This document shows, piece by piece, positions 1 to 64,000 of a stretch of DNA of 64,000 nt. Position 1 is the stretch's first letter. Each line of letters starts with the position of its first letter. Below the pieces are notes generated by a model that did no database searches, was not told the origin of the DNA, and saw nothing but the letters and a program-made list of their open reading frames with translations. Origin of the DNA: Phycisphaerales bacterium (lineage in GTDB: Bacteria; Planctomycetota; Phycisphaerae; Sedimentisphaerales; Anaerobacaceae); NCBI GenBank assembly GCA_003170415.1, contig PMZJ01000026.1, positions 1-64,000 on the forward strand. Reading direction: 5' to 3'. The position numbers and the translations under genes were made by a program.

Positions 1-166
1 AATAAAAATCCGTGTAATCTGTGATGGCTACAAAGCTTATTTTCAAAAATCGATAAGTTTGGCGGGTTAATCTGTCCGCCTCGCTCCTAAAGGGCAGGCG
101 AGATCTCGCCAAGGGCGGGGGCAACTTGCCCTTCTACTCTGACACACACAAAACGAGGGGCAAGTA

Positions 167-281
167 GGGGCAAGTACCGTTTTCAGCGTAATAATGAGGT
201 TTTTTTCTCAAAAACCAGGGGCAAGTTGCGTTTTTAGCGTCCAAATGAGGGACAAGTACCGTTTTTAGCTCAATAACCGCG
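167..281. repeat. Three imperfect copies of a ~33-bp repeat
   Basis: GGGGCAAGTACCGTTTTCAGCGTAATAATGAGG (167-199), GGGGCAAGTTGCGTTTTTAGCGTCCAAATGAGG (218-250), AGGGACAAGTACCGTTTTTAGCTCAATAACC (from ~248). Confidence 0.7.
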
Positions 282-299
282 TTCTTGGCGGTGAATAAA

Positions 300-1187
300 T
301 TACCGAAGTTTATCTGCTAAGGATTGGGCTAATTTGGCGGAGTTGGCTATAGGGCCGGAGATAGTGGCGTATCTGAAATTACTGCCATCGGGGTCACTGA
401 AACAGCCCCAAATGGTAATCTTTCCTTCAGATAAACGAGCGAATACGCCGGCTGGGGCGTGACAGCCGCAGCCCAAAGCGGAAAAGACCAGCCGTTCGGC
501 TGTTGTCGTAATGCGATAATCCTTATCATCGAGTTTTGAGACGATTTCTTTTGTTTCGTTATCGTCGGCTCTAACTTCAACTGCAAGAGCGCCCTGTGCA
601 GGCGATGGGATAAACTTGGTCGGGTCAAAGATGATTGAGATTTTGTCGCTCAAACCTAATCGTTCAAGACCTGCCCGCGCCAAAACGATTGCGTCAAAAT
701 CGCCCTGTTCGAGTTTTTTCAGACGGGTGGTAACATTGCCTCGTATGGGGACACACTGCAAATCGTTTCGCAGTCGTTTTAACTGAACGGTCCTTCGTAA
801 ACTCGACGTGCCGACTATCGCTTCTTTGGGCAATTCATCGAGGGATTTTATCAGCGAGGCGGTTACGAGGCAATCTTCGGGAAACTTGCGGTCGAGGACT
901 GCGCCAATAGTTAAACCATCACGAATCGCGGTGGGTAAATCCTTGTAACTATGAACCGCTATATCCGCTTCTTTGGCGAGCAGGGCGTCTTCGAGAATTG
1001 AGGTGAAAAAGCCGGTCTCTTTCAATTCCCAGAGTGTTGTTCGGCGGTCTTTGTCGCCCTGACTTGCGATTTTTTTGATGCGGATTTTGATGTCTGGATA
1101 TAGCTTTTGAAGAGCGGCTACGACGATTTGGGTTTGTGCTATTGCCAGCGAGCCGGTGCGGGTCGCGATGGTGAGCGTTTTCTTCAT
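300..1187 (-). CDS. hemC: Hydroxymethylbilane synthase (porphobilinogen deaminase)
   Basis: Starts MKKTLTIATRTGSLAIAQT; contains HSYKDLPT, GTSSLRR, RGNVTTRL and ALGCGCHAPAG motifs. ATG placed at 1187 because the longer ORF start translates upstream repeat DNA. Confidence 0.95.
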   Translation of the reverse strand: MKKTLTIATRTGSLAIAQTQIVVAALQKLYPDIKIRIKKIASQGDKDRRTTLWELKETGFFTSILEDALLAKEADIAVHSYKDLPTAIRDGLTIGAVLDRKFPEDCLVTASLIKSLDELPKEAIVGTSSLRRTVQLKRLRNDLQCVPIRGNVTTRLKKLEQGDFDAIVLARAGLERLGLSDKISIIFDPTKFIPSPAQGALAVEVRADDNETKEIVSKLDDKDYRITTTAERLVFSALGCGCHAPAGVFARLSEGKITIWGCFSDPDGSNFRYATISGPIANSAKLAQSLADKLR

Positions 1188-1314
1188 TGTTTTTTCACCG
1201 CAGAGATCGCGGAGACCGCAGAGAAAAATATTATAAATAGATTCCTCGACTGCGCTTCGCTTCGCTCGGAATGACAACAAGAGAGAATGCTGTGTAATCT
1301 GTGAAATCTGTGGT

Positions 1315-2589
1315 TCATTTGGGCTGCTCTTCGTCGAGGAGGAACATTTTATTTACCAGGTCAAGTGCGCGAAGCTGCTGGGTGGTGGGGTCATCGTCGC
1401 CGGCGTCTTTGAGGAAGCTGACCGGGCCGTGGAGGAGCTTTTTGGCGAGTGATTCGGCGAAGGTTTCGAGTTTAGCGGCGTTAGCGGGGCCGAAGTCCTT
1501 CGCATAGCGTCTGGCTTCGGCGCGGGCCAATTCAATCGCCCTTTGAGTAAGCTGGGTAACAACGGGGACGACGGATAACGAGTCGCGCCAGTTTGCGAAT
1601 TGTTTTGTGAAGTCATCGACGATTTTTTCGGCCTTGGGGATTTCGGTCGAGCGTTTTTCTCTGTTGACGGCTATTCGCTTGTCGAGGTCGTCTATATTAA
1701 CGATTGTGACGCAGTCGAATTGTGCGATGCGCTCGTCGATATCCCTGGGGACAGCTATATCAATTATCAGCAGTGGTTTTTTGCGTTTGCTCAGAACGTC
1801 TTTTACGCTTTCATAGTTGACGACGGGCTGCGTTGCGCCTGTTGAGGCGATAACCAGGTCAGCTTCATCTAAGCAGGCGGGTATTTCGTCAAGGCCGATT
1901 ACGCGACCCGTGCCTAAGCGTCCGCACATTTCGTCGGCATTGTCCTTGTTGCGGTTGGCGATAATCAGTTGTTTGAGTCCCGCCTTGACCAAGTATCTTG
2001 CGGCCAGCTCAGCGTTTTCGCCCGCGCCGATAATTATCGCAGCGGATTTTTCGGGTTTGATTTTTTCTTTTGCCAGTTCGACCGCGGCCAAGCTGATTGA
2101 GACGGCGCCGCAGTTGATATCGGTTTGTGTTCGGACGGCTTTGCCTACGCGAAACGCGGTATGAAACAGCCGATGAAAGATGAACCTGCTCGCCTGGCAT
2201 CCGATTGACTCGATATAAGCGGCCTTGACCTGTGAGAGTATCTGGTTTTCGCCCAACATTTGTGAGTCAAGGCCCGCGGCGACGGCAAATAAATGGCGTG
2301 CGACGTCGATGCCGTGTTTTTGTTTGCAGTATTTTTGCCAGGTTTGCCCGGCCTCATCGCCCAACTGCCCCATCAGCTCGCTGACGGGTTTTATCCAGTC
2401 GGTATCTTTTTTGGCGTAGAGGTAAATCTCGGTGCGGTTGCAGGTCTGCAGAATGGCCGCCTCGACGATGCCATCCTTATCAAGCAATGCGCGCAACATT
2501 TCCTGCTGCTGACCATTGGCAAGCGATACCTTTTCCCGTTGGCCAATCGGGCAATCATGATAATTTACGCTCTGAAGCACTAATTCCAT
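1315..2589 (-). CDS. hemA: Glutamyl-tRNA reductase
   Basis: LQTCNRTEIY, GENQILSQVK, GAVSISLAAVELA and Rossmann segment IIGAGENAELAARYL. Confidence 0.95.
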   Translation of the reverse strand: MELVLQSVNYHDCPIGQREKVSLANGQQQEMLRALLDKDGIVEAAILQTCNRTEIYLYAKKDTDWIKPVSELMGQLGDEAGQTWQKYCKQKHGIDVARHLFAVAAGLDSQMLGENQILSQVKAAYIESIGCQASRFIFHRLFHTAFRVGKAVRTQTDINCGAVSISLAAVELAKEKIKPEKSAAIIIGAGENAELAARYLVKAGLKQLIIANRNKDNADEMCGRLGTGRVIGLDEIPACLDEADLVIASTGATQPVVNYESVKDVLSKRKKPLLIIDIAVPRDIDERIAQFDCVTIVNIDDLDKRIAVNREKRSTEIPKAEKIVDDFTKQFANWRDSLSVVPVVTQLTQRAIELARAEARRYAKDFGPANAAKLETFAESLAKKLLHGPVSFLKDAGDDDPTTQQLRALDLVNKMFLLDEEQPK

Positions 2590-2682
2590 ATCGTGCCTAT
2601 TATAACCCCCGTTGACCCATACTGCTATATTTTACGGCGTCCCAAACCCATTGTGCTTGCGAACGCGGTCGTTTTTGTGATA

Positions 2683-3771
2683 ATGCGGTTTTCGTTTCGA
2701 AGGGTTTTGAAGGCGAGTATGCAATCAGTGGGATTAAAAAATGGTTTAAGACGTGTTGTTTTGTGGGCAGGGCTTTTGCTTATCCTGCTTTTGATAGTTT
2801 TTTCAATATACGGGGCGTTCATCGGGGCAGAATCCGCGAAGGAATTTTTCAATTCAATACCACTGTCTGTTTACTGGCTTGCGTTCGCAATCCTGTTAAT
2901 CTCGGCAATAGCGCAGTTTCGCCGATTGCTTTGTTTTCGGGGGCTTTTCCTGATTCATCTTGGCTGCATAGTTGTTCTCGCGGGCGGCATAATCGGCTCA
3001 CAGGCGGGGTTTAAGGTTCAGGATAAATTGTTCGGCACGGACACGATTCGCACGGGCCAAATGGTAATCAACGAGGGGACAACCGAGCGGGCGGTGGAAT
3101 TGGAAGACGGCGTAATCAAGATGCTGCCCTTCGCGATAAAGCTCGTGGATTTCAAAATTGAGTATTACCAGCCGGGACAGTTGATTATCAGAACGCCAAA
3201 GGGAGAGGGGTTTAAAATTCCCGCCCAGGAGGGACAAAAGTATATGCTTGGTGTGGATTCGACAAGCTCACCACAGGCTGATTTGGGAAGCGTTGAGATA
3301 GTCAGGCGATTCGAGAATTTCAAACTGGCACGGGAAGGTGACAAGAGAATCGCGATTGATGATGTCAACGGCGGCCCTAATCCGGCTCTTGAACTGCTGC
3401 TTAAACAGCCCGATGGCAGTGAGACGACAAAATATGTATTCGAGCGTTTTCCCGGCCACGCAAGGCCCGATGATAATCTCCAATTTTCTTATCGCAGGTC
3501 GGTTAAGGATTTCCTAAGCGACGTTGAGGTCGTCAAAGATAATAAGGTTGTTGTGCGGAAAAGTATCGAGGTCAATAAGCCGTTGCATTTCGGCGGGTAT
3601 CTTTTTTACCAGCAGGGTTACGACGGCGACGCGGGCCGATATACCGTGCTTGGTGTAACAAACGACAGAGGGCTGGGAATAGTTTTTCTCGGCTACATCC
3701 TGCTCTGCACCGGGGTCTTCTGGCAGTTCTGGCTGCGTCATATTTTCGGCGACAGGGAGATGGAAGATTAA
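2683..3771 (+). CDS. resB: Cytochrome c biogenesis protein ResB-like
   Basis: Multi-TM N-terminus, C-terminal FGGYLFYQQGYD...TVLGVTNDRGLGIVFLGYILLCTG; directly followed by ccsA. Start uncertain (ORF open from 2593). Confidence 0.8.
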   Translation: MRFSFRRVLKASMQSVGLKNGLRRVVLWAGLLLILLLIVFSIYGAFIGAESAKEFFNSIPLSVYWLAFAILLISAIAQFRRLLCFRGLFLIHLGCIVVLAGGIIGSQAGFKVQDKLFGTDTIRTGQMVINEGTTERAVELEDGVIKMLPFAIKLVDFKIEYYQPGQLIIRTPKGEGFKIPAQEGQKYMLGVDSTSSPQADLGSVEIVRRFENFKLAREGDKRIAIDDVNGGPNPALELLLKQPDGSETTKYVFERFPGHARPDDNLQFSYRRSVKDFLSDVEVVKDNKVVVRKSIEVNKPLHFGGYLFYQQGYDGDAGRYTVLGVTNDRGLGIVFLGYILLCTGVFWQFWLRHIFGDREMED

Positions 3772-4587
3772 ATGATAGCGGTCAAATATGCAATTCAGGG
3801 ATTTCTGATTTACGCCGCGATGGCCGGGTATTTACTGGCGTTTGTCGTGATGTTGTCGCGCCGGCGAAAGGCGGGGCATATTTTATTTTTGGCAGGGTTC
3901 CTGCTTAGCTGCGCGGCAATTGTTTATCGCTGGTTGCACGTCGGGCATATTCCGTTGCAAAATCTGTTCGAGGTGTTTTTGTGCCTTGGCGTTCTGGCGT
4001 ATCCGATTTCGATTTTCTGCAATCGCGTTCTGCGAGTAGGCGGCGTCGCGGCTGATATGCTGATTGGAGTCGTTGTGCTTTTCCCGGCGGGATTCATCTT
4101 TAGTGCCGAGCCGCAGCAATTACCACCTGCTTTACAAAGCTGGCTTTTCGGCCCTCACGTCCTTGTTTATATGCTTTCGTATATCCTGATGACGAAAGCA
4201 GCCGTGCAGGCGGCAATCCAGCTATCAGGTGGTCCCTTCGACTATGCTCAGGGCGGGCAGACAAAAGACAATCTGCTTGCTCCCGAAGATGCGACATATC
4301 GAATGATTTGCGCGGGTTTTCCGCTGTTGACGCTTGGTCTTGTTCTCGGAAGCATCTGGGGACAAAATGCCTGGGGCGACTGGTGGGGCTGGGACCCGAA
4401 GGAATTATGGTCGCTCGCCTCCTGCCTGGTTTACGTCGGCTATTTTCATTTCCGCTATATGTTCGGCAAACGATTCCCGCGGATAAATTCGCTCTGGGCA
4501 GTCGTCGGCTTAGTCGTCATCATAATTACACTGTTATGGGTGAACCTATCAAAGCTATTCCCCGGCCTGCACAGTTACGCGATGTGA
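3772..4587 (+). CDS. ccsA: Cytochrome c biogenesis protein CcsA/ResC (heme handling)
   Basis: Multi-TM protein with the WGDWWGWDPKELWSL tryptophan-rich signature. Confidence 0.93.
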   Translation: MIAVKYAIQGFLIYAAMAGYLLAFVVMLSRRRKAGHILFLAGFLLSCAAIVYRWLHVGHIPLQNLFEVFLCLGVLAYPISIFCNRVLRVGGVAADMLIGVVVLFPAGFIFSAEPQQLPPALQSWLFGPHVLVYMLSYILMTKAAVQAAIQLSGGPFDYAQGGQTKDNLLAPEDATYRMICAGFPLLTLGLVLGSIWGQNAWGDWWGWDPKELWSLASCLVYVGYFHFRYMFGKRFPRINSLWAVVGLVVIIITLLWVNLSKLFPGLHSYAM

Positions 4588-4672
4588 AACCTTGATACTT
4601 GGCAAGAGGGGCGGTTTGGGGTATAAAGCTGGGGGTTTGGTAATATTAATCGTTTTTGAAAGGATAATAAAA

Positions 4673-5506
4673 ATGGTCAGGAACGCGATTTTGGGTTTGG
4701 GGATAATTGTATTGTTGGCGGGAGTAGTAAATTGCGCGGAGCCGAATGCGGCGCCGGCGAAAAAGAAGCCGGAAGTAATTCAGTGGGTGGAAGTGGATGG
4801 TCAAAAATGGATGGTTCACGATGAAAAAAGGCCGATGGCCCCGGTTGTCACGTCGGGCGAGGCGAGCTGCGACGATAAAGTCGGGACGGCTCCTTCGGAC
4901 GCGATTGTGCTGTTTGACGGCAACGACCTGTCAAAGTGGGAATCAGCCAAGAAACCAGGTCAGCCCGCGCCATGGAAAATGGGCGAAGGGTATTTCGAAA
5001 CCGTAAAGGACGCCGGCTTCATCCGCACAAAGCAGAAATTCGGGTCGTGTCAGCTTCATATCGAATTTGCCACGCCGGAAAAGGTAATGGGCAACAGCCA
5101 GGGACGCGGCAACAGCGGCGTATTCCTGATGGATATGTATGAGGTGCAGGTGCTCGATAACTACAACAATAAGACTTACACCGACGGCCAGTGCGGAGCT
5201 CTTTATGGCCGCAATCCACCACTTGTCAACGTCTGTCGAAAGCCAGGCGAATGGCAGACATACGATATAATCTTCCACCAGCCGACGTTCAAGAACGGCA
5301 AGGTCGATAGAAAAGCACGCTTCACCGTCTTCCAGAATGGCGTCTTAATCCAGGACAACGTCGAGCTTCAGGGCGGGACCAACTGGATAGGCCCGCACGA
5401 AGTAACCGACTATGTGCCGCACGAAGATAAAAGACCGTTATCACTGCAGGACCACGGCAACCCGGTTAAATTCAGAAATATCTGGGTTCGCGAATTGAAA
5501 GATTAA
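4673..5506 (+). CDS. Secreted DUF1080 (3-keto-disaccharide hydrolase-like) protein
   Basis: Signal peptide MVRNAILGLGIIVLLAGVVNC; LFDGNDLSKWES, NSGVFLMDMYEVQVLDNYNNKTY, ending FRNIWVRELKD, typical of DUF1080. Confidence 0.85.
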   Translation: MVRNAILGLGIIVLLAGVVNCAEPNAAPAKKKPEVIQWVEVDGQKWMVHDEKRPMAPVVTSGEASCDDKVGTAPSDAIVLFDGNDLSKWESAKKPGQPAPWKMGEGYFETVKDAGFIRTKQKFGSCQLHIEFATPEKVMGNSQGRGNSGVFLMDMYEVQVLDNYNNKTYTDGQCGALYGRNPPLVNVCRKPGEWQTYDIIFHQPTFKNGKVDRKARFTVFQNGVLIQDNVELQGGTNWIGPHEVTDYVPHEDKRPLSLQDHGNPVKFRNIWVRELKD

Positions 5507-5560
5507 CAAAACCGCCGCAAAAACACTAAGACACAAAGGTAATTGATATAAAAGAGAAAA

Positions 5561-5595
5561 GGCCGGGCATAAATGTCCGGCCTTTTTTATGCGCA
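5561..5595. repeat. 35-bp repeat copy 1, includes intrinsic terminator hairpin
   Basis: GGCCGGGCATAAATGTCCGGCCTTTTTTATGCGCA, identical to 7910-7944. Confidence 0.9.
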
Positions 5596-5724
5596 GAAGG
5601 CGTTTATCCGCCCCAAAAAAGTAATCTTGCCAAAAAAGCGGTTTTTTTAAACTAAAACACTCGCTAAAATCGTCAGGTTAGTAGTTGAAGCTTCGACTGC
5701 TATATAGCTTTGGAAAGTGTGGGA

Positions 5725-6270
5725 ATGTCTGAAGACAAACAAATATTGAAACAACTGCAAAAAGGCGACAAGGATGCCTTGCGCCTGCTCTATGAAAAGT
5801 ATGCGGATATTTTAGTCAGCGTTGCCGTGTCATTAGTTTCCGACATTCAGACCGCCGAGGATTGTCTTCACGATGCGTTTATTGATTTTGCGACGGCTGT
5901 GCCGGGGCTGCGGATTCACGGTAATCTCCGCAGTTACTTGATAAGCTGCGTCGCAAACCGTGCGCGTGACCTGCTGAGAAAAAGAGCAAAGTTGGCGAAC
6001 GTGGACGTGGGGCTGGTTGAGCTTGCAGCGAATACCGATGAGCCGAGCAGCCGGCTCACAACCAGCGAAGGCGCCCAGCAGGTATTTGACGCGCTTGTAC
6101 AGCTGCCTTATGAACAGCGAGAGGTATTTATCCTGCATGTACAGGGGGATATGACCTTTCAGCAGATTGCCGAACAAGTTGGGGCGTCAATCAATACGGT
6201 GCAAAGCAGATATCGTTACGGGATTGAAAAAGTAAGGTCCCTTTTGAATACAGAGTGTGAAAATGAATAA
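5725..6270 (+). CDS. RNA polymerase sigma factor, ECF/sigma-70 family
   Basis: Region 2 (RLLYEKYADILVSVAVSLVSDIQTAEDCLHDAF) and region 4 (LPYEQREVFILHVQGDMTFQQIAEQVGASINTVQSRYRYGIEKVR). Confidence 0.92.
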   Translation: MSEDKQILKQLQKGDKDALRLLYEKYADILVSVAVSLVSDIQTAEDCLHDAFIDFATAVPGLRIHGNLRSYLISCVANRARDLLRKRAKLANVDVGLVELAANTDEPSSRLTTSEGAQQVFDALVQLPYEQREVFILHVQGDMTFQQIAEQVGASINTVQSRYRYGIEKVRSLLNTECENE

Positions 6271-7885
6271 CGAAAAGGTAGAAGAACTGGCCAAAGAAAT
6301 ACGAATCAAACCGGATGTTATTAACAAAGACCGGATTCTTGCCGACGCCGCGAACGCCCTTGACAAGGCCATAGCGGCAAAGGCGCCGGCCGCCGGAATT
6401 AGTTTATGGAGAACGATTATGAACAGCAGAATAACCAAATTCGCCGCCGCAGCGGTGATAATAATTGCGATAGTGATTTCAGCCACTGTATGGAACAAGT
6501 CAATCCCAACTGCTTCGGCTGCGGCAGTCCAGATGCTTACTGAGGCAACCAAGGCAGTTGAAGACGTGCGGTCAATTCACATCAAGGCGCAGATGCGAAC
6601 CCTTCCGGGCGACAACTTCTCGTTAATCGGCCTGGAGTATGATTTTGTGCCGATTGAGATGTGGAAGAAGGTGGATGACGCGGGTATTTTGCGATGGCGA
6701 ATCGAGAAACCAATGCGCGTGATTGTTACGGACGCCAACTCGACAATAATGTTAATAAGGCCCAATTACGCCGTCAAAAGTGAGAGGCCGTATCCTATCG
6801 GCTGTTTCGATGCCTGGTGCGGGTATCTGCTGAATGTTAACGGCCTTCTCGACAATGCAATGCGGGAAGCGAAAAATCGGGCGGATACCGAATTGCATCT
6901 GCGGCAAACAGTGTCGAGCAGCGGACCGGAATCAGTTCTTGAGATTGAGAGCAAGGCGGCCGGCGACTTGACAAACGATTATCTCAGGAACAAGTTCATT
7001 TCTGAATCTGATAACAAGAAGGTTTATTACTTTGATGCCCAAACCAAGCTCCTGAAAGGTTTCGAGGTATTCGTGCACACAGACAAAGGAGACGTCCTGA
7101 TTTTTGAGGTCAATGAGATTGAATACAACCCGCAAATCGACGATGGGCTGTTCAAACTTGAGTTGCCGCAGGATGTTATATGGTCGCAGGAACCGCAAGT
7201 CCTGCCGGACAACGAAAAATATGTGAATATGACGCCAAAACAGGCGGCTGAGACGTTTTTCAAGGCCTGCTCGGAGAAAAACTGGGACGAAGTTCTCAAA
7301 TTCTGGTCAGCATCACGTATTGATGAACGATTAAAAGAGTATGTCGGCGGGCTGGAGATTATAAGTATCGGTGAGCCATTCAAATCAGGTTTGTATCCGG
7401 GTTGGTTCGTGCCTTACGAAATCCGGCTTCAGTCACAGGAATTCAACGTGCGTCTCTCCAACGCAAACTCCGCGAAGAGATTCGTAATAACGGGAGAGTA
7501 TGATTCTAAACTGCAACTCACAAAGGAAAAGAAATGGTCGAGCGAGCCAAATATCCTGCCCGATAACGATGTTTATGCCAAAATGTCGCCGCAAGAGGCG
7601 GTGAAGAAATATTTCGAGGCATTTTCAAAGCTGGACTGGGATGAAATGCAAAAGTTTGAGCCGGCCGCAGATGTGAAAGCAATGAAGAGCGAATTCGAGG
7701 AAGCGAAGAAACACGGTATGGATGTTAAAGAACAAATTCCAACTGTGGAGGTTGGAGAATCCTCCTGGTCGGCGGAGCAATCCGCTTACTTCGTGAAGTG
7801 CCATATATCTGGTGTTAAAAAGTTTAACCTGGCGGTGAGAAACGATAATCCCGCAAAGCGATGGGTTGTTGATGGCGGGCTCTGA
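6263..7885 (+). CDS. Anti-sigma-like membrane protein with duplicated C-terminal domain
   Basis: ATG overlaps the sigma factor stop; short cytoplasmic N-terminus, single TM (FAAAAVIIIAIVISATVW), large extracytoplasmic region with two similar C-terminal repeats. Confidence 0.7.
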   Translation: MNNEKVEELAKEIRIKPDVINKDRILADAANALDKAIAAKAPAAGISLWRTIMNSRITKFAAAAVIIIAIVISATVWNKSIPTASAAAVQMLTEATKAVEDVRSIHIKAQMRTLPGDNFSLIGLEYDFVPIEMWKKVDDAGILRWRIEKPMRVIVTDANSTIMLIRPNYAVKSERPYPIGCFDAWCGYLLNVNGLLDNAMREAKNRADTELHLRQTVSSSGPESVLEIESKAAGDLTNDYLRNKFISESDNKKVYYFDAQTKLLKGFEVFVHTDKGDVLIFEVNEIEYNPQIDDGLFKLELPQDVIWSQEPQVLPDNEKYVNMTPKQAAETFFKACSEKNWDEVLKFWSASRIDERLKEYVGGLEIISIGEPFKSGLYPGWFVPYEIRLQSQEFNVRLSNANSAKRFVITGEYDSKLQLTKEKKWSSEPNILPDNDVYAKMSPQEAVKKYFEAFSKLDWDEMQKFEPAADVKAMKSEFEEAKKHGMDVKEQIPTVEVGESSWSAEQSAYFVKCHISGVKKFNLAVRNDNPAKRWVVDGGL

Positions 7886-7909
7886 TAACCTGATGTGACA
7901 ATGATAATA

Positions 7910-7944
7910 GGCCGGGCATAAATGTCCGGCCTTTTTTATGCGCA
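7910..7944. repeat. 35-bp repeat copy 2, includes intrinsic terminator hairpin
   Basis: Identical to 5561-5595. Confidence 0.9.
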
Positions 7945-8048
7945 AAGCGGATTAGCGTATGGTTTTTATCTCTTGCCTATTTGCATTCTCATGTTTAATA
8001 TAAGAGGGTAGTTGACGTCTTGTCTTTTACTTAAAGGACGCGATATCT

Positions 8049-9059
8049 ATGAAGAAAGCTTTAGTTACGGGTATTACAGGCCAGGATGGCTCCTATCTGA
8101 CAGAGCTTCTCCTTAAAAAGGGCTACGAGGTCTGGGGCATCGTCCGCAGAAGCTCGTCGTTCCACACGGGCAGAATCGACCATTTGTATAAAGACCCCCA
8201 CGAAAAACCCCGTCTTCGCCTTGTTTACGGTGACCTCACTGATGGCGGCAACCTCTCATCAATTGTTAACGAAATCCAGCCGGATGAAGTTTATAACCTC
8301 GGTGCCCAAAGCCACGTCAAGGTCAGTTTCGAAACCCCCATTTACTCCGTTAATGTCGATGCACTCGGAACCCTCCGCCTACTCGAAGCTCTCCGTGGAA
8401 TGAAAACGCTCCCGAAGTTCTATCAGGCCTCCAGCAGCGAAATGTACGGCAAAGTCGTCGAGGTCCCGCAGACCGAGAAAACCCCCTTCTATCCTCGAAG
8501 TCCCTACGCCTGCGCCAAGGTTTACAGCTTCTGGCAGACCGTCAATTACCGCGAAGCTTATGGCCTTTTCGCATCCAATGGCGTCCTGTTCAATCACGAG
8601 TCCCCTCGCCGGGGCGAAACGTTTGTCACTCGGAAAATCACCCGCGCCGCCACTCGCATAAAACTTGGCCTTCAGGACAAGCTCTACCTCGGCAATCTCG
8701 ATGCCAAACGTGACTGGGGCTATGCAGGCGATTATGTCGAGGCGATGTGGCTCATCCTTCAGCAGGATAAACCAGACGATTTTGTGATAGCCACCGGCGA
8801 ATCCCATTCCGTTCGTGAGTTTGTCGAGGAGGTCTTCGGCTATCTCAATATGGACTGGCATAAGTACGTCGAAGTTGACCCTATGTATTTTAGACCCACT
8901 GAAGTAGATATGCTTCAGGGCGACTCTACCAAGGCACAAAAAGTTCTCGGCTGGAAACCAAAGGTCGCTTTCAGGGAACTCGCAAAAATGATGACCGATG
9001 CCGATATGAAAATCGCCGAGCACGAGAAAATTATCGCCGAGCACGACAGAAAACAATGA
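8049..9059 (+). CDS. gmd: GDP-mannose 4,6-dehydratase
   Basis: [61 protein letters not shown]. Confidence 0.96.
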
Positions 9060-10006
9060 GCGACTTTTTCAAAGACAGGCGGATAGTGGTTACGGGCGGG
9101 GCCGGCTTCCTTGGTGGTTATATCATTGATGGCCTCCAAAAACGCGGCTGTAAAAATATCCTCGTCCCCAAAATCGAGGACTACAACCTCATCAACCTCC
9201 CCGACGTTATCCGGATGTATGATGATATGAAACCTGATATCGTCATTCACCTCGCAGCCGTCGTAGGCGGCATCGGTGCAAATCGCCGGCACCCGGGCAA
9301 ATTCTTCTATGAGAACCTTATGATGGGCGTCCATCTCATCGAACAGGCACGCCTTCGCAATCTCGAAAAATTAGTCGCCCTCGGAACCGTCTGCTCGTAT
9401 CCCAAGTTTACCCCTGTTCCCTTCAAGGAAGACGACTTATGGAATGGCTATCCCGAGGAGACAAACGCACCTTATGGCCTGGCAAAAAAAATGCTCCTCG
9501 TGCAGTCCCAGTCCTATCGCACCGAATATGGTCTCAACAGCATATTCCTTGTCCCTGTCAATCTCTACGGCCCAGGAGATAATTTCAACCCCGATAGCTC
9601 CCACGTCATTCCCGCCCTTATAAAAAAATGCGTCGAATCAATCGACGCCGGTGACGACCATATCGTCTGCTGGGGAACCGGAAAGGCCTCACGGGAGTTT
9701 ATTTATGTAAATGACGCCGCAGAGGGCATTCTCCTGGCCACCGAACGCTACAACGGCCCCGAACCCGTTAATATCGGCGCAGGGTTTGAAATCACTATCA
9801 AGGACCTCGTCGATAAAATTGTAAAGCTCACCGGCTTCAAAGGCGAAATCCGCTGGGATTCCTCCAAGCCCGATGGCCAGCCACGCCGCTGGCTTGACGT
9901 CTCGCGAGCCAAACAACTCTTCGGCTTCGAGGCCCAAATGTCATTCGACGAGGGCCTGAAAAGAACCATCGATTGGTTCCTCGAAACCCGACCCCGTACC
10001 CCTTAA
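9056..10006 (+). CDS. fcl: GDP-L-fucose synthase
   Basis: [64 protein letters not shown] overlap with gmd. Confidence 0.95.
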
Positions 10007-10134
10007 TAAATGCGAATTGCACCAAAACGCCGGCCCTGGATTTTGCTTGGTTTTGGGCCTGTTTGACGATATAATATGGAGGCAGCAATGATGGGCTGCA
10101 CCCATATTTTAACCGTATTGATGAGGGTTCAGCA

Positions 10135-10758
10135 ATGAGAGGTTTGATTATCGGCGTTTTGGTTCTTGCGACGTTTGGTGTTTGCGGGGGAGCTCCCACC
10201 CCGGCTGTTGCCCAGAAACCGGGCGACTGGACGCTCGACGTCCGTTTTGAGAATCCGTTGCAGATTACTCTTGATGGTACGATGCCGCAGCGTTATTGGT
10301 ACATAATTCTTACCATTACAAATGAATCAGGTAAAGACGTCGGTTTTTATCCCGACGCCCAGCTTGTTACCGATACCCTTCAGGTCGTTCCCGCCATAAA
10401 GGGGACTTCCGCTGTCCTCTTTGATAAAATTAAAACTCGCCACCAGAGCAAGTATCCGTTCCTTCAGCTTATGGAAAACGCCGGAGATAAAATCCTCCAG
10501 GGACAGGACAACACCGTTGATATTGTCGTCTGCTGGCCTGATTTTGACCCCAATGCCAAAAACGTGGGCATATTCATTACGGGCCTCAGCAATGAAACAG
10601 TCGCCGTTGACCATCCCACCGACAAGGACAAAGACGGCAATCCGGTAAAAGTTTACCTCCGCAAAACCCTTGAGCTTAACTACTCAATCGCCGGCGACCC
10701 CAAATTCCGCCCCGACCAGAAGCTCAAATTCGAAAACAAAACCTGGGTAATGCGTTGA
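10135..10758 (+). CDS. Hypothetical secreted protein
   Basis: N-terminal signal peptide MRGLIIGVLVLATFGVCGGAPTPAVAQ; no family recognised. Confidence 0.6.
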   Translation: MRGLIIGVLVLATFGVCGGAPTPAVAQKPGDWTLDVRFENPLQITLDGTMPQRYWYIILTITNESGKDVGFYPDAQLVTDTLQVVPAIKGTSAVLFDKIKTRHQSKYPFLQLMENAGDKILQGQDNTVDIVVCWPDFDPNAKNVGIFITGLSNETVAVDHPTDKDKDGNPVKVYLRKTLELNYSIAGDPKFRPDQKLKFENKTWVMR

Positions 10759-10814
10759 TTTGGCTGACCGCTTGTCCGTCGATTTGTCGAGGGGCTCGCC
10801 GGGGGTTTCTCGCA

Positions 10815-11636
10815 TTATTCTTTTGGCTGGTTTGCCGCCTTCTGCATAAGCTCGTGTACCCACTCCTCAAAAAATACCGGGTACAGATTCATTTTTTCGC
10901 TGCCCAATTGTGCCCCGTTTTTGGATAAAAGTCCGCGCAGAAAGTCCTTGTGTTCTGGGAATTGTTCCCCGATGCGTTTCAAATATAACGCCGCCAGCGT
11001 TTTAAGCCGCTGTTTTTTAACCGCCTCATTTTGTTCTGCCGCCCTGAAGAACCGTCTCACCGAATCCACCGTTACTCCTGCCTCGGGAAAATAAGACGCC
11101 AGCCGTTGAGGCGGCTTGCTCGGCAGCATAAAATCTTCGTCCATAGACGAGTCCGTCTCTTCCGGCTCATAATGGATAAACGGGTCGAAGAAAAATATCG
11201 CCGCGTTATAATCCCTCCTGAGATTCGCAAGATAAGGCACAAAAACATCCGGCGACTTTCCCGCCCCAAAAAGATTCAAAGGCCCATCACCAACCAGCAC
11301 CGTAAAACAAAACCGATTCAAATCCTTGCGGTTGTACCCGACGATTTTATTGTATGCCTGCTGAATCTTGTGCAGCGTCGCTCTTCGCACGTCCATTATC
11401 AGCATCCTTGCGTAAACCGTCCGGTCAACTATCGCCTCTATTTCTTCGAGCCGATGCTGCCAATCTGCTTGCTTGGGAACAACTAATTCGTAGAACCTTG
11501 TCTTGCTGTCGTTATGCAGCCGGTCATAAATGTCCCAGCCCAGCACCCTGTCCAAAGTCAGGATATGAATCCTCGGCTCTCGCTGCTGATAACTCAATAC
11601 GTCAAATTCTTCGCCCATTTTTCGGCTTTTCCTCAA
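10815..11636 (-). CDS. Hypothetical protein
   Basis: 273-aa ORF; no recognised motif. Confidence 0.6.
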   Translation of the reverse strand: MRKSRKMGEEFDVLSYQQREPRIHILTLDRVLGWDIYDRLHNDSKTRFYELVVPKQADWQHRLEEIEAIVDRTVYARMLIMDVRRATLHKIQQAYNKIVGYNRKDLNRFCFTVLVGDGPLNLFGAGKSPDVFVPYLANLRRDYNAAIFFFDPFIHYEPEETDSSMDEDFMLPSKPPQRLASYFPEAGVTVDSVRRFFRAAEQNEAVKKQRLKTLAALYLKRIGEQFPEHKDFLRGLLSKNGAQLGSEKMNLYPVFFEEWVHELMQKAANQPKE

Positions 11637-11871
11637 ACGGATAAATCCCGCTGCCCGATGGCTTGCCCCTGAGTTACAACTTCTTTATTATACTCGATTT
11701 ACCGCTTTTTTTAAATTATTTTTGCTGTGTTTTTGAGGGTTGTTACTTAATTCATAACCCACTTGATTAAGTCAATCGTCTCGATTATAAATGCCCAAAT
11801 GGCCAAAATAAAGAATGCCCATTTATGAAATACATATTCAATGGGAATCTTATCCATAGGGAACCTCAATA

Positions 11872-12384
11872 ATGATTGATAAGAAATACTGGAAGGCCTT
11901 TTTGACTGGCGCAGCGGCTACGATATTGACTATTTTCGCAATAATCAAAGGCGGAGCGGAATTAAAGGAAATTTTCTGGACTAACCCACAGATATTGAAC
12001 GCCCAAAACTGCACATGCGCGGCTTGGGAAGGTGGCGAAACGATCAACTTTGAATTATTAGTCAACAATCCGGGTTCAAAAAACTGTTCTGTAATTGAAG
12101 TAAATTTGATTTGGCCGGACGGGCTTGCTGCCGACCTTGACACTTGGGGCGAAAGAATAACACACTTACCTAAAACAATAGCACCAGGTTCGAGTGAAAT
12201 AGTTAAAATGTCGGGATACGGCCACAAAAGGCACAAGGCATCTGCTACAGATTGGTCACTTATTCCCGAAGGCAAATTGGTATTGCGGCCAGATCAAAAC
12301 TCTGTTGAAGCTACCGCGTTAGTTAAATTTAACACCGGATATATTGCTAAAAAGAAAATTGATTTTATTGTCTCTCGCAATTAA
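11872..12384 (+). CDS. Hypothetical membrane-anchored protein
   Basis: N-terminal TM AFLTGAAATILTIFAIIKGG followed by beta-rich domain. Confidence 0.55.
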   Translation: MIDKKYWKAFLTGAAATILTIFAIIKGGAELKEIFWTNPQILNAQNCTCAAWEGGETINFELLVNNPGSKNCSVIEVNLIWPDGLAADLDTWGERITHLPKTIAPGSSEIVKMSGYGHKRHKASATDWSLIPEGKLVLRPDQNSVEATALVKFNTGYIAKKKIDFIVSRN

Positions 12385-12416
12385 AACCCCTTATGCGTTA
12401 AGTATATACATCGCAA

Positions 12417-12977
12417 TTATTTTTTAAGCGCATCTTTTGGATAAAAATAATACGCCTGCATCCAACTATAATAATAATCTGAACCTTTTATGAATATATT
12501 TGGGTCTTCATAATCATTGAAATCGTCTTCTCTGGTAAATTGTTCGACGCGTAAATACTTATTAAAATCCGGACGTTCAGATAGATTAGTTAATTTGACT
12601 TGCCTTGCCATGCTAATAGGCAGTAGAAACTTTTTTTGCCCCATATCAATTTTTTGTAAAATTACCGAATTGAAATCTTCAAGAAGAGCCCGTATATCTT
12701 GCTTGGTGTCTGTATTGTGAACCTGCTTTTGATTTTCTTTATACATTGAATACGATGTAAGTATTGTGCTTATATATAGAAGCCCAAGAACAATAAGAAG
12801 ACGATAAGACCAAGGGATTGATTCTAATATCTTTTTTGTTTGTTTCATTCTGCCCTCCACTTTAAGTTTAGGGAGGAGCAGCCAGAAAGCGAAAACCACA
12901 AAACTGAGCAAAGTGGTAATGCTGCTATAAGAAGAAACAAGTCCTTTGAATAATTCTTGAATAAATCGCCAAACCAT
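12417..12977 (-). CDS. Hypothetical membrane protein
   Basis: Two predicted TM segments (LLSFVVFAFWLLLP; LLIVLGLLYISTILTSY). Confidence 0.5.
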   Translation of the reverse strand: MVWRFIQELFKGLVSSYSSITTLLSFVVFAFWLLLPKLKVEGRMKQTKKILESIPWSYRLLIVLGLLYISTILTSYSMYKENQKQVHNTDTKQDIRALLEDFNSVILQKIDMGQKKFLLPISMARQVKLTNLSERPDFNKYLRVEQFTREDDFNDYEDPNIFIKGSDYYYSWMQAYYFYPKDALKK

Positions 12978-13194
12978 AATCTAAGAGCATAAACAAGTGC
13001 ATTAAGCTGGTAAAGCATTTTCCGCCTCCCTCTGTGCGTTAAGTATATACATTGCCCTAACTGCAAGCCGTTCGCCTACGTTTCGCCGGTGGTAAAAGAC
13101 CTTTATTTTGATTTGACGTCAGGGGCAGGTTGAGGTATTTTGCTCATAATATCGAGGGGCTGCAATTGATAAAAACGGGTTTAAGGAGATTGCT

Positions 13195-13938
13195 ATGAGA
13201 ACACGAATTCCACTGATTGCATTCACAGTTATTATTAGTATTGTTTGCGCAAACCAGCGTATTTTCGCTGAGGAAACGGCAGTTCAAAAAGGAAAGGAGA
13301 AAGCCATGTCTGTGAAATTACAATGGTTCGGCCACGCCAGCTTCAAAATTTCCAGTGGCAGCGACGTAATTTATATCGACCCCTGGAAACTCAAAGACGC
13401 CCCGCACGACGCAACCATCGTTCTCGTCAGCCACAGCCACCCCGACCATTATTCCGCTGAGGATATCGCAAAGGTCTCTGGTATGACCACAAGATTCATT
13501 GCCGCAGAGGACGTCATTCAAAAACAGGGAAAAGGTCAGGCCCTCAAACCCGGCCAGTCAATTGACGTCAACGGCATTAAAATCACCGGCGTTCCCGCCT
13601 ACAACCTTGCCAAACAATTCCACCCGAAATCCAATAACGGGCTGGGTTTCGTCATTGAAATCGCCGGAAAACGCATATATTACGCCGGCGACACCGACCT
13701 CACCGACGAAATGAAGGCCCTCAAAAATATCGACCTTGCCCTGCTGCCGGCAGGGGGCAAATATACTATGGATGCTGCCGAGGCCGCCGAGGCGACAAGA
13801 CAATTCAAACCAAAGCAGGCGATACCTTATCACTGGGGCGATATTGTTGGCAGCCAGGCCGATGCCGATAACTTCAAAAAACTGGCCGCCTGCAAAGTTA
13901 CAGTCCTCAAACCCGGCGAATCCATAACAGTTGATTAG
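13195..13938 (+). CDS. Metal-dependent hydrolase, MBL-fold (UPF0173-like), with signal peptide
   Basis: LQWFGHASFKI, VSHSHPDHYS, YYAGDTDLTDEM, IPYHWGDIVG. Confidence 0.88.
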   Translation: MRTRIPLIAFTVIISIVCANQRIFAEETAVQKGKEKAMSVKLQWFGHASFKISSGSDVIYIDPWKLKDAPHDATIVLVSHSHPDHYSAEDIAKVSGMTTRFIAAEDVIQKQGKGQALKPGQSIDVNGIKITGVPAYNLAKQFHPKSNNGLGFVIEIAGKRIYYAGDTDLTDEMKALKNIDLALLPAGGKYTMDAAEAAEATRQFKPKQAIPYHWGDIVGSQADADNFKKLAACKVTVLKPGESITVD

Positions 13939-14025
13939 TATCTCTTAATTCCGACATTTTTGCAGGGGTTTGTTTTATAGGATGGCCGCAGATGGCCTCT
14001 ATTTTGCCCGCCGATGTGCCGTGGG

Positions 14026-14045
14026 TAAGGGCAACCCTTATTTTT
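14026..14045 (+). terminator. Intrinsic terminator
   Basis: TAAGGG-CAA-CCCTTA followed by TTTTT, downstream of the MBL hydrolase. Confidence 0.55.
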
Positions 14046-14102
14046 AGATTCTAAATGCCTTACTTTGCCAGTTGCGGTCTGTCTATGCTGTATAATTACG
14101 AT

Positions 14103-14268
14103 TATCGGATAACCGAAGGCGGCTTTACCTGAAATACTAAAACATATCCGGTGCGGTAAACGTAGATACTAATGAACGGGACCGGCTGGGGGGAAGCCAG
14201 CAAAACCGTAAAAGTCCGGGCTGCATAGCTACCCAACCTCCTTGCAATGGCGGCCCGGCTTCTTTTTA
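14103..14268 (+). ncRNA. Candidate structured intergenic RNA, family unidentified
   Basis: TATAAT at 14091-14096; nested pairings TTTACC/GGTAAA, GGAC/GTCC with CTGG/CCAG; CCGGGC (14216-14221) with GCCCGG (14253-14258) then CTTCTTTTT. Lies between convergent genes. Confidence 0.35.
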
Positions 14269-14317
14269 GTTTCTCGGCAAGCGCACTATGAAATTTCCTT
14301 CTCGCTTTTCGCTTTGC

Positions 14318-15535
14318 TTAGGTCTTATTAACATTATGCACTGTGTGGCAGCGCGGGCATTCAACCGTCGCCGCGCTGTAATTCGGCGGTATCTTCAGCG
14401 TCATTCCGCACGCGCACGTCAGGAAAATAAATCCGTTTACTTTCCGCATAATATCCCCGACCTGGCGAAGCTGCTTTTCCTTCTGCTCGTTCTTAGCCTC
14501 CGCGCTTGCCTGCCTAAGGGCGATATCTTCTTTCGTTAACGCCGATACCGGCATAACGGTCCTGCTTTTCGTCACGTTCACAAACGCGTCCGAATAATCC
14601 TTCAATGACGCCCCTTGTGACATATTCCGCAAAATCCGTATTCTCTCCGATATCGGCGGATGTGTGCTCGTCAGGTCTGACAAGTTCCATTGCCCCATCT
14701 TTTTGAACGGGTTGACTATGAACATCGGCGCCGTAACCTTGTTGGCCGACGCGAGTTGCGGGGCCCGGTCGTTCGCGATTTTCTCCAGCGCGCTGGCAAG
14801 CCCCTCCGGATACCGCGTCAGCCGAACCGAACCGGCGTCGGCTAAGTACTCACGTCGTCTTGACAACGCAAAATACAGCAACTGTGTCATAATCGGCGCC
14901 AGAATCGCCACCACAATCGCTATTATTAACAGTATCGCCGCTCCGCCGCCGCCTTTGCCCCCGCCGGATGAATATCTTCTCCTCGACCCTCCGCCATACA
15001 TCATCCCTCGCAAAAAGACCTGCGAAAGAAGTACTACCGACCCCAGCATAATCCCCGCCAGAGTTACAAACAAAATATCCCGATGCAGTATATGGCTCAT
15101 CTCGTGTCCCACAACTCCCTGCAGCTCATCGCGGTTGAGTTTCGCGAGTAACCCTGCTGTTACCGCGACAGATGCTGATTTGGGGTTGCGCCCCGTCGCG
15201 AACGCGTTGGGTGCGGGGTCGTTGATGATATAAACCTTTGGCATTGGCAGCCCCGAGGCAATCGACATTTCCTCAACTACGTTAAACAACTGCGGATGAA
15301 CGTCGTGCGTAACAGCCGTTGCGTTGCTCGCCGCAAGCAGAATCTGGTCGCCCGATGAAAAACTAATCAGTGTAAGCACCACCCAGATTCCCGTTGCTAT
15401 CATCAGCCCGAGCATCCCGCCGTCAGGCCCACTGATTGCCATACCGATAACTGCCCCCAGCCCAAGCAGGCAAACCGCCATCAGCATCAGCAGCAGGACC
15501 GAATTCCTCTTATTTATCCGTATCAGTTCCCACAT
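14318..15535 (-). CDS. htpX: M48 family metalloprotease (HtpX-like) with C-terminal zinc-ribbon
   Basis: VVGHEMSHILHRD metalloprotease motif; C-terminal CACGMTLKIPPNYSAATVECPRCHTVH. Confidence 0.9.
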   Translation of the reverse strand: MWELIRINKRNSVLLLMLMAVCLLGLGAVIGMAISGPDGGMLGLMIATGIWVVLTLISFSSGDQILLAASNATAVTHDVHPQLFNVVEEMSIASGLPMPKVYIINDPAPNAFATGRNPKSASVAVTAGLLAKLNRDELQGVVGHEMSHILHRDILFVTLAGIMLGSVVLLSQVFLRGMMYGGGSRRRYSSGGGKGGGGAAILLIIAIVVAILAPIMTQLLYFALSRRREYLADAGSVRLTRYPEGLASALEKIANDRAPQLASANKVTAPMFIVNPFKKMGQWNLSDLTSTHPPISERIRILRNMSQGASLKDYSDAFVNVTKSRTVMPVSALTKEDIALRQASAEAKNEQKEKQLRQVGDIMRKVNGFIFLTCACGMTLKIPPNYSAATVECPRCHTVHNVNKT

Positions 15536-15558
15536 AATTTCTTAAGGGGTATTTTTTA

Positions 15559-16134
15559 TTAGAAACTGACTTTTGGTGCTTCACGTTCCGCCGCCGCTGA
15601 AACCTCAAAGAAATCCCGCTTGGTGAAGCTGAATATCCCCGCCACGATGTTCGACGGGAACATCTGTATCCTGTTGTTGAAGAACATTGTCTGGTCGTTA
15701 TACGCCTGCCGCGAAAACGCAATCTTGTTCTCCGTGCTCGACAGTTCCTCCTGGACCGCTAAAAAGTTCTGGTTTGCCTTCAGGTCGGGATAGTTTTCGA
15801 CAACCAGCATGAATTTGCTCAGCGCATCGCCCAGCGCTCCTTCCGCCTTCCCGGCGTCCGCTACCGTCTTTGCGCCCATCGCCTGCGCACGCGCGTTGGT
15901 TATCGCCTCAAAAGTCCCTCGCTCGTGCTTCATATACCCCTTCGCTGTTTCGACGAGATTGGGAATCAGGTCGTGACGCCGCTTCAGTTGCACGTCTATC
16001 TGCGACCACGCGTTGTCAACTTGGTTGCGAAGCCCCACAAAAACATTGTAAGTCCCGATTACGTACAGGATTACCAAAAGCAATCCCGCCGCAATCACCA
16101 GTAAAACAATCAGTGCAATCATTCCTATACTCAT
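15559..16134 (-). CDS. lemA: LemA family protein
   Basis: YNVFVGLRNQVDNAWSQIDVQLKRRHDLIPNLVETAKGYMKHE. Confidence 0.95.
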   Translation of the reverse strand: MSIGMIALIVLLVIAAGLLLVILYVIGTYNVFVGLRNQVDNAWSQIDVQLKRRHDLIPNLVETAKGYMKHERGTFEAITNARAQAMGAKTVADAGKAEGALGDALSKFMLVVENYPDLKANQNFLAVQEELSSTENKIAFSRQAYNDQTMFFNNRIQMFPSNIVAGIFSFTKRDFFEVSAAAEREAPKVSF

Positions 16135-16278
16135 ATTGTTTCTCCTTCAATAATCTCTTTGTCTTTTCCCTTCCACGGATTTGAGATTGCCGTAAATTTT
16201 AATACTGGGACAGATTATAAAGCAAAACAGGGACTTGTCAACCGCGAGGTCGTATAGTCGCCGGTATCGATTTGTTGT

Positions 16279-18834
16279 TTATTCGTAGCCGTATCGTTTT
16301 ATGAACCAGCTTTTAACAACCTGCACCATACATAAATAGGCCGGCACTATGAGTATCAGCGCTACGAAAAATGACGGAGGCGGCTCAACAAAACCAAAGT
16401 ATTTGCCCAAGGGAAGGAACGGCAGCACAAGGGCAATAGTAACAATGTAAATAGAAGTGAAAAGCATAAACTGGCTGGGTTTGCTTTCAATAAAAGGCAC
16501 CTTTCCCGTGCGAATGATATGAATGACCAGCGTCTGAGTGCACAGGGATTCTAAAAACCAGCCCGTCTGAAACAACGGCGCCGACGCGTGGAAAATAAAC
16601 CACAAAACACCGAAAGTTATAAAATCAAAGAGTGAGCTGACGGGACCGATTACAATCATAAATTTTCTGATATAGTTCACGTTCCACGGCCGGGATTTGA
16701 GAAGGTATTCTTCATCAATGTTGTCTGAAGGAATGGCAATCTGGGAAAGGTCGTAAAGAAAATTATTGAGAAGAATCTGAATTGGCAGCATCGGCAGGAA
16801 AGGCAAAAACAAGCTTGCCCCCGTCATACTGAACATATTGCCGAAGTTGGAGCTGGAGCCCATCTTGATATATTTGATGATGTTGCCGAAGGTTTTTCGT
16901 CCCTCGATTACCCCGTCGATGAGAACCAGCAAACTTTTTTTCAGTAGAATGATATCAGCCGTTTCTTTGGCGATATCCACGGCATTGTTGACGGAGATGC
17001 CGACGTCAGCGGCCTTGAGAGCCGGCGCATCATTAATACCATCGCCGAGATATCCTACGATATGTCCGTTTTTGTGCAGGGCGTGAATGACTCTCTCTTT
17101 TTGCAGCGGGGAAAGGCGGGCAAACACGGTAGTGGTTTTGACCATTTCTCCCAGCGAGGCGTCGTCTGCCTTTTCCACCTGTTCGCCGGTCGCGAATCCC
17201 CTGATATTCAAACCGACGTCGCTGCAAATCTTTTTCGTAACAAGCTCGTTATCGCCGGTGAGAACCTTAAACTCTATGCCGAGGTTATTCAAAGTTTCGA
17301 TTGTCTTTTTGACGGATGCTTTCGGCGGGTCCAAAAAGGCAATATAACCTTTCAGTATCAGGTTCTGTTCGTCGTCCTTGGTGTAAACGTTTTTGGGCTG
17401 GTCAAAATCCTTGTATGCAATCGCCAGCACCCTGAAGCCCTCAGAGCTGAGGTCGTTGTACTCATTTTGCAGCTCGACAAGCACCAGTTTGGCCTCGTCC
17501 AAATCCAGTATTTCGCCGTCAAGCTCGAATTTGGTGCATCTTCTGTAAATCTCTTCCGGGGCGCCTTTGACAATAATCCGGTGTTTGCCGTCGGCCTCGA
17601 CCACCACCGACATTACCTTGCGTGAAAAATCGAAAGGCACCTCATCGACCTTTTTGTATTGTTTGATTAAAATTTTCTCATGGGTAAGTATCGCCCGGTC
17701 GAGAATGTTTTTAAGGCCGGTCTGGTAGAAGCTGTTGATATATGCCATACGCAGAACGTCATCGTCCTCTTTTCGCACCACGTCGCAATGTCGTTCCACT
17801 ACAATTTTGTCGAGGGTCAGCGTCCCCGTCTTGTCGGTGCACAGCACGTCCATCGCGCCGAAGTTCTGGATCGCGTTGAGCCGTTTTACTATCACGTCCT
17901 TTTTGGACATCGCAATCGCACCCTTGGAGAGGTTTATCGCCACCAGCATTGGGAGCATTTCGGGCGTCAAACCTACGGCAACGGACAGTGAAAACAAAAG
18001 CGACTGGGTAATATCGCCCTTCAAAAAGGCATTAATGGCGAAAATCACGAGAACCAGCGCGACCATAGCCTTTATCATCAGCCAGGTGAAGCTGCGAATA
18101 CCTTTATCGAAACTGCTCTCTACGGATATTAATGCCAGGCGTTTGGACAATGCGCCGAACCTTGTCTCAAGCCCCGTTTTAGCGACAACTCCAATCGCCG
18201 TTCCGCTTATGACGCTCGACCCCATAAACGCCATATTTGTTAAGTCGGAAGGAGAGCTACTCTTGGGAGTCAGCGGCTCGGCGGCTTTTTCAACAGGAAA
18301 CGATTCGCCCGTCAGAGATGCCTGATTGATAAACAGGTCCTTGCAGGAAATAATCCGCAGGTCGGCAGGCACCATATCCCCGGCAAAAAGGTCGATTATG
18401 TCTCCGGGAACAATCTCTCGTATCTTTACCTCCCTTGGCTTGCCGTTGCGAATCACCGTAGCCGTGGCCCTTACCATTTCGCTGAGCCGTTCCGCCTCTC
18501 TTCCCGCTCGATATTCCTGGATGAATGATAAAAATACGCTGATAAAGGCCATCAATATCACCAGGATGGCGCTTATTTTCTCGCCGAAGAACAGCGAGAA
18601 GCCCGCGATAATCAAAAGAACCACCACCAGCGGGTTTAAAAACTTGGAGAAAATCTGAAAAATAACAGTCCGCTTTTTCTTCTTGGCCGGCTCGTTGTAC
18701 CCATATTCCTCGAGTCGTTTAATCACCTCTTTTTCGGACAGGCCTTTGAGAGACGTATCAAAGAACTGCAGAAGGGATTCCTGCGTGCAGGTCACGAAGT
18801 CAATATCTGGCGTTTTTTTATTGCTATTTGGCAT
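16279..18834 (-). CDS. mgtA: Magnesium-translocating P-type ATPase
   Basis: DKTGTLT phosphorylation motif, GYLGDGINDAPALKAADVGISVNNAVDIAKE, KRRTVIFQIF-type N-terminus. Confidence 0.92.
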   Translation of the reverse strand: MPNSNKKTPDIDFVTCTQESLLQFFDTSLKGLSEKEVIKRLEEYGYNEPAKKKKRTVIFQIFSKFLNPLVVVLLIIAGFSLFFGEKISAILVILMAFISVFLSFIQEYRAGREAERLSEMVRATATVIRNGKPREVKIREIVPGDIIDLFAGDMVPADLRIISCKDLFINQASLTGESFPVEKAAEPLTPKSSSPSDLTNMAFMGSSVISGTAIGVVAKTGLETRFGALSKRLALISVESSFDKGIRSFTWLMIKAMVALVLVIFAINAFLKGDITQSLLFSLSVAVGLTPEMLPMLVAINLSKGAIAMSKKDVIVKRLNAIQNFGAMDVLCTDKTGTLTLDKIVVERHCDVVRKEDDDVLRMAYINSFYQTGLKNILDRAILTHEKILIKQYKKVDEVPFDFSRKVMSVVVEADGKHRIIVKGAPEEIYRRCTKFELDGEILDLDEAKLVLVELQNEYNDLSSEGFRVLAIAYKDFDQPKNVYTKDDEQNLILKGYIAFLDPPKASVKKTIETLNNLGIEFKVLTGDNELVTKKICSDVGLNIRGFATGEQVEKADDASLGEMVKTTTVFARLSPLQKERVIHALHKNGHIVGYLGDGINDAPALKAADVGISVNNAVDIAKETADIILLKKSLLVLIDGVIEGRKTFGNIIKYIKMGSSSNFGNMFSMTGASLFLPFLPMLPIQILLNNFLYDLSQIAIPSDNIDEEYLLKSRPWNVNYIRKFMIVIGPVSSLFDFITFGVLWFIFHASAPLFQTGWFLESLCTQTLVIHIIRTGKVPFIESKPSQFMLFTSIYIVTIALVLPFLPLGKYFGFVEPPPSFFVALILIVPAYLCMVQVVKSWFIKRYGYE

Positions 18835-19143
18835 TCAGCCGGCTCTATAAAACATTCGTAATTATTTCACTCTCGCCGGACAATTGGAACCGCGACCCCA
18901 AAAGTGTTCTCTGGGACGCTACTTTGTCCTGAGTTTTTTGTGTACAGCTTGCCCGCTCGACACGAATCGCTGCATTTTAAGACGAAAACCTGCGACAGGG
19001 CAACCCTTTTTCTCCGGAATAAAAAAAATACTTTGCCCAGGCGAAATCCTTTAGGTGAAATCAGGTTCCTGTCTCTATGGTAGCGTTAAAAGTGGCAGCT
19101 CCATCCTTGATTGTCATTCCCGCGCAAGTGAGAATTCGGGTGG

Positions 19144-19536
19144 TTAGCTTTTTTCCCTGAACATATCCGTCAGCAGTTGTTTTATTTTATTGTCGTTATC
19201 CAGCGATGCCCTCGCGATAATGTTGGTTAGCTCGCCCCTGTCGAACCATAACCCGTCTCCCTTTGGACACCTGTCTATCAGCAGCGTTGGCTTTTCGTGC
19301 CCCACGTCAATTTTTTCCATTTTTTTGTCGCATATCGGGCATCGCCTTGCCTTTTCACCGCTGCTCGTATCTTTGACAAAGGAACTAATAAGCTTCTTCG
19401 CCTTCCCGTTATCGTTCAGAAGCATTTCAAGCTCCCCGGCGTCTAACCATACTCCTTTGCAGCCCGTGCAATAGTCGATCTCCACCTTCGCCAGTTCCAG
19501 CGTTATCATAGCGTTTTTACATACCGGACAATCCAT
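19144..19536 (-). CDS. zf-TFIIB-type double zinc-ribbon protein
   Basis: MDCPVCKNAMITLE...IDYCTGCKGVWLDAGELE repeated as RRCPICDKKMEKID...IDRCPKGDGLWFDRGEL. Confidence 0.88.
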   Translation of the reverse strand: MDCPVCKNAMITLELAKVEIDYCTGCKGVWLDAGELEMLLNDNGKAKKLISSFVKDTSSGEKARRCPICDKKMEKIDVGHEKPTLLIDRCPKGDGLWFDRGELTNIIARASLDNDNKIKQLLTDMFREKS

Positions 19537-19631
19537 AATTATACTCCCATCAATACAGCATTATTTATTAAACAGATTACCACCTTTATTATTACTGCGA
19601 AAGCAGGAATTCGGAAATTAATCCCCTTAAC

Positions 19632-19660
19632 TTGACATATCAAGGGTATAAGCGTATGCT
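19632..19660 (+). promoter_or_regulatory. Sigma-70-like promoter
   Basis: TTGACA, 17-nt spacer, TATGCT. Confidence 0.55.
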
Positions 19661-19757
19661 CACAACTGTAGTATCGGCTAATCGAACTGTTATAAGGTGA
19701 GGAAGGATACTCCCAAACAAGTAGCTATCCTTAGGTTGCTATGGAGCGTTTGGCCGT

Positions 19758-22757
19758 ATGAGCGTAAAATTGCCAGCATCATTTGCCCGATGTCCCCGGA
19801 TAGTATTATTTCGCTTGGGTATCTACGCCTGTTTCTTTTTTTCCGGGGCCACGTCGCTTTTGTTCGAGGTCCTCTGGAGCCGTCAGTTCGTAACCGTTTT
19901 TGGCAACAGCTCTTACGCCATTAGTATTGTGCTTTGTGCGTATATGGCTGGCATTGGCCTGGGCGGGCTTCTCGGTGGTCGATTGGCGGACAGTGTTACT
20001 CGTCGAACGCTCGCTTTTGCCCTTGTTCAGGTGGCTGTCGCACTCTGTGCCCTGGCAATTCCGCCTATGCTTGACTGGATGAGGTTCCTTGTCCCTACAC
20101 TCCCCGCTTTGTCGCCACACTCTCTTTTGGTCAGCACGCTGGCCCGCTTCGTCTTGTCTTTCGCTATTCTCGTGGTGCCCTGTTTTCTGATGGGTACGAC
20201 GCTGCCTCTTCTGGTTCGGGTGGTTACCGATTCCGACAGAACCATCGGCTCTCGTATCGGCCTGCTGTATTGTGTCAACACCCTCGGCGCCGCCCTCGGC
20301 TGTCTGGCAGGTGGGTTTTGGATGATAGGAACGTTCGGTCTGCGAGGGACAAACCAACTGGCCGTCGGCGTCAATTTTGTAATCGCCATTCTGGCCTTGG
20401 CCCTGTCCCGGCGTGCCGATACAGCGCTCTCGGCAATCCCCACTACGCTCCCGACTCCTCATACCGAAAGGATTGACCACAATGAAGAGCCGGAGGTGTC
20501 CGCTCGGTTATTGTTGGCCTTGGCGTTTCTCAATGGCTTTGCCGGCCTGGCGTGCGAGGTTCTCTGGATACGATATATGTCTTTTATAGTCAGTTCGACT
20601 TATGTCTTCCCCACTATCCTCTGTGTTTATCTCCTCGGTGCCGGCCTGGGCGGGTTGATATACGGCTTGCTGGCAGGGCGAATTCGACGACCGGCGCTGA
20701 CGCTTGGCGTTGTAGAAATGTTGTTAGTGCTTTCGGTTCCTGCCACTTTTATAACCAGCGTGTTTCTTTTCGCCAGCGGACCGCCTCCGCCGCTCGACCA
20801 GAAAGGTATGGCCCTGCTCATTGTCTTTCTCCCCACTGTTTTGATGGGTATGGCGTTCCCTCTTTTGTGTGCCGTGTATGGACGACACGTCCAGACCCTC
20901 GGTCGCCGGACCGGATTGCTCTACGCGGTCAATACGGCCGGGACGGTCTTGGGGGCGCTTTTGCCGATATTCGTTTTTATTCCGTTCCTCGGCATCCAGA
21001 TGAGTTTATGGCTCATATCAGCGGTATATGGCGTTATGGGGCTTGCACTATTGGCCTTCGCCAATGCGAAGAACCGTATGGCTATGGGTACTGTCTTGGT
21101 GCCGGCAACCATTACTTATGCCGTCGTTCTATTCCTGTTGTTTGGAATGGTCCCTGCTGACCTTTGTCAGCGGGTGTTCCTTGCCACGGATTTCGGCCTG
21201 GCAAAACACACTGACATCCTCTTCTACTGCGAAGGCCGAACCGGCACCGCCATCGTAACTCGTAACCGCATCAACAATTGCAGGACGGTTTACATCAATG
21301 GCGTTTCCGAAGTCCCCATCCTCTATCCGCATCTGCTCTGCTTCAAGATGATTGGCGACCTCGCCCCAATGCTCCACCCCAAACCAGATGATGTTCTTAT
21401 GATATGTTTCGGCGGCGGAGTCGCCGCTGGCGCAACCTCGGTTTTGCCCGAAGTAAAATCCCTCACAATAGTGGACCTCGAAAAAAGCGTCGTTAATGCC
21501 GCCGCCCTTCTCTCACAGGAAAATAACGGTCTCCTCCAAAACCCAAAGGCAAAAGTCGTCATAGACGACGGCCGAAACTTCATTATGACCTCCCCAAGAA
21601 AGTGGCCCGTCATTGTCTCCGACTCCACACACCCAAAATCCGGCGACAGTTGGGTCCTCTATACTCAGGAATTTTACCAGCAGGTGCGGGACCACCTAAC
21701 CGACAATGGCGTCTTTGTCGAGTGGGTCCCCATTCACGGCCTGCGCGTTGCCGAATTCAAAATCATCACACGAACCTTCCAGTCCGTCTTCCCTCACACC
21801 AGCATGTGGGTTGTTCACGGCGTTGACGAGCAGGCGCGCTTCGTCTCTTATGTGCTGCTTGCTGCTACGCCGGAACCCCTTCAAATCGACGTGGCTAAAT
21901 TACAGGGCCGCCTAAACGCCGAACCCGTCCGCCGTGACCTCCAGCCCTACGGCCTGCATACCCCCGCCGGCTTTCTCGATTCCTTCCTTTGCGCAGAGGA
22001 AACACTGCGGCGATGGACAGGTGATGGTCCGGTCAATACCGACGACCTCCCCTTTACGCAGTATATGACGCGGTACTCCCAGGGTCCCGCCTTTCGTAAT
22101 GCCGACTTTATCGAGCCGATGGAGGACATCTGGCCCTGCCTGACCAACACCGGCTCCGAAGAAGACGCAAAACAATTGCACGAAGCCCTTAAGCTTCGTG
22201 CCGAGGCCAATCGCTTTGCGTTGACAGGCCGACTCGACAAGGCCTATGTCGTCCTCCCGGACGATGTTCGTTACCAGCAAATGCGGCGACTTTATGAACA
22301 GGGGCCACGTTACGTCCAGGCCCTCGTGGACATATACCGCGACAATCCAAAAGTCCTCGAATTGCTTGCACTTCTTCGCCTCTCCGGCCCCGGCGGTCTG
22401 CAGGCCACCGCGCCTATTTATCAGCGGATATTGAAGCTTGACCCCAAAAACGTCAATGCTCTCAACTCGCTTGGCGCTATTTGCATAAACGCCAATCTTC
22501 TCCCGCAGGCGGAAAACTACCTCACACTCGCCGTCCAGTTGGCGCCGGATTCCGTTACCGCTCGCTATAACCTCGGCCTCGTCTTTTATCGCACAGGCCG
22601 ACCGCAACTGGCTGTCCCTCATTTGCGATATTGTCTTGATAAAGACCCCAATGACCAGACCTCGCGTGGTATCCTCGCCAATATCGAACAAGCAGGAAAA
22701 ACTCTTCCCCAAAATGATATTCATCAGGATGTTTCCCCCAGCCGACCCAGGAATTGA
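19758..22757 (+). CDS. Membrane spermidine synthase-like protein with C-terminal TPR repeats
   Basis: Multi-TM N-terminus (SGATSLLFEVLWSRQFVTVFGNSSYAISIVLCAYMAGIGLGG), methyltransferase-like VLMICFGGGVAAGATSVLP...VVIDDGRNFI, TPR at C-terminus. Confidence 0.85.
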   Translation: MSVKLPASFARCPRIVLFRLGIYACFFFSGATSLLFEVLWSRQFVTVFGNSSYAISIVLCAYMAGIGLGGLLGGRLADSVTRRTLAFALVQVAVALCALAIPPMLDWMRFLVPTLPALSPHSLLVSTLARFVLSFAILVVPCFLMGTTLPLLVRVVTDSDRTIGSRIGLLYCVNTLGAALGCLAGGFWMIGTFGLRGTNQLAVGVNFVIAILALALSRRADTALSAIPTTLPTPHTERIDHNEEPEVSARLLLALAFLNGFAGLACEVLWIRYMSFIVSSTYVFPTILCVYLLGAGLGGLIYGLLAGRIRRPALTLGVVEMLLVLSVPATFITSVFLFASGPPPPLDQKGMALLIVFLPTVLMGMAFPLLCAVYGRHVQTLGRRTGLLYAVNTAGTVLGALLPIFVFIPFLGIQMSLWLISAVYGVMGLALLAFANAKNRMAMGTVLVPATITYAVVLFLLFGMVPADLCQRVFLATDFGLAKHTDILFYCEGRTGTAIVTRNRINNCRTVYINGVSEVPILYPHLLCFKMIGDLAPMLHPKPDDVLMICFGGGVAAGATSVLPEVKSLTIVDLEKSVVNAAALLSQENNGLLQNPKAKVVIDDGRNFIMTSPRKWPVIVSDSTHPKSGDSWVLYTQEFYQQVRDHLTDNGVFVEWVPIHGLRVAEFKIITRTFQSVFPHTSMWVVHGVDEQARFVSYVLLAATPEPLQIDVAKLQGRLNAEPVRRDLQPYGLHTPAGFLDSFLCAEETLRRWTGDGPVNTDDLPFTQYMTRYSQGPAFRNADFIEPMEDIWPCLTNTGSEEDAKQLHEALKLRAEANRFALTGRLDKAYVVLPDDVRYQQMRRLYEQGPRYVQALVDIYRDNPKVLELLALLRLSGPGGLQATAPIYQRILKLDPKNVNALNSLGAICINANLLPQAENYLTLAVQLAPDSVTARYNLGLVFYRTGRPQLAVPHLRYCLDKDPNDQTSRGILANIEQAGKTLPQNDIHQDVSPSRPRN

Positions 22758-22858
22758 TTTTTCGCGGGAACATTTGCCGGGAACCATTCGCCCCCCACGC
22801 TTTGCCCCCTCAGTTTGCTTGCCCCTGTCAAAACGGGTAATTGCGTGTTAAAAAGGTA

Positions 22859-22886
22859 TTGCAAAAACGGCGGCGATGACTATAAT
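22859..22886 (+). promoter_or_regulatory. Sigma-70-like promoter
   Basis: TTGCAA, 16-nt spacer, TATAAT. Confidence 0.5.
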
Positions 22887-22951
22887 GCTGCTTTCTTTGG
22901 CAAACCGAGTTCATAGTCCGAGCGGTGGCGGTTTTTTTCAGGAGAAGCTTA

Positions 22952-24280
22952 ATGGAAGCAATAGCACAGGCGCAGAGCGGAATAGATTTGTTCGGCGAAG
23001 AGCTGCTGAGCATAGAGCAGATAAAAAGGTTGTCGGAACGGGTACATTCGAGCGAGGCGAGCCGATTAGCTTTTGCGGAGCAGGTTGAGCAGAATTTGAG
23101 CAAGACCGGCGGCAAGGGCTGTCTCGCCGCGGGTATAGGGCTGTTTATCCTGGGCAGAGACGCTGAGGCGGTCGAGAAACTGCAGAAGGGAAGCGACTGC
23201 AAAGAGAAGTTTATGTGCCTGGCGTTTGCGCTTCGTCGGCTTGGCAAATACGACGAGGCGATAGAGAACCTTAACGCCGGTGCAAAACAGGGAGCGGATT
23301 CACTGGCTATTTCGCTGGAGAAAGCGGCCACGCATCGCATAGCCGGCAAGTTCGAGTCGGCGGAAAAAGAGATGAAGGGCTGCGGTAATTTCAAGAACGT
23401 AAGCGCGGAATTCCATTATCAGCTTGGCCGATTGCGTGAGGCGCAGGGGCTGTATGAGGATGCGGTAGAAAACTACAAGGCGGCCTTGGAGCTTTCGCCG
23501 AGACATCAGGAGGCGATGTTTCATCTGGCGTATCGATGCGACCTTTCGGGTGATGAGGATGCGGCGATTGATTATTACAAGGCGATTGCCTCGTCGTCGC
23601 CGGGGTACACAAGCGCGTTGCTGAATCTGGCGGTGATTTACGAGGACAAGGGCGATTACGACAAGGCGGCGCGTTGCGTTGATAAGGTTTTGGCGTGTCA
23701 TCCGAATCATAAGCGGGCGATTTTGTTCCGGAAGGACATCGAAAGCTCCAAGACGATGGTTTATGACGAGGAAACGGAGAAGAAGAAGACCCGCAAGATG
23801 CAGATTATCGAGACGCCGTTATCGGATTTTGAGCTTTCGGTGCGAAGCAGGAATTGTCTCAAGAAGATGAATCTGAATACGCTTGGGGACCTTTTAAGAA
23901 CCACGGAGGCGGAGTTGCTTGCGTTTAAGAATTTCGGCGAGACGAGCTTGCGGGAGATAAAGGCGATTCTGGATTCGAAGAATTTACAGCTTGGGATGAT
24001 GCCTGAGGACAGGCAGTTCGGGTCAGTCGAGCCGGCACAGACCAGTGTTGTCGATGAGCCGATCGCGGACCAGGGGTTGTCAAACAAACCGATAGTGGAT
24101 TTGCAGTGGTCGGTGAGGGCGAAAAAGGCGCTGCTGAAGCTCAACCTTCGCACGGTCGGAGAGTTGACGCGGATTACGGAAGCGGAACTGCTGGGCTGCA
24201 AGAATTTTGGCGTAACGAGCTTGAACGAAGTGAAAAGGGTCCTGGCGAATCTCGGTTTGTCGCTGCGGACGTTGGAGTAA
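22952..24280 (+). CDS. TPR protein with two tandem RNA polymerase alpha-subunit C-terminal-like domains
   Basis: TPR repeats then LSDFELSVRSRNCLKKMNLNTLGDLLRTTEAELLAFKNFGETSLREIKAILDSKNLQLGM and VDLQWSVRAKKALLKLNLRTVGELTRITEAELLGCKNFGVTSLNEVKRVLANLGLSL, both like E. coli RpoA CTD. Confidence 0.88.
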   Translation: MEAIAQAQSGIDLFGEELLSIEQIKRLSERVHSSEASRLAFAEQVEQNLSKTGGKGCLAAGIGLFILGRDAEAVEKLQKGSDCKEKFMCLAFALRRLGKYDEAIENLNAGAKQGADSLAISLEKAATHRIAGKFESAEKEMKGCGNFKNVSAEFHYQLGRLREAQGLYEDAVENYKAALELSPRHQEAMFHLAYRCDLSGDEDAAIDYYKAIASSSPGYTSALLNLAVIYEDKGDYDKAARCVDKVLACHPNHKRAILFRKDIESSKTMVYDEETEKKKTRKMQIIETPLSDFELSVRSRNCLKKMNLNTLGDLLRTTEAELLAFKNFGETSLREIKAILDSKNLQLGMMPEDRQFGSVEPAQTSVVDEPIADQGLSNKPIVDLQWSVRAKKALLKLNLRTVGELTRITEAELLGCKNFGVTSLNEVKRVLANLGLSLRTLE

Positions 24281-24359
24281 TAATCGCGCAAAAGCGGGGG
24301 GCCGAGGCGTTGCGCAGACGGGAGCGGGATTAGCGTTGCGGGGCGGCGGTCTGAAAAGT

Positions 24360-25670
24360 ATGTGGTTTCGGCAATTCGGGTGGCGCAGAGATTTCGGGAT
24401 ACAAAGGACGGTCAGCAACTGTCTGCTGGCGGGAATGCTGCTGGCCGGGGCTGTGGCGTTTTTCAGTTGCCGCGAACAAATGGTCGTGCGAAGTACTCCG
24501 CAAATGAGCGCTGAACAGCGTTTTATGGTACGAGTGTTGCTGGCGGATGATGCGAATCACTGCACGGTTAAGATGCGAGGGGGCTTTAGCTTATTTAACA
24601 GCGACGGGAGCGTTCTGATTCCAGATACGATATTTGCCAATAGCGGGCAGGCGATGGATGTGGGAATTGCGGGCGGGGAGTTTACAATCGGCGGCAGGAG
24701 ATTTGCGACCCGCGAGATTACAATTTTACCCGATGAGCCGTTTACATTTGTGATGGACGGCAACGAGTTTCGCGGCAAACTGCTGCTGAAAGCCAACGTT
24801 GACGGGCTGACGTTCGACGCGATAAACATTGTGCCTGTTGAGCCGTATTTGGCGGGGGTTGTCGGGGCGGAGATGCCCGACCGCTGGGAGGCGGAGGCAT
24901 TGAAGGCGCAGGCAATAGCTGCGAGGACTTATTGCCTTTATAACAAAAAGAAATTCGGCTATATGCGCGACTGGGACGTGGCAAGAACACAGGCAAGCCA
25001 GGTCTATATGGGATTGAGGGGTGAATCAGCGAGCGTATGGAGGGCGGTCAACGATACGGCGGGAGAGATACTGGTCTGTGAGCAGGCAGGCCTGCCCGGC
25101 GTGGGAGCGTCTGGAGAGGAGATTTTCCCGGCGTATTACAGTTCAAGCTGCGGGGGGCATACCGAGGACGCTAAAAACGTATTCGGGGATTCGTTTGGGC
25201 CGCTTTGCGGGGTGGATTGCCCGTATTGCAGGGGAGTGGCAAGGCCGGATATATTTTTCTGGCCGATGGTTCAGTTTGACAAAAGGACGGTTGCGATTGC
25301 CTTGCAGAAAAAGTATCCGCAACTAAAAGGGCTTGGTGATATCGCGAATATATCGGCGGTCAAACAGAGTGACTACCCGGATTTCTCTCGCATAACAATG
25401 GTGAAACTTACCGGCACAAACGGCAGGAGCGAATTTTTGAGAGCGGAAGACCTCCGGCTAACGATTGACCCTGCTGGCAACAGGATTCGCAGCGTCGCCT
25501 GCAAAATTGCCATTATAGAAAACAAGATTGCGTTTCTGGCGGGCAGGGGTTTTGGGCATGGCGTTGGGATGTGCCAGTGCGGGGCACAGGGTATGGCAAT
25601 GCAGGGCAAGACCGCCGGCGAGATTCTCTCCTATTATTATCCCGGCTCAAAAATAGTGAGAGCTTATTAA
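24360..25670 (+). CDS. SpoIID/LytB domain protein
   Basis: YLAGVVGAEMPDRWEAEALKAQAIAARTYCLYN; YYSSSCGGHTEDAKNVFG; GFGHGVGMCQCGAQGMAMQGKTAGEILSYYYPG. Confidence 0.93.
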   Translation: MWFRQFGWRRDFGIQRTVSNCLLAGMLLAGAVAFFSCREQMVVRSTPQMSAEQRFMVRVLLADDANHCTVKMRGGFSLFNSDGSVLIPDTIFANSGQAMDVGIAGGEFTIGGRRFATREITILPDEPFTFVMDGNEFRGKLLLKANVDGLTFDAINIVPVEPYLAGVVGAEMPDRWEAEALKAQAIAARTYCLYNKKKFGYMRDWDVARTQASQVYMGLRGESASVWRAVNDTAGEILVCEQAGLPGVGASGEEIFPAYYSSSCGGHTEDAKNVFGDSFGPLCGVDCPYCRGVARPDIFFWPMVQFDKRTVAIALQKKYPQLKGLGDIANISAVKQSDYPDFSRITMVKLTGTNGRSEFLRAEDLRLTIDPAGNRIRSVACKIAIIENKIAFLAGRGFGHGVGMCQCGAQGMAMQGKTAGEILSYYYPGSKIVRAY

Positions 25671-26801
25671 ATGAATGGCTTTGAGATAAGGTGCCGGGAC
25701 AAAAATAGCGCAGCGAGGCGCGGCATTTTGAAGACGGTGCACGGGGAGGTTGCGACGCCGGCGTTTATGCCGGTGGGGACAGCGGGGACGGTCAAAGGGA
25801 TTACGCCTGCTCAATTGCGGGAAGTTGGTGCGGAAATAATTCTCGCAAACACGTATCATCTTATGCTGCGGCCCGGCGTTGACGTGATAGAAGGTATCGG
25901 CGGGCTGCACAAATTTATGGGCTGGGATGGGCCCATATTGACCGACAGCGGGGGTTATCAGGTATTTTCGCTTAGCTCGCTGACAAAGATTGACGACGAT
26001 GGCGTCGAATTTGCCAGCCACATTGATGGGGCGAAGGCGTATTTAGACGCGGAGGGTGCGACTAAGATTCAGAACCGGCTGGGCTGCGATATCGCGATGT
26101 GTTTTGACCAGTGCCCGGCGTTTGGTTGTGAGCAGGCGGAATTAGAACGGGCCGTCAACAGGACAATCCGCTGGGCGAAACGATGCAAAGATGCGCACAG
26201 TAACTCCAAGCAGATGCTTTTCGGGATAGTGCAGGGCGGGATAGATTTGGTGATGAGGGAGCGTTGCTCGGCGGACTTGATAAAGATGGATTTCGACGGC
26301 TACGCAATGGGCGGGCTTGCCATCGGCGAGGGACATGAAAATATGATAAGGACGGTTCGCCATACCGCGTCGTTTTTGCCTGAAGATAAGCCGAGGTATT
26401 TGATGGGCGTTGGGATGCCCGCGGATATTATCGCGGCGGTGATGGCGGGTGTGGATATGTTCGACTGCGTGCTGCCGACCCGCAATGGGCGAAACGCATA
26501 CGCGTTTACAATGAATGGGCCGCTGAGGATGAGGAATAACGAGCATATAACCGATGCCGGGCCGATTGAGCCGGACTGCGATTGTTACGCCTGCGGGCAA
26601 TTTTCGAGGGCGGCAATCCGTCACTTCTTTAACGCAGGCGAGATGATGGGACCGATTCTGACGACGATTCACAACCTGAGGTTTTATCAGCGGCTGATGA
26701 GCGAGATACGTCGGCGGATCGAAAAGGACGAGATGACGCAGTGGGGTAATGAGCAGCTTGGCAGGATGTCGGCGTGGAACGGCCCGGCGGAGGAAGGGTA
26801 A
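25671..26801 (+). CDS. tgt: Queuine tRNA-ribosyltransferase
   Basis: MPVGTAGTVKGITPAQL, LTDSGGYQVFSL, GGLAIGEGHENM, DMFDCVLPTRNGRNAYAFT. Confidence 0.96.
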   Translation: MNGFEIRCRDKNSAARRGILKTVHGEVATPAFMPVGTAGTVKGITPAQLREVGAEIILANTYHLMLRPGVDVIEGIGGLHKFMGWDGPILTDSGGYQVFSLSSLTKIDDDGVEFASHIDGAKAYLDAEGATKIQNRLGCDIAMCFDQCPAFGCEQAELERAVNRTIRWAKRCKDAHSNSKQMLFGIVQGGIDLVMRERCSADLIKMDFDGYAMGGLAIGEGHENMIRTVRHTASFLPEDKPRYLMGVGMPADIIAAVMAGVDMFDCVLPTRNGRNAYAFTMNGPLRMRNNEHITDAGPIEPDCDCYACGQFSRAAIRHFFNAGEMMGPILTTIHNLRFYQRLMSEIRRRIEKDEMTQWGNEQLGRMSAWNGPAEEG

Positions 26802-26907
26802 TCTGGAATTTTTGCTAAATTAAAACTTTGCACAGGCCAAAGCGTATGTTAGGTTTGTACAAAACAGGTAAAGATAACAACGACTATTTTAGAAACATAG
26901 GGGCAAG

Positions 26908-29361
26908 ATGGGCAGCAGTTTGAAAGATTTTATTTATCCGCCGGAGACGTGGCCGGATGAGATATTGGCGCTGGAGCCGCCGAGGAAACGTTCTACATCA
27001 GGCGGGCAGGGTGGCTCTCAGGAAAATAACCAGGTGAACAATAATAAGTTCGAGCTGCCTGACGAGCTTGGGATCCTTGCGATTAGAAACGCGGTTGTTT
27101 TCCCGGGGACGGTTGCTCCGCTGGCGGTTGGCAGGGAGAAGAGCAAGGCGCTGTTGAAGGACGTTGTTCCAAATGAGACGGTGATAGGAATTTTGACGCA
27201 GCGCAAGCCGGATACGGATAAGCCGGACTTCGCGGACCTTTATGAGGTTGGCACGGCGGCGATGGTGCTGAAAGTTATAAAGGCACCGCAGGGCTCGATA
27301 AGCATTTTCGTTCACGGCATAGCCCGGTTCGAGGTGACGGGGGTGGTGGCTACCGAGCCGTATTTGAAGGCAAAGGTTCGGCTGCTGGATACGTCGGCGA
27401 GGATTACCAAGCGGCTGCGTGCGCTGATGGTGAACGTCCGGCAGACGGCGAACAAGGTAATTTCGCTGAGTCCCAACGTGCCGGAAGAAGTGTCGGCATT
27501 GCTCGAGGAGATAGAAGAACCGACGGCGCTGTCGGATTATCTGGCGGCGAATATCAGCTTGAAAACCGAGGAGAGGCAAAAACTCCTGGAGGAGCTTGAC
27601 CCCGCCAGGCGATTAGAGCGGATTTCAGTTGAGCTTGCCAATCAGCTTGACGTTCTTGAGTTGAGCCACAAGATTCAGGGGCGCGTCCGCGACTCTGTGG
27701 AAAAGAGCCAGCGTGAGTATTTTCTGCAGGAGCAGTTGAAGGCGATTCAGACGGAGCTTGGCAAGGAGGACACCAGGGCCGAGGAGTTGAAGCAGCTCAG
27801 CGATAATATCAAGAAGGCGAAGATGCCCGAGCGAGTTGAGGCGGAGGCGATGCGTGAGCTTGACCGGCTGAGCAAGATGATGTCCGCCTCGCCGGAGTAC
27901 AGCGTGATAAGGACATATCTGGATTTTGTGTGCGAATTACCGTGGTCGGTGGGGACAAAAGACCGCATAGATATAAACCAGGCGCAGCGAATTCTCAACC
28001 GCGACCACTATGATCTTAAAAAGGTAAAAAAACGCATCCTGGAATTTTTGGCGGTGCGAAAACTTAATCCCACGGGCAAAAGCCCGATACTTTGCTTTGT
28101 TGGCCCGCCGGGCGTGGGCAAGACCTCGCTGGGTAAATCCATCGCGGCGGCGCTGGGCAGGAAATTTATTCGGATATCGCTTGGTGGCATACGGGATGAG
28201 GCTGACATACGCGGGCACAGGCGAACGTATATTGGCGCCCTGCCTGGCAGAATTCTGCAGGAGCTGCGCAAGGCGAGTTCCAAAAATCCGGTATTTATGC
28301 TGGATGAGCTTGATAAAATCGGCGCGGATTTCAGGGGCGACCCCGCCAGCGCTCTTCTGGAGGTGCTCGACCCGGAGCAGAACGCTAATTTCACGGACCA
28401 TTATCTGGACCAGCCGTTCGATTTATCCACGGTGATGTTTATTGGCACAGCCAACTACACCGAGCCGATTCCGCCCGCGCTTCACGACAGGATGGAAATC
28501 ATCGAGTTGCCCGGCTATACCGAAACGGAGAAGCTGAACATAGCGAAGAAATATCTTGTTCCGCGGCAATTGAAAGAGCACGGGCTGAGTAAAAACCGGC
28601 TCAAAATCAAAAGTGATGCAATCGCCGCGATTATAAAGAGTTATACGCGAGAGGCGGGCGTGCGCAATCTTGAGAGAAATATCGCGGCGGTATGCAGGGC
28701 GGTGGCGACTGAGATTGCGAAAAATAAAAAGAGGAAGGCAACTATCGAGGCGGACAATTTAGCGAAGATACTTGGGCCGATACAATACGAATCGGAACTT
28801 GCGCTGCGTGCAGGGATACCTGGGGTGGCGACCGCGCTTGCGTTTACGCCTGTGGGTGGCGAGATACTATTCATCGAGTCAGCGTCGATGCCGGGCAAGG
28901 GCACATTGCAGCTTACCGGCCAGATAGGCGACGTGATGAAAGAAAGCGCGCAGACGGCGTTTTCAATTGTAAAGTCAAACGCCGGCAAACTCGGTATTGA
29001 GGCGGGCAAGTTCACCAAATTCGATTACCACATTCACGTTCCAGCAGGCGCGGTTCCAAAGGACGGGCCAAGCGCGGGCGTAGCGATGTTCAGTTCGCTT
29101 GTCAGTTTGCTTTTACATAAGCCGGTGAGGCCGGATGTGGCGATGACGGGCGAGATTACGCTGCGAGGCCTTGTGCTGCCGATAGGCGGATTGAAGGAGA
29201 AAATCCTGGCTGCCAAACAAGCCGGTATAAAAACCGTTATTTTGCCGGCTCGCAATAAAAAAGACCTGCCCGAAGTCCCAAAGGAAGCCAAAAAGGGCCT
29301 GAAATTCAAGTTCGTGAAAAACACCAGCGAAGTGCTGAAAATCGCTCTCGGCGGTGATTAG
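26908..29361 (+). CDS. lon: ATP-dependent protease La
   Basis: CFVGPPGVGKTSLGKSIAAALGRKFIRISLGGIRDEADIRGHRRTYIGALPGRI; proteolytic KDGPSAGVAMFSSLVS. Confidence 0.97.
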   Translation: MGSSLKDFIYPPETWPDEILALEPPRKRSTSGGQGGSQENNQVNNNKFELPDELGILAIRNAVVFPGTVAPLAVGREKSKALLKDVVPNETVIGILTQRKPDTDKPDFADLYEVGTAAMVLKVIKAPQGSISIFVHGIARFEVTGVVATEPYLKAKVRLLDTSARITKRLRALMVNVRQTANKVISLSPNVPEEVSALLEEIEEPTALSDYLAANISLKTEERQKLLEELDPARRLERISVELANQLDVLELSHKIQGRVRDSVEKSQREYFLQEQLKAIQTELGKEDTRAEELKQLSDNIKKAKMPERVEAEAMRELDRLSKMMSASPEYSVIRTYLDFVCELPWSVGTKDRIDINQAQRILNRDHYDLKKVKKRILEFLAVRKLNPTGKSPILCFVGPPGVGKTSLGKSIAAALGRKFIRISLGGIRDEADIRGHRRTYIGALPGRILQELRKASSKNPVFMLDELDKIGADFRGDPASALLEVLDPEQNANFTDHYLDQPFDLSTVMFIGTANYTEPIPPALHDRMEIIELPGYTETEKLNIAKKYLVPRQLKEHGLSKNRLKIKSDAIAAIIKSYTREAGVRNLERNIAAVCRAVATEIAKNKKRKATIEADNLAKILGPIQYESELALRAGIPGVATALAFTPVGGEILFIESASMPGKGTLQLTGQIGDVMKESAQTAFSIVKSNAGKLGIEAGKFTKFDYHIHVPAGAVPKDGPSAGVAMFSSLVSLLLHKPVRPDVAMTGEITLRGLVLPIGGLKEKILAAKQAGIKTVILPARNKKDLPEVPKEAKKGLKFKFVKNTSEVLKIALGGD

Positions 29362-29373
29362 GCCTCGTTGAAG

Positions 29374-29541
29374 CTAACCCCTTTTTTTGTCCGTTGGTTT
29401 CACTGCTGTCTGCTGGGGCGCAGGCGGTTTTTCGCTGTCCGCACGTCTTGTTTCGATTATTGCGGCGATTATCACGCCTATGATGGTGGCCAGCCCTACT
29501 ATTACCAGCAAAACTATTCCCGAGTGACTGCTTATACTCAT
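29374..29541 (-). CDS. 55-aa single-TM small protein, translationally coupled to folP
   Basis: Hand translation MSISSHSGIVLLVIVGLATIIGVIIAAIIETRRADSEKPPAPQQTAVKPTDKKRG; start codon overlaps folP stop (ATGA). Below the ORF-track length cut-off. Confidence 0.6.
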   Translation of the reverse strand: MSISSHSGIVLLVIVGLATIIGVIIAAIIETRRADSEKPPAPQQTAVKPTDKKRG

Positions 29542-30398
29542 GTCGCACCTTTACCCTTAATTATTGCGTTTACAATTTTAGCTACTTCCAGCATTTTTGC
29601 AACATCGTGGACGCGGACAATTGATACGCCCGCGGAGGCACAAAGTGCAACGGCAGCGGCGGTGCCGAAGGTCCTGTCGGCCGGGTCTTCTTTGCCGGTT
29701 AATTTACCGATGAACCATTTCCTGCTCGGGCCGACGAGAACGCGGTAGCCGGTCTTTACGAATTTATCAATATTGGCCAAAAGTTGCAGATTATGTTCGA
29801 CGGTTTTGCCGAAGCCGATGCCGGGGTCAATGAGGATTCGCTCTTTAGCTATTCCGAATTTTTCAGCTCGTTTTGCCCTGTCGAGTAAAAATTTAAGAAT
29901 CTCGCTGACAACGTCTTTATATTTCGGCTCGCCCTGCATCGTCCGGGGCGTCCCCTGCATATGCATCAGAATAACAGGGGTTTTCTGTTTGGCGGCTAAT
30001 TGTGCCATTCGTTCGTCAGCTAAAGCAGTGATGTCGTTTATGATATTTGCCCCGGCGTCTAACGCGGCTTTTGCGACCTCATAATTTGTCGTATCGATAC
30101 TTATGCAGGTCTTTGTTTTTTTCGCGAGTTTCGCTATTACGGGTATTGCTCTGCGAACCTGTTCATCGGCGGTAACGGCCTGTGCGCCTGGTCTTGTGGA
30201 TTCGGGGCCGACGTCGATTATAGCCGCTCCATCGGCAGCCATTTTAACGCCCTGTTCGATGGCCTTGTCGCGGTCGAAAAATTGTCCGCCATCGCTGAAT
30301 GAATCAGGCGTAATATTAAGAACGCCCATAAGAAGGCAGCCGCCGGAAAAATCCAGTTTGCCCGTGGGCCATTTGAGTAAGTTAGATTTTACCCGCAT
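29538..30398 (-). CDS. folP: Dihydropteroate synthase
   Basis: LMGVLNITPDSFSDGGQF, IDVGPESTRPGA, LIDPGIGFGKTVEHNLQLL, GPSRKWFIG. Confidence 0.96.
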   Translation of the reverse strand: MRVKSNLLKWPTGKLDFSGGCLLMGVLNITPDSFSDGGQFFDRDKAIEQGVKMAADGAAIIDVGPESTRPGAQAVTADEQVRRAIPVIAKLAKKTKTCISIDTTNYEVAKAALDAGANIINDITALADERMAQLAAKQKTPVILMHMQGTPRTMQGEPKYKDVVSEILKFLLDRAKRAEKFGIAKERILIDPGIGFGKTVEHNLQLLANIDKFVKTGYRVLVGPSRKWFIGKLTGKEDPADRTFGTAAAVALCASAGVSIVRVHDVAKMLEVAKIVNAIIKGKGAT

Positions 30399-30402
30399 TT
30401 AT

Positions 30403-31257
30403 TTATTTGCTCCCCGCAGGTTGTTCAAATCCTTTTTTGCCTGATAAAATGCTGCTAAATGCCTTGCTGAAGCTCGTAGCATACACTACGCATATCGAGA
30501 GCGTAAAGGGCCAGTGGATATCAAAGCCATAATGGCAAATCCCGAAGACGGCCATTAGCACAACCAATCCAATTATAATTTCCCCCAGAGAGGCATTTTC
30601 TTCGGCAATTGCCTCCTCGTTTTTATCGATAGCGTGGCACTTCAATATAAGCAGGAAACTATTTACGATAGTCCAGACCGGGAACACATATAGCCAGGTT
30701 TTTTTAAGTTCGAAAGCTTCGACGGCAGTGTAAAATGCCACGGCAATACCGGAAATAAAATTTGTAGTGGCAGCGAAAAATACCATTAACTTTTTTTCAT
30801 TTGGCTTGGTTACTTTCTTATCAAAAATATGACGCAAACTGTAAAACAGGCCGGAAGCGAAGGAAACTATGCCGGAAACAAAAGGAATTCCCGAAAGAGG
30901 AGTTAATATAATATAAGCAGTTAAGGCCACTGCCAGAAACAACCCAATACTTTTATACCAGTTTACAATCTGTGGTATATTTACCAGAAATGTAAGAGTA
31001 AACGCCACACCTATAAAAAATACAGATAGCCCATCGAATTTGGGCTCCAACTTTGCGATTAACCGGCTTGTTGATTTTTTCCAGTTCTCCATCGACCATA
31101 TTTTCAGCTTTGTCCTATTTTTCTGCAGGGGATGCCAGTGCGGATTGCTGATAAGTTCTCCGCAGCGGGGACATCTGCCTTTCGGAGCATTGAAGGTTTC
31201 CGGTATTTTAACCTTCAATCCACAGATTGAGCATGCTTTATACTCAGCTTGTTCCAC
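30403..31257 (-). CDS. Multi-TM membrane protein with N-terminal zinc-ribbon
   Basis: N-terminal CSICGLKVKIPETFNAPKGRCPRCGE, then several hydrophobic segments. Confidence 0.6.
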   Translation of the reverse strand: MEQAEYKACSICGLKVKIPETFNAPKGRCPRCGELISNPHWHPLQKNRTKLKIWSMENWKKSTSRLIAKLEPKFDGLSVFFIGVAFTLTFLVNIPQIVNWYKSIGLFLAVALTAYIILTPLSGIPFVSGIVSFASGLFYSLRHIFDKKVTKPNEKKLMVFFAATTNFISGIAVAFYTAVEAFELKKTWLYVFPVWTIVNSFLLILKCHAIDKNEEAIAEENASLGEIIIGLVVLMAVFGICHYGFDIHWPFTLSICVVYATSFSKAFSSILSGKKGFEQPAGSK

Positions 31258-31281
31258 TCGCGTCCTCTGTTTTTTGCTTTT

Positions 31282-32463
31282 TCACTTTTGCTTTTTAACT
31301 TTGAACCCGATTCCTTTTAATTTATCCTCTGTGTTCTCTGTGCTCTCTTGCCATAAGGCATCCCTTGCGGGAGTGGCTAAAATTATTGTTGTATTTTGAA
31401 ATTCTCTACGAACGGGGTAATTTTTACGGAGGTCGTCGAAGAATTTCCCTCTTTTTTCCAGCTCGACCATAGCGATTTCACGGGTATTAAAGTCGTCGCG
31501 GTTGATTACATAAACCTGCCGGACAATTTCATGAAGAAGCAATTGTTGGTTTGGGCTGATTTTATCAATCGTTATTTGCGGCACCGTCGGCGGCGGGAGA
31601 AAGTCCTCTATTTTATGTTTTGGTTTTAAGCCGAAGTGTTCGCAGGCGGCGTCGTAAATCATAATCATTCCGGCGATTTTGCCGTCGAGAGAATAGCCGG
31701 CGATATGGGGCGTGGAAATATCAACAAGCCGAAGAAGTTCGCAATCGATATTCGGCTCATTTTCCCAGACATCGAGAATGACTGCTCCAAGTTTTTTATT
31801 TTGTATAGCGGCCTTGAGTGCGGCAGTATCGTGAATGGCCCCGCGACAGGTATTTATAAATACGCAGCCGGTTTTCAGGGACGCGAAAAAGTTATCATCC
31901 GCCAAATGGTGTGTTTTATCCTGTCCTTCGCGAGTCAAAGGCGTATGCAGCGTGATAAAATCGCAACCTAAAAGTTCCTGCAGTGGTTTATATTTTGAGT
32001 CGCCGGTTTGGCGAGACAACGGCGGGTCGTTGAGTTTGACAATCATACCGAGTGCCGCGCATCTTTTTGCCACTTTGCTTCCGACGTTGCCGACGCCGAC
32101 GACTCCGATGGATTTGCCTTCAAGGGTTATTTTGTGTTTTTGAGCGACACAGAGCAACGCCGCGACAATATAATCGGCGACGGAGTTGGCGTTTGAGCCG
32201 GGTGCGGAGGCAAAACCGATGCCTCTATTTTTCAGGTAATCGACATCGACGTGTTCGACGCCGATTGTTGCGGTTGCGACGAATTTAACTTTGCTATTTG
32301 CGAGTAATTTTTCATTTACCGGCGTAATGCTGCGAACGAGCAGAATATCCGCGTCGGCTATTTTCTCAGGAGTTATTTTCCTGCCGGATAGCGTTTGAAC
32401 GTCGCCTATTGATGCGAAACACTCTTTAACGAACGGTATATTTTCATCCGCGATTATTTTCAT
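31282..32463 (-). CDS. pdxB: 4-phosphoerythronate dehydrogenase-like
   Basis: MKIIADENIPFVKECFASIGDVQTLSGR, GVVGVGNVGSKVAKR, FITLHTPLTREGQDKTHHL. Confidence 0.9.
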   Translation of the reverse strand: MKIIADENIPFVKECFASIGDVQTLSGRKITPEKIADADILLVRSITPVNEKLLANSKVKFVATATIGVEHVDVDYLKNRGIGFASAPGSNANSVADYIVAALLCVAQKHKITLEGKSIGVVGVGNVGSKVAKRCAALGMIVKLNDPPLSRQTGDSKYKPLQELLGCDFITLHTPLTREGQDKTHHLADDNFFASLKTGCVFINTCRGAIHDTAALKAAIQNKKLGAVILDVWENEPNIDCELLRLVDISTPHIAGYSLDGKIAGMIMIYDAACEHFGLKPKHKIEDFLPPPTVPQITIDKISPNQQLLLHEIVRQVYVINRDDFNTREIAMVELEKRGKFFDDLRKNYPVRREFQNTTIILATPARDALWQESTENTEDKLKGIGFKVKKQK

Positions 32464-32466
32464 TTT

Positions 32467-33516
32467 TCATTCCCATCGCCCGGCGATTTGGGCGCCGCAG
32501 TCGGGGCAAGTTGAATTCTTAATTTTGTTCAAGGCGACATTATAGCCGATGCGCTCGATTAGCGTGTGGCCGCACTTGTAACAAAATGTATTTTCCTGTT
32601 TTGAGCCGGGGACGTTGCCGAGATAAACGTGGTGCAGCCCCGCTTGTTTGCCGATTTCATAAGCCCTTTGCAATGACGCCGACGGGGTGGGTTGTGAGTC
32701 GGTATATTTGTATTGCGGATAGAATCGGCTGATGTGCCAGGGGAAGTCGGGGCCGGCTTTTGTAACAAGGAAATCGGCAAGTCGCTTTAATTCTTCTTCG
32801 GAATCGTTTTCGTCGGGTAACAGCAGCGTGGTTGTCTCAAGCCAGATATTTGTATTTTTTGCGATATACTCGATTGTGTCGAGGACTGGCTGCAGTTTTG
32901 CCTTACACAATCGGCGGTAGTAATCCTCGCTGAATGCCTTGAGGTCAACATTGATGGCGTCGAGCCAGTCAGCGGCGAAGTCAATCGCTTCTTTGGTCTG
33001 GTAACCGTTGCTGACGAAGACGTTTTTCAGGCCGTTTTGCTTTGCCAGTTTGCCGCAGTCCGAGGCCAGCTCCATAAAGATGGTTGGTTCCGTATAGGTA
33101 TAGGCGATACTTTTGCAGCCGGATTTAATGGCGGCGTTTACGATTTGTTCCGGGCTTATGGCCTCACCCTCAAATTCGCCTGTTTCGACGATGACCTGGC
33201 TTATCTGCCAGTTCTGGCAAAATTCGCAGCGGAAGTTGCAGCCCATTGTCGCGATTGAAAAACTTTTACTTCCCGGCTGGAAATGAAACAGCGGCTTTTT
33301 TTCTATCGGGTCTGGGTTGGCAGAAACGACCTTGTCGTAATTTAGCGAATACAGGACGCCGGCGATATTCCTGCGGACGGCGCATATACCGGTCTTGCCC
33401 TCAGCAATAAGGCAGCGGTGTGCGCAAAGAAAACACTGCACCTTCTTGCCTTGTGCCTGCTCCCAGAGCACGGCTTGTTTTAGATGTTGCTCCACTGTCA
33501 TCGGCTTCACCTGCAA
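32467..33516 (-). CDS. amrS: AmmeMemoRadiSam system radical SAM enzyme
   Basis: FLCAHRCLIAEGKTGICAVRRN, MGCNFRCEFCQNWQIS radical-SAM CxxxCxxC, YTYTEPTIFMELASD. Confidence 0.92.
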   Translation of the reverse strand: MQVKPMTVEQHLKQAVLWEQAQGKKVQCFLCAHRCLIAEGKTGICAVRRNIAGVLYSLNYDKVVSANPDPIEKKPLFHFQPGSKSFSIATMGCNFRCEFCQNWQISQVIVETGEFEGEAISPEQIVNAAIKSGCKSIAYTYTEPTIFMELASDCGKLAKQNGLKNVFVSNGYQTKEAIDFAADWLDAINVDLKAFSEDYYRRLCKAKLQPVLDTIEYIAKNTNIWLETTTLLLPDENDSEEELKRLADFLVTKAGPDFPWHISRFYPQYKYTDSQPTPSASLQRAYEIGKQAGLHHVYLGNVPGSKQENTFCYKCGHTLIERIGYNVALNKIKNSTCPDCGAQIAGRWE

Positions 33517-33595
33517 TAGAATCTTCCGGTTTCGCCGATTAAGTATATAGAATCAGACAGGCCAAATCAAATACCGTTAGTCATCGTGAGGCCGG

Positions 33596-33802
33596 CTACG
33601 CTCTGCCGATGCGTTTCAGATAGACCTTTGACTTTTTAAGTCCCATCCTGGACGCTTTCTTTTTGACGGCGTCGGTCTTGCGTCCCATCTTTTTGGCGAT
33701 TTTGGAAGTGGCGGTTACGGGAAATAACTTTTTGAGCATACTGAGGTCCCGCTTGCTCCACTGTCCTCTCGAAATTCTTTTTGCTTTCTTTTTCTTTGCC
33801 AT
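33596..33802 (-). CDS. Small basic SANT/Myb-like helix-turn-helix protein
   Basis: 68 aa, Lys/Arg-rich: GQWSKRDLSMLKKLFPVTATSKIAKKMGRKTDAVKKKASRMGLKKSK. Confidence 0.6.
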   Translation of the reverse strand: MAKKKKAKRISRGQWSKRDLSMLKKLFPVTATSKIAKKMGRKTDAVKKKASRMGLKKSKVYLKRIGRA

Positions 33803-34005
33803 TTGTGTCCCCCTTTCAAAAAAGGTTTACGGCAAAACCCATCCCTTATAACAGTGACACCATTAAGGGACAATTTATACTTCTGATTTGACGGTGTCAA
33901 GTATTTTTGGCGATAATCGGAATATAAAATTACAGCACGGCGGCACAAGACAAAGAGCGGCTGGTACTTTACAGGAGGATGGTTTGAGGTATACTTGAGG
34001 CGGTT

Positions 34006-35814
34006 ATGGCAAACTCGAATGAAAAAACGGTTGGTATAGTTAAAACGCAGATGGTACGGGTTGTCGAGGAGAATCGCCCGCTGGAGCTTGCGTGCGGCAA
34101 GACGCTTGGGCCTATTGACGTGGCATACGAGACATACGGCAGGCCGGACACAACGGGGGACAATGTTGTCCTGATTTGCCATGCGCTTAGCGGCAACGCC
34201 CACGTGGCGGGCTTAAACAATCCCAACGACCGCAAACCCGGCTGGTGGGATACTATGGTCGGGCCTGGAAAGGGAATAGACACCAATAAATATTTCGTGA
34301 TTTGCTCGAATTTTTTGGGCGGCTGCTCGGGTACGACGGGGCCTTCTTCGATTAACCCCGGGACCGGCAAACCATACGGCCTTGATTTCCCGATTATCAC
34401 CATATCCGATATGGTGAAGGTTCAGAAGCTGCTGATGGATAAACTCGGCGTAAAAAAATTATTGGCGGTGATTGGCGGCTCGATAGGCGGAATGCAGGTT
34501 TTGCAGTGGTCGATTCAGTATCCGGATTTTGTCCGGTCGGCATTGCCGATAGCGACGACCAGCCATTTGAGCGCTCAATCGATAGCGTTCGACGCGGTGG
34601 GGCGAAGTGCAATACTGGCTGACCGGGATTTTGCGGATGGGCAGTATCACGACAAGGGGCAGCCCGCAAGAGGACTCGGCATCGCGCGGATGATAGGGCA
34701 TATTACGTACCTGTCCGAAGAAAGTATGCGTGATAAATTCGGCAGAAAATTGCGTACCGCCGACGATTACAAATATGATTTTGCCTCTGAGTTTGCTGTT
34801 GAGACGTATCTTGATTATCAGGGGCAAAGTTTCGTCGAGCGGTTTGACGCCAACAGTTATCTTTATATTACCAAGGCGGGTGATTATTTTGACCTGGCCA
34901 AGGACTACGGCTCGCTTGAAAAGGCGTTCGCTGATGTTAAGAGTCGATTTCTGGTCGTCAGCTTGTCCAGCGACTGGCTTTTTACGCCTGCGCAGTCGAA
35001 GGCGATAGCCGAAGCGATTGCTTCCAACCGCAAGGATGTGAGCTACTGCGATATCGTGTCACCGTACGGGCACGACGCGTTTTTACTGGAGATAGACACG
35101 CTTGGACAATTTATCTGTTGTTTTCTGAAAGCGACGTATGACCCGCAGAACCGCAAACCCTGCTCGTGTAATGCGCAGCGGGGCGGCAGTTTGAATATTT
35201 TAGAGCCCTCCTGCGGTGGGAAAAGAACCCGCGTTGATTACGACCTGATAGAATCGCTTATCGAGCCGGGAAACGCCGTGCTTGACGTTGGCTGCGGCAA
35301 CGGCGAGCTGCTCGCCAATCTTATACGCGACAAAAAAATAAAAGGCGAGGGTGTCGAGCTTGGGCAGGAATATGTGCTGGACTGTGTCTGCCGTGGGTTG
35401 CCGGTTATTCAGCAGGACGTCGAGCAGGGACTCGACTACTACGGCGACAAAAGCTTCGATTACGTGATACTGTCGCAAACGGTGCAGACGCTGAAGAACC
35501 CGGAGAAGGCGATTCTTGAAATGCTGCGGGTCGGCAAAAAGGTGATTGTCAGCTTCCCGAATTTCGCGCACTGGCGATGCAGATTGCAGATGGCGATTCT
35601 GGGCAAGGCGCCCGTGACCGGCCACCTGCCTTTCGAATGGCATAATTCGCCGAACGTACATTTCTTTACGCTGAAGGATTTTGACAGGTTCTGCGCAAAG
35701 CTTGGCGTGCGGGTTGAAAAGAAGATAGGATTGATTGAAACGCGAGTCAGCCCCGTTAAGTTTGCGCCAAATTTTTTCGCCGAACAGGCGGTTTATGTAA
35801 CGAGCAGGGATTAG
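34006..35814 (+). CDS. metXW: Fused homoserine O-acetyltransferase (MetX) - methionine biosynthesis protein MetW
   Basis: MetX: CHALSGNAHVAG, GGSIGGMQVLQW, YGHDAFLLE. MetW: NAVLDVGCGNGELLANLI...VILSQTVQTLKNPEKAILEMLRVGKKVIVSFPNFAHWRCR. One uninterrupted ORF. Confidence 0.93.
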   Translation: MANSNEKTVGIVKTQMVRVVEENRPLELACGKTLGPIDVAYETYGRPDTTGDNVVLICHALSGNAHVAGLNNPNDRKPGWWDTMVGPGKGIDTNKYFVICSNFLGGCSGTTGPSSINPGTGKPYGLDFPIITISDMVKVQKLLMDKLGVKKLLAVIGGSIGGMQVLQWSIQYPDFVRSALPIATTSHLSAQSIAFDAVGRSAILADRDFADGQYHDKGQPARGLGIARMIGHITYLSEESMRDKFGRKLRTADDYKYDFASEFAVETYLDYQGQSFVERFDANSYLYITKAGDYFDLAKDYGSLEKAFADVKSRFLVVSLSSDWLFTPAQSKAIAEAIASNRKDVSYCDIVSPYGHDAFLLEIDTLGQFICCFLKATYDPQNRKPCSCNAQRGGSLNILEPSCGGKRTRVDYDLIESLIEPGNAVLDVGCGNGELLANLIRDKKIKGEGVELGQEYVLDCVCRGLPVIQQDVEQGLDYYGDKSFDYVILSQTVQTLKNPEKAILEMLRVGKKVIVSFPNFAHWRCRLQMAILGKAPVTGHLPFEWHNSPNVHFFTLKDFDRFCAKLGVRVEKKIGLIETRVSPVKFAPNFFAEQAVYVTSRD

Positions 35815-35849
35815 TTTGCAAATACAGAAATGTGTTTCGGAGAGATACA

Positions 35850-36263
35850 ATGGCACAGATAGAGCGAGTGGGCGTGTCACTTGAGAAAGAGCTGCTCGGC
35901 GCGTTTGACAAGCTGATTGCCGGAAAAGGTTACCAGAGCCGGTCGGAGGCGATACGCGATTTGATAAGGCAGCAGTTGAGCAGCGACCGGCTAAGTAACG
36001 AAAAGGCCGAAGCGGTCGCCGCGGTTGTCCTGGTGTATGACCACCACGCCACCGCGGTTATGGAGCGGCTGACCGAACTTCAACATTCGCATTTCATTAA
36101 AACCATTTCTTCTCTTCATATTCATCTGGACCACCACGATTGCCTCGAGGTGATAGTTTTGCGGGGCAAAGTCGGCGAGATAAATCGCATGGGCGATAAA
36201 CTCGTAAGTATAAAAGGCGTCAAGCTCGGACGAATCAATCTTTTGGCAAACAAGGGGCTTTGA
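35850..36263 (+). CDS. nikR: Nickel-responsive transcriptional regulator
   Basis: RHH N-terminus RVGVSLEKELLGAFDKLIAGKGYQSRSEAIRDLIR; HSHFIKTISSLHIHLDHHDCLEVIVLRG metal-binding domain. Confidence 0.93.
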   Translation: MAQIERVGVSLEKELLGAFDKLIAGKGYQSRSEAIRDLIRQQLSSDRLSNEKAEAVAAVVLVYDHHATAVMERLTELQHSHFIKTISSLHIHLDHHDCLEVIVLRGKVGEINRMGDKLVSIKGVKLGRINLLANKGL

Positions 36264-36331
36264 ACCAACCCGGCAGGACATGCTTTAAGCTTGACAATGA
36301 CAGGCCAAATCGATTTCAATATGGTTTTGCG

Positions 36332-36405
36332 GGGCGATTAGCTCAGTTGGTCAGAGCGCACGGATCACACCCGTGAGGTCACAGGTTCGAGCCCTGTATC
36401 GCCCA
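36332..36405 (+). tRNA. tRNA-Val (anticodon CAC)
   Basis: 74 nt: acceptor GGGCGAT/ATCGCCC, D-arm GCTC..GAGC, anticodon stem CACGG-ATCACAC-CCGTG, T-arm ACAGG-TTCGAGC-CCTGT; no encoded CCA. Confidence 0.93.
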
Positions 36406-36526
36406 TTCGGTTGCGTCTTTCACGTCTCCGGACAAAAAACATCTATTCGGCAAACACGCATTTAGTATAACGGTAGTGCAAAACGACGCGGCCATTTACT
36501 TCCTGAATTGAAACTAATTTGTATTG

Positions 36527-38167
36527 TTACTGCTGTGGCTGGTCCACTGGACGTCCGGCGGGCTGGTCTTTAGCCAGGGTCAGCGGTATATCCAGCCAGA
36601 AGGTCGAACCTTTTTCGGGCCGGCTTTCGAAGCCGACCTGGCCTGCGAGCAAATCGGCAAGCTCCTTGCTTATAGCCAGACCAAGTCCCGTGCCGCTTGT
36701 CTGTCGCGTCAGGGGGCTGCCTAATTGGCCGAACTTCTGGAATATCTTGTCCCTGTCCTGCTCGGCTATTCCGCAGCCGGTGTCTGTTACAGAGAATCTA
36801 ATTGTCTTGTCGTCGAGCATCACCGCGCTTAGCGTTATTGTACCGCCTTCGGGCGTGAACTTTACGGCGTTGCTCGTATAGTTTTCGAGAATCTGCTGGA
36901 TTTTGCCCGCGTCGGTCACAAAAGCGGGGATGCCCTGCTGCACTTCGAGTGCGATGGCGAGGTTCTTTTCCCGCGTCATTTCAGAAAACGAAGTGACGAC
37001 GGCGTCGCAAATCTCCTCGGCGGTTGTCTGTTCGATATGCAGTTGAATCTTGTCCGCCTCGGCTCTCACGAGATAAAGCAGGTCGTTAATCATATTGAGC
37101 AGCCGCTGACCCCCGACGATGATGTTCTCGGCGTAGCGTTTCCCCTTGCCTTCTTTGAGCAGTTCCGGTTTATCGCGAAGCACCTGGGCGAAACCCATAA
37201 TGGAGTTGAGCGGGGTTCTGAACTCGTGCGAGATATTTGCCAGAAATTCGCCTTTGACCTTGTTCGCTTTGAAAAGCTCGATGTTTCGTTCCGACAGTTC
37301 TATTATTTTATCATCAAGCTGCCTGTTGGCCTGGCGGAGTTTTTCCTGGGCGGCCTGCAGACCGTCGAGCATGTGGTTGAAGGCCTCGGCAAGCTTCTCG
37401 TATTCGTCGCGGGTATTTATCGAGCTTCTGATATCGAGGTTGCCTTCGGCGACGTTGTTGGCTAATGCCCGCAACTGGCGAATAGGACTCAGAATGACCC
37501 GTTGCGTTATGATATAAAATGCCACGATTGCGCCTGTGCCGCTGATAAGGCCGGCGACAATAATCCATACGCGGTTCAGGAGAGTTGTCCGGCGTATCTC
37601 GGGGGCGGGTCCTTCAATTACGACAGCGCCTATCGCCTCGTTGCGGTTAAATGCGCTTGCGGAGCCCTGCGGATTGTGGCAGGTTATGCAGCCCTCGGTC
37701 GCCCGGAAGACGCGTACATAGCTGGAATAAAGCGTATTTTTCCTGTTCTCAAAGCGTATCTGGTCGGAGGAATCCTCGTCGTTGCGCAGGTCCTCTATCA
37801 TAAGCCGCTGCTGGACCGTCAACCCTTCAATTTTTTTATCATCTTTTTTGAAACGAACCCAGCGAATGTCGGTTTTGTTCGGGTCCATCACGTTGCCTTG
37901 GTCGTCCAGTGCCGCCAGTGTGATATCGCTTTGGATGGGTGTCTGAAAATGCCGGCGAACCAGCGTCTCTGCTCTGGCTCTGCTGGCATCAAGCCGATTC
38001 TGCCGGGTGAGTTGGCGCATCCAAGCGTATGGGATAAGCAGCGCCAGAGCCAGTATCAGCAACACCGCGGCGCCGAACGCGATCCTGCACTTTTCCGCCA
38101 GCGACAAAGGCGACAAGTGCAGGAAAACCAAAATCCTGTGATAAATTTTCCCTATCTTTTTCAGCAT
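36527..38167 (-). CDS. Membrane sensor histidine kinase with extracytoplasmic CxxCH (heme-binding, DUF3365-like) domain and HAMP
   Basis: CITCHNPQG motif between TM segments, HAMP, NISHEFRTPLNSIMGFAQ H-box, NYTSNAVKFTPEGG, GTGLGLAISKEL. Confidence 0.9.
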   Translation of the reverse strand: MLKKIGKIYHRILVFLHLSPLSLAEKCRIAFGAAVLLILALALLIPYAWMRQLTRQNRLDASRARAETLVRRHFQTPIQSDITLAALDDQGNVMDPNKTDIRWVRFKKDDKKIEGLTVQQRLMIEDLRNDEDSSDQIRFENRKNTLYSSYVRVFRATEGCITCHNPQGSASAFNRNEAIGAVVIEGPAPEIRRTTLLNRVWIIVAGLISGTGAIVAFYIITQRVILSPIRQLRALANNVAEGNLDIRSSINTRDEYEKLAEAFNHMLDGLQAAQEKLRQANRQLDDKIIELSERNIELFKANKVKGEFLANISHEFRTPLNSIMGFAQVLRDKPELLKEGKGKRYAENIIVGGQRLLNMINDLLYLVRAEADKIQLHIEQTTAEEICDAVVTSFSEMTREKNLAIALEVQQGIPAFVTDAGKIQQILENYTSNAVKFTPEGGTITLSAVMLDDKTIRFSVTDTGCGIAEQDRDKIFQKFGQLGSPLTRQTSGTGLGLAISKELADLLAGQVGFESRPEKGSTFWLDIPLTLAKDQPAGRPVDQPQQ

Positions 38168-38242
38168 AGGTCAAAAAATAGCGTATAGCGTATGGTAATA
38201 GTTCCTGCCCCCAATAAGAGGGCGCACGCGGCGCGTCAAACG

Positions 38243-40048
38243 CTACTGTTTTTTATCAGGATCGTGTGAATGTTTTTGTGTTCGCAGGTTGAGTTCATCA
38301 AGCTGTTTTTGCTCGACCTCGCTTGGCGCGTCGGTGAGCAGACACTGGCCTCGCTGCGTTTTCGGGAAGGCGATGACGTCGCGTATATTGTCGGTGCCTG
38401 TCAGCAGCATAATCATCCGGTCGAGTCCCAGCGCTATTCCGCCGTGGGGCGGCGCCCCGTGCTCCAGCGCACGCAGGAAGAAACCGAATCGTAATTGTGC
38501 CTGTTCTCTTGTAATGTTCAGCAGGTCGAATACCTTTGCCTGCATTTCGGGTCTGTGGATACGAACGCTGCCTCCGCCGATTTCCGAGCCGTTGACGACG
38601 ATGTCGTATGCCTGGGCGATGATGTGTCCGGGGTCGGTTTCCAGTTTTGGCATATCCACCGGAATCGGAGCGGTAAACGGATGGTGCATCGAGTCGTAGC
38701 GTTTTTCCTGGTCGTTCCACTCGAACAGCGGGAAATCCACAATCCACACGAATTCAAATTTACCTTCGTCGTAAAGTTTGAGTTCCTTCGCGATTTTGCA
38801 TCGCAGGGGCGCCAGCGCCTTGTTGACGCCTTTTTCGTCGGCTGCCACCAGCAAAACCAGGTCGCCGTCCTTTGCGCCGAAACGGTTTGCCATTTCTTCG
38901 AGCTGGTCTGGACTGAAGAATTTTGACAAATTACTGACAAGCGTCATTTTGCCGTTTTCATTTTTCGCCTTGAACCAGGCAAGCCCTTTTGCCCCGTAGT
39001 CGGCGGCGAAACTTGTAAGTGTTTTTTCGATGTCGTTGCGTGAGTATTTGTTGCCGCCGCCGGGTGCGCAGAGTCCCTTGACGATACCGCCCGATTGTAT
39101 GGCCGAGGTAAAGACCTTGAAGGTGCTTTTGCCGGCGATATCAGATACGTTTTTCAGCTTCATATCGAATCGTAGGTCGGGCCTGTCGATGCCGTAATCA
39201 TCCGCGGCTTCTTTATAAGTCATTCGCCTGATTGGCGTCTGGATATTAAGGCCGAGCACCTCGTTGAAGATTTTGGCGACCAGCACTTCGTGAACCTTGA
39301 TGACGTCATCCGCTTCTACGAAGCTCATCTCCACATCGATTTGGGTGAATTCCGCCTGCCTGTCGGCTCGCGGGTCCTCATCGCGGAAACAGCGAACAAT
39401 CTGGAAGTATTTGTCGGTGCCGCTGACCATAAGAATCTGTTTGAAAAGCTGCGGCGACTGTGGCAGCGCGTAAAACGTCCCCGGCACCAATCGGCTGGGG
39501 ACAAGGAAGTCGCGTGCGCCTTCTGGGGTGCTTTTACCCAGCATAGGCGTCTCAATTTCCCAGAAGCCCAGCGAGTCGAGATAATCGCGGGCGATTTTGG
39601 TGACGCGATGGCGAACTTTCAGCTTTTCCTGCATCGCGGGCCTGCGCAGGTCGATATATCGATATTGCAGCCGGACCTCTTCGCCGGTTTTTTCGGCGGT
39701 GTCAATCTCGAAGGGTGGTGTCTTTGCGGTATTGAGGATTTCGAGTTTCTCCACGGCCACTTCAATTTGCCCGGTGGCAAGTTTGGGATTTTCCAGTCCT
39801 TCACCCCTCGGCTCCACGACGCCTTCTACTGCCACGACCCATTCGCTGCGGACGGTCTGTGCGAGCTTGTGGGCTTCGGGGAATTTTTCGGGATTGAAGA
39901 CCAGTTGTGTGATGCCTTCCCTGTCGCGCAGGTCAAAGAATATAAGTCCGCCGTGGTCGCGGGACGACCTTACCCAGCCGGCCAGAATGACCCTTTTATC
40001 CTTATCCACCAGCCGAAGCTGGCCGCAATTAACTGTCCTTTTGAGCAT
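38243..40048 (-). CDS. aspS: Aspartyl-tRNA synthetase
   Basis: [67 protein letters not shown]. Confidence 0.97.
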
Positions 40049-40175
40049 TGAAAATCCGCCTAAAAACCGTTTGTAGTTGCAAAATCTGTATTTACGAATA
40101 GAGGATACCCTGTTGCCGTTGAATAGTCAATAACCGGCTTTGCGCGAGATTTGTCTGTTTCAGAAGATTTTGGCT

Positions 40176-43100
40176 TTATGAGCCGGGCGTAGGTGTCGCG
40201 GCGGTCCAATTGTTCGGGTCGTTGCCGTATTGTGTCGTGCTGGTTCGCGTTAACGATTTGCCCTGCCCATCAGCCCCCTTAGGCCAAAGGTCAACATCAC
40301 ACGGCTCATCGCCGGGATGTGAGCCGTCGCTGTAATCAACCCGCTCAACACGAATATATTGTCTTATACCCAGGTCGTTAACGTCGCCCGGCTTCGACAA
40401 TTCAATCGCTTCGCCTTCGTTGGCGAGCTTCCCGCTGTAAGGCCCGTAAATAATGCCGGCAGATACGGACGGATACCTTGCCTCGAAAGCCGCGACATTC
40501 TTGACGACTAAGATTTTGGAGCCGGCGGCGATGGTGACGGCGTTTGGCGAGGCCGGGAACGTGTAATCGATGCCGTTGGTGAATTTCCAGGGGGTGCTTA
40601 CGTTGGAATCATAGAGCGTTACGGCTGAAGATGATGCGTTTAGAAGCTCGATGTATTCGTATTCGCTGCTGGAATATGAGCCGCTCGCCGGCCAGTCGGG
40701 GTGATACATAATCTCGGAGATGACAATTGGGCCTACTTTCGGATAAGAATTCGCTGCGCCGGGGGTGCTTGTGCTCATCGGGACAAAGTTGTAAGTTCCC
40801 GTGCTGGCCTTGTAGTATCTGCCAAAAGAAACATCTGTCTCAGAGGCGCCGAAATCCTCTTTTTCACGATAGCCGGTGAAATTGCCGTTGGCGTCGAGCG
40901 CCGAGGTCAGGCATGCGGATTCGCCGTTTTCGCTAAGGGCAAAGGGTATAAGCCGCCCGGGGTCGCTGCTGGTTGCGCCGAAGTTGTTGTTTTCATAAAC
41001 GACAAGGTAGCCGTTTGCCGGTATGCTTGTGCCTGTGGCGAAGCGATATTTCATCAGGTTGCTGTCGCTGTCGCTGAGATACCAGCCGCCGATGTTAATC
41101 GCGCTTGTGGTGGTGTTTTTCAGCTCAATCCAGTCAGAGGCAGTATTGTGGGAATGCGCCAATACCTCATTGATGACGATTGCGCCGGGGTTTGGGATAA
41201 TACCTGAGTCGTCCCAGCCGGGTGAGCCGTTGATATATGCGCTTGCCCGCCAACTGTCTTTTTTACCCCAGTCGTTGAGGTCGGAATCAGATGGGTTGAC
41301 AATGGTAAGCGAATAACCATCGCCATCGGTGATGTCGCGCCAGCTGTCGTTATAATTGAAGTCGAGAATAGTCCCGCCTACCGCGTCGAGCAGACGTAAT
41401 CTTTCGCCGCTGTTGTCTAATGAGCCGGTATATTGGCCGGCGATATAGCGTCCCGTTCCGTATTTAGCCGCGAAGGCGTTCTGGTCTTTGACGACGAGAA
41501 TATACTGGCCTGCCGCAAGCGTGTTAGGTCCGAACGTGAAGTTGATACCTTTATCAAATTTGACTAAGTTGAGATTGATTGTGCCTGAGCCGATATTCTT
41601 CAATTCGATGTATTCCTTATTCGGGTCATTGGGGTCATTGGTATCCAGCGGATGGTACATAATCTCGGTGATTCGCAGAGAATTTTGAAGATTTCCAACT
41701 TCATAGGGAGCCTCGTTCAGCGGACTCCATTGTTTTGTGCCGCTCTTGTATATGCGTGATTTAAGGTCAGTGCTTTTATTAAGGGTAAATGCGCCGGTAT
41801 ACTGAATTGCAGTGGGCGAGACATTGGCATCAGTCGAAATAACAGTGCAAACTAATTCCGCATCTATCAGGAAGTCCGAACTTGTTGTCGATGTATTGAG
41901 GCCCTGGATAGCGAGGAAGTTTGAGCCGGACTTCAGATCGCCCATGTATGTGGTTATGTCGATATCTTCGAAACCGGTTGTATCTGGAGGGTTTGATGTG
42001 GCAGTTGAATTCCAGGTCGGCGAAGCAGGAGCATTTCTGCTGGCTACAGGTACACCGTTTAAATAAGCCACAAATCCGTCGTCATACATCATACGCAGGG
42101 TAAGAGAAGCGATATTGCTAATGTTGACGGTGAAGGGGATACGGATATAGCAGGTGGCGTTAATGTTATACATAGCGGAGCCGACATTTATGTCGATGTA
42201 TTGCTCATAACCTGTGTTGTATTCGTACCCGACGCCTCCGTGACCGCTTGTCCAGCTCGAATCGTTATATGATTCCCCGAGTAGTCGCCAGGTTGATCCT
42301 GTCGAGCTTGTCGGAATCAGCACTTTCTTATTCGCATCCTCAGCCACTAATGTAATCGCCGGAGTAGTATTAGTGCCGGCGGGCAATCGCGGGTCGCTGC
42401 CGTCGGTGGTGTAATAAATAGTACCGCCCGAACTGCAGGGGTCGGTTATGGTGAACGAGTCAGTAGATGATACGTAGCCGCCGAATTTATACGACCCATT
42501 GACGTTGAAAACCGGTGCGCCGAAAGAACGGTCATATAAACCGTTAGTCTCGAACGCGGCCAATACGTATGGCTCTCGCTTCGTTAAAAAGACGTTGGGC
42601 ACATATGTATCTTGGTAAGGAAGGACGCTGGATACCTCATTTTGAACCTCCCACCATTTATCTACGAGATGTGACTGGGTCATTACACCGCCGTTATGAT
42701 AATGTTTGTGTATGCGGTCGGCGAAGAGCTGCCTGAAGTTAGGATTAGCTTTGAGGGCACGATAAATTTGTGATATAGGGTCCCCCGCTAAATTGTTCAA
42801 GCCGGTGGGGCTTGTCCAGTTTGGAAAGCTGTCAAATGCTGTTATGTTGCAATTTTCGCAGTTGTCGCCGAATATCCACGATTCAGCAATGCCGTCGGCG
42901 TCCCACACGGTGAACCTGAACATACCGGTATCTGATTTTTCGCTGTGAGCGGTCCAGTTGTTTCCGGGCCAGTCAAAGTTACCAGAATGAATCTGAACTA
43001 TCAGATAATCTATAAAACTGACAATATCGAATTTGCTGGCGAAATAATTATAATTAGCTGTGTTGGAAAGGTCGTGGCTTGTTGCGTAATTGTTGAGATT

Positions 43101-44765
43101 ATTCCATGCGATAGTGTCGCCGTCTCTGAGTCCCGACTGTGTAATGACGTCGAAGTCGTTGTCGGAGCCATACCATTCCTGGAAAAAGTCTGCGTCGTCG
43201 CGGGCTATTGGGTTATAGTAGTACTTATAAGCGCCGTTGATATAAAGATTGACGAATGTTCCTGTAACCTGGGCGCCGCCCATTTCTTTAAACAGGCGTC
43301 TGGTCCATTCGTCTTTGACAAACGGTGAACAAAGGTCATTGTGGCCCCCTCGCAGTGCTATGCCTTGATAGCGGTCAACCTCCGGCGTAAATGGAAAGAA
43401 CGGATATTCAAATCGGTTATCGCCGTAGTCGCTGCGGAAGTAAAGGTTGAAGCTGAATTTATTGTTGTTGCAGAGCCAGTCGTCTCCTCTGGTATAGCGA
43501 GGCCGTGTGTAATCGCTGCCGTGAACACGAATGCCGCAGTCCATCTGATAATTGCTGTCGGCTGTCGGGTCAATGATTTCGAATGAGACAGGTCGTTCAT
43601 AGGCAATACCATGGTGTATAGGATTATTGTAAGTGCCTGCGCCGCCAGATTGCCATGTTCCGTCACTGGCATAGTAGCCGCCTACGATTGCCATAATGCC
43701 GTTTGGCTCATAGAAGGTCTGGTTGGGGTCTCCGACAAGCGAGACGAGCGGCATTGCTTTGACGGCGGCGCTTGCGCCGAAGATGTATGTATCTGTTTCT
43801 ATAGGTGAAGGTTTGTAGCCGGTTTTGATGGCAGCCGCCCTGATACATTTTGTGGTGCTGATAGATATGGGCGATGTGTAACGGATACTGGTTGGCGTAT
43901 TTACTTCGCCTGCGATGGGAGGACGACCGTCGGTGGTGTAGTAGATATTTGTGCCCGATGTGGTGCAGGCCAGAGTGAGCATAGAATTAGAGTCGTAGAA
44001 GCCGCGTTCTTTGCTGAAATCAACGTTATCTATATCGCCGAGGTAGGCGTTGATATTAGCAGCGCCGGGCGTTGCGGTAGAGAAGAAACACCAGTTTTCT
44101 TCTGCGTCCGGGTAACGGCCATAAGAGATGTTGGTTGTCTGCGCACCAAAAACAATGGCGTCCATCTGTGTAGTTCCATCGGTGTCGTAAAGCCCTATTT
44201 CCTCGCCGCTGCCTGAGAGTTTGAAGTTGGTGTGAAGCGGGCCTTGTGTTGTTTCTTCATCGGCCCAGAATACGAGAAATCCACGGGCAGGGATGGTAGT
44301 TTGCGATGAGTAGCCGGTTGGAATATGAAATTTGGTTGGGTTGGTGAGGTCGTCTGTCAGATACATTCCCGCCATATCTACCGATGTGTCGCCAAGATTG
44401 TAAATTTCAATCCAGTCATCGTAGTCACCATATGGGTCGTGGATGCCGCTTGCACTATTGTTGGAAGCCATAAACTCGTTGATGAAAAGCATGCTGCCGT
44501 GTGTTTGCCACTGGCTTGCCAGCACTGCGAAATCGGCGAAATCAATGCCATTCAGGCCGTCGAAGTCCGCGCAGACGGCTGTTCCTTCGCATGACTCCGC
44601 ATCAAGCCACTGCTCTGCGAATATCTGCAAATCGTAGATATTGACCCAGCAGTTACCGTTGAGGTCGGCTAAGGGGCACCGGCCGGCAAATGTGGTTGCA
44701 GTTAATATGCAGATAACAGCGGAAAGCAAAAAACAATATCCCTTGCGGCTGGTCATCATTTTCAT
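40176..44765 (-). CDS. Large secreted protein: dockerin-like, CotH kinase-like core, four lamin-tail domains, chitobiase-type modules
   Basis: Signal peptide; LADLNGNCWVNIYDLQIFAEQWL...GIDFADFAVLASQW; LTD segments (INEFMASNN, ITEIMYHPLD, INEVLAHSH, ISEIMYHPDW); YYTTDGRPP and YYTTDGSDP; CotH-like LFKEMGGAQVTGTFVNLYINGAYKYYYNPIAR. Confidence 0.85.
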   Translation of the reverse strand: MKMMTSRKGYCFLLSAVICILTATTFAGRCPLADLNGNCWVNIYDLQIFAEQWLDAESCEGTAVCADFDGLNGIDFADFAVLASQWQTHGSMLFINEFMASNNSASGIHDPYGDYDDWIEIYNLGDTSVDMAGMYLTDDLTNPTKFHIPTGYSSQTTIPARGFLVFWADEETTQGPLHTNFKLSGSGEEIGLYDTDGTTQMDAIVFGAQTTNISYGRYPDAEENWCFFSTATPGAANINAYLGDIDNVDFSKERGFYDSNSMLTLACTTSGTNIYYTTDGRPPIAGEVNTPTSIRYTSPISISTTKCIRAAAIKTGYKPSPIETDTYIFGASAAVKAMPLVSLVGDPNQTFYEPNGIMAIVGGYYASDGTWQSGGAGTYNNPIHHGIAYERPVSFEIIDPTADSNYQMDCGIRVHGSDYTRPRYTRGDDWLCNNNKFSFNLYFRSDYGDNRFEYPFFPFTPEVDRYQGIALRGGHNDLCSPFVKDEWTRRLFKEMGGAQVTGTFVNLYINGAYKYYYNPIARDDADFFQEWYGSDNDFDVITQSGLRDGDTIAWNNLNNYATSHDLSNTANYNYFASKFDIVSFIDYLIVQIHSGNFDWPGNNWTAHSEKSDTGMFRFTVWDADGIAESWIFGDNCENCNITAFDSFPNWTSPTGLNNLAGDPISQIYRALKANPNFRQLFADRIHKHYHNGGVMTQSHLVDKWWEVQNEVSSVLPYQDTYVPNVFLTKREPYVLAAFETNGLYDRSFGAPVFNVNGSYKFGGYVSSTDSFTITDPCSSGGTIYYTTDGSDPRLPAGTNTTPAITLVAEDANKKVLIPTSSTGSTWRLLGESYNDSSWTSGHGGVGYEYNTGYEQYIDINVGSAMYNINATCYIRIPFTVNISNIASLTLRMMYDDGFVAYLNGVPVASRNAPASPTWNSTATSNPPDTTGFEDIDITTYMGDLKSGSNFLAIQGLNTSTTSSDFLIDAELVCTVISTDANVSPTAIQYTGAFTLNKSTDLKSRIYKSGTKQWSPLNEAPYEVGNLQNSLRITEIMYHPLDTNDPNDPNKEYIELKNIGSGTINLNLVKFDKGINFTFGPNTLAAGQYILVVKDQNAFAAKYGTGRYIAGQYTGSLDNSGERLRLLDAVGGTILDFNYNDSWRDITDGDGYSLTIVNPSDSDLNDWGKKDSWRASAYINGSPGWDDSGIIPNPGAIVINEVLAHSHNTASDWIELKNTTTSAINIGGWYLSDSDSNLMKYRFATGTSIPANGYLVVYENNNFGATSSDPGRLIPFALSENGESACLTSALDANGNFTGYREKEDFGASETDVSFGRYYKASTGTYNFVPMSTSTPGAANSYPKVGPIVISEIMYHPDWPASGSYSSSEYEYIELLNASSSAVTLYDSNVSTPWKFTNGIDYTFPASPNAVTIAAGSKILVVKNVAAFEARYPSVSAGIIYGPYSGKLANEGEAIELSKPGDVNDLGIRQYIRVERVDYSDGSHPGDEPCDVDLWPKGADGQGKSLTRTSTTQYGNDPNNWTAATPTPGS

Positions 44766-45105
44766 CTACCTCTCAATTTTAGACCCCGTTTTGGATGTGG
44801 GTTTGTTCATCATAGCAGTTTTGGATATTTAGAGCAATACCAATAAGCCAGAGGCCTCAAAATAGGGATATTACAGGACCTAAGTTCGACTCTACCCTTA
44901 AAAAAACGGATTCGTTCGCTATAAATTCCCAATCGGCGGGGGGATTCGAAGGTCGGGTAGTAAAGTGCAAGCGTTGAATTTTACGAAGTATATCGCCACG
45001 ACGGTTGTTGCGAAGGCAATCAGAAATAATTTCGACGTTTTGCTTTTGGTAATACTGCATCAGTGCTGTCTGGAGGCGTTTTTCCGCCCGGATATGGTTT
45101 TAGGA

Positions 45106-47646
45106 TTATTTCGCCACGACACCTTTTACGCCGCCGGAGACCAGTGCGGCAACGTTGGCGAGAATTCTGGGCAGCATAAGCCCGCGGGGACAGGCGATAT
45201 ATTTCGGCTGCCAGACGGGAGCGAATTTGTCCTTGTACTCGTGCAGGCCCTGGAAATTATAGAAGTGCTCGCCGTGACGGAACAAAAAGGCCCCCGCCTG
45301 CGACCATAACGGCGCAAACTGCCTGTCTTCCATGCCGGACAGAGGCGCCGCACCGAAGTTGAACCACTTGTAACCCTGAGATTTGCCCCAGAGCAGAAGC
45401 TCGGTAAAAAGATAATCCATAATGCCTTCGGGGCTGTCGGGTGAATACCGCATAAGGTCTATCGATAATTCTTCTTTTTGTGCTCCCTGCCAGACGTTGG
45501 CGAAGGCGATAATTTTGTCCTGCCGAGTAATTATCGCAACGGGCATTTTCTTCAGATACTCCGGCTCAAAGAAGCCCAGCGAAAACCCCTTTTCCCTGGT
45601 GTTTTTGTTGTCCAGCCAGGCGTCGGAAATCTTCTTTAGCTCGTCGAGTTTCATTTCTATCTGTGCCGGCTCGATGACTGAAAACGTCAATCCGAGTTTC
45701 GTCATTTTGTTGTACGCGTAGCGGAGGTCTCTTCGAGTGTGGCCTTCGAGCGAGAAGCCGGTAAGCTCCACTTTGGCTTCCTCGCCGAATTTGAGGAATG
45801 TCAGGCCCAGGTCAAGGTAAATGTCGAGATGTGAGGCATCGACCTGGTAGAAAACGGGCCAGGCGTCGTACTGGTCGCAGAGTTCGCGGAATTCCCAGGC
45901 AAGCTCTCTTGTCTCGTCATCCGGTCCTATGGGGTCGCCCATACTTATCCAGCTTCTGCCCTGTACGCCGAACATCAAAAACGCGTTGTCGCTTAAAAGG
46001 AATCGCTTGTCGCCGAGAAGCGCAAGCCAGGCGTATGTCCTGGGGCAGTTTCGGACTATATTTTCGACTATTTTAATTTCCTCATTTGGAGGCGGCGCGG
46101 GTTTGTGTTTTGCGGGTATTAGCAGCCGGGCAAGCCCAAACAGCATAATCACAATCATCGCCCCTATGCTTGCCCGCAGGAATCTCGGTGCGTCGGCGTT
46201 GAATGCGAACCGCCACCAAAGTTCACTGGAATACTCGATGTGCTTGTAGCTGAACAATCCCAGCCAGACCGAGCTTGCCACGACCGCGATTGTCAACAAG
46301 ACCCAGGGCAGCGAGAACCTGTCGCTAAATAGCGATGCCTTGCGATAGAAACGGCTCCTGCAGGGGATAAGGGCGGCGAGCATAACCGACAGGATTATTG
46401 CCTCTTCGTAATCAAAACCCTTGACCAGCGAGAATACGATGCCGGCGGCGAACAGTATTATCGTAAGGTGATACGCGGCGTCCAGGCGGCGCTGCAGACC
46501 TCGCGCAAGGATAAGCAGTCCCGCGCCGACGATACTGCCGAGGAAGTGCGATATTTCCACCGCCGACAGCGGCAGTATGTCTCGTATTATTTCCATACGA
46601 CTGTTTTCTGCCGGCAGAGCGCCTGATACGAGCAGGATTGCCCCGGCGACCATACTGCCGACGGCGAACACCTGGGGTATAAGCATAGCGGCCCACTTGC
46701 CGATTGCCTCGCCGAGCCGTTTTAACGTCTCCCTGCGCGAGGCAACCTCTTCTGCCCCGAGAATAATTGCCGCAAGGCCCAGCGGCATAAGGTAATAAAT
46801 CACGCGATACAAAAGCAGCGAGCCGATTAAGGAAGAGGCGGGGGCCGCCTCGGAGAGCAACAGCAGCATTACTCCTTCGAATACCCCCAGGCCGCCGGGG
46901 ACGGCGCTGACAATGCCTATACATTGTGCGAGCAGAAAAATCTCCAGAAATTCCGGGTAGTCCATCTGAACGGAGTTTGCCATAAGGACATACAGAACGC
47001 TGCCGGCAATCGCCCAGTCGATTGAAGCCAGTGCAATCTGGCAAAGCGAAAGGCGCAGTGAAGGTATTGCCAGCTCCCAGCCGCGAAGGGTCACAGGTTT
47101 TTTTCGCAGCGCCGTCAGAGCCAGATATGTTGAAAGCAGAGCAAGGAATATGATGCCTATGGGCCAGGTTGTCTTGAATGGCAGGTGCGTGCCGTGTTCG
47201 ATTGCCTGCGGGTTAAACAGGAAGGCGGAACCGCCCAGCGCGAGGAAGCCCAGCCAGAAGGTGGTTGAGCAGAATAAAATCAGGCGTGCGACCTGGCCGG
47301 CAGAAAGTCCCAGCGCCGAGTATATCCGGTAGCGTGCCGCGGAGCCACCCAGGATTGTTGCGTTGTGGCTGAACACGTATCCGATGAATGACGCGACCGC
47401 TATCCTGCGGTAAGGCAGTCGATGGCCGATGTAGAAAAGCGCGAGAGTGTCGTAGCCGGTCAGCACAAAGTAGTCAAGAAACGTCAGCGCGATTGCCGCG
47501 AGCACGTATGCTATCGGTATCCGCGTCAGCTCCGCCGAGATGTCGCGGTAATGGTAGTGCCTGAGTTTGTGGTGAATGATAACCGCCGCTATCACAAACA
47601 GGATAACGCTAATCCATGGAGTTATTTTATGCAGAATTTTTCTCAT
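45106..47646 (-). CDS. mprF: MprF-like lysylphosphatidylglycerol flippase/synthetase
   Basis: Multi-TM flippase (AVPGGLGVFEGVMLLLL) and C-terminal GNAT-like domain (LFTELLLWGKSQGYKWFNFGAAPLSGMED). Confidence 0.92.
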   Translation of the reverse strand: MRKILHKITPWISVILFVIAAVIIHHKLRHYHYRDISAELTRIPIAYVLAAIALTFLDYFVLTGYDTLALFYIGHRLPYRRIAVASFIGYVFSHNATILGGSAARYRIYSALGLSAGQVARLILFCSTTFWLGFLALGGSAFLFNPQAIEHGTHLPFKTTWPIGIIFLALLSTYLALTALRKKPVTLRGWELAIPSLRLSLCQIALASIDWAIAGSVLYVLMANSVQMDYPEFLEIFLLAQCIGIVSAVPGGLGVFEGVMLLLLSEAAPASSLIGSLLLYRVIYYLMPLGLAAIILGAEEVASRRETLKRLGEAIGKWAAMLIPQVFAVGSMVAGAILLVSGALPAENSRMEIIRDILPLSAVEISHFLGSIVGAGLLILARGLQRRLDAAYHLTIILFAAGIVFSLVKGFDYEEAIILSVMLAALIPCRSRFYRKASLFSDRFSLPWVLLTIAVVASSVWLGLFSYKHIEYSSELWWRFAFNADAPRFLRASIGAMIVIMLFGLARLLIPAKHKPAPPPNEEIKIVENIVRNCPRTYAWLALLGDKRFLLSDNAFLMFGVQGRSWISMGDPIGPDDETRELAWEFRELCDQYDAWPVFYQVDASHLDIYLDLGLTFLKFGEEAKVELTGFSLEGHTRRDLRYAYNKMTKLGLTFSVIEPAQIEMKLDELKKISDAWLDNKNTREKGFSLGFFEPEYLKKMPVAIITRQDKIIAFANVWQGAQKEELSIDLMRYSPDSPEGIMDYLFTELLLWGKSQGYKWFNFGAAPLSGMEDRQFAPLWSQAGAFLFRHGEHFYNFQGLHEYKDKFAPVWQPKYIACPRGLMLPRILANVAALVSGGVKGVVAK

Positions 47647-47836
47647 AGCCGATTTGTTTTCCTGATATTGCCAACGCTTAACAGTTTAGCAGAGCGTTTT
47701 GGCGACGGCAAGCGCCGGTTTTGCACTCCCCGGCTATTTGTGGTAAGGATTTGCCTGGGTCGATTATAAGGGAATTCCTGATAAGCGCCGCCGGCAATAA
47801 TTCGCAAAAAAATTTCATTTACCGTGCATTTTTCTG

Positions 47837-47864
47837 TTGCAATTATCCGACGAACTGGTATATT
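47837..47864 (+). promoter_or_regulatory. Sigma-70-like promoter for candidate sRNA
   Basis: TTGCAA, 16-nt spacer, TATATT. Confidence 0.45.
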
Positions 47865-47870
47865 AGAGGT

Positions 47871-48030
47871 TGTCAGGGGTTGCTTGACCTCGATATAGGG
47901 GGGGTCAAGATTGTGACATAGTGAGGTAGTATTCATGCAATTTTATCCGCCTTGTGCGGATTTGTAAGAGCCACGGGCTGAGGTTAAATCCTCCTCTTCC
48001 TCCCTCCTGACCTCAGCCCAGCTTTTTTTT
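47871..48030 (+). ncRNA. Candidate sRNA (or leader/attenuator) with CCUCC-rich terminator loop
   Basis: Promoter upstream; hairpins CTTGACC/GGTCAAG and ATCCGC/GCGGAT; terminal stem GGGCTGAGGT/ACCTCAGCCC with U-tract; contains an 11-codon mini-ORF 47935-47967 with GAGG SD. Confidence 0.45.
47975..48030 (+). terminator. Intrinsic terminator with 10-bp perfect stem and 25-nt pyrimidine-rich loop
   Basis: GGGCTGAGGT (47975-47984) / ACCTCAGCCC (48010-48019) then AGC + T8. Confidence 0.7.
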
Positions 48031-48478
48031 CTGCTAAGCGGTTACTCAGATATCATCTATTCCAATTCAGTTTTAATTGTGCGCCATTGCCACAGAGGAC
48101 TCCTATGCGAAAAATGGGCGATTAAAATGTCAAAGTTATGGGAGTTTTCGAGATTTTTTTCGGACGTGATTCAAGCCCGTCAAATCTGCACGAGTTTCTC
48201 AAAACTGTTGTCTGCGATGGCAGCACAGGAGAGTTTGGTAAACGGTTACTGATTTGTCGAGGCGGATTTCTTGTCGTACCGTCTTTTCGCGGGGCTGGGT
48301 CGAACGCTCGATGGCTGCTGCCGGCTTCGGAAGGGCTTGCTGGAGATGTACTTATGAAAAACCTGAAATTTCTTGCAAGGCGGCAGTGATTTTGATAAAA
48401 TGGGAAAGAGCGCCCTTGATAAGGCCGATAAAGAGTGAGTTGTTTGGAACGGTTTATGGTTTTTGTCTTTGGGGTGTT

Positions 48479-49462
48479 ATGAATAAACGAAGAGGACCTG
48501 CCCATCGTAGCGCAAGCGAAGATGGGTTCACATTGGTTGAGCTTTTGGTGGTCATCGCAATCATCGCGCTATTGATGGCGGTATTGCTGCCGGCACTGGG
48601 CCGAGCAAGGGAAGCGGGCAAACGAGCGGTTTGCATGAGCCAGATAAAGCAGTTGGGAATCGCCTGGGGTCTGTATTGTGATGACGACCAGGACAAGGTG
48701 CCCATCGGCGACGTAGGGTATTCCTGGACTTTCCCCGCCCCCGTCACCAGTCATGGTGACCCATATCTCCCTCAACTGGCCTGGCATGAATGGCCGCACG
48801 AACCCATAAACCATACTATGCCGCCAACCCGTGCAACTAACTGGACAGCTTCGGGTGACGTGCCTGAATCGGGTAATAATGGCGCCGCGCTTGGTTTTCA
48901 AAACGCCCTCGCCGCACAAGATGCGACCTGGTTCCACGCTATGGAAGAGGGAACGATGTGGAGGTACATCAAGGACCACAAGGTTTACAGGTGTCCCGTC
49001 GGCGAAAAGGGCAATCGTATCACTTATGCTATGTCTCATTCTTTGCATACTTACCCCGGCTCAGGCGGCACCGACTCCTACCCCAACAACATGCATGGCA
49101 ATCCTCCGGCGATAAAACTCAGAACTGACATTAGAAGAACAGCCGAAAGAGCCGTCTTTTTTGACGCGACGTATATCAAAACCGGCGCATTTTTTGTTCC
49201 GTATGCTCTCACTGCCGGCGCAGGAAAATGGTATGATGATTCCTGGGCGCACGGCAGAGGTATAGTGGTTTCTTTTGCTGACCAGCACGTCGAATTCCAT
49301 AAATGGACCGACCAGCCGCATCATATAAAAGAGCACGATGAAGGTAAAGGTTACAATGAGGGTACTGTTGATACGGCTGATTGTGATTTACGCTGGATGG
49401 TAAAAGTTACCTGGGGCAACGTCCCGTCGACCTGGGCAAACACCAGAAAGTGTGACTATTAA
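48479..49462 (+). CDS. Prepilin-like protein (type II secretion/DUF1559-like)
   Basis: [53 protein letters not shown]-terminal [11 protein letters not shown]. Confidence 0.88.
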
Positions 49463-49505
49463 AATATAGCAAAACACAAAAACATAAGTTTTGAATAATA
49501 TCACC

Positions 49506-49541
49506 AAAACCCCGGCCTGAAAACCGGGGTTTTGTTTTTTT
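49506..49541 (+). terminator. Intrinsic terminator of prepilin-like gene
   Basis: AAAACCCCGG-CCTGAAAA-CCGGGGTTTT then GTTTTTTT. Confidence 0.8.
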
Positions 49542-49795
49542 ATACGGCAAACATATTTCCTTCCGCCGAAGGCGATACCTCTAACGGATATTTCATTTCA
49601 AAGTCATATATTGGCCGTCAACATCTTGGGTTTGTCAGACGCCTTATAATGGTGTCAATGTCTCTATGCGTATGGCGGATAGAGGGTATATTTGTTAAAC
49701 CACTTAAACCACGAAGGAAAAATATATAGAAAACTTAGTGTCTTTGTGTCTTGGTGGCGGAAAAAATTTATACACACTTTTTTAAGGAGTCAAAA

Positions 49796-51854
49796 ATGAA
49801 CACACCCAAACAAACACCCGTACTTTGTCTGTCAGAGCATAGTTCACAACGAAGCCCGATTCTGTATCAAACCTTTATTTTTACCGTTTTTTTACTTGTG
49901 GCGAATGTTGCCGTGGCTGTTCCTGGTGATGGTTTTTGCGAATGTAACTCAGACGGAAATACTTGGCACGCCGATGACAGTAACTTTCAGGAAATACAAC
50001 TTGATTGCGCAAAAAGCGGCGACACAATCCTAATGGCACCTGGAACATATTACAGCTTCCAATACGCACCTGGATACCGTAACGACCCTGGTTTCTTTGC
50101 CGTCATTTACCCACAAGGGAGAAGCATCATTTACAAAAAAGACCCGAACTCTTCAGGCGAAGTAATCCTCTCTGGTCTTTGTTACTCCAGTGTTGGCGGA
50201 ACCGTGTTTTTCCCCCCCCTGTCAGATAATACACGGCGAAGGGAACGACTGCCAACTTATCGGCTTGACCATCTGTTGCAGTCCTCTTCCTGATGAACAT
50301 ATTGACTACATGACCCGTCCATTCTGCCCGACTTGGGTCGGAATTGCATGCTATTACTCCAGTCCTTTAATCAAGGATTGCAATCTGGTCGGCTATGACT
50401 ATGCTTTTCAATCCGGTAGGATAGATTATACCGGGATAGACATCATAAACCCAAATGGCAAGTTGGTTATCGAGTCCTGTCGTATTGCAGATTTCAATGG
50501 TTCCGGCATTACCTTTGAAGGTGATGTAACTTTCGAAGATGTAAATATAGAAATAAACAATTGCCTGCTCTCTGGTGTTCACACTGAATTCTGCGCTATC
50601 AGTATTACAGGTTACCCAACAAGAGGCACTTTACAAATCAATAATTCCACAATTTCCAATTTTGGAGGAGGTGGAATATCCGTCGCAGGAATCCCAGATG
50701 GAGTCGTTGACCTCGACCTCGAGGTCAACAGTTGCCATATTGAGGGAAATATCAACGGCCTTGGCGGAGGTATCGCATGGAGTTCTACCAATAATAATAC
50801 GATGCTTGTAAGCAGATGTAACTTAATTGGAAATGCGGCCTTCGATATGGGTGGTGGCATATATTCTACTGGTTCTATGGCCCGGATTGAGGACTGCAAC
50901 ATCATAGGCAATATAGCCGGTTACAAGGGCGGTGGAATCTATTGTAGCGGCGGCCATAGCACCATTAAAAATTGCAGAATAGAAAACAATATAGAAGGAT
51001 ATACGTCAGAAGACCCTGGCTACGGTGGCGGCGGCGTATGGGGGAGTTATGTTGACGCCAATCATTGCATAATCAGAGGGAACAAAGCTGATGGTTACGG
51101 CGGTGGCATATTTGCGTATGATGCTAATCTTATCAATTGTGTAATAAATGAAAATCAGGCCGGCGGAGAGGGCGGAGGTCTTTTAATTGACTATGAATCC
51201 TACCTGAAAAATTGCACTATAAGGAACAACGAGGCAAATGGATTGGGCGGCGGTGCTTATTTCGGAGACGGGCCGATAAACGTCACGAACTGTATTTTCT
51301 GGGGAAACGCCGACACTGAAGACACTCCCGGTTATCAGCGCCATCACCAAATCTATTGCTTATACCCATACTCAAACTCAGTAAATTTCCGCAATTGCGA
51401 TATTGAGAGAACCAGCGTCAACGCCTTCTATGTCTTCGACGACAATATAATCGACGACGAGAATAATCCTGATTTAAACATAATCGGCAACAATCTCGGT
51501 GGCAACATTCATAGTGACCCCTGCTTCGCGGACGATTATCATCTTGATGAAAACTCGCCGTGCATCAATGCCGGCAATAACAGTTATGTTGACTGGGCTT
51601 ATGATATCGACGGTGATAACAGAATCTTAAACGCTATCGTAGATATCGGGGCTGATGAGGTCAGGGGCGACGGCGGCATATATTTCCCGGACTACAATTT
51701 TGACAATTTCGTCAATTTTCTCGATTTTGCCATATTCGCCAATGCCTGGATGACTGTAAATCCTTCCATATCGCTCGACGACGACAATGACGTTGACATC
51801 GACGACCTGAAAATCTTCTGCGACCACTGGCTGACGTACACGGACAAATTCTGA
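49796..51854 (+). pseudogene. Secreted right-handed parallel beta-helix protein with C-terminal dockerin-like domain, split by a frameshift at a C8 tract
   Basis: ORFs 49751-50293 and 50190-51854 join in frame (VFFPPCQIIHGEGNDCQ) if one C is removed from 50212-50219; repeated NCxI..N/GGGI motifs; dockerin-like DYNFDNFVNFLDFAIFANAWM...DVDIDDLKIFCDHWL. Confidence 0.75.
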
Positions 51855-51936
51855 CTGGAAAAAAACTACGGATTCACCACTCCCGTTAGGGATGGCTTAC
51901 GCCAGAAGGACACAGAGAACCACGAAAATTTGTTTC

Positions 51937-52776
51937 TCATTTTTCATTCAATTGTTTACCGGATTTCTGTGGCAGATAATTTTCCGAAGAAACAACTCGT
52001 TTGCCTGTTTTTTCTTCCAGCTCGAGGCGAGCTCTTTTAGCAATGCGTCCGCCTTTTCTGCCGGCTCCTTCGTTTTCGGGCATTCCCGTAGCATTCACAC
52101 TTTCGGCAATCTGACGGGTTGAAAGTTCCGCAAGAGCGGTAAAAATCAGCTCGGCCTCACTCATATGGTCGCGCAAATTCTGCGTTTTTAGGCCCTTGAT
52201 GTTTTTGTGCTCTTTTACCGTTATGCCAGACCATTCCTTGTGAATTATATTGGTGAGAATTGCAAACTCTTCGTCTTTTGTGATTTCATGGTCTTTCCAG
52301 TAATCGGTGAGCTTGTTACGGGTCTCCTGTCCGAGCATTCGCTGCTGAATCCATTTTTCGCTTCGCCCGTGCCTTCGCCATGTTTCTCTGGCACGGTCAA
52401 GTGAGCGTGCCGGGTCGACCATCTCCTGCATTCGCTCATAACCGACTTTGGCAAGCCATAGTTTAATTGGCTCGGCCTTTGGGCTTGGAACGGATTGAAT
52501 CAGCCGTAACAGCGTTTCGGGATTGGCAACGTCAGTGAGGTATTTTTTACCATCAGCCGCCTCTAATTTCAGTCGGTGACAATTTGACACCGACTCACTT
52601 CCTTCTTTTTTGAGCCGTTCTTTCAGCTTATTCCAGTACTTTCTCGCGGTCTGAAAGTCGGGCTGCTGTATCAAGGCCTGAATAATATCCACCACCGAGA
52701 AATACCAGGTTTCGGTCTTTTCGTCAAAATGGCGGCGGATTTTGTATCCTTCAAATATGGCTAATGAGTGTGTCAT
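51937..52776 (-). CDS. BRO-N/DinD-like (DNA-damage-inducible protein D / phage antirepressor) family protein
   Basis: IRRHFDEKTETWYFSVVDIIQAL, TDVANPETLLRLIQSVPSPKAEPIKLWLAKVGYERMQE, GQETRNKLTDYWKDHEI. Confidence 0.85.
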   Translation of the reverse strand: MTHSLAIFEGYKIRRHFDEKTETWYFSVVDIIQALIQQPDFQTARKYWNKLKERLKKEGSESVSNCHRLKLEAADGKKYLTDVANPETLLRLIQSVPSPKAEPIKLWLAKVGYERMQEMVDPARSLDRARETWRRHGRSEKWIQQRMLGQETRNKLTDYWKDHEITKDEEFAILTNIIHKEWSGITVKEHKNIKGLKTQNLRDHMSEAELIFTALAELSTRQIAESVNATGMPENEGAGRKGGRIAKRARLELEEKTGKRVVSSENYLPQKSGKQLNEK

Positions 52777-52813
52777 AAGTTTCCTCTAAAAAGCTCCCGC
52801 ATCGACAGATTTC

Positions 52814-52838
52814 AACCGGTTACAATTTGTAACCAGTT
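52814..52838. promoter_or_regulatory. Palindromic operator-like site upstream of the BRO-N/DinD-like gene
   Basis: GGTTACA-ATT-TGTAACC (52818-52834), 7-bp perfect arms, with flanking AAC/GTT. Confidence 0.5.
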
Positions 52839-53159
52839 TAGACCATTTACAACAATGGCAATATAGAAATTCAGGGAGAATGAGTCAAACGTTTGTTTGA
52901 GAAAAAACGCCGGAGACAGGTTATTTACGGTTTTAGATGTATTAGCCAATAGGCGCACCGGCGAAGATGAAAAATATTAGTTTTTCTTGACAATTCACGG
53001 GCACAACCTTATTTGTCGTTATCTTTCGAGCATTTGACCGATAGTTGTAATAAGTAAGTGTAAAGTGTTAAGTGTAAAGTGCAAAGTTAAATGAATGGAT
53101 TTCCGCTTTCCGAAACGGGCTCTACGCTTCGCTTCGTGTTGCGGGAATGATAAAGGAAT

Positions 53160-55541
53160 ATGGCGAAGACAAAGACGAATCCGAGCGGTAAATCGTTGGT
53201 GATAGTAGAGTCGCCGGCGAAGTCGCGGACAATCAACAAATACCTCGGCCCCGGCTTCGAGGTCAAGGCGTCAATGGGGCATATTCGCGATTTGCCCGCG
53301 AAGGAATTCGGCGTCGATTTGGAAAAGGACTTTGAACCAACATATACGATTATGCTGGGAAAAAGCAAAGTCGTAGCCGGTCTCAAGGCGGCAGCCAAGG
53401 ACTGCAAAGACGTATATCTGGCGACTGATATGGACCGCGAGGGCGAGGCGATTGCCTGGCATTTGGCTCATATACTTGGATTACCTGAGGATAAAGTTTA
53501 TCGCGTGATATTCAACGCGATAACAAAGACGGCGATACAGCAGGCGTTTGCTAATCCGGGGCGCATCGATATCGATAAGGTTATGGCGCAGCAGGCCAGG
53601 CGCATACTCGACCGCATCGTCGGCTACCAGATAAGCCCGCTTTTATGGAAAAAGGTTGCGCGGGGTTTAAGCGCGGGGCGAGTGCAGTCGGTCGCGGTCA
53701 AAATAGTTGTCACGCGGGAGCGTGAGATACGCGGCTTCAAGCCCGATGAGTATTGGCTTATCCCTGCGGTTTTCACCACCGAATTAGGAAATCATTATAG
53801 CCAGCAGTGGCAGGATTTTATGGCCGGCGGCGAAAAGCCAGAACAGGGACCTACCATTGACCGGCAGAACAAGTGGCTTGCTGAACACAACGCCTTTAAG
53901 GCCGAGATTTATAAAATCGGCGAGGAGAAGTACAAGGCGTCGGACGACCAGCAGGCAAAGCGGATATATGAGGTCGTAAGAGACGCTAAATTCAAAGTTG
54001 AGCAGGTTGAAAAAAAGGAGTCGTCGTCCCGGCCCGGGCCGCCGTTTATTACGTCAACGCTTCAGCAGGCCGCGTCGAATCGGATGGGGTTTTCGACCAA
54101 GCGCACAATGTCGATTGCGCAGCAGTTGTATGAGGGTGTTGACCTCGGCGAGGAGATGGGGCGGCTGGGCCTGATTACGTATATGCGAACCGACAGTACG
54201 TATATATCGCCCGAGGCAATCAACGAGGCGCGCAATTTTATTCACAAGCGTTTCGGCGAGGCGTATGTGCCTGAAAAGGCGAATATGTTTGCCGACAAGA
54301 AAAACGCGCAGCAGGCGCACGAGGCGATTCGCCCGACCGACGTTGACCTTATGCCGGAGGACGTCCGTTCGCTTGTCAGCGAGGAGCAATACAGGGTTTA
54401 CGATTTGATATGGCGGCGGTTTATCGCCTGCCAGATGTCAGCGGCGAAGTGGGACGTTACGAACCTGGATATCGCAGCCGATACCTCGATTGGCAAATGC
54501 CTGTATAAAACGACGGGTCGAGCGATTGTCTTCGATGGTTTTACGAAGGTATGGTCGCCCGGCGCGTCGGTGGGTGTTGAGCAGCAGTTGCCCCTCGTCA
54601 AGGTCGGGCAGGAACTTGCGGCGGTGGATATCAAGGCCGAGCAGCATTTTACAAAGCCGCCCGCAAGATACACCGAGGCCTCATTGGTAAAGGCGCTCGA
54701 AAAGGAGGGTATCGGCAGGCCCAGCACATACGCCAGCATCATCAGCACCATCCAGGACAGGGAATACGTCGAGCAGAGGGAAAAGAAGCTCTACGCGTCG
54801 GACCTCGGCGAGGTGGTAACAGATAAGCTCGAAGAATACTTCCCCAAGGTAATGGATTTGGCGTTTACCCGGTATATGGAAGAGCAGTTGGATAAAATTG
54901 AAGAGCAGCATCTCGACTGGGTTAGTGTTTTGAATGAGTTTTACGGGCCGTTCAAGAAGAGTATCGAGACGGCGACCGCGGAGATGAAGCACGCAAAGGC
55001 GGAGACGACGCCGAGCGAATACGAATGTCCCAAGTGCGGCAAGCCGTTAGTTTATCGTTTTGGCAAAAAGGGTAAATTCCTCAGTTGTTCCGACTATCCG
55101 GAATGCAAGTTCGCCTGGCAGTGCGACAAGGAAGGCAAAATGGTCGAGCAGAAAGTCAGTGAGCATAAATGTCCCAATTGCGGCAAGCCATTAGTTCACA
55201 AAAACGGGCGATTCGGCCCGTTCCTCGGATGCAGCGATTATCCCAACTGCAAGACGATAGTTAAGGTTGATAAGGATGGCAATATCGCGCCGCCGAAACC
55301 GCCTGCTGAACCGACGGGATTGAAATGTTATAAATGCAGGGAGGGCGAGCTTGTCATCAGGCAGAGCAAGAAAGGCCCGTTTATGGGCTGCAACAGATTC
55401 CCCCGCTGCCGGACGATAGTCAGCATCAAGCAAAAGGAAAACCTGCTGAAGCTGCAATCGGAAGGCAAATGGCCTCCCAAAACGGCTGACGCCGCCGACG
55501 AACTCCTCGGCAGGAAAAAACCGGCAAAAGCCGAAAAATGA
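53160..55541 (+). CDS. topA: DNA topoisomerase I with three C-terminal zinc-finger modules
   Basis: SLVIVESPAKSRTINKYLGPGFEVKASMGHIRDLP, LITYMRTDSTYIS; three Cys4 modules. Confidence 0.97.
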   Translation: MAKTKTNPSGKSLVIVESPAKSRTINKYLGPGFEVKASMGHIRDLPAKEFGVDLEKDFEPTYTIMLGKSKVVAGLKAAAKDCKDVYLATDMDREGEAIAWHLAHILGLPEDKVYRVIFNAITKTAIQQAFANPGRIDIDKVMAQQARRILDRIVGYQISPLLWKKVARGLSAGRVQSVAVKIVVTREREIRGFKPDEYWLIPAVFTTELGNHYSQQWQDFMAGGEKPEQGPTIDRQNKWLAEHNAFKAEIYKIGEEKYKASDDQQAKRIYEVVRDAKFKVEQVEKKESSSRPGPPFITSTLQQAASNRMGFSTKRTMSIAQQLYEGVDLGEEMGRLGLITYMRTDSTYISPEAINEARNFIHKRFGEAYVPEKANMFADKKNAQQAHEAIRPTDVDLMPEDVRSLVSEEQYRVYDLIWRRFIACQMSAAKWDVTNLDIAADTSIGKCLYKTTGRAIVFDGFTKVWSPGASVGVEQQLPLVKVGQELAAVDIKAEQHFTKPPARYTEASLVKALEKEGIGRPSTYASIISTIQDREYVEQREKKLYASDLGEVVTDKLEEYFPKVMDLAFTRYMEEQLDKIEEQHLDWVSVLNEFYGPFKKSIETATAEMKHAKAETTPSEYECPKCGKPLVYRFGKKGKFLSCSDYPECKFAWQCDKEGKMVEQKVSEHKCPNCGKPLVHKNGRFGPFLGCSDYPNCKTIVKVDKDGNIAPPKPPAEPTGLKCYKCREGELVIRQSKKGPFMGCNRFPRCRTIVSIKQKENLLKLQSEGKWPPKTADAADELLGRKKPAKAEK

Positions 55542-55655
55542 CCTTACCAAAGGTTTGCCCGCGACAGGCATAATCGATTGACTTTAGCTGCGGCGAGTGA
55601 TTTAATAGTCATATCAAGCGATGAATCACCAGCGACGATAAAACGGGGTTGTCGT

Positions 55656-57047
55656 ATGCCATATAATGTTCGGATAGTCAGCACTTATCCGCCGAGGCGA
55701 TGCGGGATAGCGACGTTTTCAAAGAACCTGGCAAACGCCCTGTCGCATTTTACCAGTGAGGTGGGTCATATAAGGGTCGCCGCGATTGACAACGGCAACG
55801 GACCGTATAACATACCCGTGGACCTTGTAATTGACCAGTATAATCCGCAGTCGTGGGCGGATATGGCGGAAAGCATAATCAAAAGAGCACAGGAAGGCAG
55901 CAACCCTACGGTGGTTTTGCTCCAGCACGAATATGGCCTGGACCCCGACAAAGACGGTAACGATGCACGGGGGACGCACTATATCGAGATGGCCAAAACG
56001 TTTACCGCCGCGAAACTGACAACGGTGGTGTATTTGCACACGGTTTTGGACGACCCCGACGAACACCAAAAGGCCGTCGTGCAGGACCTTGCGAAGGTAT
56101 GTGACGGCGTGATTGTTACTACCGAAAGCGCAATCGATATACTCGAATCGGATACCTACCATATTGAGCACAGCAAGCTCAAGCACATCGACCACGGCAT
56201 AAGGATGCACAACCCGTCGCATTACGACCGGCTGGAGATAAAGAACGAATTTGGTCTTGAGCGTCAGTTTCTCGCTACGACGCTCGGATTGTTGTCGCCT
56301 GACAAGGGGCTTGAATACGGCATACGCGGGTTTGGGAGATTTCTGGAGGAATCGTGCACGCCTGAGCAGCGCAAAAGTATTCTTTACCTCATCGCGGGCG
56401 AATGCCACCCGGATTTTGTGAGAGCCGACGGCGGCGAGCCGCACAAGCGATTTCAGGCGTCTCTGGAGGTCGCGCTGGAGCAGGCGAAGGTCAGATGGTG
56501 CAGGGTCAAAGACCTGCGGGGAGCGAATCTGGAAGATTACGATGTCGTGTTTCTCGATACTTATCTCGATGAGGGAATGCTGCTGAGAATGTATGGCGCG
56601 ACCAACGTGATGGTATTGCCTTATCTGAATATGCAGCAGATATCCAGCGGGGTGCTGGCCGATACGCTCGGCTCAGGCAGGGTGGCGATTGCGACAAAAT
56701 TCAGGTACGCACGCGAGTTGATTTACTCGAACAAGCAATGCCCCGAAGGGCTGGTGATGGGGCGGTACGTCCGCGGGATTCTGGTTGACTCGATGGAGCC
56801 GTCGGTGGAGCAGATTGCCGGCGGGCTGGATTACCTGGTGTTCAACAAGCAGCGGCGATTATTTATGGAAAAGCAGGCGCACCAGCGCGGCTACCAGATG
56901 AGCTGGAACAATACCGCCTGGGCGCTGCTGCAATATATCGATTTTCTGCGGGAAGAGCACGAGATAGTAACCGGCAGGGGGATAACGTTTTCGCGGGAAA
57001 AGCCGTCGAAGTACGAGCATATCAGGCGAGCTTCCAGCGATGAGTAA
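55656..57047 (+). CDS. GT4-like glycosyltransferase
   Basis: NVRIVSTYPPRRCGIATFSKNLANAL, VVLLQHEYGLDP, LGLLSPDKGLEYGIRGF. Confidence 0.82.
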   Translation: MPYNVRIVSTYPPRRCGIATFSKNLANALSHFTSEVGHIRVAAIDNGNGPYNIPVDLVIDQYNPQSWADMAESIIKRAQEGSNPTVVLLQHEYGLDPDKDGNDARGTHYIEMAKTFTAAKLTTVVYLHTVLDDPDEHQKAVVQDLAKVCDGVIVTTESAIDILESDTYHIEHSKLKHIDHGIRMHNPSHYDRLEIKNEFGLERQFLATTLGLLSPDKGLEYGIRGFGRFLEESCTPEQRKSILYLIAGECHPDFVRADGGEPHKRFQASLEVALEQAKVRWCRVKDLRGANLEDYDVVFLDTYLDEGMLLRMYGATNVMVLPYLNMQQISSGVLADTLGSGRVAIATKFRYARELIYSNKQCPEGLVMGRYVRGILVDSMEPSVEQIAGGLDYLVFNKQRRLFMEKQAHQRGYQMSWNNTAWALLQYIDFLREEHEIVTGRGITFSREKPSKYEHIRRASSDE

Positions 57048-57073
57048 TAGCGTAAAATGCCGGAAGTTCGCGG

Positions 57074-59320
57074 CTACTTTTTATCTCGCTGGAGATAAGT
57101 GTTTCGAGACAGTATCTGTTCGATGTATTGTTTTACGGTTTCTGCATCCTTTTCGCGGCCCTGGGCGGTGAAATATTCAATCGCGTTTTGGGCCGCCTGG
57201 ACGGCGGATTCCCGCTGGCCGCTTAGTTCGAAGGTCTGGATAAGATATAAGCAGTTGTCAAGGTCGCCTGGCTGCAGCGCTACAGCTTTTTTGAAGTGTT
57301 CGGCAGCTTTGGCAAAGTCACGGTTATCAAACATGACCTTACCCATGATTGTATGCGGCTCCACTAAGTCAGGATTTCCATCGAGAAGCTGCTGGCACAG
57401 CTTTGTGAGGATGTCCAATTGTTCTGAGGCCTGCTCATCTCTGCCATCTTTTCTCAAAAGCGTCGCGTAACTGTAGCGTATCACAGGCATCTGGCTTTTG
57501 TATTGAGGGTCCGTGAACCGTTCTATAGCGGATTTATAGACGAGAAGGGCTTCGTTGGTTCTGTCGGAGTCAGTCAGGATAAGAGCTATTACCCCGTATG
57601 CCTTGACCACCACGCTCGGGTCGGCCTGACTCAGTGCCTCAAGTTTTTTTAGAGCTTTTTGGACATTTCCCTCCCAGGCATAGTTTTGCGCCTGCTCGGC
57701 GAGTTTGCGTGCCTGCTTCTCGACGTTCCGCAGAGCTACTGGCGCAAGAAGATTCTCCATGGGCGCATAGTCATCGGTCAGTACCAGTGAATTGGATTTT
57801 TTTCGCAGTTGCGATATTTCCGAGTCGTTGAGATACCAGACGCTTCTATCCACGTCAAAACCTTTGCATACGTCGGCAAGGTCGAGCTTGTGTTTGGCCG
57901 CGACAACGACAAATGTGTTGCGGTCATAGCTTTTGGTGTCTTTTTCAGAAATAACGGTAACAAATGGGAACGTCTGTTCAAGGGTATTGACCAGTGAGCC
58001 GAGAAATAACGCGCTGTCGAATGTGTCAATCAGCTCGACCATATAGATTCCGTCGTCTGTCATCAGCTCATATAGTTTGTCATTGAACTCTTTGGTGGTT
58101 AGCTGATACGGGACCGAGTAATCATTGAGGGCGTCTTCATAAATAAAATTATAATGACTGATTGGATGATTGAGGCGTTTCTTTTCGATAAGGGAATCAA
58201 TGTAATTACGTGCGTCGAGCGAAATTGTGTTTATTCTGGTTTTGGGGTCGAGCTCAAAGGCGGCGAAGGCGGCCTTTGTTACGCCGGGGTCAATTTCCGC
58301 TACGTCAACGATGCCGGCGGGCCAGAATCTTTCAAGATACCTCGGGAGGGCATACCCGCCGCCCCCGAGCACCAGAAAAAAAGGTTTATCTTTTCCTCCG
58401 GCAAAGCGGTGTGTTATCGCGGCCATTATCTGCTCGTAGGTGTATTGCAGTTTATTCGGCTCGCCTATGAGAATCTCGCTGTGAACCAGCGCATCCTGCA
58501 CGAAAATTCTTTTCTCAGGTTCGCCGCCCAAACTTTTGACGGCGACGTAACAGTAGTTTGTCTCATCCTTGTAAAGAACAACTTCTTGTGTTGTTTCTTT
58601 CAGTCCGATTGCCGCGGAAGCCCGTTGTGCCCAGTCCCATGGGCCTGCTCCAACGATTGCCCCGCCCACTAAAATTACCGCTGCCGCACGGACAGCCCAA
58701 AACCCTGCCCCGTAAAGCAGAGCCATCACAATCATAACCGCCGCGATTGCCCAGATTATGGAAATTGTGCCCATCAGTGCGATTAGGTAGTAGCCGGCGG
58801 CGAACGTGCCCGCGATGCTGCCCGCCGCGCCCCAGGCATAAATGTCGCCTACGGTTCTGCCTGTGGGGAGTCCCCTTTCGAGTGCCATTTTAGCTACCAC
58901 CGGACTGATTGTGCCCAGAAGCGCCGAGGGCAACATAAATACAACTGCAACGTGCAGCAGTATTCTTGTCGGCCAGTTAAATTGCCAAAGCCATGTCCAC
59001 CCGCCCACGAGGTTGTTTAATACGATGGTGATAAGACAGGCAACAGCGCAAATCGCGAAGAGTATAGATAGTACCTTAATGGGTCTGAATCGGTCGGCGA
59101 GCCGTCCGCCGGTATAGTTACCGATGGTGATGCCCGCCAGGACGACGCCTATGACGCTGGTCCAGGTGTAAAGCGATGAGCCAAGGAAACGGGCGATGAT
59201 GCGCCCAGCGACAAGCTCCAGCACCATAATACAGAAGCTCGATATGAACACCGTCGCACAGGGGATAAACAGATATTTCAGTGTTCTTGATACTGACGAA
59301 TCCGCCTTTATTTCGCTCAT
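57074..59320 (-). CDS. Membrane spermidine synthase-like protein with C-terminal TPR repeats
   Basis: Multi-TM (MVLELVAGRIIARFLGSSLYTWTSVIGVVLAGITIGNYTGG), FFLVLGGGGYALPRYLERFWPAGIVDVAEIDPGVTKAA, TPR tail. ATG placed at 59320. Confidence 0.87.
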   Translation of the reverse strand: MSEIKADSSVSRTLKYLFIPCATVFISSFCIMVLELVAGRIIARFLGSSLYTWTSVIGVVLAGITIGNYTGGRLADRFRPIKVLSILFAICAVACLITIVLNNLVGGWTWLWQFNWPTRILLHVAVVFMLPSALLGTISPVVAKMALERGLPTGRTVGDIYAWGAAGSIAGTFAAGYYLIALMGTISIIWAIAAVMIVMALLYGAGFWAVRAAAVILVGGAIVGAGPWDWAQRASAAIGLKETTQEVVLYKDETNYCYVAVKSLGGEPEKRIFVQDALVHSEILIGEPNKLQYTYEQIMAAITHRFAGGKDKPFFLVLGGGGYALPRYLERFWPAGIVDVAEIDPGVTKAAFAAFELDPKTRINTISLDARNYIDSLIEKKRLNHPISHYNFIYEDALNDYSVPYQLTTKEFNDKLYELMTDDGIYMVELIDTFDSALFLGSLVNTLEQTFPFVTVISEKDTKSYDRNTFVVVAAKHKLDLADVCKGFDVDRSVWYLNDSEISQLRKKSNSLVLTDDYAPMENLLAPVALRNVEKQARKLAEQAQNYAWEGNVQKALKKLEALSQADPSVVVKAYGVIALILTDSDRTNEALLVYKSAIERFTDPQYKSQMPVIRYSYATLLRKDGRDEQASEQLDILTKLCQQLLDGNPDLVEPHTIMGKVMFDNRDFAKAAEHFKKAVALQPGDLDNCLYLIQTFELSGQRESAVQAAQNAIEYFTAQGREKDAETVKQYIEQILSRNTYLQRDKK

Positions 59321-59467
59321 AGAGAAACCTTTCAAAACCGGCAAAACGCAACTGGGTTTATGCCTAATCCAAAAGGATAATAATAAACTATTTGGCTGTT
59401 TTAGGAAATCAATAATCCCCCGACAGGATTGCATATTGCGGCCTAATGTGTTATAAGCACGAGAATT

Positions 59468-60650
59468 ATGGAAGTTGCGCAATTAAAAAGCGGGATAGCG
59501 GAGATGAAGGCCCGGGTTGAAAATATCCGGGACTGGCTTTGACCTGGTTGGCAAAAAGGCCGAGTTTGCGCAGCTTCAGGAGAAGATGAGCAGTCCCGGT
59601 TTCTGGGACAATCAGGAGGCGGCACAGGGGGTGGTTTCCCGGCTAAGCGCATTAAAGGCGATAGTTGAGCCGGTTGAGGAAGTCAGCAGGGAAGTGCAGG
59701 ATTTGGCGGAACTTTTTGAGATGGCGGTCGAGTCGGACCCCGATGAGCTTGGCCAGTTGGAGGATGATTTGGCGACGCTTGCCAAACGCTGCGAGCAAAT
59801 AGAACTGACGGGTCTTTTGAACGGGCCTAATGATACGAAGAACTGTTTTTTCAGTATTCACGCCGGCGCGGGCGGGACGGAGAGTTGCGACTGGGTGAGT
59901 ATGCTTTTGAGAATGTACACCCGCTACTTCGATGCGAACAAATACCAGTATAGCGAGCTTGATATTACTCCCGGCGAAGAGGCGGGAATACGTTCGATAA
60001 CGCTTCAGGTAAAAGGGCCTTTTGCGTACGGGAAATTGTCGTGTGAGGTTGGTGTGCATCGGCTTGTCCGGATAAGCCCGTTCGACTCCAACAAACGCAG
60101 ACATACCACTTTTGCCGCCGTCGATTGTATTCCTGAATTCGATGAGGACGTGGATATCGAGATAAAGGAAGAGGACCTGAAGATTGATTTTTATCGCGCG
60201 GGCGGCGCTGGCGGTCAGCACGTCAACAAGACAAGCTCGGCGGTTCGTATGCTGCACAAGCCGACGGGTATCGTTGTTCAGTGCCAGAACGAACGGAGCC
60301 AGCACAAAAACCGCGCATACGCGATGAAAATGCTCAGGGCGAAATTATATATGATTGAGCAGCAGAAACGCGACGCGGAGATTGCCAAACAATACGGCGC
60401 AAAGGGCGAGATTGCCTGGGGTAATCAGATTCGCAGTTATGTTTTGCAGCCATATCAATTAGTGAAAGACCATCGCACCGATTGCCAGACCGGAAAAGTT
60501 GACGCGGTGCTCGATGGCGATATCGAGGAATTTATTGAGGCGTATCTGCATCATCGCGCTAAAGGTAAACCAAACGCAAGGGGACCAAAGTCACTCGTCT
60601 CGGCGAAGTCGCCGCCGGCGCCGCAGAAAAATGGTGACGCCGAGCCGTAG
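59468..60650 (+). CDS. prfB: Peptide chain release factor 2, with programmed +1 frameshift at codon 25
   Basis: Frame 0 MEVAQLKSGIAEMKARVENIRDWL then TGA at 59540-59542 in CTT-TGA-C; +1 frame continues DLVGKKAEFAQLQEKM... to GGAGGQHVNKTSSAVRMLH. Confidence 0.95.
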
Positions 60651-60668
60651 CAGGAAAGGTGGAAAAAA

Positions 60669-62213
60669 ATGAAGAGGATAATTGAGGTTGAATTGAAGAC
60701 TATGTCGGCGGCATTAGCCGAATGCAAAACGCAGATGCTTGTTTTGGGGCACTTCTCAGACGCGAAACAATTGGACGCGACAAACCGCGAGATTAACGAA
60801 CGACTCGGCGGGGCGATTGAGCGGGTGATAAAGCTCGGTGATTTCAAAGGCAAAGACGGCACAAGCGCGGTGGTTTATGGCAATGGCCAAATAGGAGCCG
60901 AGCGTGTGCTTGTGGTCGGACTTGGCGAGCATAAACAGGCGACAATCGACACTGCCAGAAAAGCGGCTGCGCTTGCGGCCAACAAGGCGGTAGGGATGAA
61001 GGTTCAGACGATAGCGGTTGCGATTCACAGGGCTTTCGGCGCTAAGTTTGAGCCGGGGCTTTTGGCGCAGGCAATGGCCGAAGGAATATATTACGGGAGT
61101 TTCCGTTACGATGAATATGTTACGTCTGATGAGGACGGCAGGACTGATTCGCTCGTTGTTGAAGTGATTGACGACAACGCGGCGAAAACAAAACGGCTTG
61201 AAGAGGGGTTGCTGAAAGGGGCCATTATCGGTAAGGCCCAGAGTTACGCCAGGGCACTTGCGAACAGGCCCGGCAACGTGATAAACCCGCCATCGCTTGC
61301 AGCCGAGGCGAAAAAACTCGCCAGGAACACCAAAGGACTTAACTGCAAGGTGCTTGATGAAAAGCAATTGGCCAAATTGGGTATGGGCGGGATTCTGGCG
61401 GTTGGCAGCGGGTCCAAAACGCCGCCAAGATTGATAGTCGTGAAATATGCCCCGAGAGGAAAAGCGGGAAGATTGCCGACGGTCGCCCTTGTTGGTAAGG
61501 CGATAACATTTGATTCGGGCGGGATAAGCATAAAGCCGGCACAAAATATGGAGCAGATGAAACTCGACAAGACCGGCGGTATCGCGGTGCTGGCTGTGGC
61601 AAAGGCGGCCGCGGAGTTGAAACTGCCCATAAATCTCTACGCCATAGTGCCGTCAGCGGAGAATATGCCAAGCGGCACAAGCTACAGACCCGGTGACATA
61701 GTAACCACATACAGCGGCAAAACGGTTGAGATTCAAAATACCGACGCGGAAGGCAGAATGATACTTTGCGACGCAATTCACTACGCGGTCAAACAAAACT
61801 GCGACGTGATTATAGATGTTGCCACGCTGACAGGCGCTTGTGTCGTTGCCCTGGGGACATTTATGGCGGGGCTGATGAGCAATGACGAGCAACTTGGCAA
61901 GGATATCGAAAAGGCGGCACAGACCAGCGGCGAAAAGGTCTGGCAGCTTCCCTGCGGGGACGAATACGCGGAGGAAATGAAAAGTAAAATAGCGGACCTG
62001 AAAAACAGCGGCGGCAGGTGGGGCGGAGCATGCACGGCGGCGGCATTTTTGAGGCAGTTCATCGGCGACAAAAAATGGGCGCACTTAGACATCGCGGGGG
62101 TCGATTGCTTTGAAAAGCCGACGGCTTCGGTGTCGGAAGGCGCAAGCGCGTTCGGCGTTCGGCTGCTGACAACGTATCTTATGAATCTTACAGGCGGAAA
62201 AACGAGAAAGTGA
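60669..62213 (+). CDS. pepA: Leucyl aminopeptidase (M17)
   Basis: VGKAITFDSGGISIKPAQNMEQMKLDKTGG; NTDAEGRMILCDAIHYA. Confidence 0.95.
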   Translation: MKRIIEVELKTMSAALAECKTQMLVLGHFSDAKQLDATNREINERLGGAIERVIKLGDFKGKDGTSAVVYGNGQIGAERVLVVGLGEHKQATIDTARKAAALAANKAVGMKVQTIAVAIHRAFGAKFEPGLLAQAMAEGIYYGSFRYDEYVTSDEDGRTDSLVVEVIDDNAAKTKRLEEGLLKGAIIGKAQSYARALANRPGNVINPPSLAAEAKKLARNTKGLNCKVLDEKQLAKLGMGGILAVGSGSKTPPRLIVVKYAPRGKAGRLPTVALVGKAITFDSGGISIKPAQNMEQMKLDKTGGIAVLAVAKAAAELKLPINLYAIVPSAENMPSGTSYRPGDIVTTYSGKTVEIQNTDAEGRMILCDAIHYAVKQNCDVIIDVATLTGACVVALGTFMAGLMSNDEQLGKDIEKAAQTSGEKVWQLPCGDEYAEEMKSKIADLKNSGGRWGGACTAAAFLRQFIGDKKWAHLDIAGVDCFEKPTASVSEGASAFGVRLLTTYLMNLTGGKTRK

Positions 62214-62228
62214 TTTTGGCTGATTGAT

Positions 62229-62813
62229 ATGACAAAACAAAAAAAGAAAATAGATGAGGCAAGGATTGAAAAAGCGGTCAGGGAGATTCTTTCGGCGGTC
62301 GGCGAAGACCTTAACCGCGACGGCTTGAAAGATACGCCCGCCCGCGTGGCGAGGATGTATGGCGAGCTCCTGGCGGGTATGCACGACGACCCAAATACGC
62401 ATATCAGCCGGGTCTTCAACGAGAACTACGACGAAATCGTGCTTTTGCGCGACATACCTTTTTATAGTATCTGCGAGCACCATTTGATGCCTTTTATCGG
62501 TTCTGCTCACGTTGCATACCTGCCATCGGGCAAAATCCTCGGCGTAAGCAAGCTGGCGCGAATTGTAGATTGCTTCGCCCGTCGATTACAGACACAGGAG
62601 CGATTGACCTATCAGATAGCTGATTGTCTTATGAGCAATCTGAAACCGCTCGGTGTCGCGGTTGTGCTTGAGGCGGCGCATAGTTGTATGACCATTCGCG
62701 GGATAAAAAAACCCGGCTCGGTGATGGTAACGAGCGCGGTTCGCGGGCTGTTCAGAAAAGACCCGAGAAGCAGAAACGAAATTATGAGCTTGATACACAG
62801 CCAAAGCAAATAA
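62229..62813 (+). CDS. folE: GTP cyclohydrolase I
   Basis: [63 protein letters not shown]. Confidence 0.97.
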
Positions 62814-62855
62814 CAGGCGATTGTAAAGATTTCTTTCAAAAGGCGTCAGCGAATT

Positions 62856-63653
62856 ATGCACAAGCTGTGCCGCTATGTTCGATTTTCAATAAATCCTTTT
62901 TTGCCGGCCGATGAGGCGGGATTCAATTCATTTGCGTCGAAGCCGGCCGGCGAGGGGCTGTCTGTATTTCTTGAACTGGGAGTCGAACTGGCTGGCGAAG
63001 CGGACGCGGCAACCGGCCTGATTGTGAACGTCAGCGACATTGACCAGAAGGTTCGGGATTGCGCAGTTGGCGTTTTTGCGGAGAAGATAAAGGCCGACCA
63101 TCGAGAGGCCCGGCATACGGGTTACGATGAGCTGGTTCGACTTTTGAAAATTGTTTGGGGAAAACTTGCCGACGAGTTCGGCTCGGCGCGATTATCAAAA
63201 CTGAGCTTGAAGCTAAGCCCTTTCAGAACGCTGGCAGTAAGTGATAAGGATTGTGCGATGGTTTATTACAGTGAAAAATTCGAGTTTGCCGCGGCCCATA
63301 AGCTGTGGAACGAAAAATTCAGCGAAAAACAGAATATCGAGGTTTTTGGCAAATGCGCCAATCCCGCCGGCCACGGGCATAACTACATTGTCGAGGTAAC
63401 AGTTAAATGGCCTGATGGTCAGACGCTGAAAACCGGCGATTTCGAGAAGGTGATTCATCAGGAGTTGATTAGGGTTGTGGACCATAAAAATCTCAACGAG
63501 GATTTGCCCCAGTTTCAGCGAACAACCCCCACTGTTGAGAATATAGCCGTATTCGCGTGGAACAAACTTGTCGGCAGGTTCGGCAAAACAACGGTATTGC
63601 ACCGTGTTACCGTCTGGGAAACCGACAAAACATATAGCTCCTACTACGGGTAA
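62856..63653 (+). CDS. queD: 6-carboxytetrahydropterin synthase (PTPS family) with extra N-terminal degenerate PTPS-like domain
   Basis: C-terminal FEFAAAHKLWNEKFSE..VFGKCANPAGHGHNYIVEVTV, DHKNLNED, PTVENIAVFAW; N-terminal region resembles a PTPS domain lacking the histidines. Confidence 0.88.
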   Translation: MHKLCRYVRFSINPFLPADEAGFNSFASKPAGEGLSVFLELGVELAGEADAATGLIVNVSDIDQKVRDCAVGVFAEKIKADHREARHTGYDELVRLLKIVWGKLADEFGSARLSKLSLKLSPFRTLAVSDKDCAMVYYSEKFEFAAAHKLWNEKFSEKQNIEVFGKCANPAGHGHNYIVEVTVKWPDGQTLKTGDFEKVIHQELIRVVDHKNLNEDLPQFQRTTPTVENIAVFAWNKLVGRFGKTTVLHRVTVWETDKTYSSYYG

Positions 63654-63662
63654 CCGACGCGT

Positions 63663-63679
63663 CCTGCCGTGTCGGCAGG
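63663..63679. repeat. Short perfect palindrome (REP-like)
   Basis: CCTGCCG-TGT-CGGCAGG. Confidence 0.5.
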
Positions 63680-63854
63680 GCCTATAAAAAAGCCGTTTTT
63701 AGCATTGCAGAGCAGATTTTGGCGATGAACTTGCGATGTAGTTTTCGCGTATATTTCGCGGCTTGTATTACGTGGTTTTGGGTGATTACGGCACTAAAGC
63801 TATCTCCTTGATACGCCGATGTTTATGTTATAAATCAGGGGGCGATTTTGTGTA

Positions 63855-63883
63855 TTGGCGGAAATATCGCCGGTTGCTATAAT
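63855..63883 (+). promoter_or_regulatory. Sigma-70-like promoter for gene beyond the window
   Basis: TTGGCG, 17-nt spacer, TATAAT. Confidence 0.4.
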
Positions 63884-64000
63884 CGCCCGTTTATCGGAAT
63901 TTTGACGGTTTAGTATATTGAATCCCTCGCAGGGATGCGATGGGTGTCTTTTTGCGCCCCCGACGGGCCTGCCCTGAGCGCAACCGAAGGGGACGGAGTC

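What the first reader, a model, noticed from the sequence alone, without database searches (positions are those of the whole stretch)
22952..24280. TPR protein carrying two tandem RNA polymerase alpha-CTD-like domains
Seen: N-terminal TPR-like repeats followed by two ~60-aa units that read like RpoA C-terminal domains. Unit 1 (SVRSRNCLKK...KNFGETSLREIK) keeps the residues matching E. coli alpha R265, N268, C269, G296 and S299, which contact UP-element DNA. Unit 2 (SVRAKKALLK...KNFGVTSLNEVK) keeps R265 but not N268. No RpoA N-terminal assembly domain is present. Inference: a factor that could present alpha-CTDs through a TPR scaffold, compete for UP elements or activators, or bridge RNAP to a partner. 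Related proteins may exist in databases, but I know of no described function.
Basis: partly seen in the sequence, partly recalled or inferred. Interest (0 to 1): 0.75.

Follow-up and report, generated by a model that had tools for sequence, protein, structure and literature searches.

The report
TPR protein with tandem polymerase α-CTDs
Nearly every planctomycete bacterium sampled carries one copy of an undescribed protein that attaches two copies of RNA polymerase's DNA-touching α-tail to a protein-binding scaffold, so it probably acts as a detached, core part of that phylum's transcription machinery.

Summary
The ORF at 22952-24280 (442 aa) has TPR repeats followed by two true RNA polymerase α-CTD domains (PF03118, two stretches, E 8.5e-37). 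AlphaFold and Foldseek place the tandem on DNA-bound α-CTD structures. There is no α-NTD, and the genome has a separate ordinary rpoA. It is a near-universal, essentially single-copy gene across Planctomycetota: 60/61 genomes of the order, about 144/150 of the class, about 140/149 of the phylum. At a strict cut-off it was absent from 896 genomes of four other phyla, and no fusion appeared in 58 Omnitrophota. Unit 1 keeps R265, N268, C269, N294, G296, S299 and E302 in 82/82 orthologs and is more conserved than RpoA's own α-CTD in matched genomes. Unit 2 keeps R265 but has Lys/Arg at 268. Most likely it is an accessory transcription factor presenting α-CTDs in trans, its TPRs holding an unknown partner. 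DNA, σ and RNAP binding are inferred, not shown. I found no paper describing it. Verrucomicrobiota and Chlamydiota could not be searched.

The parts
22859..22886 (+). sigma70-like promoter match TTGCAA-16-TATAAT, about 66 bases upstream of the start codon
   Evidence: Consensus scan, 10 of 12; 2 sites found where shuffles give 0.9 +/- 1.0, so weak
22952..24280 (+). whole gene: TPR - alpha-CTD1 - linker - alpha-CTD2 protein, 442 aa
23009..23401 (+). N-terminal TPR-like helical hairpins (about residues 20-150); variable, absent in several families of the class
   Evidence: AlphaFold helices, pLDDT mostly above 90; mean pairwise identity 19% in a phylum-wide set; shortened orthologs such as L158, 315 aa
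23402..23725 (+). TPR core (residues 151-258, three canonical TPRs) with invariant Y209, N225, A239, P251, A256
   Evidence: Pfam TPR_2/TPR_1/TPR_14; invariant columns
23726..23806 (+). capping helix and connector with near-invariant D262, M269, YDEE motif (residues 259-285)
23807..24001 (+). alpha-CTD unit 1 (residues 286-350): R298, N301, C302, N327, G329, S332, E335 equal E. coli R265, N268, C269, N294, G296, S299, E302
   Evidence: PF03118 best stretch 278-341; 82/82 invariant; numbering; PDB fold match
24002..24085 (+). disordered acidic linker (residues 351-378)
   Evidence: pLDDT below 50 at residues 351-372; 21-33 residues long in orthologs, pI 4.05
24086..24271 (+). alpha-CTD unit 2 (residues 379-440): R389 equals R265; N268 position is K392 (K/R in 74 of 82 orthologs); basic, pI about 10
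24360..25670 (+). SpoIID-domain protein, next gene, probably co-transcribed
   Evidence: PF08486 E 1.3e-24; adjacency kept in related genomes
25671..26801 (+). tgt, queuine tRNA-ribosyltransferase
   Evidence: PF01702 E 8.3e-150; recurring neighbour

Best explanation
The gene encodes a planctomycete accessory transcription factor that carries alpha-CTDs in trans, on a TPR arm instead of on the alpha-subunit assembly domain. Unit 1 works as a conserved alpha-CTD: it docks in AT-rich minor-groove DNA near promoters and/or against sigma region 4 and RNAP-bound regulators. Unit 2, flexibly tethered and basic, is a modified partner that touches DNA or protein differently because Lys/Arg replaces N268. 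The TPR groove holds an unknown peptide or protein partner, which couples that partner to promoters or to RNA polymerase. Shown: the domains, their fold, residue conservation, near-single copy, phylum-wide distribution and separate rpoA. Inferred: DNA, sigma and RNAP binding, the partner, and the direction of the effect on transcription.
For: Two PF03118 domains. Fold match of the tandem to alpha-CTD bound to AT-rich DNA (9zum, TMt 0.81-0.85) and to CAP-DNA-alphaCTD (1lb2, 0.9 A over 61 columns). R265/N268/C269/N294/G296/S299/E302 invariant in 82/82 in unit 1, and the acidic pair at 259/261, known from E. coli work as the sigma-contact determinant, conserved. Unit 1 is 76% identical on average across distant genomes, against 64% for RpoA alpha-CTD of matched genomes (9 of the 11) and 53% for unit 2. 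In E. coli R265 and N268 are needed for DNA binding and N268 substitutions abolish UP-element use (PMC11434276). Near-universal and near-single copy across the phylum. In one lineage where a unit is lost, unit 1 is the one kept (L147; confirmed by Pfam). TPR core with an invariant Asn at the position where TPR proteins use Asn for peptide contact (N225; the position-6 reading is from general knowledge). In other planctomycete proteins tandem alpha-CTDs sit beside a Sigma70_r4 HTH, so the module is used elsewhere in a transcription-like setting.
Against: No binding data of any kind. Unit 1 has E at position 297 (96%), where planctomycete RpoA has K (90%), and R at 267 where RpoA mostly has S; this changes charge on the DNA face. 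Alpha-CTD modules also occur in proteins with no obvious promoter role, such as a PurL and PglW-like kinases. Gene neighbours (ruvA, ruvB, queH, spoIID, tgt, yajC, secD) do not point to transcription.
Confidence: 0.5

Rival explanations
1. The alpha-CTD units have become protein-protein docking modules with no DNA or RNAP role; the protein is a TPR/HhH scaffold for another process, for example recombination, tRNA modification or envelope functions suggested by neighbours.
For: E297 charge reversal and N268 replacement in unit 2; neighbours ruvA/ruvB, tgt, spoIID; alpha-CTD units found in PurL and kinases.
Against: All key DNA-contact residues of unit 1 are invariant in 82/82 and the unit is stricter than the RpoA alpha-CTD of matched genomes, which a change to pure docking would not require.
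Confidence: 0.22
2. It is a negative regulator: a soluble alpha-CTD decoy that competes with RpoA's alpha-CTD for UP elements, activators or sigma region 4, with its activity gated by the TPR partner.
For: Same DNA-facing residues as RpoA's own alpha-CTD but no alpha-NTD; physically detached from RNAP assembly.
Against: Phylum-wide core status is more typical of a constitutive machine part than of a decoy; no regulatory switch identified.
Confidence: 0.15
3. It is a general DNA-binding or nucleoid-associated protein that uses two minor-groove modules to bridge AT-rich DNA, without RNAP contact.
For: Two DNA-type modules on a flexible 21-33 residue linker; unit 2 basic with pI about 10; closest fold match is an alpha-CTD on AT-rich DNA.
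Against: Acidic sigma-facing residues at 259/261 of unit 1 are also conserved; the whole protein is mildly acidic, pI 6.1.
Confidence: 0.13

Closest known systems
RNA polymerase alpha subunit (RpoA), C-terminal domain, PF03118
   Same: Same fold and same 265-determinant residues in unit 1; Pfam far above cut-off.
   Different: No alpha-NTD, so it cannot assemble into core RNAP as alpha does; two tandem CTDs; TPR scaffold; family-specific R267/E297; a separate ordinary rpoA exists.
TPR peptide-binding scaffolds (OGT, MamA, consensus CTPR folds)
   Same: Three clear TPRs plus TPR-like N-terminal hairpins; Foldseek top hits for the whole model.
   Different: No enzymatic or magnetosome domain; fused to alpha-CTDs.
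Stand-alone alpha-CTD-like proteins (NCBIfam PRK07758 'hypothetical protein'; viral ORFs L184-L193; planctomycete L227)
   Same: Alpha-CTD without alpha-NTD.
   Different: Single unit, no TPR scaffold, sporadic rather than a phylum core gene.
Planctomycete proteins with three alpha-CTDs plus a sigma70 region-4 HTH (L225, L229) and PglW-like kinases with an alpha-CTD (L230, L231)
   Same: Alpha-CTD modules outside RpoA, in tandem.
   Different: Different partner domains; found only in some genomes.
AfsR, a SARP-family activator with a TPR domain (PMC10936776, found; abstract only read)
   Same: A transcription activator in which TPR and alpha-CTD both feature.
   Different: AfsR has its own SARP DNA-binding domain and works with RpoA's alpha-CTD; it does not carry alpha-CTDs.

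Membership tests
PF03118 RNA_pol_A_CTD domain family | profile match above curated cut-off in each unit | tested here: met
   76.6 and 59.2 bits against 23.8; 46/46 aligned members match
PF03118 RNA_pol_A_CTD domain family | alpha-CTD fold | tested here: met
   model with pLDDT above 90 over most of both units; TMt about 0.8-0.9 to solved alpha-CTDs
PF03118 RNA_pol_A_CTD domain family | 265-determinant residues for DNA contact (R265, N268, C269, G296, S299) | tested here: met
   met in unit 1, 82/82; only partly in unit 2, which keeps R265, G296, S299 but has K/R at 268 and C or A at 269
RNA polymerase alpha subunit (RpoA) | N-terminal dimerisation/assembly domain | tested here: not met
   no alpha-NTD Pfam match, TPRs instead; genuine rpoA elsewhere in the genome
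RNA polymerase alpha subunit (RpoA) | incorporation in RNAP / promoter binding | not testable with these tools
   needs biochemistry
TPR proteins | at least three TPR motifs forming helical hairpins | tested here: met
   TPR families at 152-255; helices in the model
NusA-type or generic helix-hairpin-helix proteins | HhH match better than PF03118 | tested here: not met
   no HhH family among the 25 Pfam matches shown; NusA scores only 21.8-23.5 bits with PF03118

The most novel reading that the evidence does not exclude
Planctomycetota have an extra, phylum-defining component of their transcription machinery: a detached tandem alpha-CTD on a TPR arm that works in trans at promoters genome-wide, something like a mobile third and fourth alpha-CTD.
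Probability: 0.3. Interest if true: 0.85.

Novelty: new variant of a known kind. Interest (0 to 1): 0.62.

Why it matters
α-CTD is one of the best-studied regulatory modules in bacteria and is normally seen only as the tail of RpoA. A core, near-single-copy gene in essentially a whole phylum that carries two of them on a separate scaffold implies either an extra general transcription factor or a repurposing of α-CTD that has not been described in the literature I could search. Planctomycetes have unusual cell biology, and Planctopirus limnophila can be mutagenised (PMC10632474), so the idea is directly testable.

Tried and rejected
Generic helix-hairpin-helix reading: rejected by Pfam and PDB scores and by comparison with NusA. 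Truncated or duplicated rpoA: rejected, intact rpoA at G000:C7 and no α-NTD here. Recent local fusion or assembly artefact: rejected, conserved in hundreds of genomes. Phage or plasmid origin: viral hits are single α-CTD ORFs without TPR and plasmid hits are rpoA-type fragments. Synteny as a clue to function: the ancestral-looking order is this gene - ruvA - ruvB - queH - spoIID - tgt - yajC - secD, with aroA and ffh upstream on the other strand; housekeeping and not diagnostic. Literature: no description found; the P. limnophila essential-gene paper does not mention it in the passages of the main text that I found by term search. PHROGs gave only a marginal match to a head-morphogenesis family (E 0.049). 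A domain tree shows CTD1, CTD2 and most RpoA CTDs as separate groups (support 0.85, 0.71, 0.75), too short to time the duplication.

Full report
Check of the observation. The reading frame 22952-24280 (+) encodes 442 aa from an ATG behind an AGGAGA run. hmmscan gives RNA_pol_A_CTD (PF03118) in two stretches with whole-protein E = 8.5e-37, and TPR families at residues 152-255. All eight NCBIfam α-subunit models listed match, each only over its C-terminal part and far below its curated cut-off, as expected for a protein with α-CTDs but no α-NTD. The best PDB relatives are TPR proteins for residues 151-258 and RNAP α-CTDs for 271-353. With the family profile, unit 2 aligns best to Bacillus- and mycobacterial-type α-CTDs. 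The same genome has one other PF03118 gene, a normal rpoA at C7. Weak PF03118 matches to NusA in other genomes (21.8-23.5 bits) show what a generic helix-hairpin-helix would score; the two units here score 76.6 and 59.2.

Structure. AlphaFold with 46 orthologs gave mean pLDDT 89.5: TPR-like helices up to about residue 268, a connecting helix at 273-286, two compact α-CTDs and a disordered linker at 351-372. pTM is 0.63, so domain placement is not fixed. The tandem alone matches Caulobacter α-CTD bound to AT-rich DNA, E. coli α-CTD with CAP and DNA, and many RNAP α subunits. The whole model matches TPR superhelices.

Distribution. Full-length or core matches occur in 60 of 61 sampled genomes of the order. 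In the class 145 of 150 pass the cut-off, one of which (G130) covers only an rpoA-like stretch. In the phylum 145 of 149 pass 1e-10; by my reading about 140 of these are the fused protein (E 1e-40 or better) and five are rpoA-only. Most genomes without the fused protein are incomplete. A PF03118 scan of 246 phylum genomes mostly gives three matches per genome, which fits rpoA plus two in this protein. The same protein query at E 1e-28 gave 0 of 199, 0 of 249, 0 of 250 and 0 of 198 genomes in the phyla of an Aminicenantes, an alphaproteobacterium, an Oscillospiraceae and a Spirochaetaceae genome. In 58 genomes of the Omnitrophica phylum only rpoA-type and separate TPR matches appeared. In TPR-rich genomes only the first few candidates were scored, a limit that did not prevent detection in Planctomycetota. 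Verrucomicrobiota and Chlamydiota could not be reached, so 'planctomycete-only' is unproven.

Conservation. In 82 orthologs, unit 1 is invariant at the residues equal to E. coli R265, N268, C269, N294, G296, S299 and E302. D259 and E261, acidic residues known from E. coli genetics to face σ region 4, are kept at 92% (Asp) and 97%. Unit 2 is invariant at R265, N294, G296 and S299, but 268 is K (52) or R (22). In a matched set of genomes (9 RpoA, 11 of this protein), mean pairwise identity is 76% for unit 1, 64% for RpoA α-CTD and 53% for unit 2. Over the whole protein conservation falls from CTD1 to CTD2, connector and TPR core, and is lowest in the N-terminal TPRs and the linker. Unit 1 differs from RpoA by R at 267 and E at 297. 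These face the DNA side in known α-CTD structures (general knowledge), so the DNA mode may differ. One lineage with complete genomes has lost unit 2 and kept unit 1 (L147). Several families of the class lack the N-terminal TPR half (L158). The minimal core is therefore three TPRs, the connector with YDEE motif, and CTD1.

Surroundings. In the window the gene is followed by spoIID, tgt and lon on the same strand. In deeper relatives the order is gene - ruvA - ruvB - queH - spoIID - tgt, with yajC and secD in some, and aroA and ffh divergently upstream (names of these neighbours other than spoIID and tgt are my reading of their sequences). This is an old, vertically kept housekeeping neighbourhood and does not identify a pathway. 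A σ70-like promoter match lies at 22859-22886 (weak).

Mechanism. N268 and R265 are needed for α-CTD binding to DNA in E. coli, and N268 substitutions abolish UP-element activation (PMC11434276). Their absolute retention in unit 1, in a protein that cannot be an RNAP α subunit, is best explained by selection for DNA contact, most likely at promoters. The conserved acidic 259/261 pair suggests contact with σ region 4 as well. The TPR groove, with its invariant Asn225, presumably holds a peptide of a partner. I put 0.5 on an accessory transcription factor working in trans, with pure docking, decoy and nucleoid readings as rivals.

Comparison. It is a member of the α-CTD domain family by profile, fold and (unit 1) key residues. 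It is not an RpoA, because the assembly domain was looked for and is absent. It works, by inference, like an α-CTD supplied in trans. Stand-alone and tandem α-CTDs exist in viral contigs and a few other planctomycete proteins, but I saw none that is a phylum-wide core gene. No paper describing this protein was found in the open library searched; subscription literature was not covered.

Noticed in passing
L229:1381-3168 (+) and L225:328-2241 (+): Two planctomycete genomes of one family (f44) encode proteins with three tandem alpha-CTD domains followed by a Sigma70_r4 helix-turn-helix.
   Followed up: partly
L228:1-2127 (-): A PurS-PurL (FGAM synthase) protein with an alpha-CTD domain inserted between the PurS-like part and the linker domain.
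   Followed up: partly
L230 and L231: Large protein-kinase proteins with an alpha-CTD-like domain, resembling BREX PglW; the BREX PglW model also appears in the NCBIfam list for the window protein.
   Followed up: partly
L184-L193: Viral contigs encode small proteins with a single alpha-CTD-like domain; L193 also has an N-terminal stretch that reads like a helix-turn-helix.
   Followed up: partly
L227:1459-1869 (-): A 137-aa stand-alone alpha-CTD protein in a near-complete planctomycete genome (G309).
   Followed up: no
L226:706-1719 (+): Genome G249 has an rpoA-like gene with an alpha-NTD (338-aa frame) besides another PF03118 frame of 437 aa; possible duplicate rpoA or contamination.
   Followed up: no
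window 19758-22757 (+): 999-aa membrane protein combining an MFS-like N-terminal part, a spermidine-synthase domain and C-terminal TPRs.
   Followed up: partly
Planctomycetota RpoA set: Planctomycete RpoA alpha-CTDs usually have Thr where E. coli has K298, and K at 306 in all 31 examined.
   Followed up: partly
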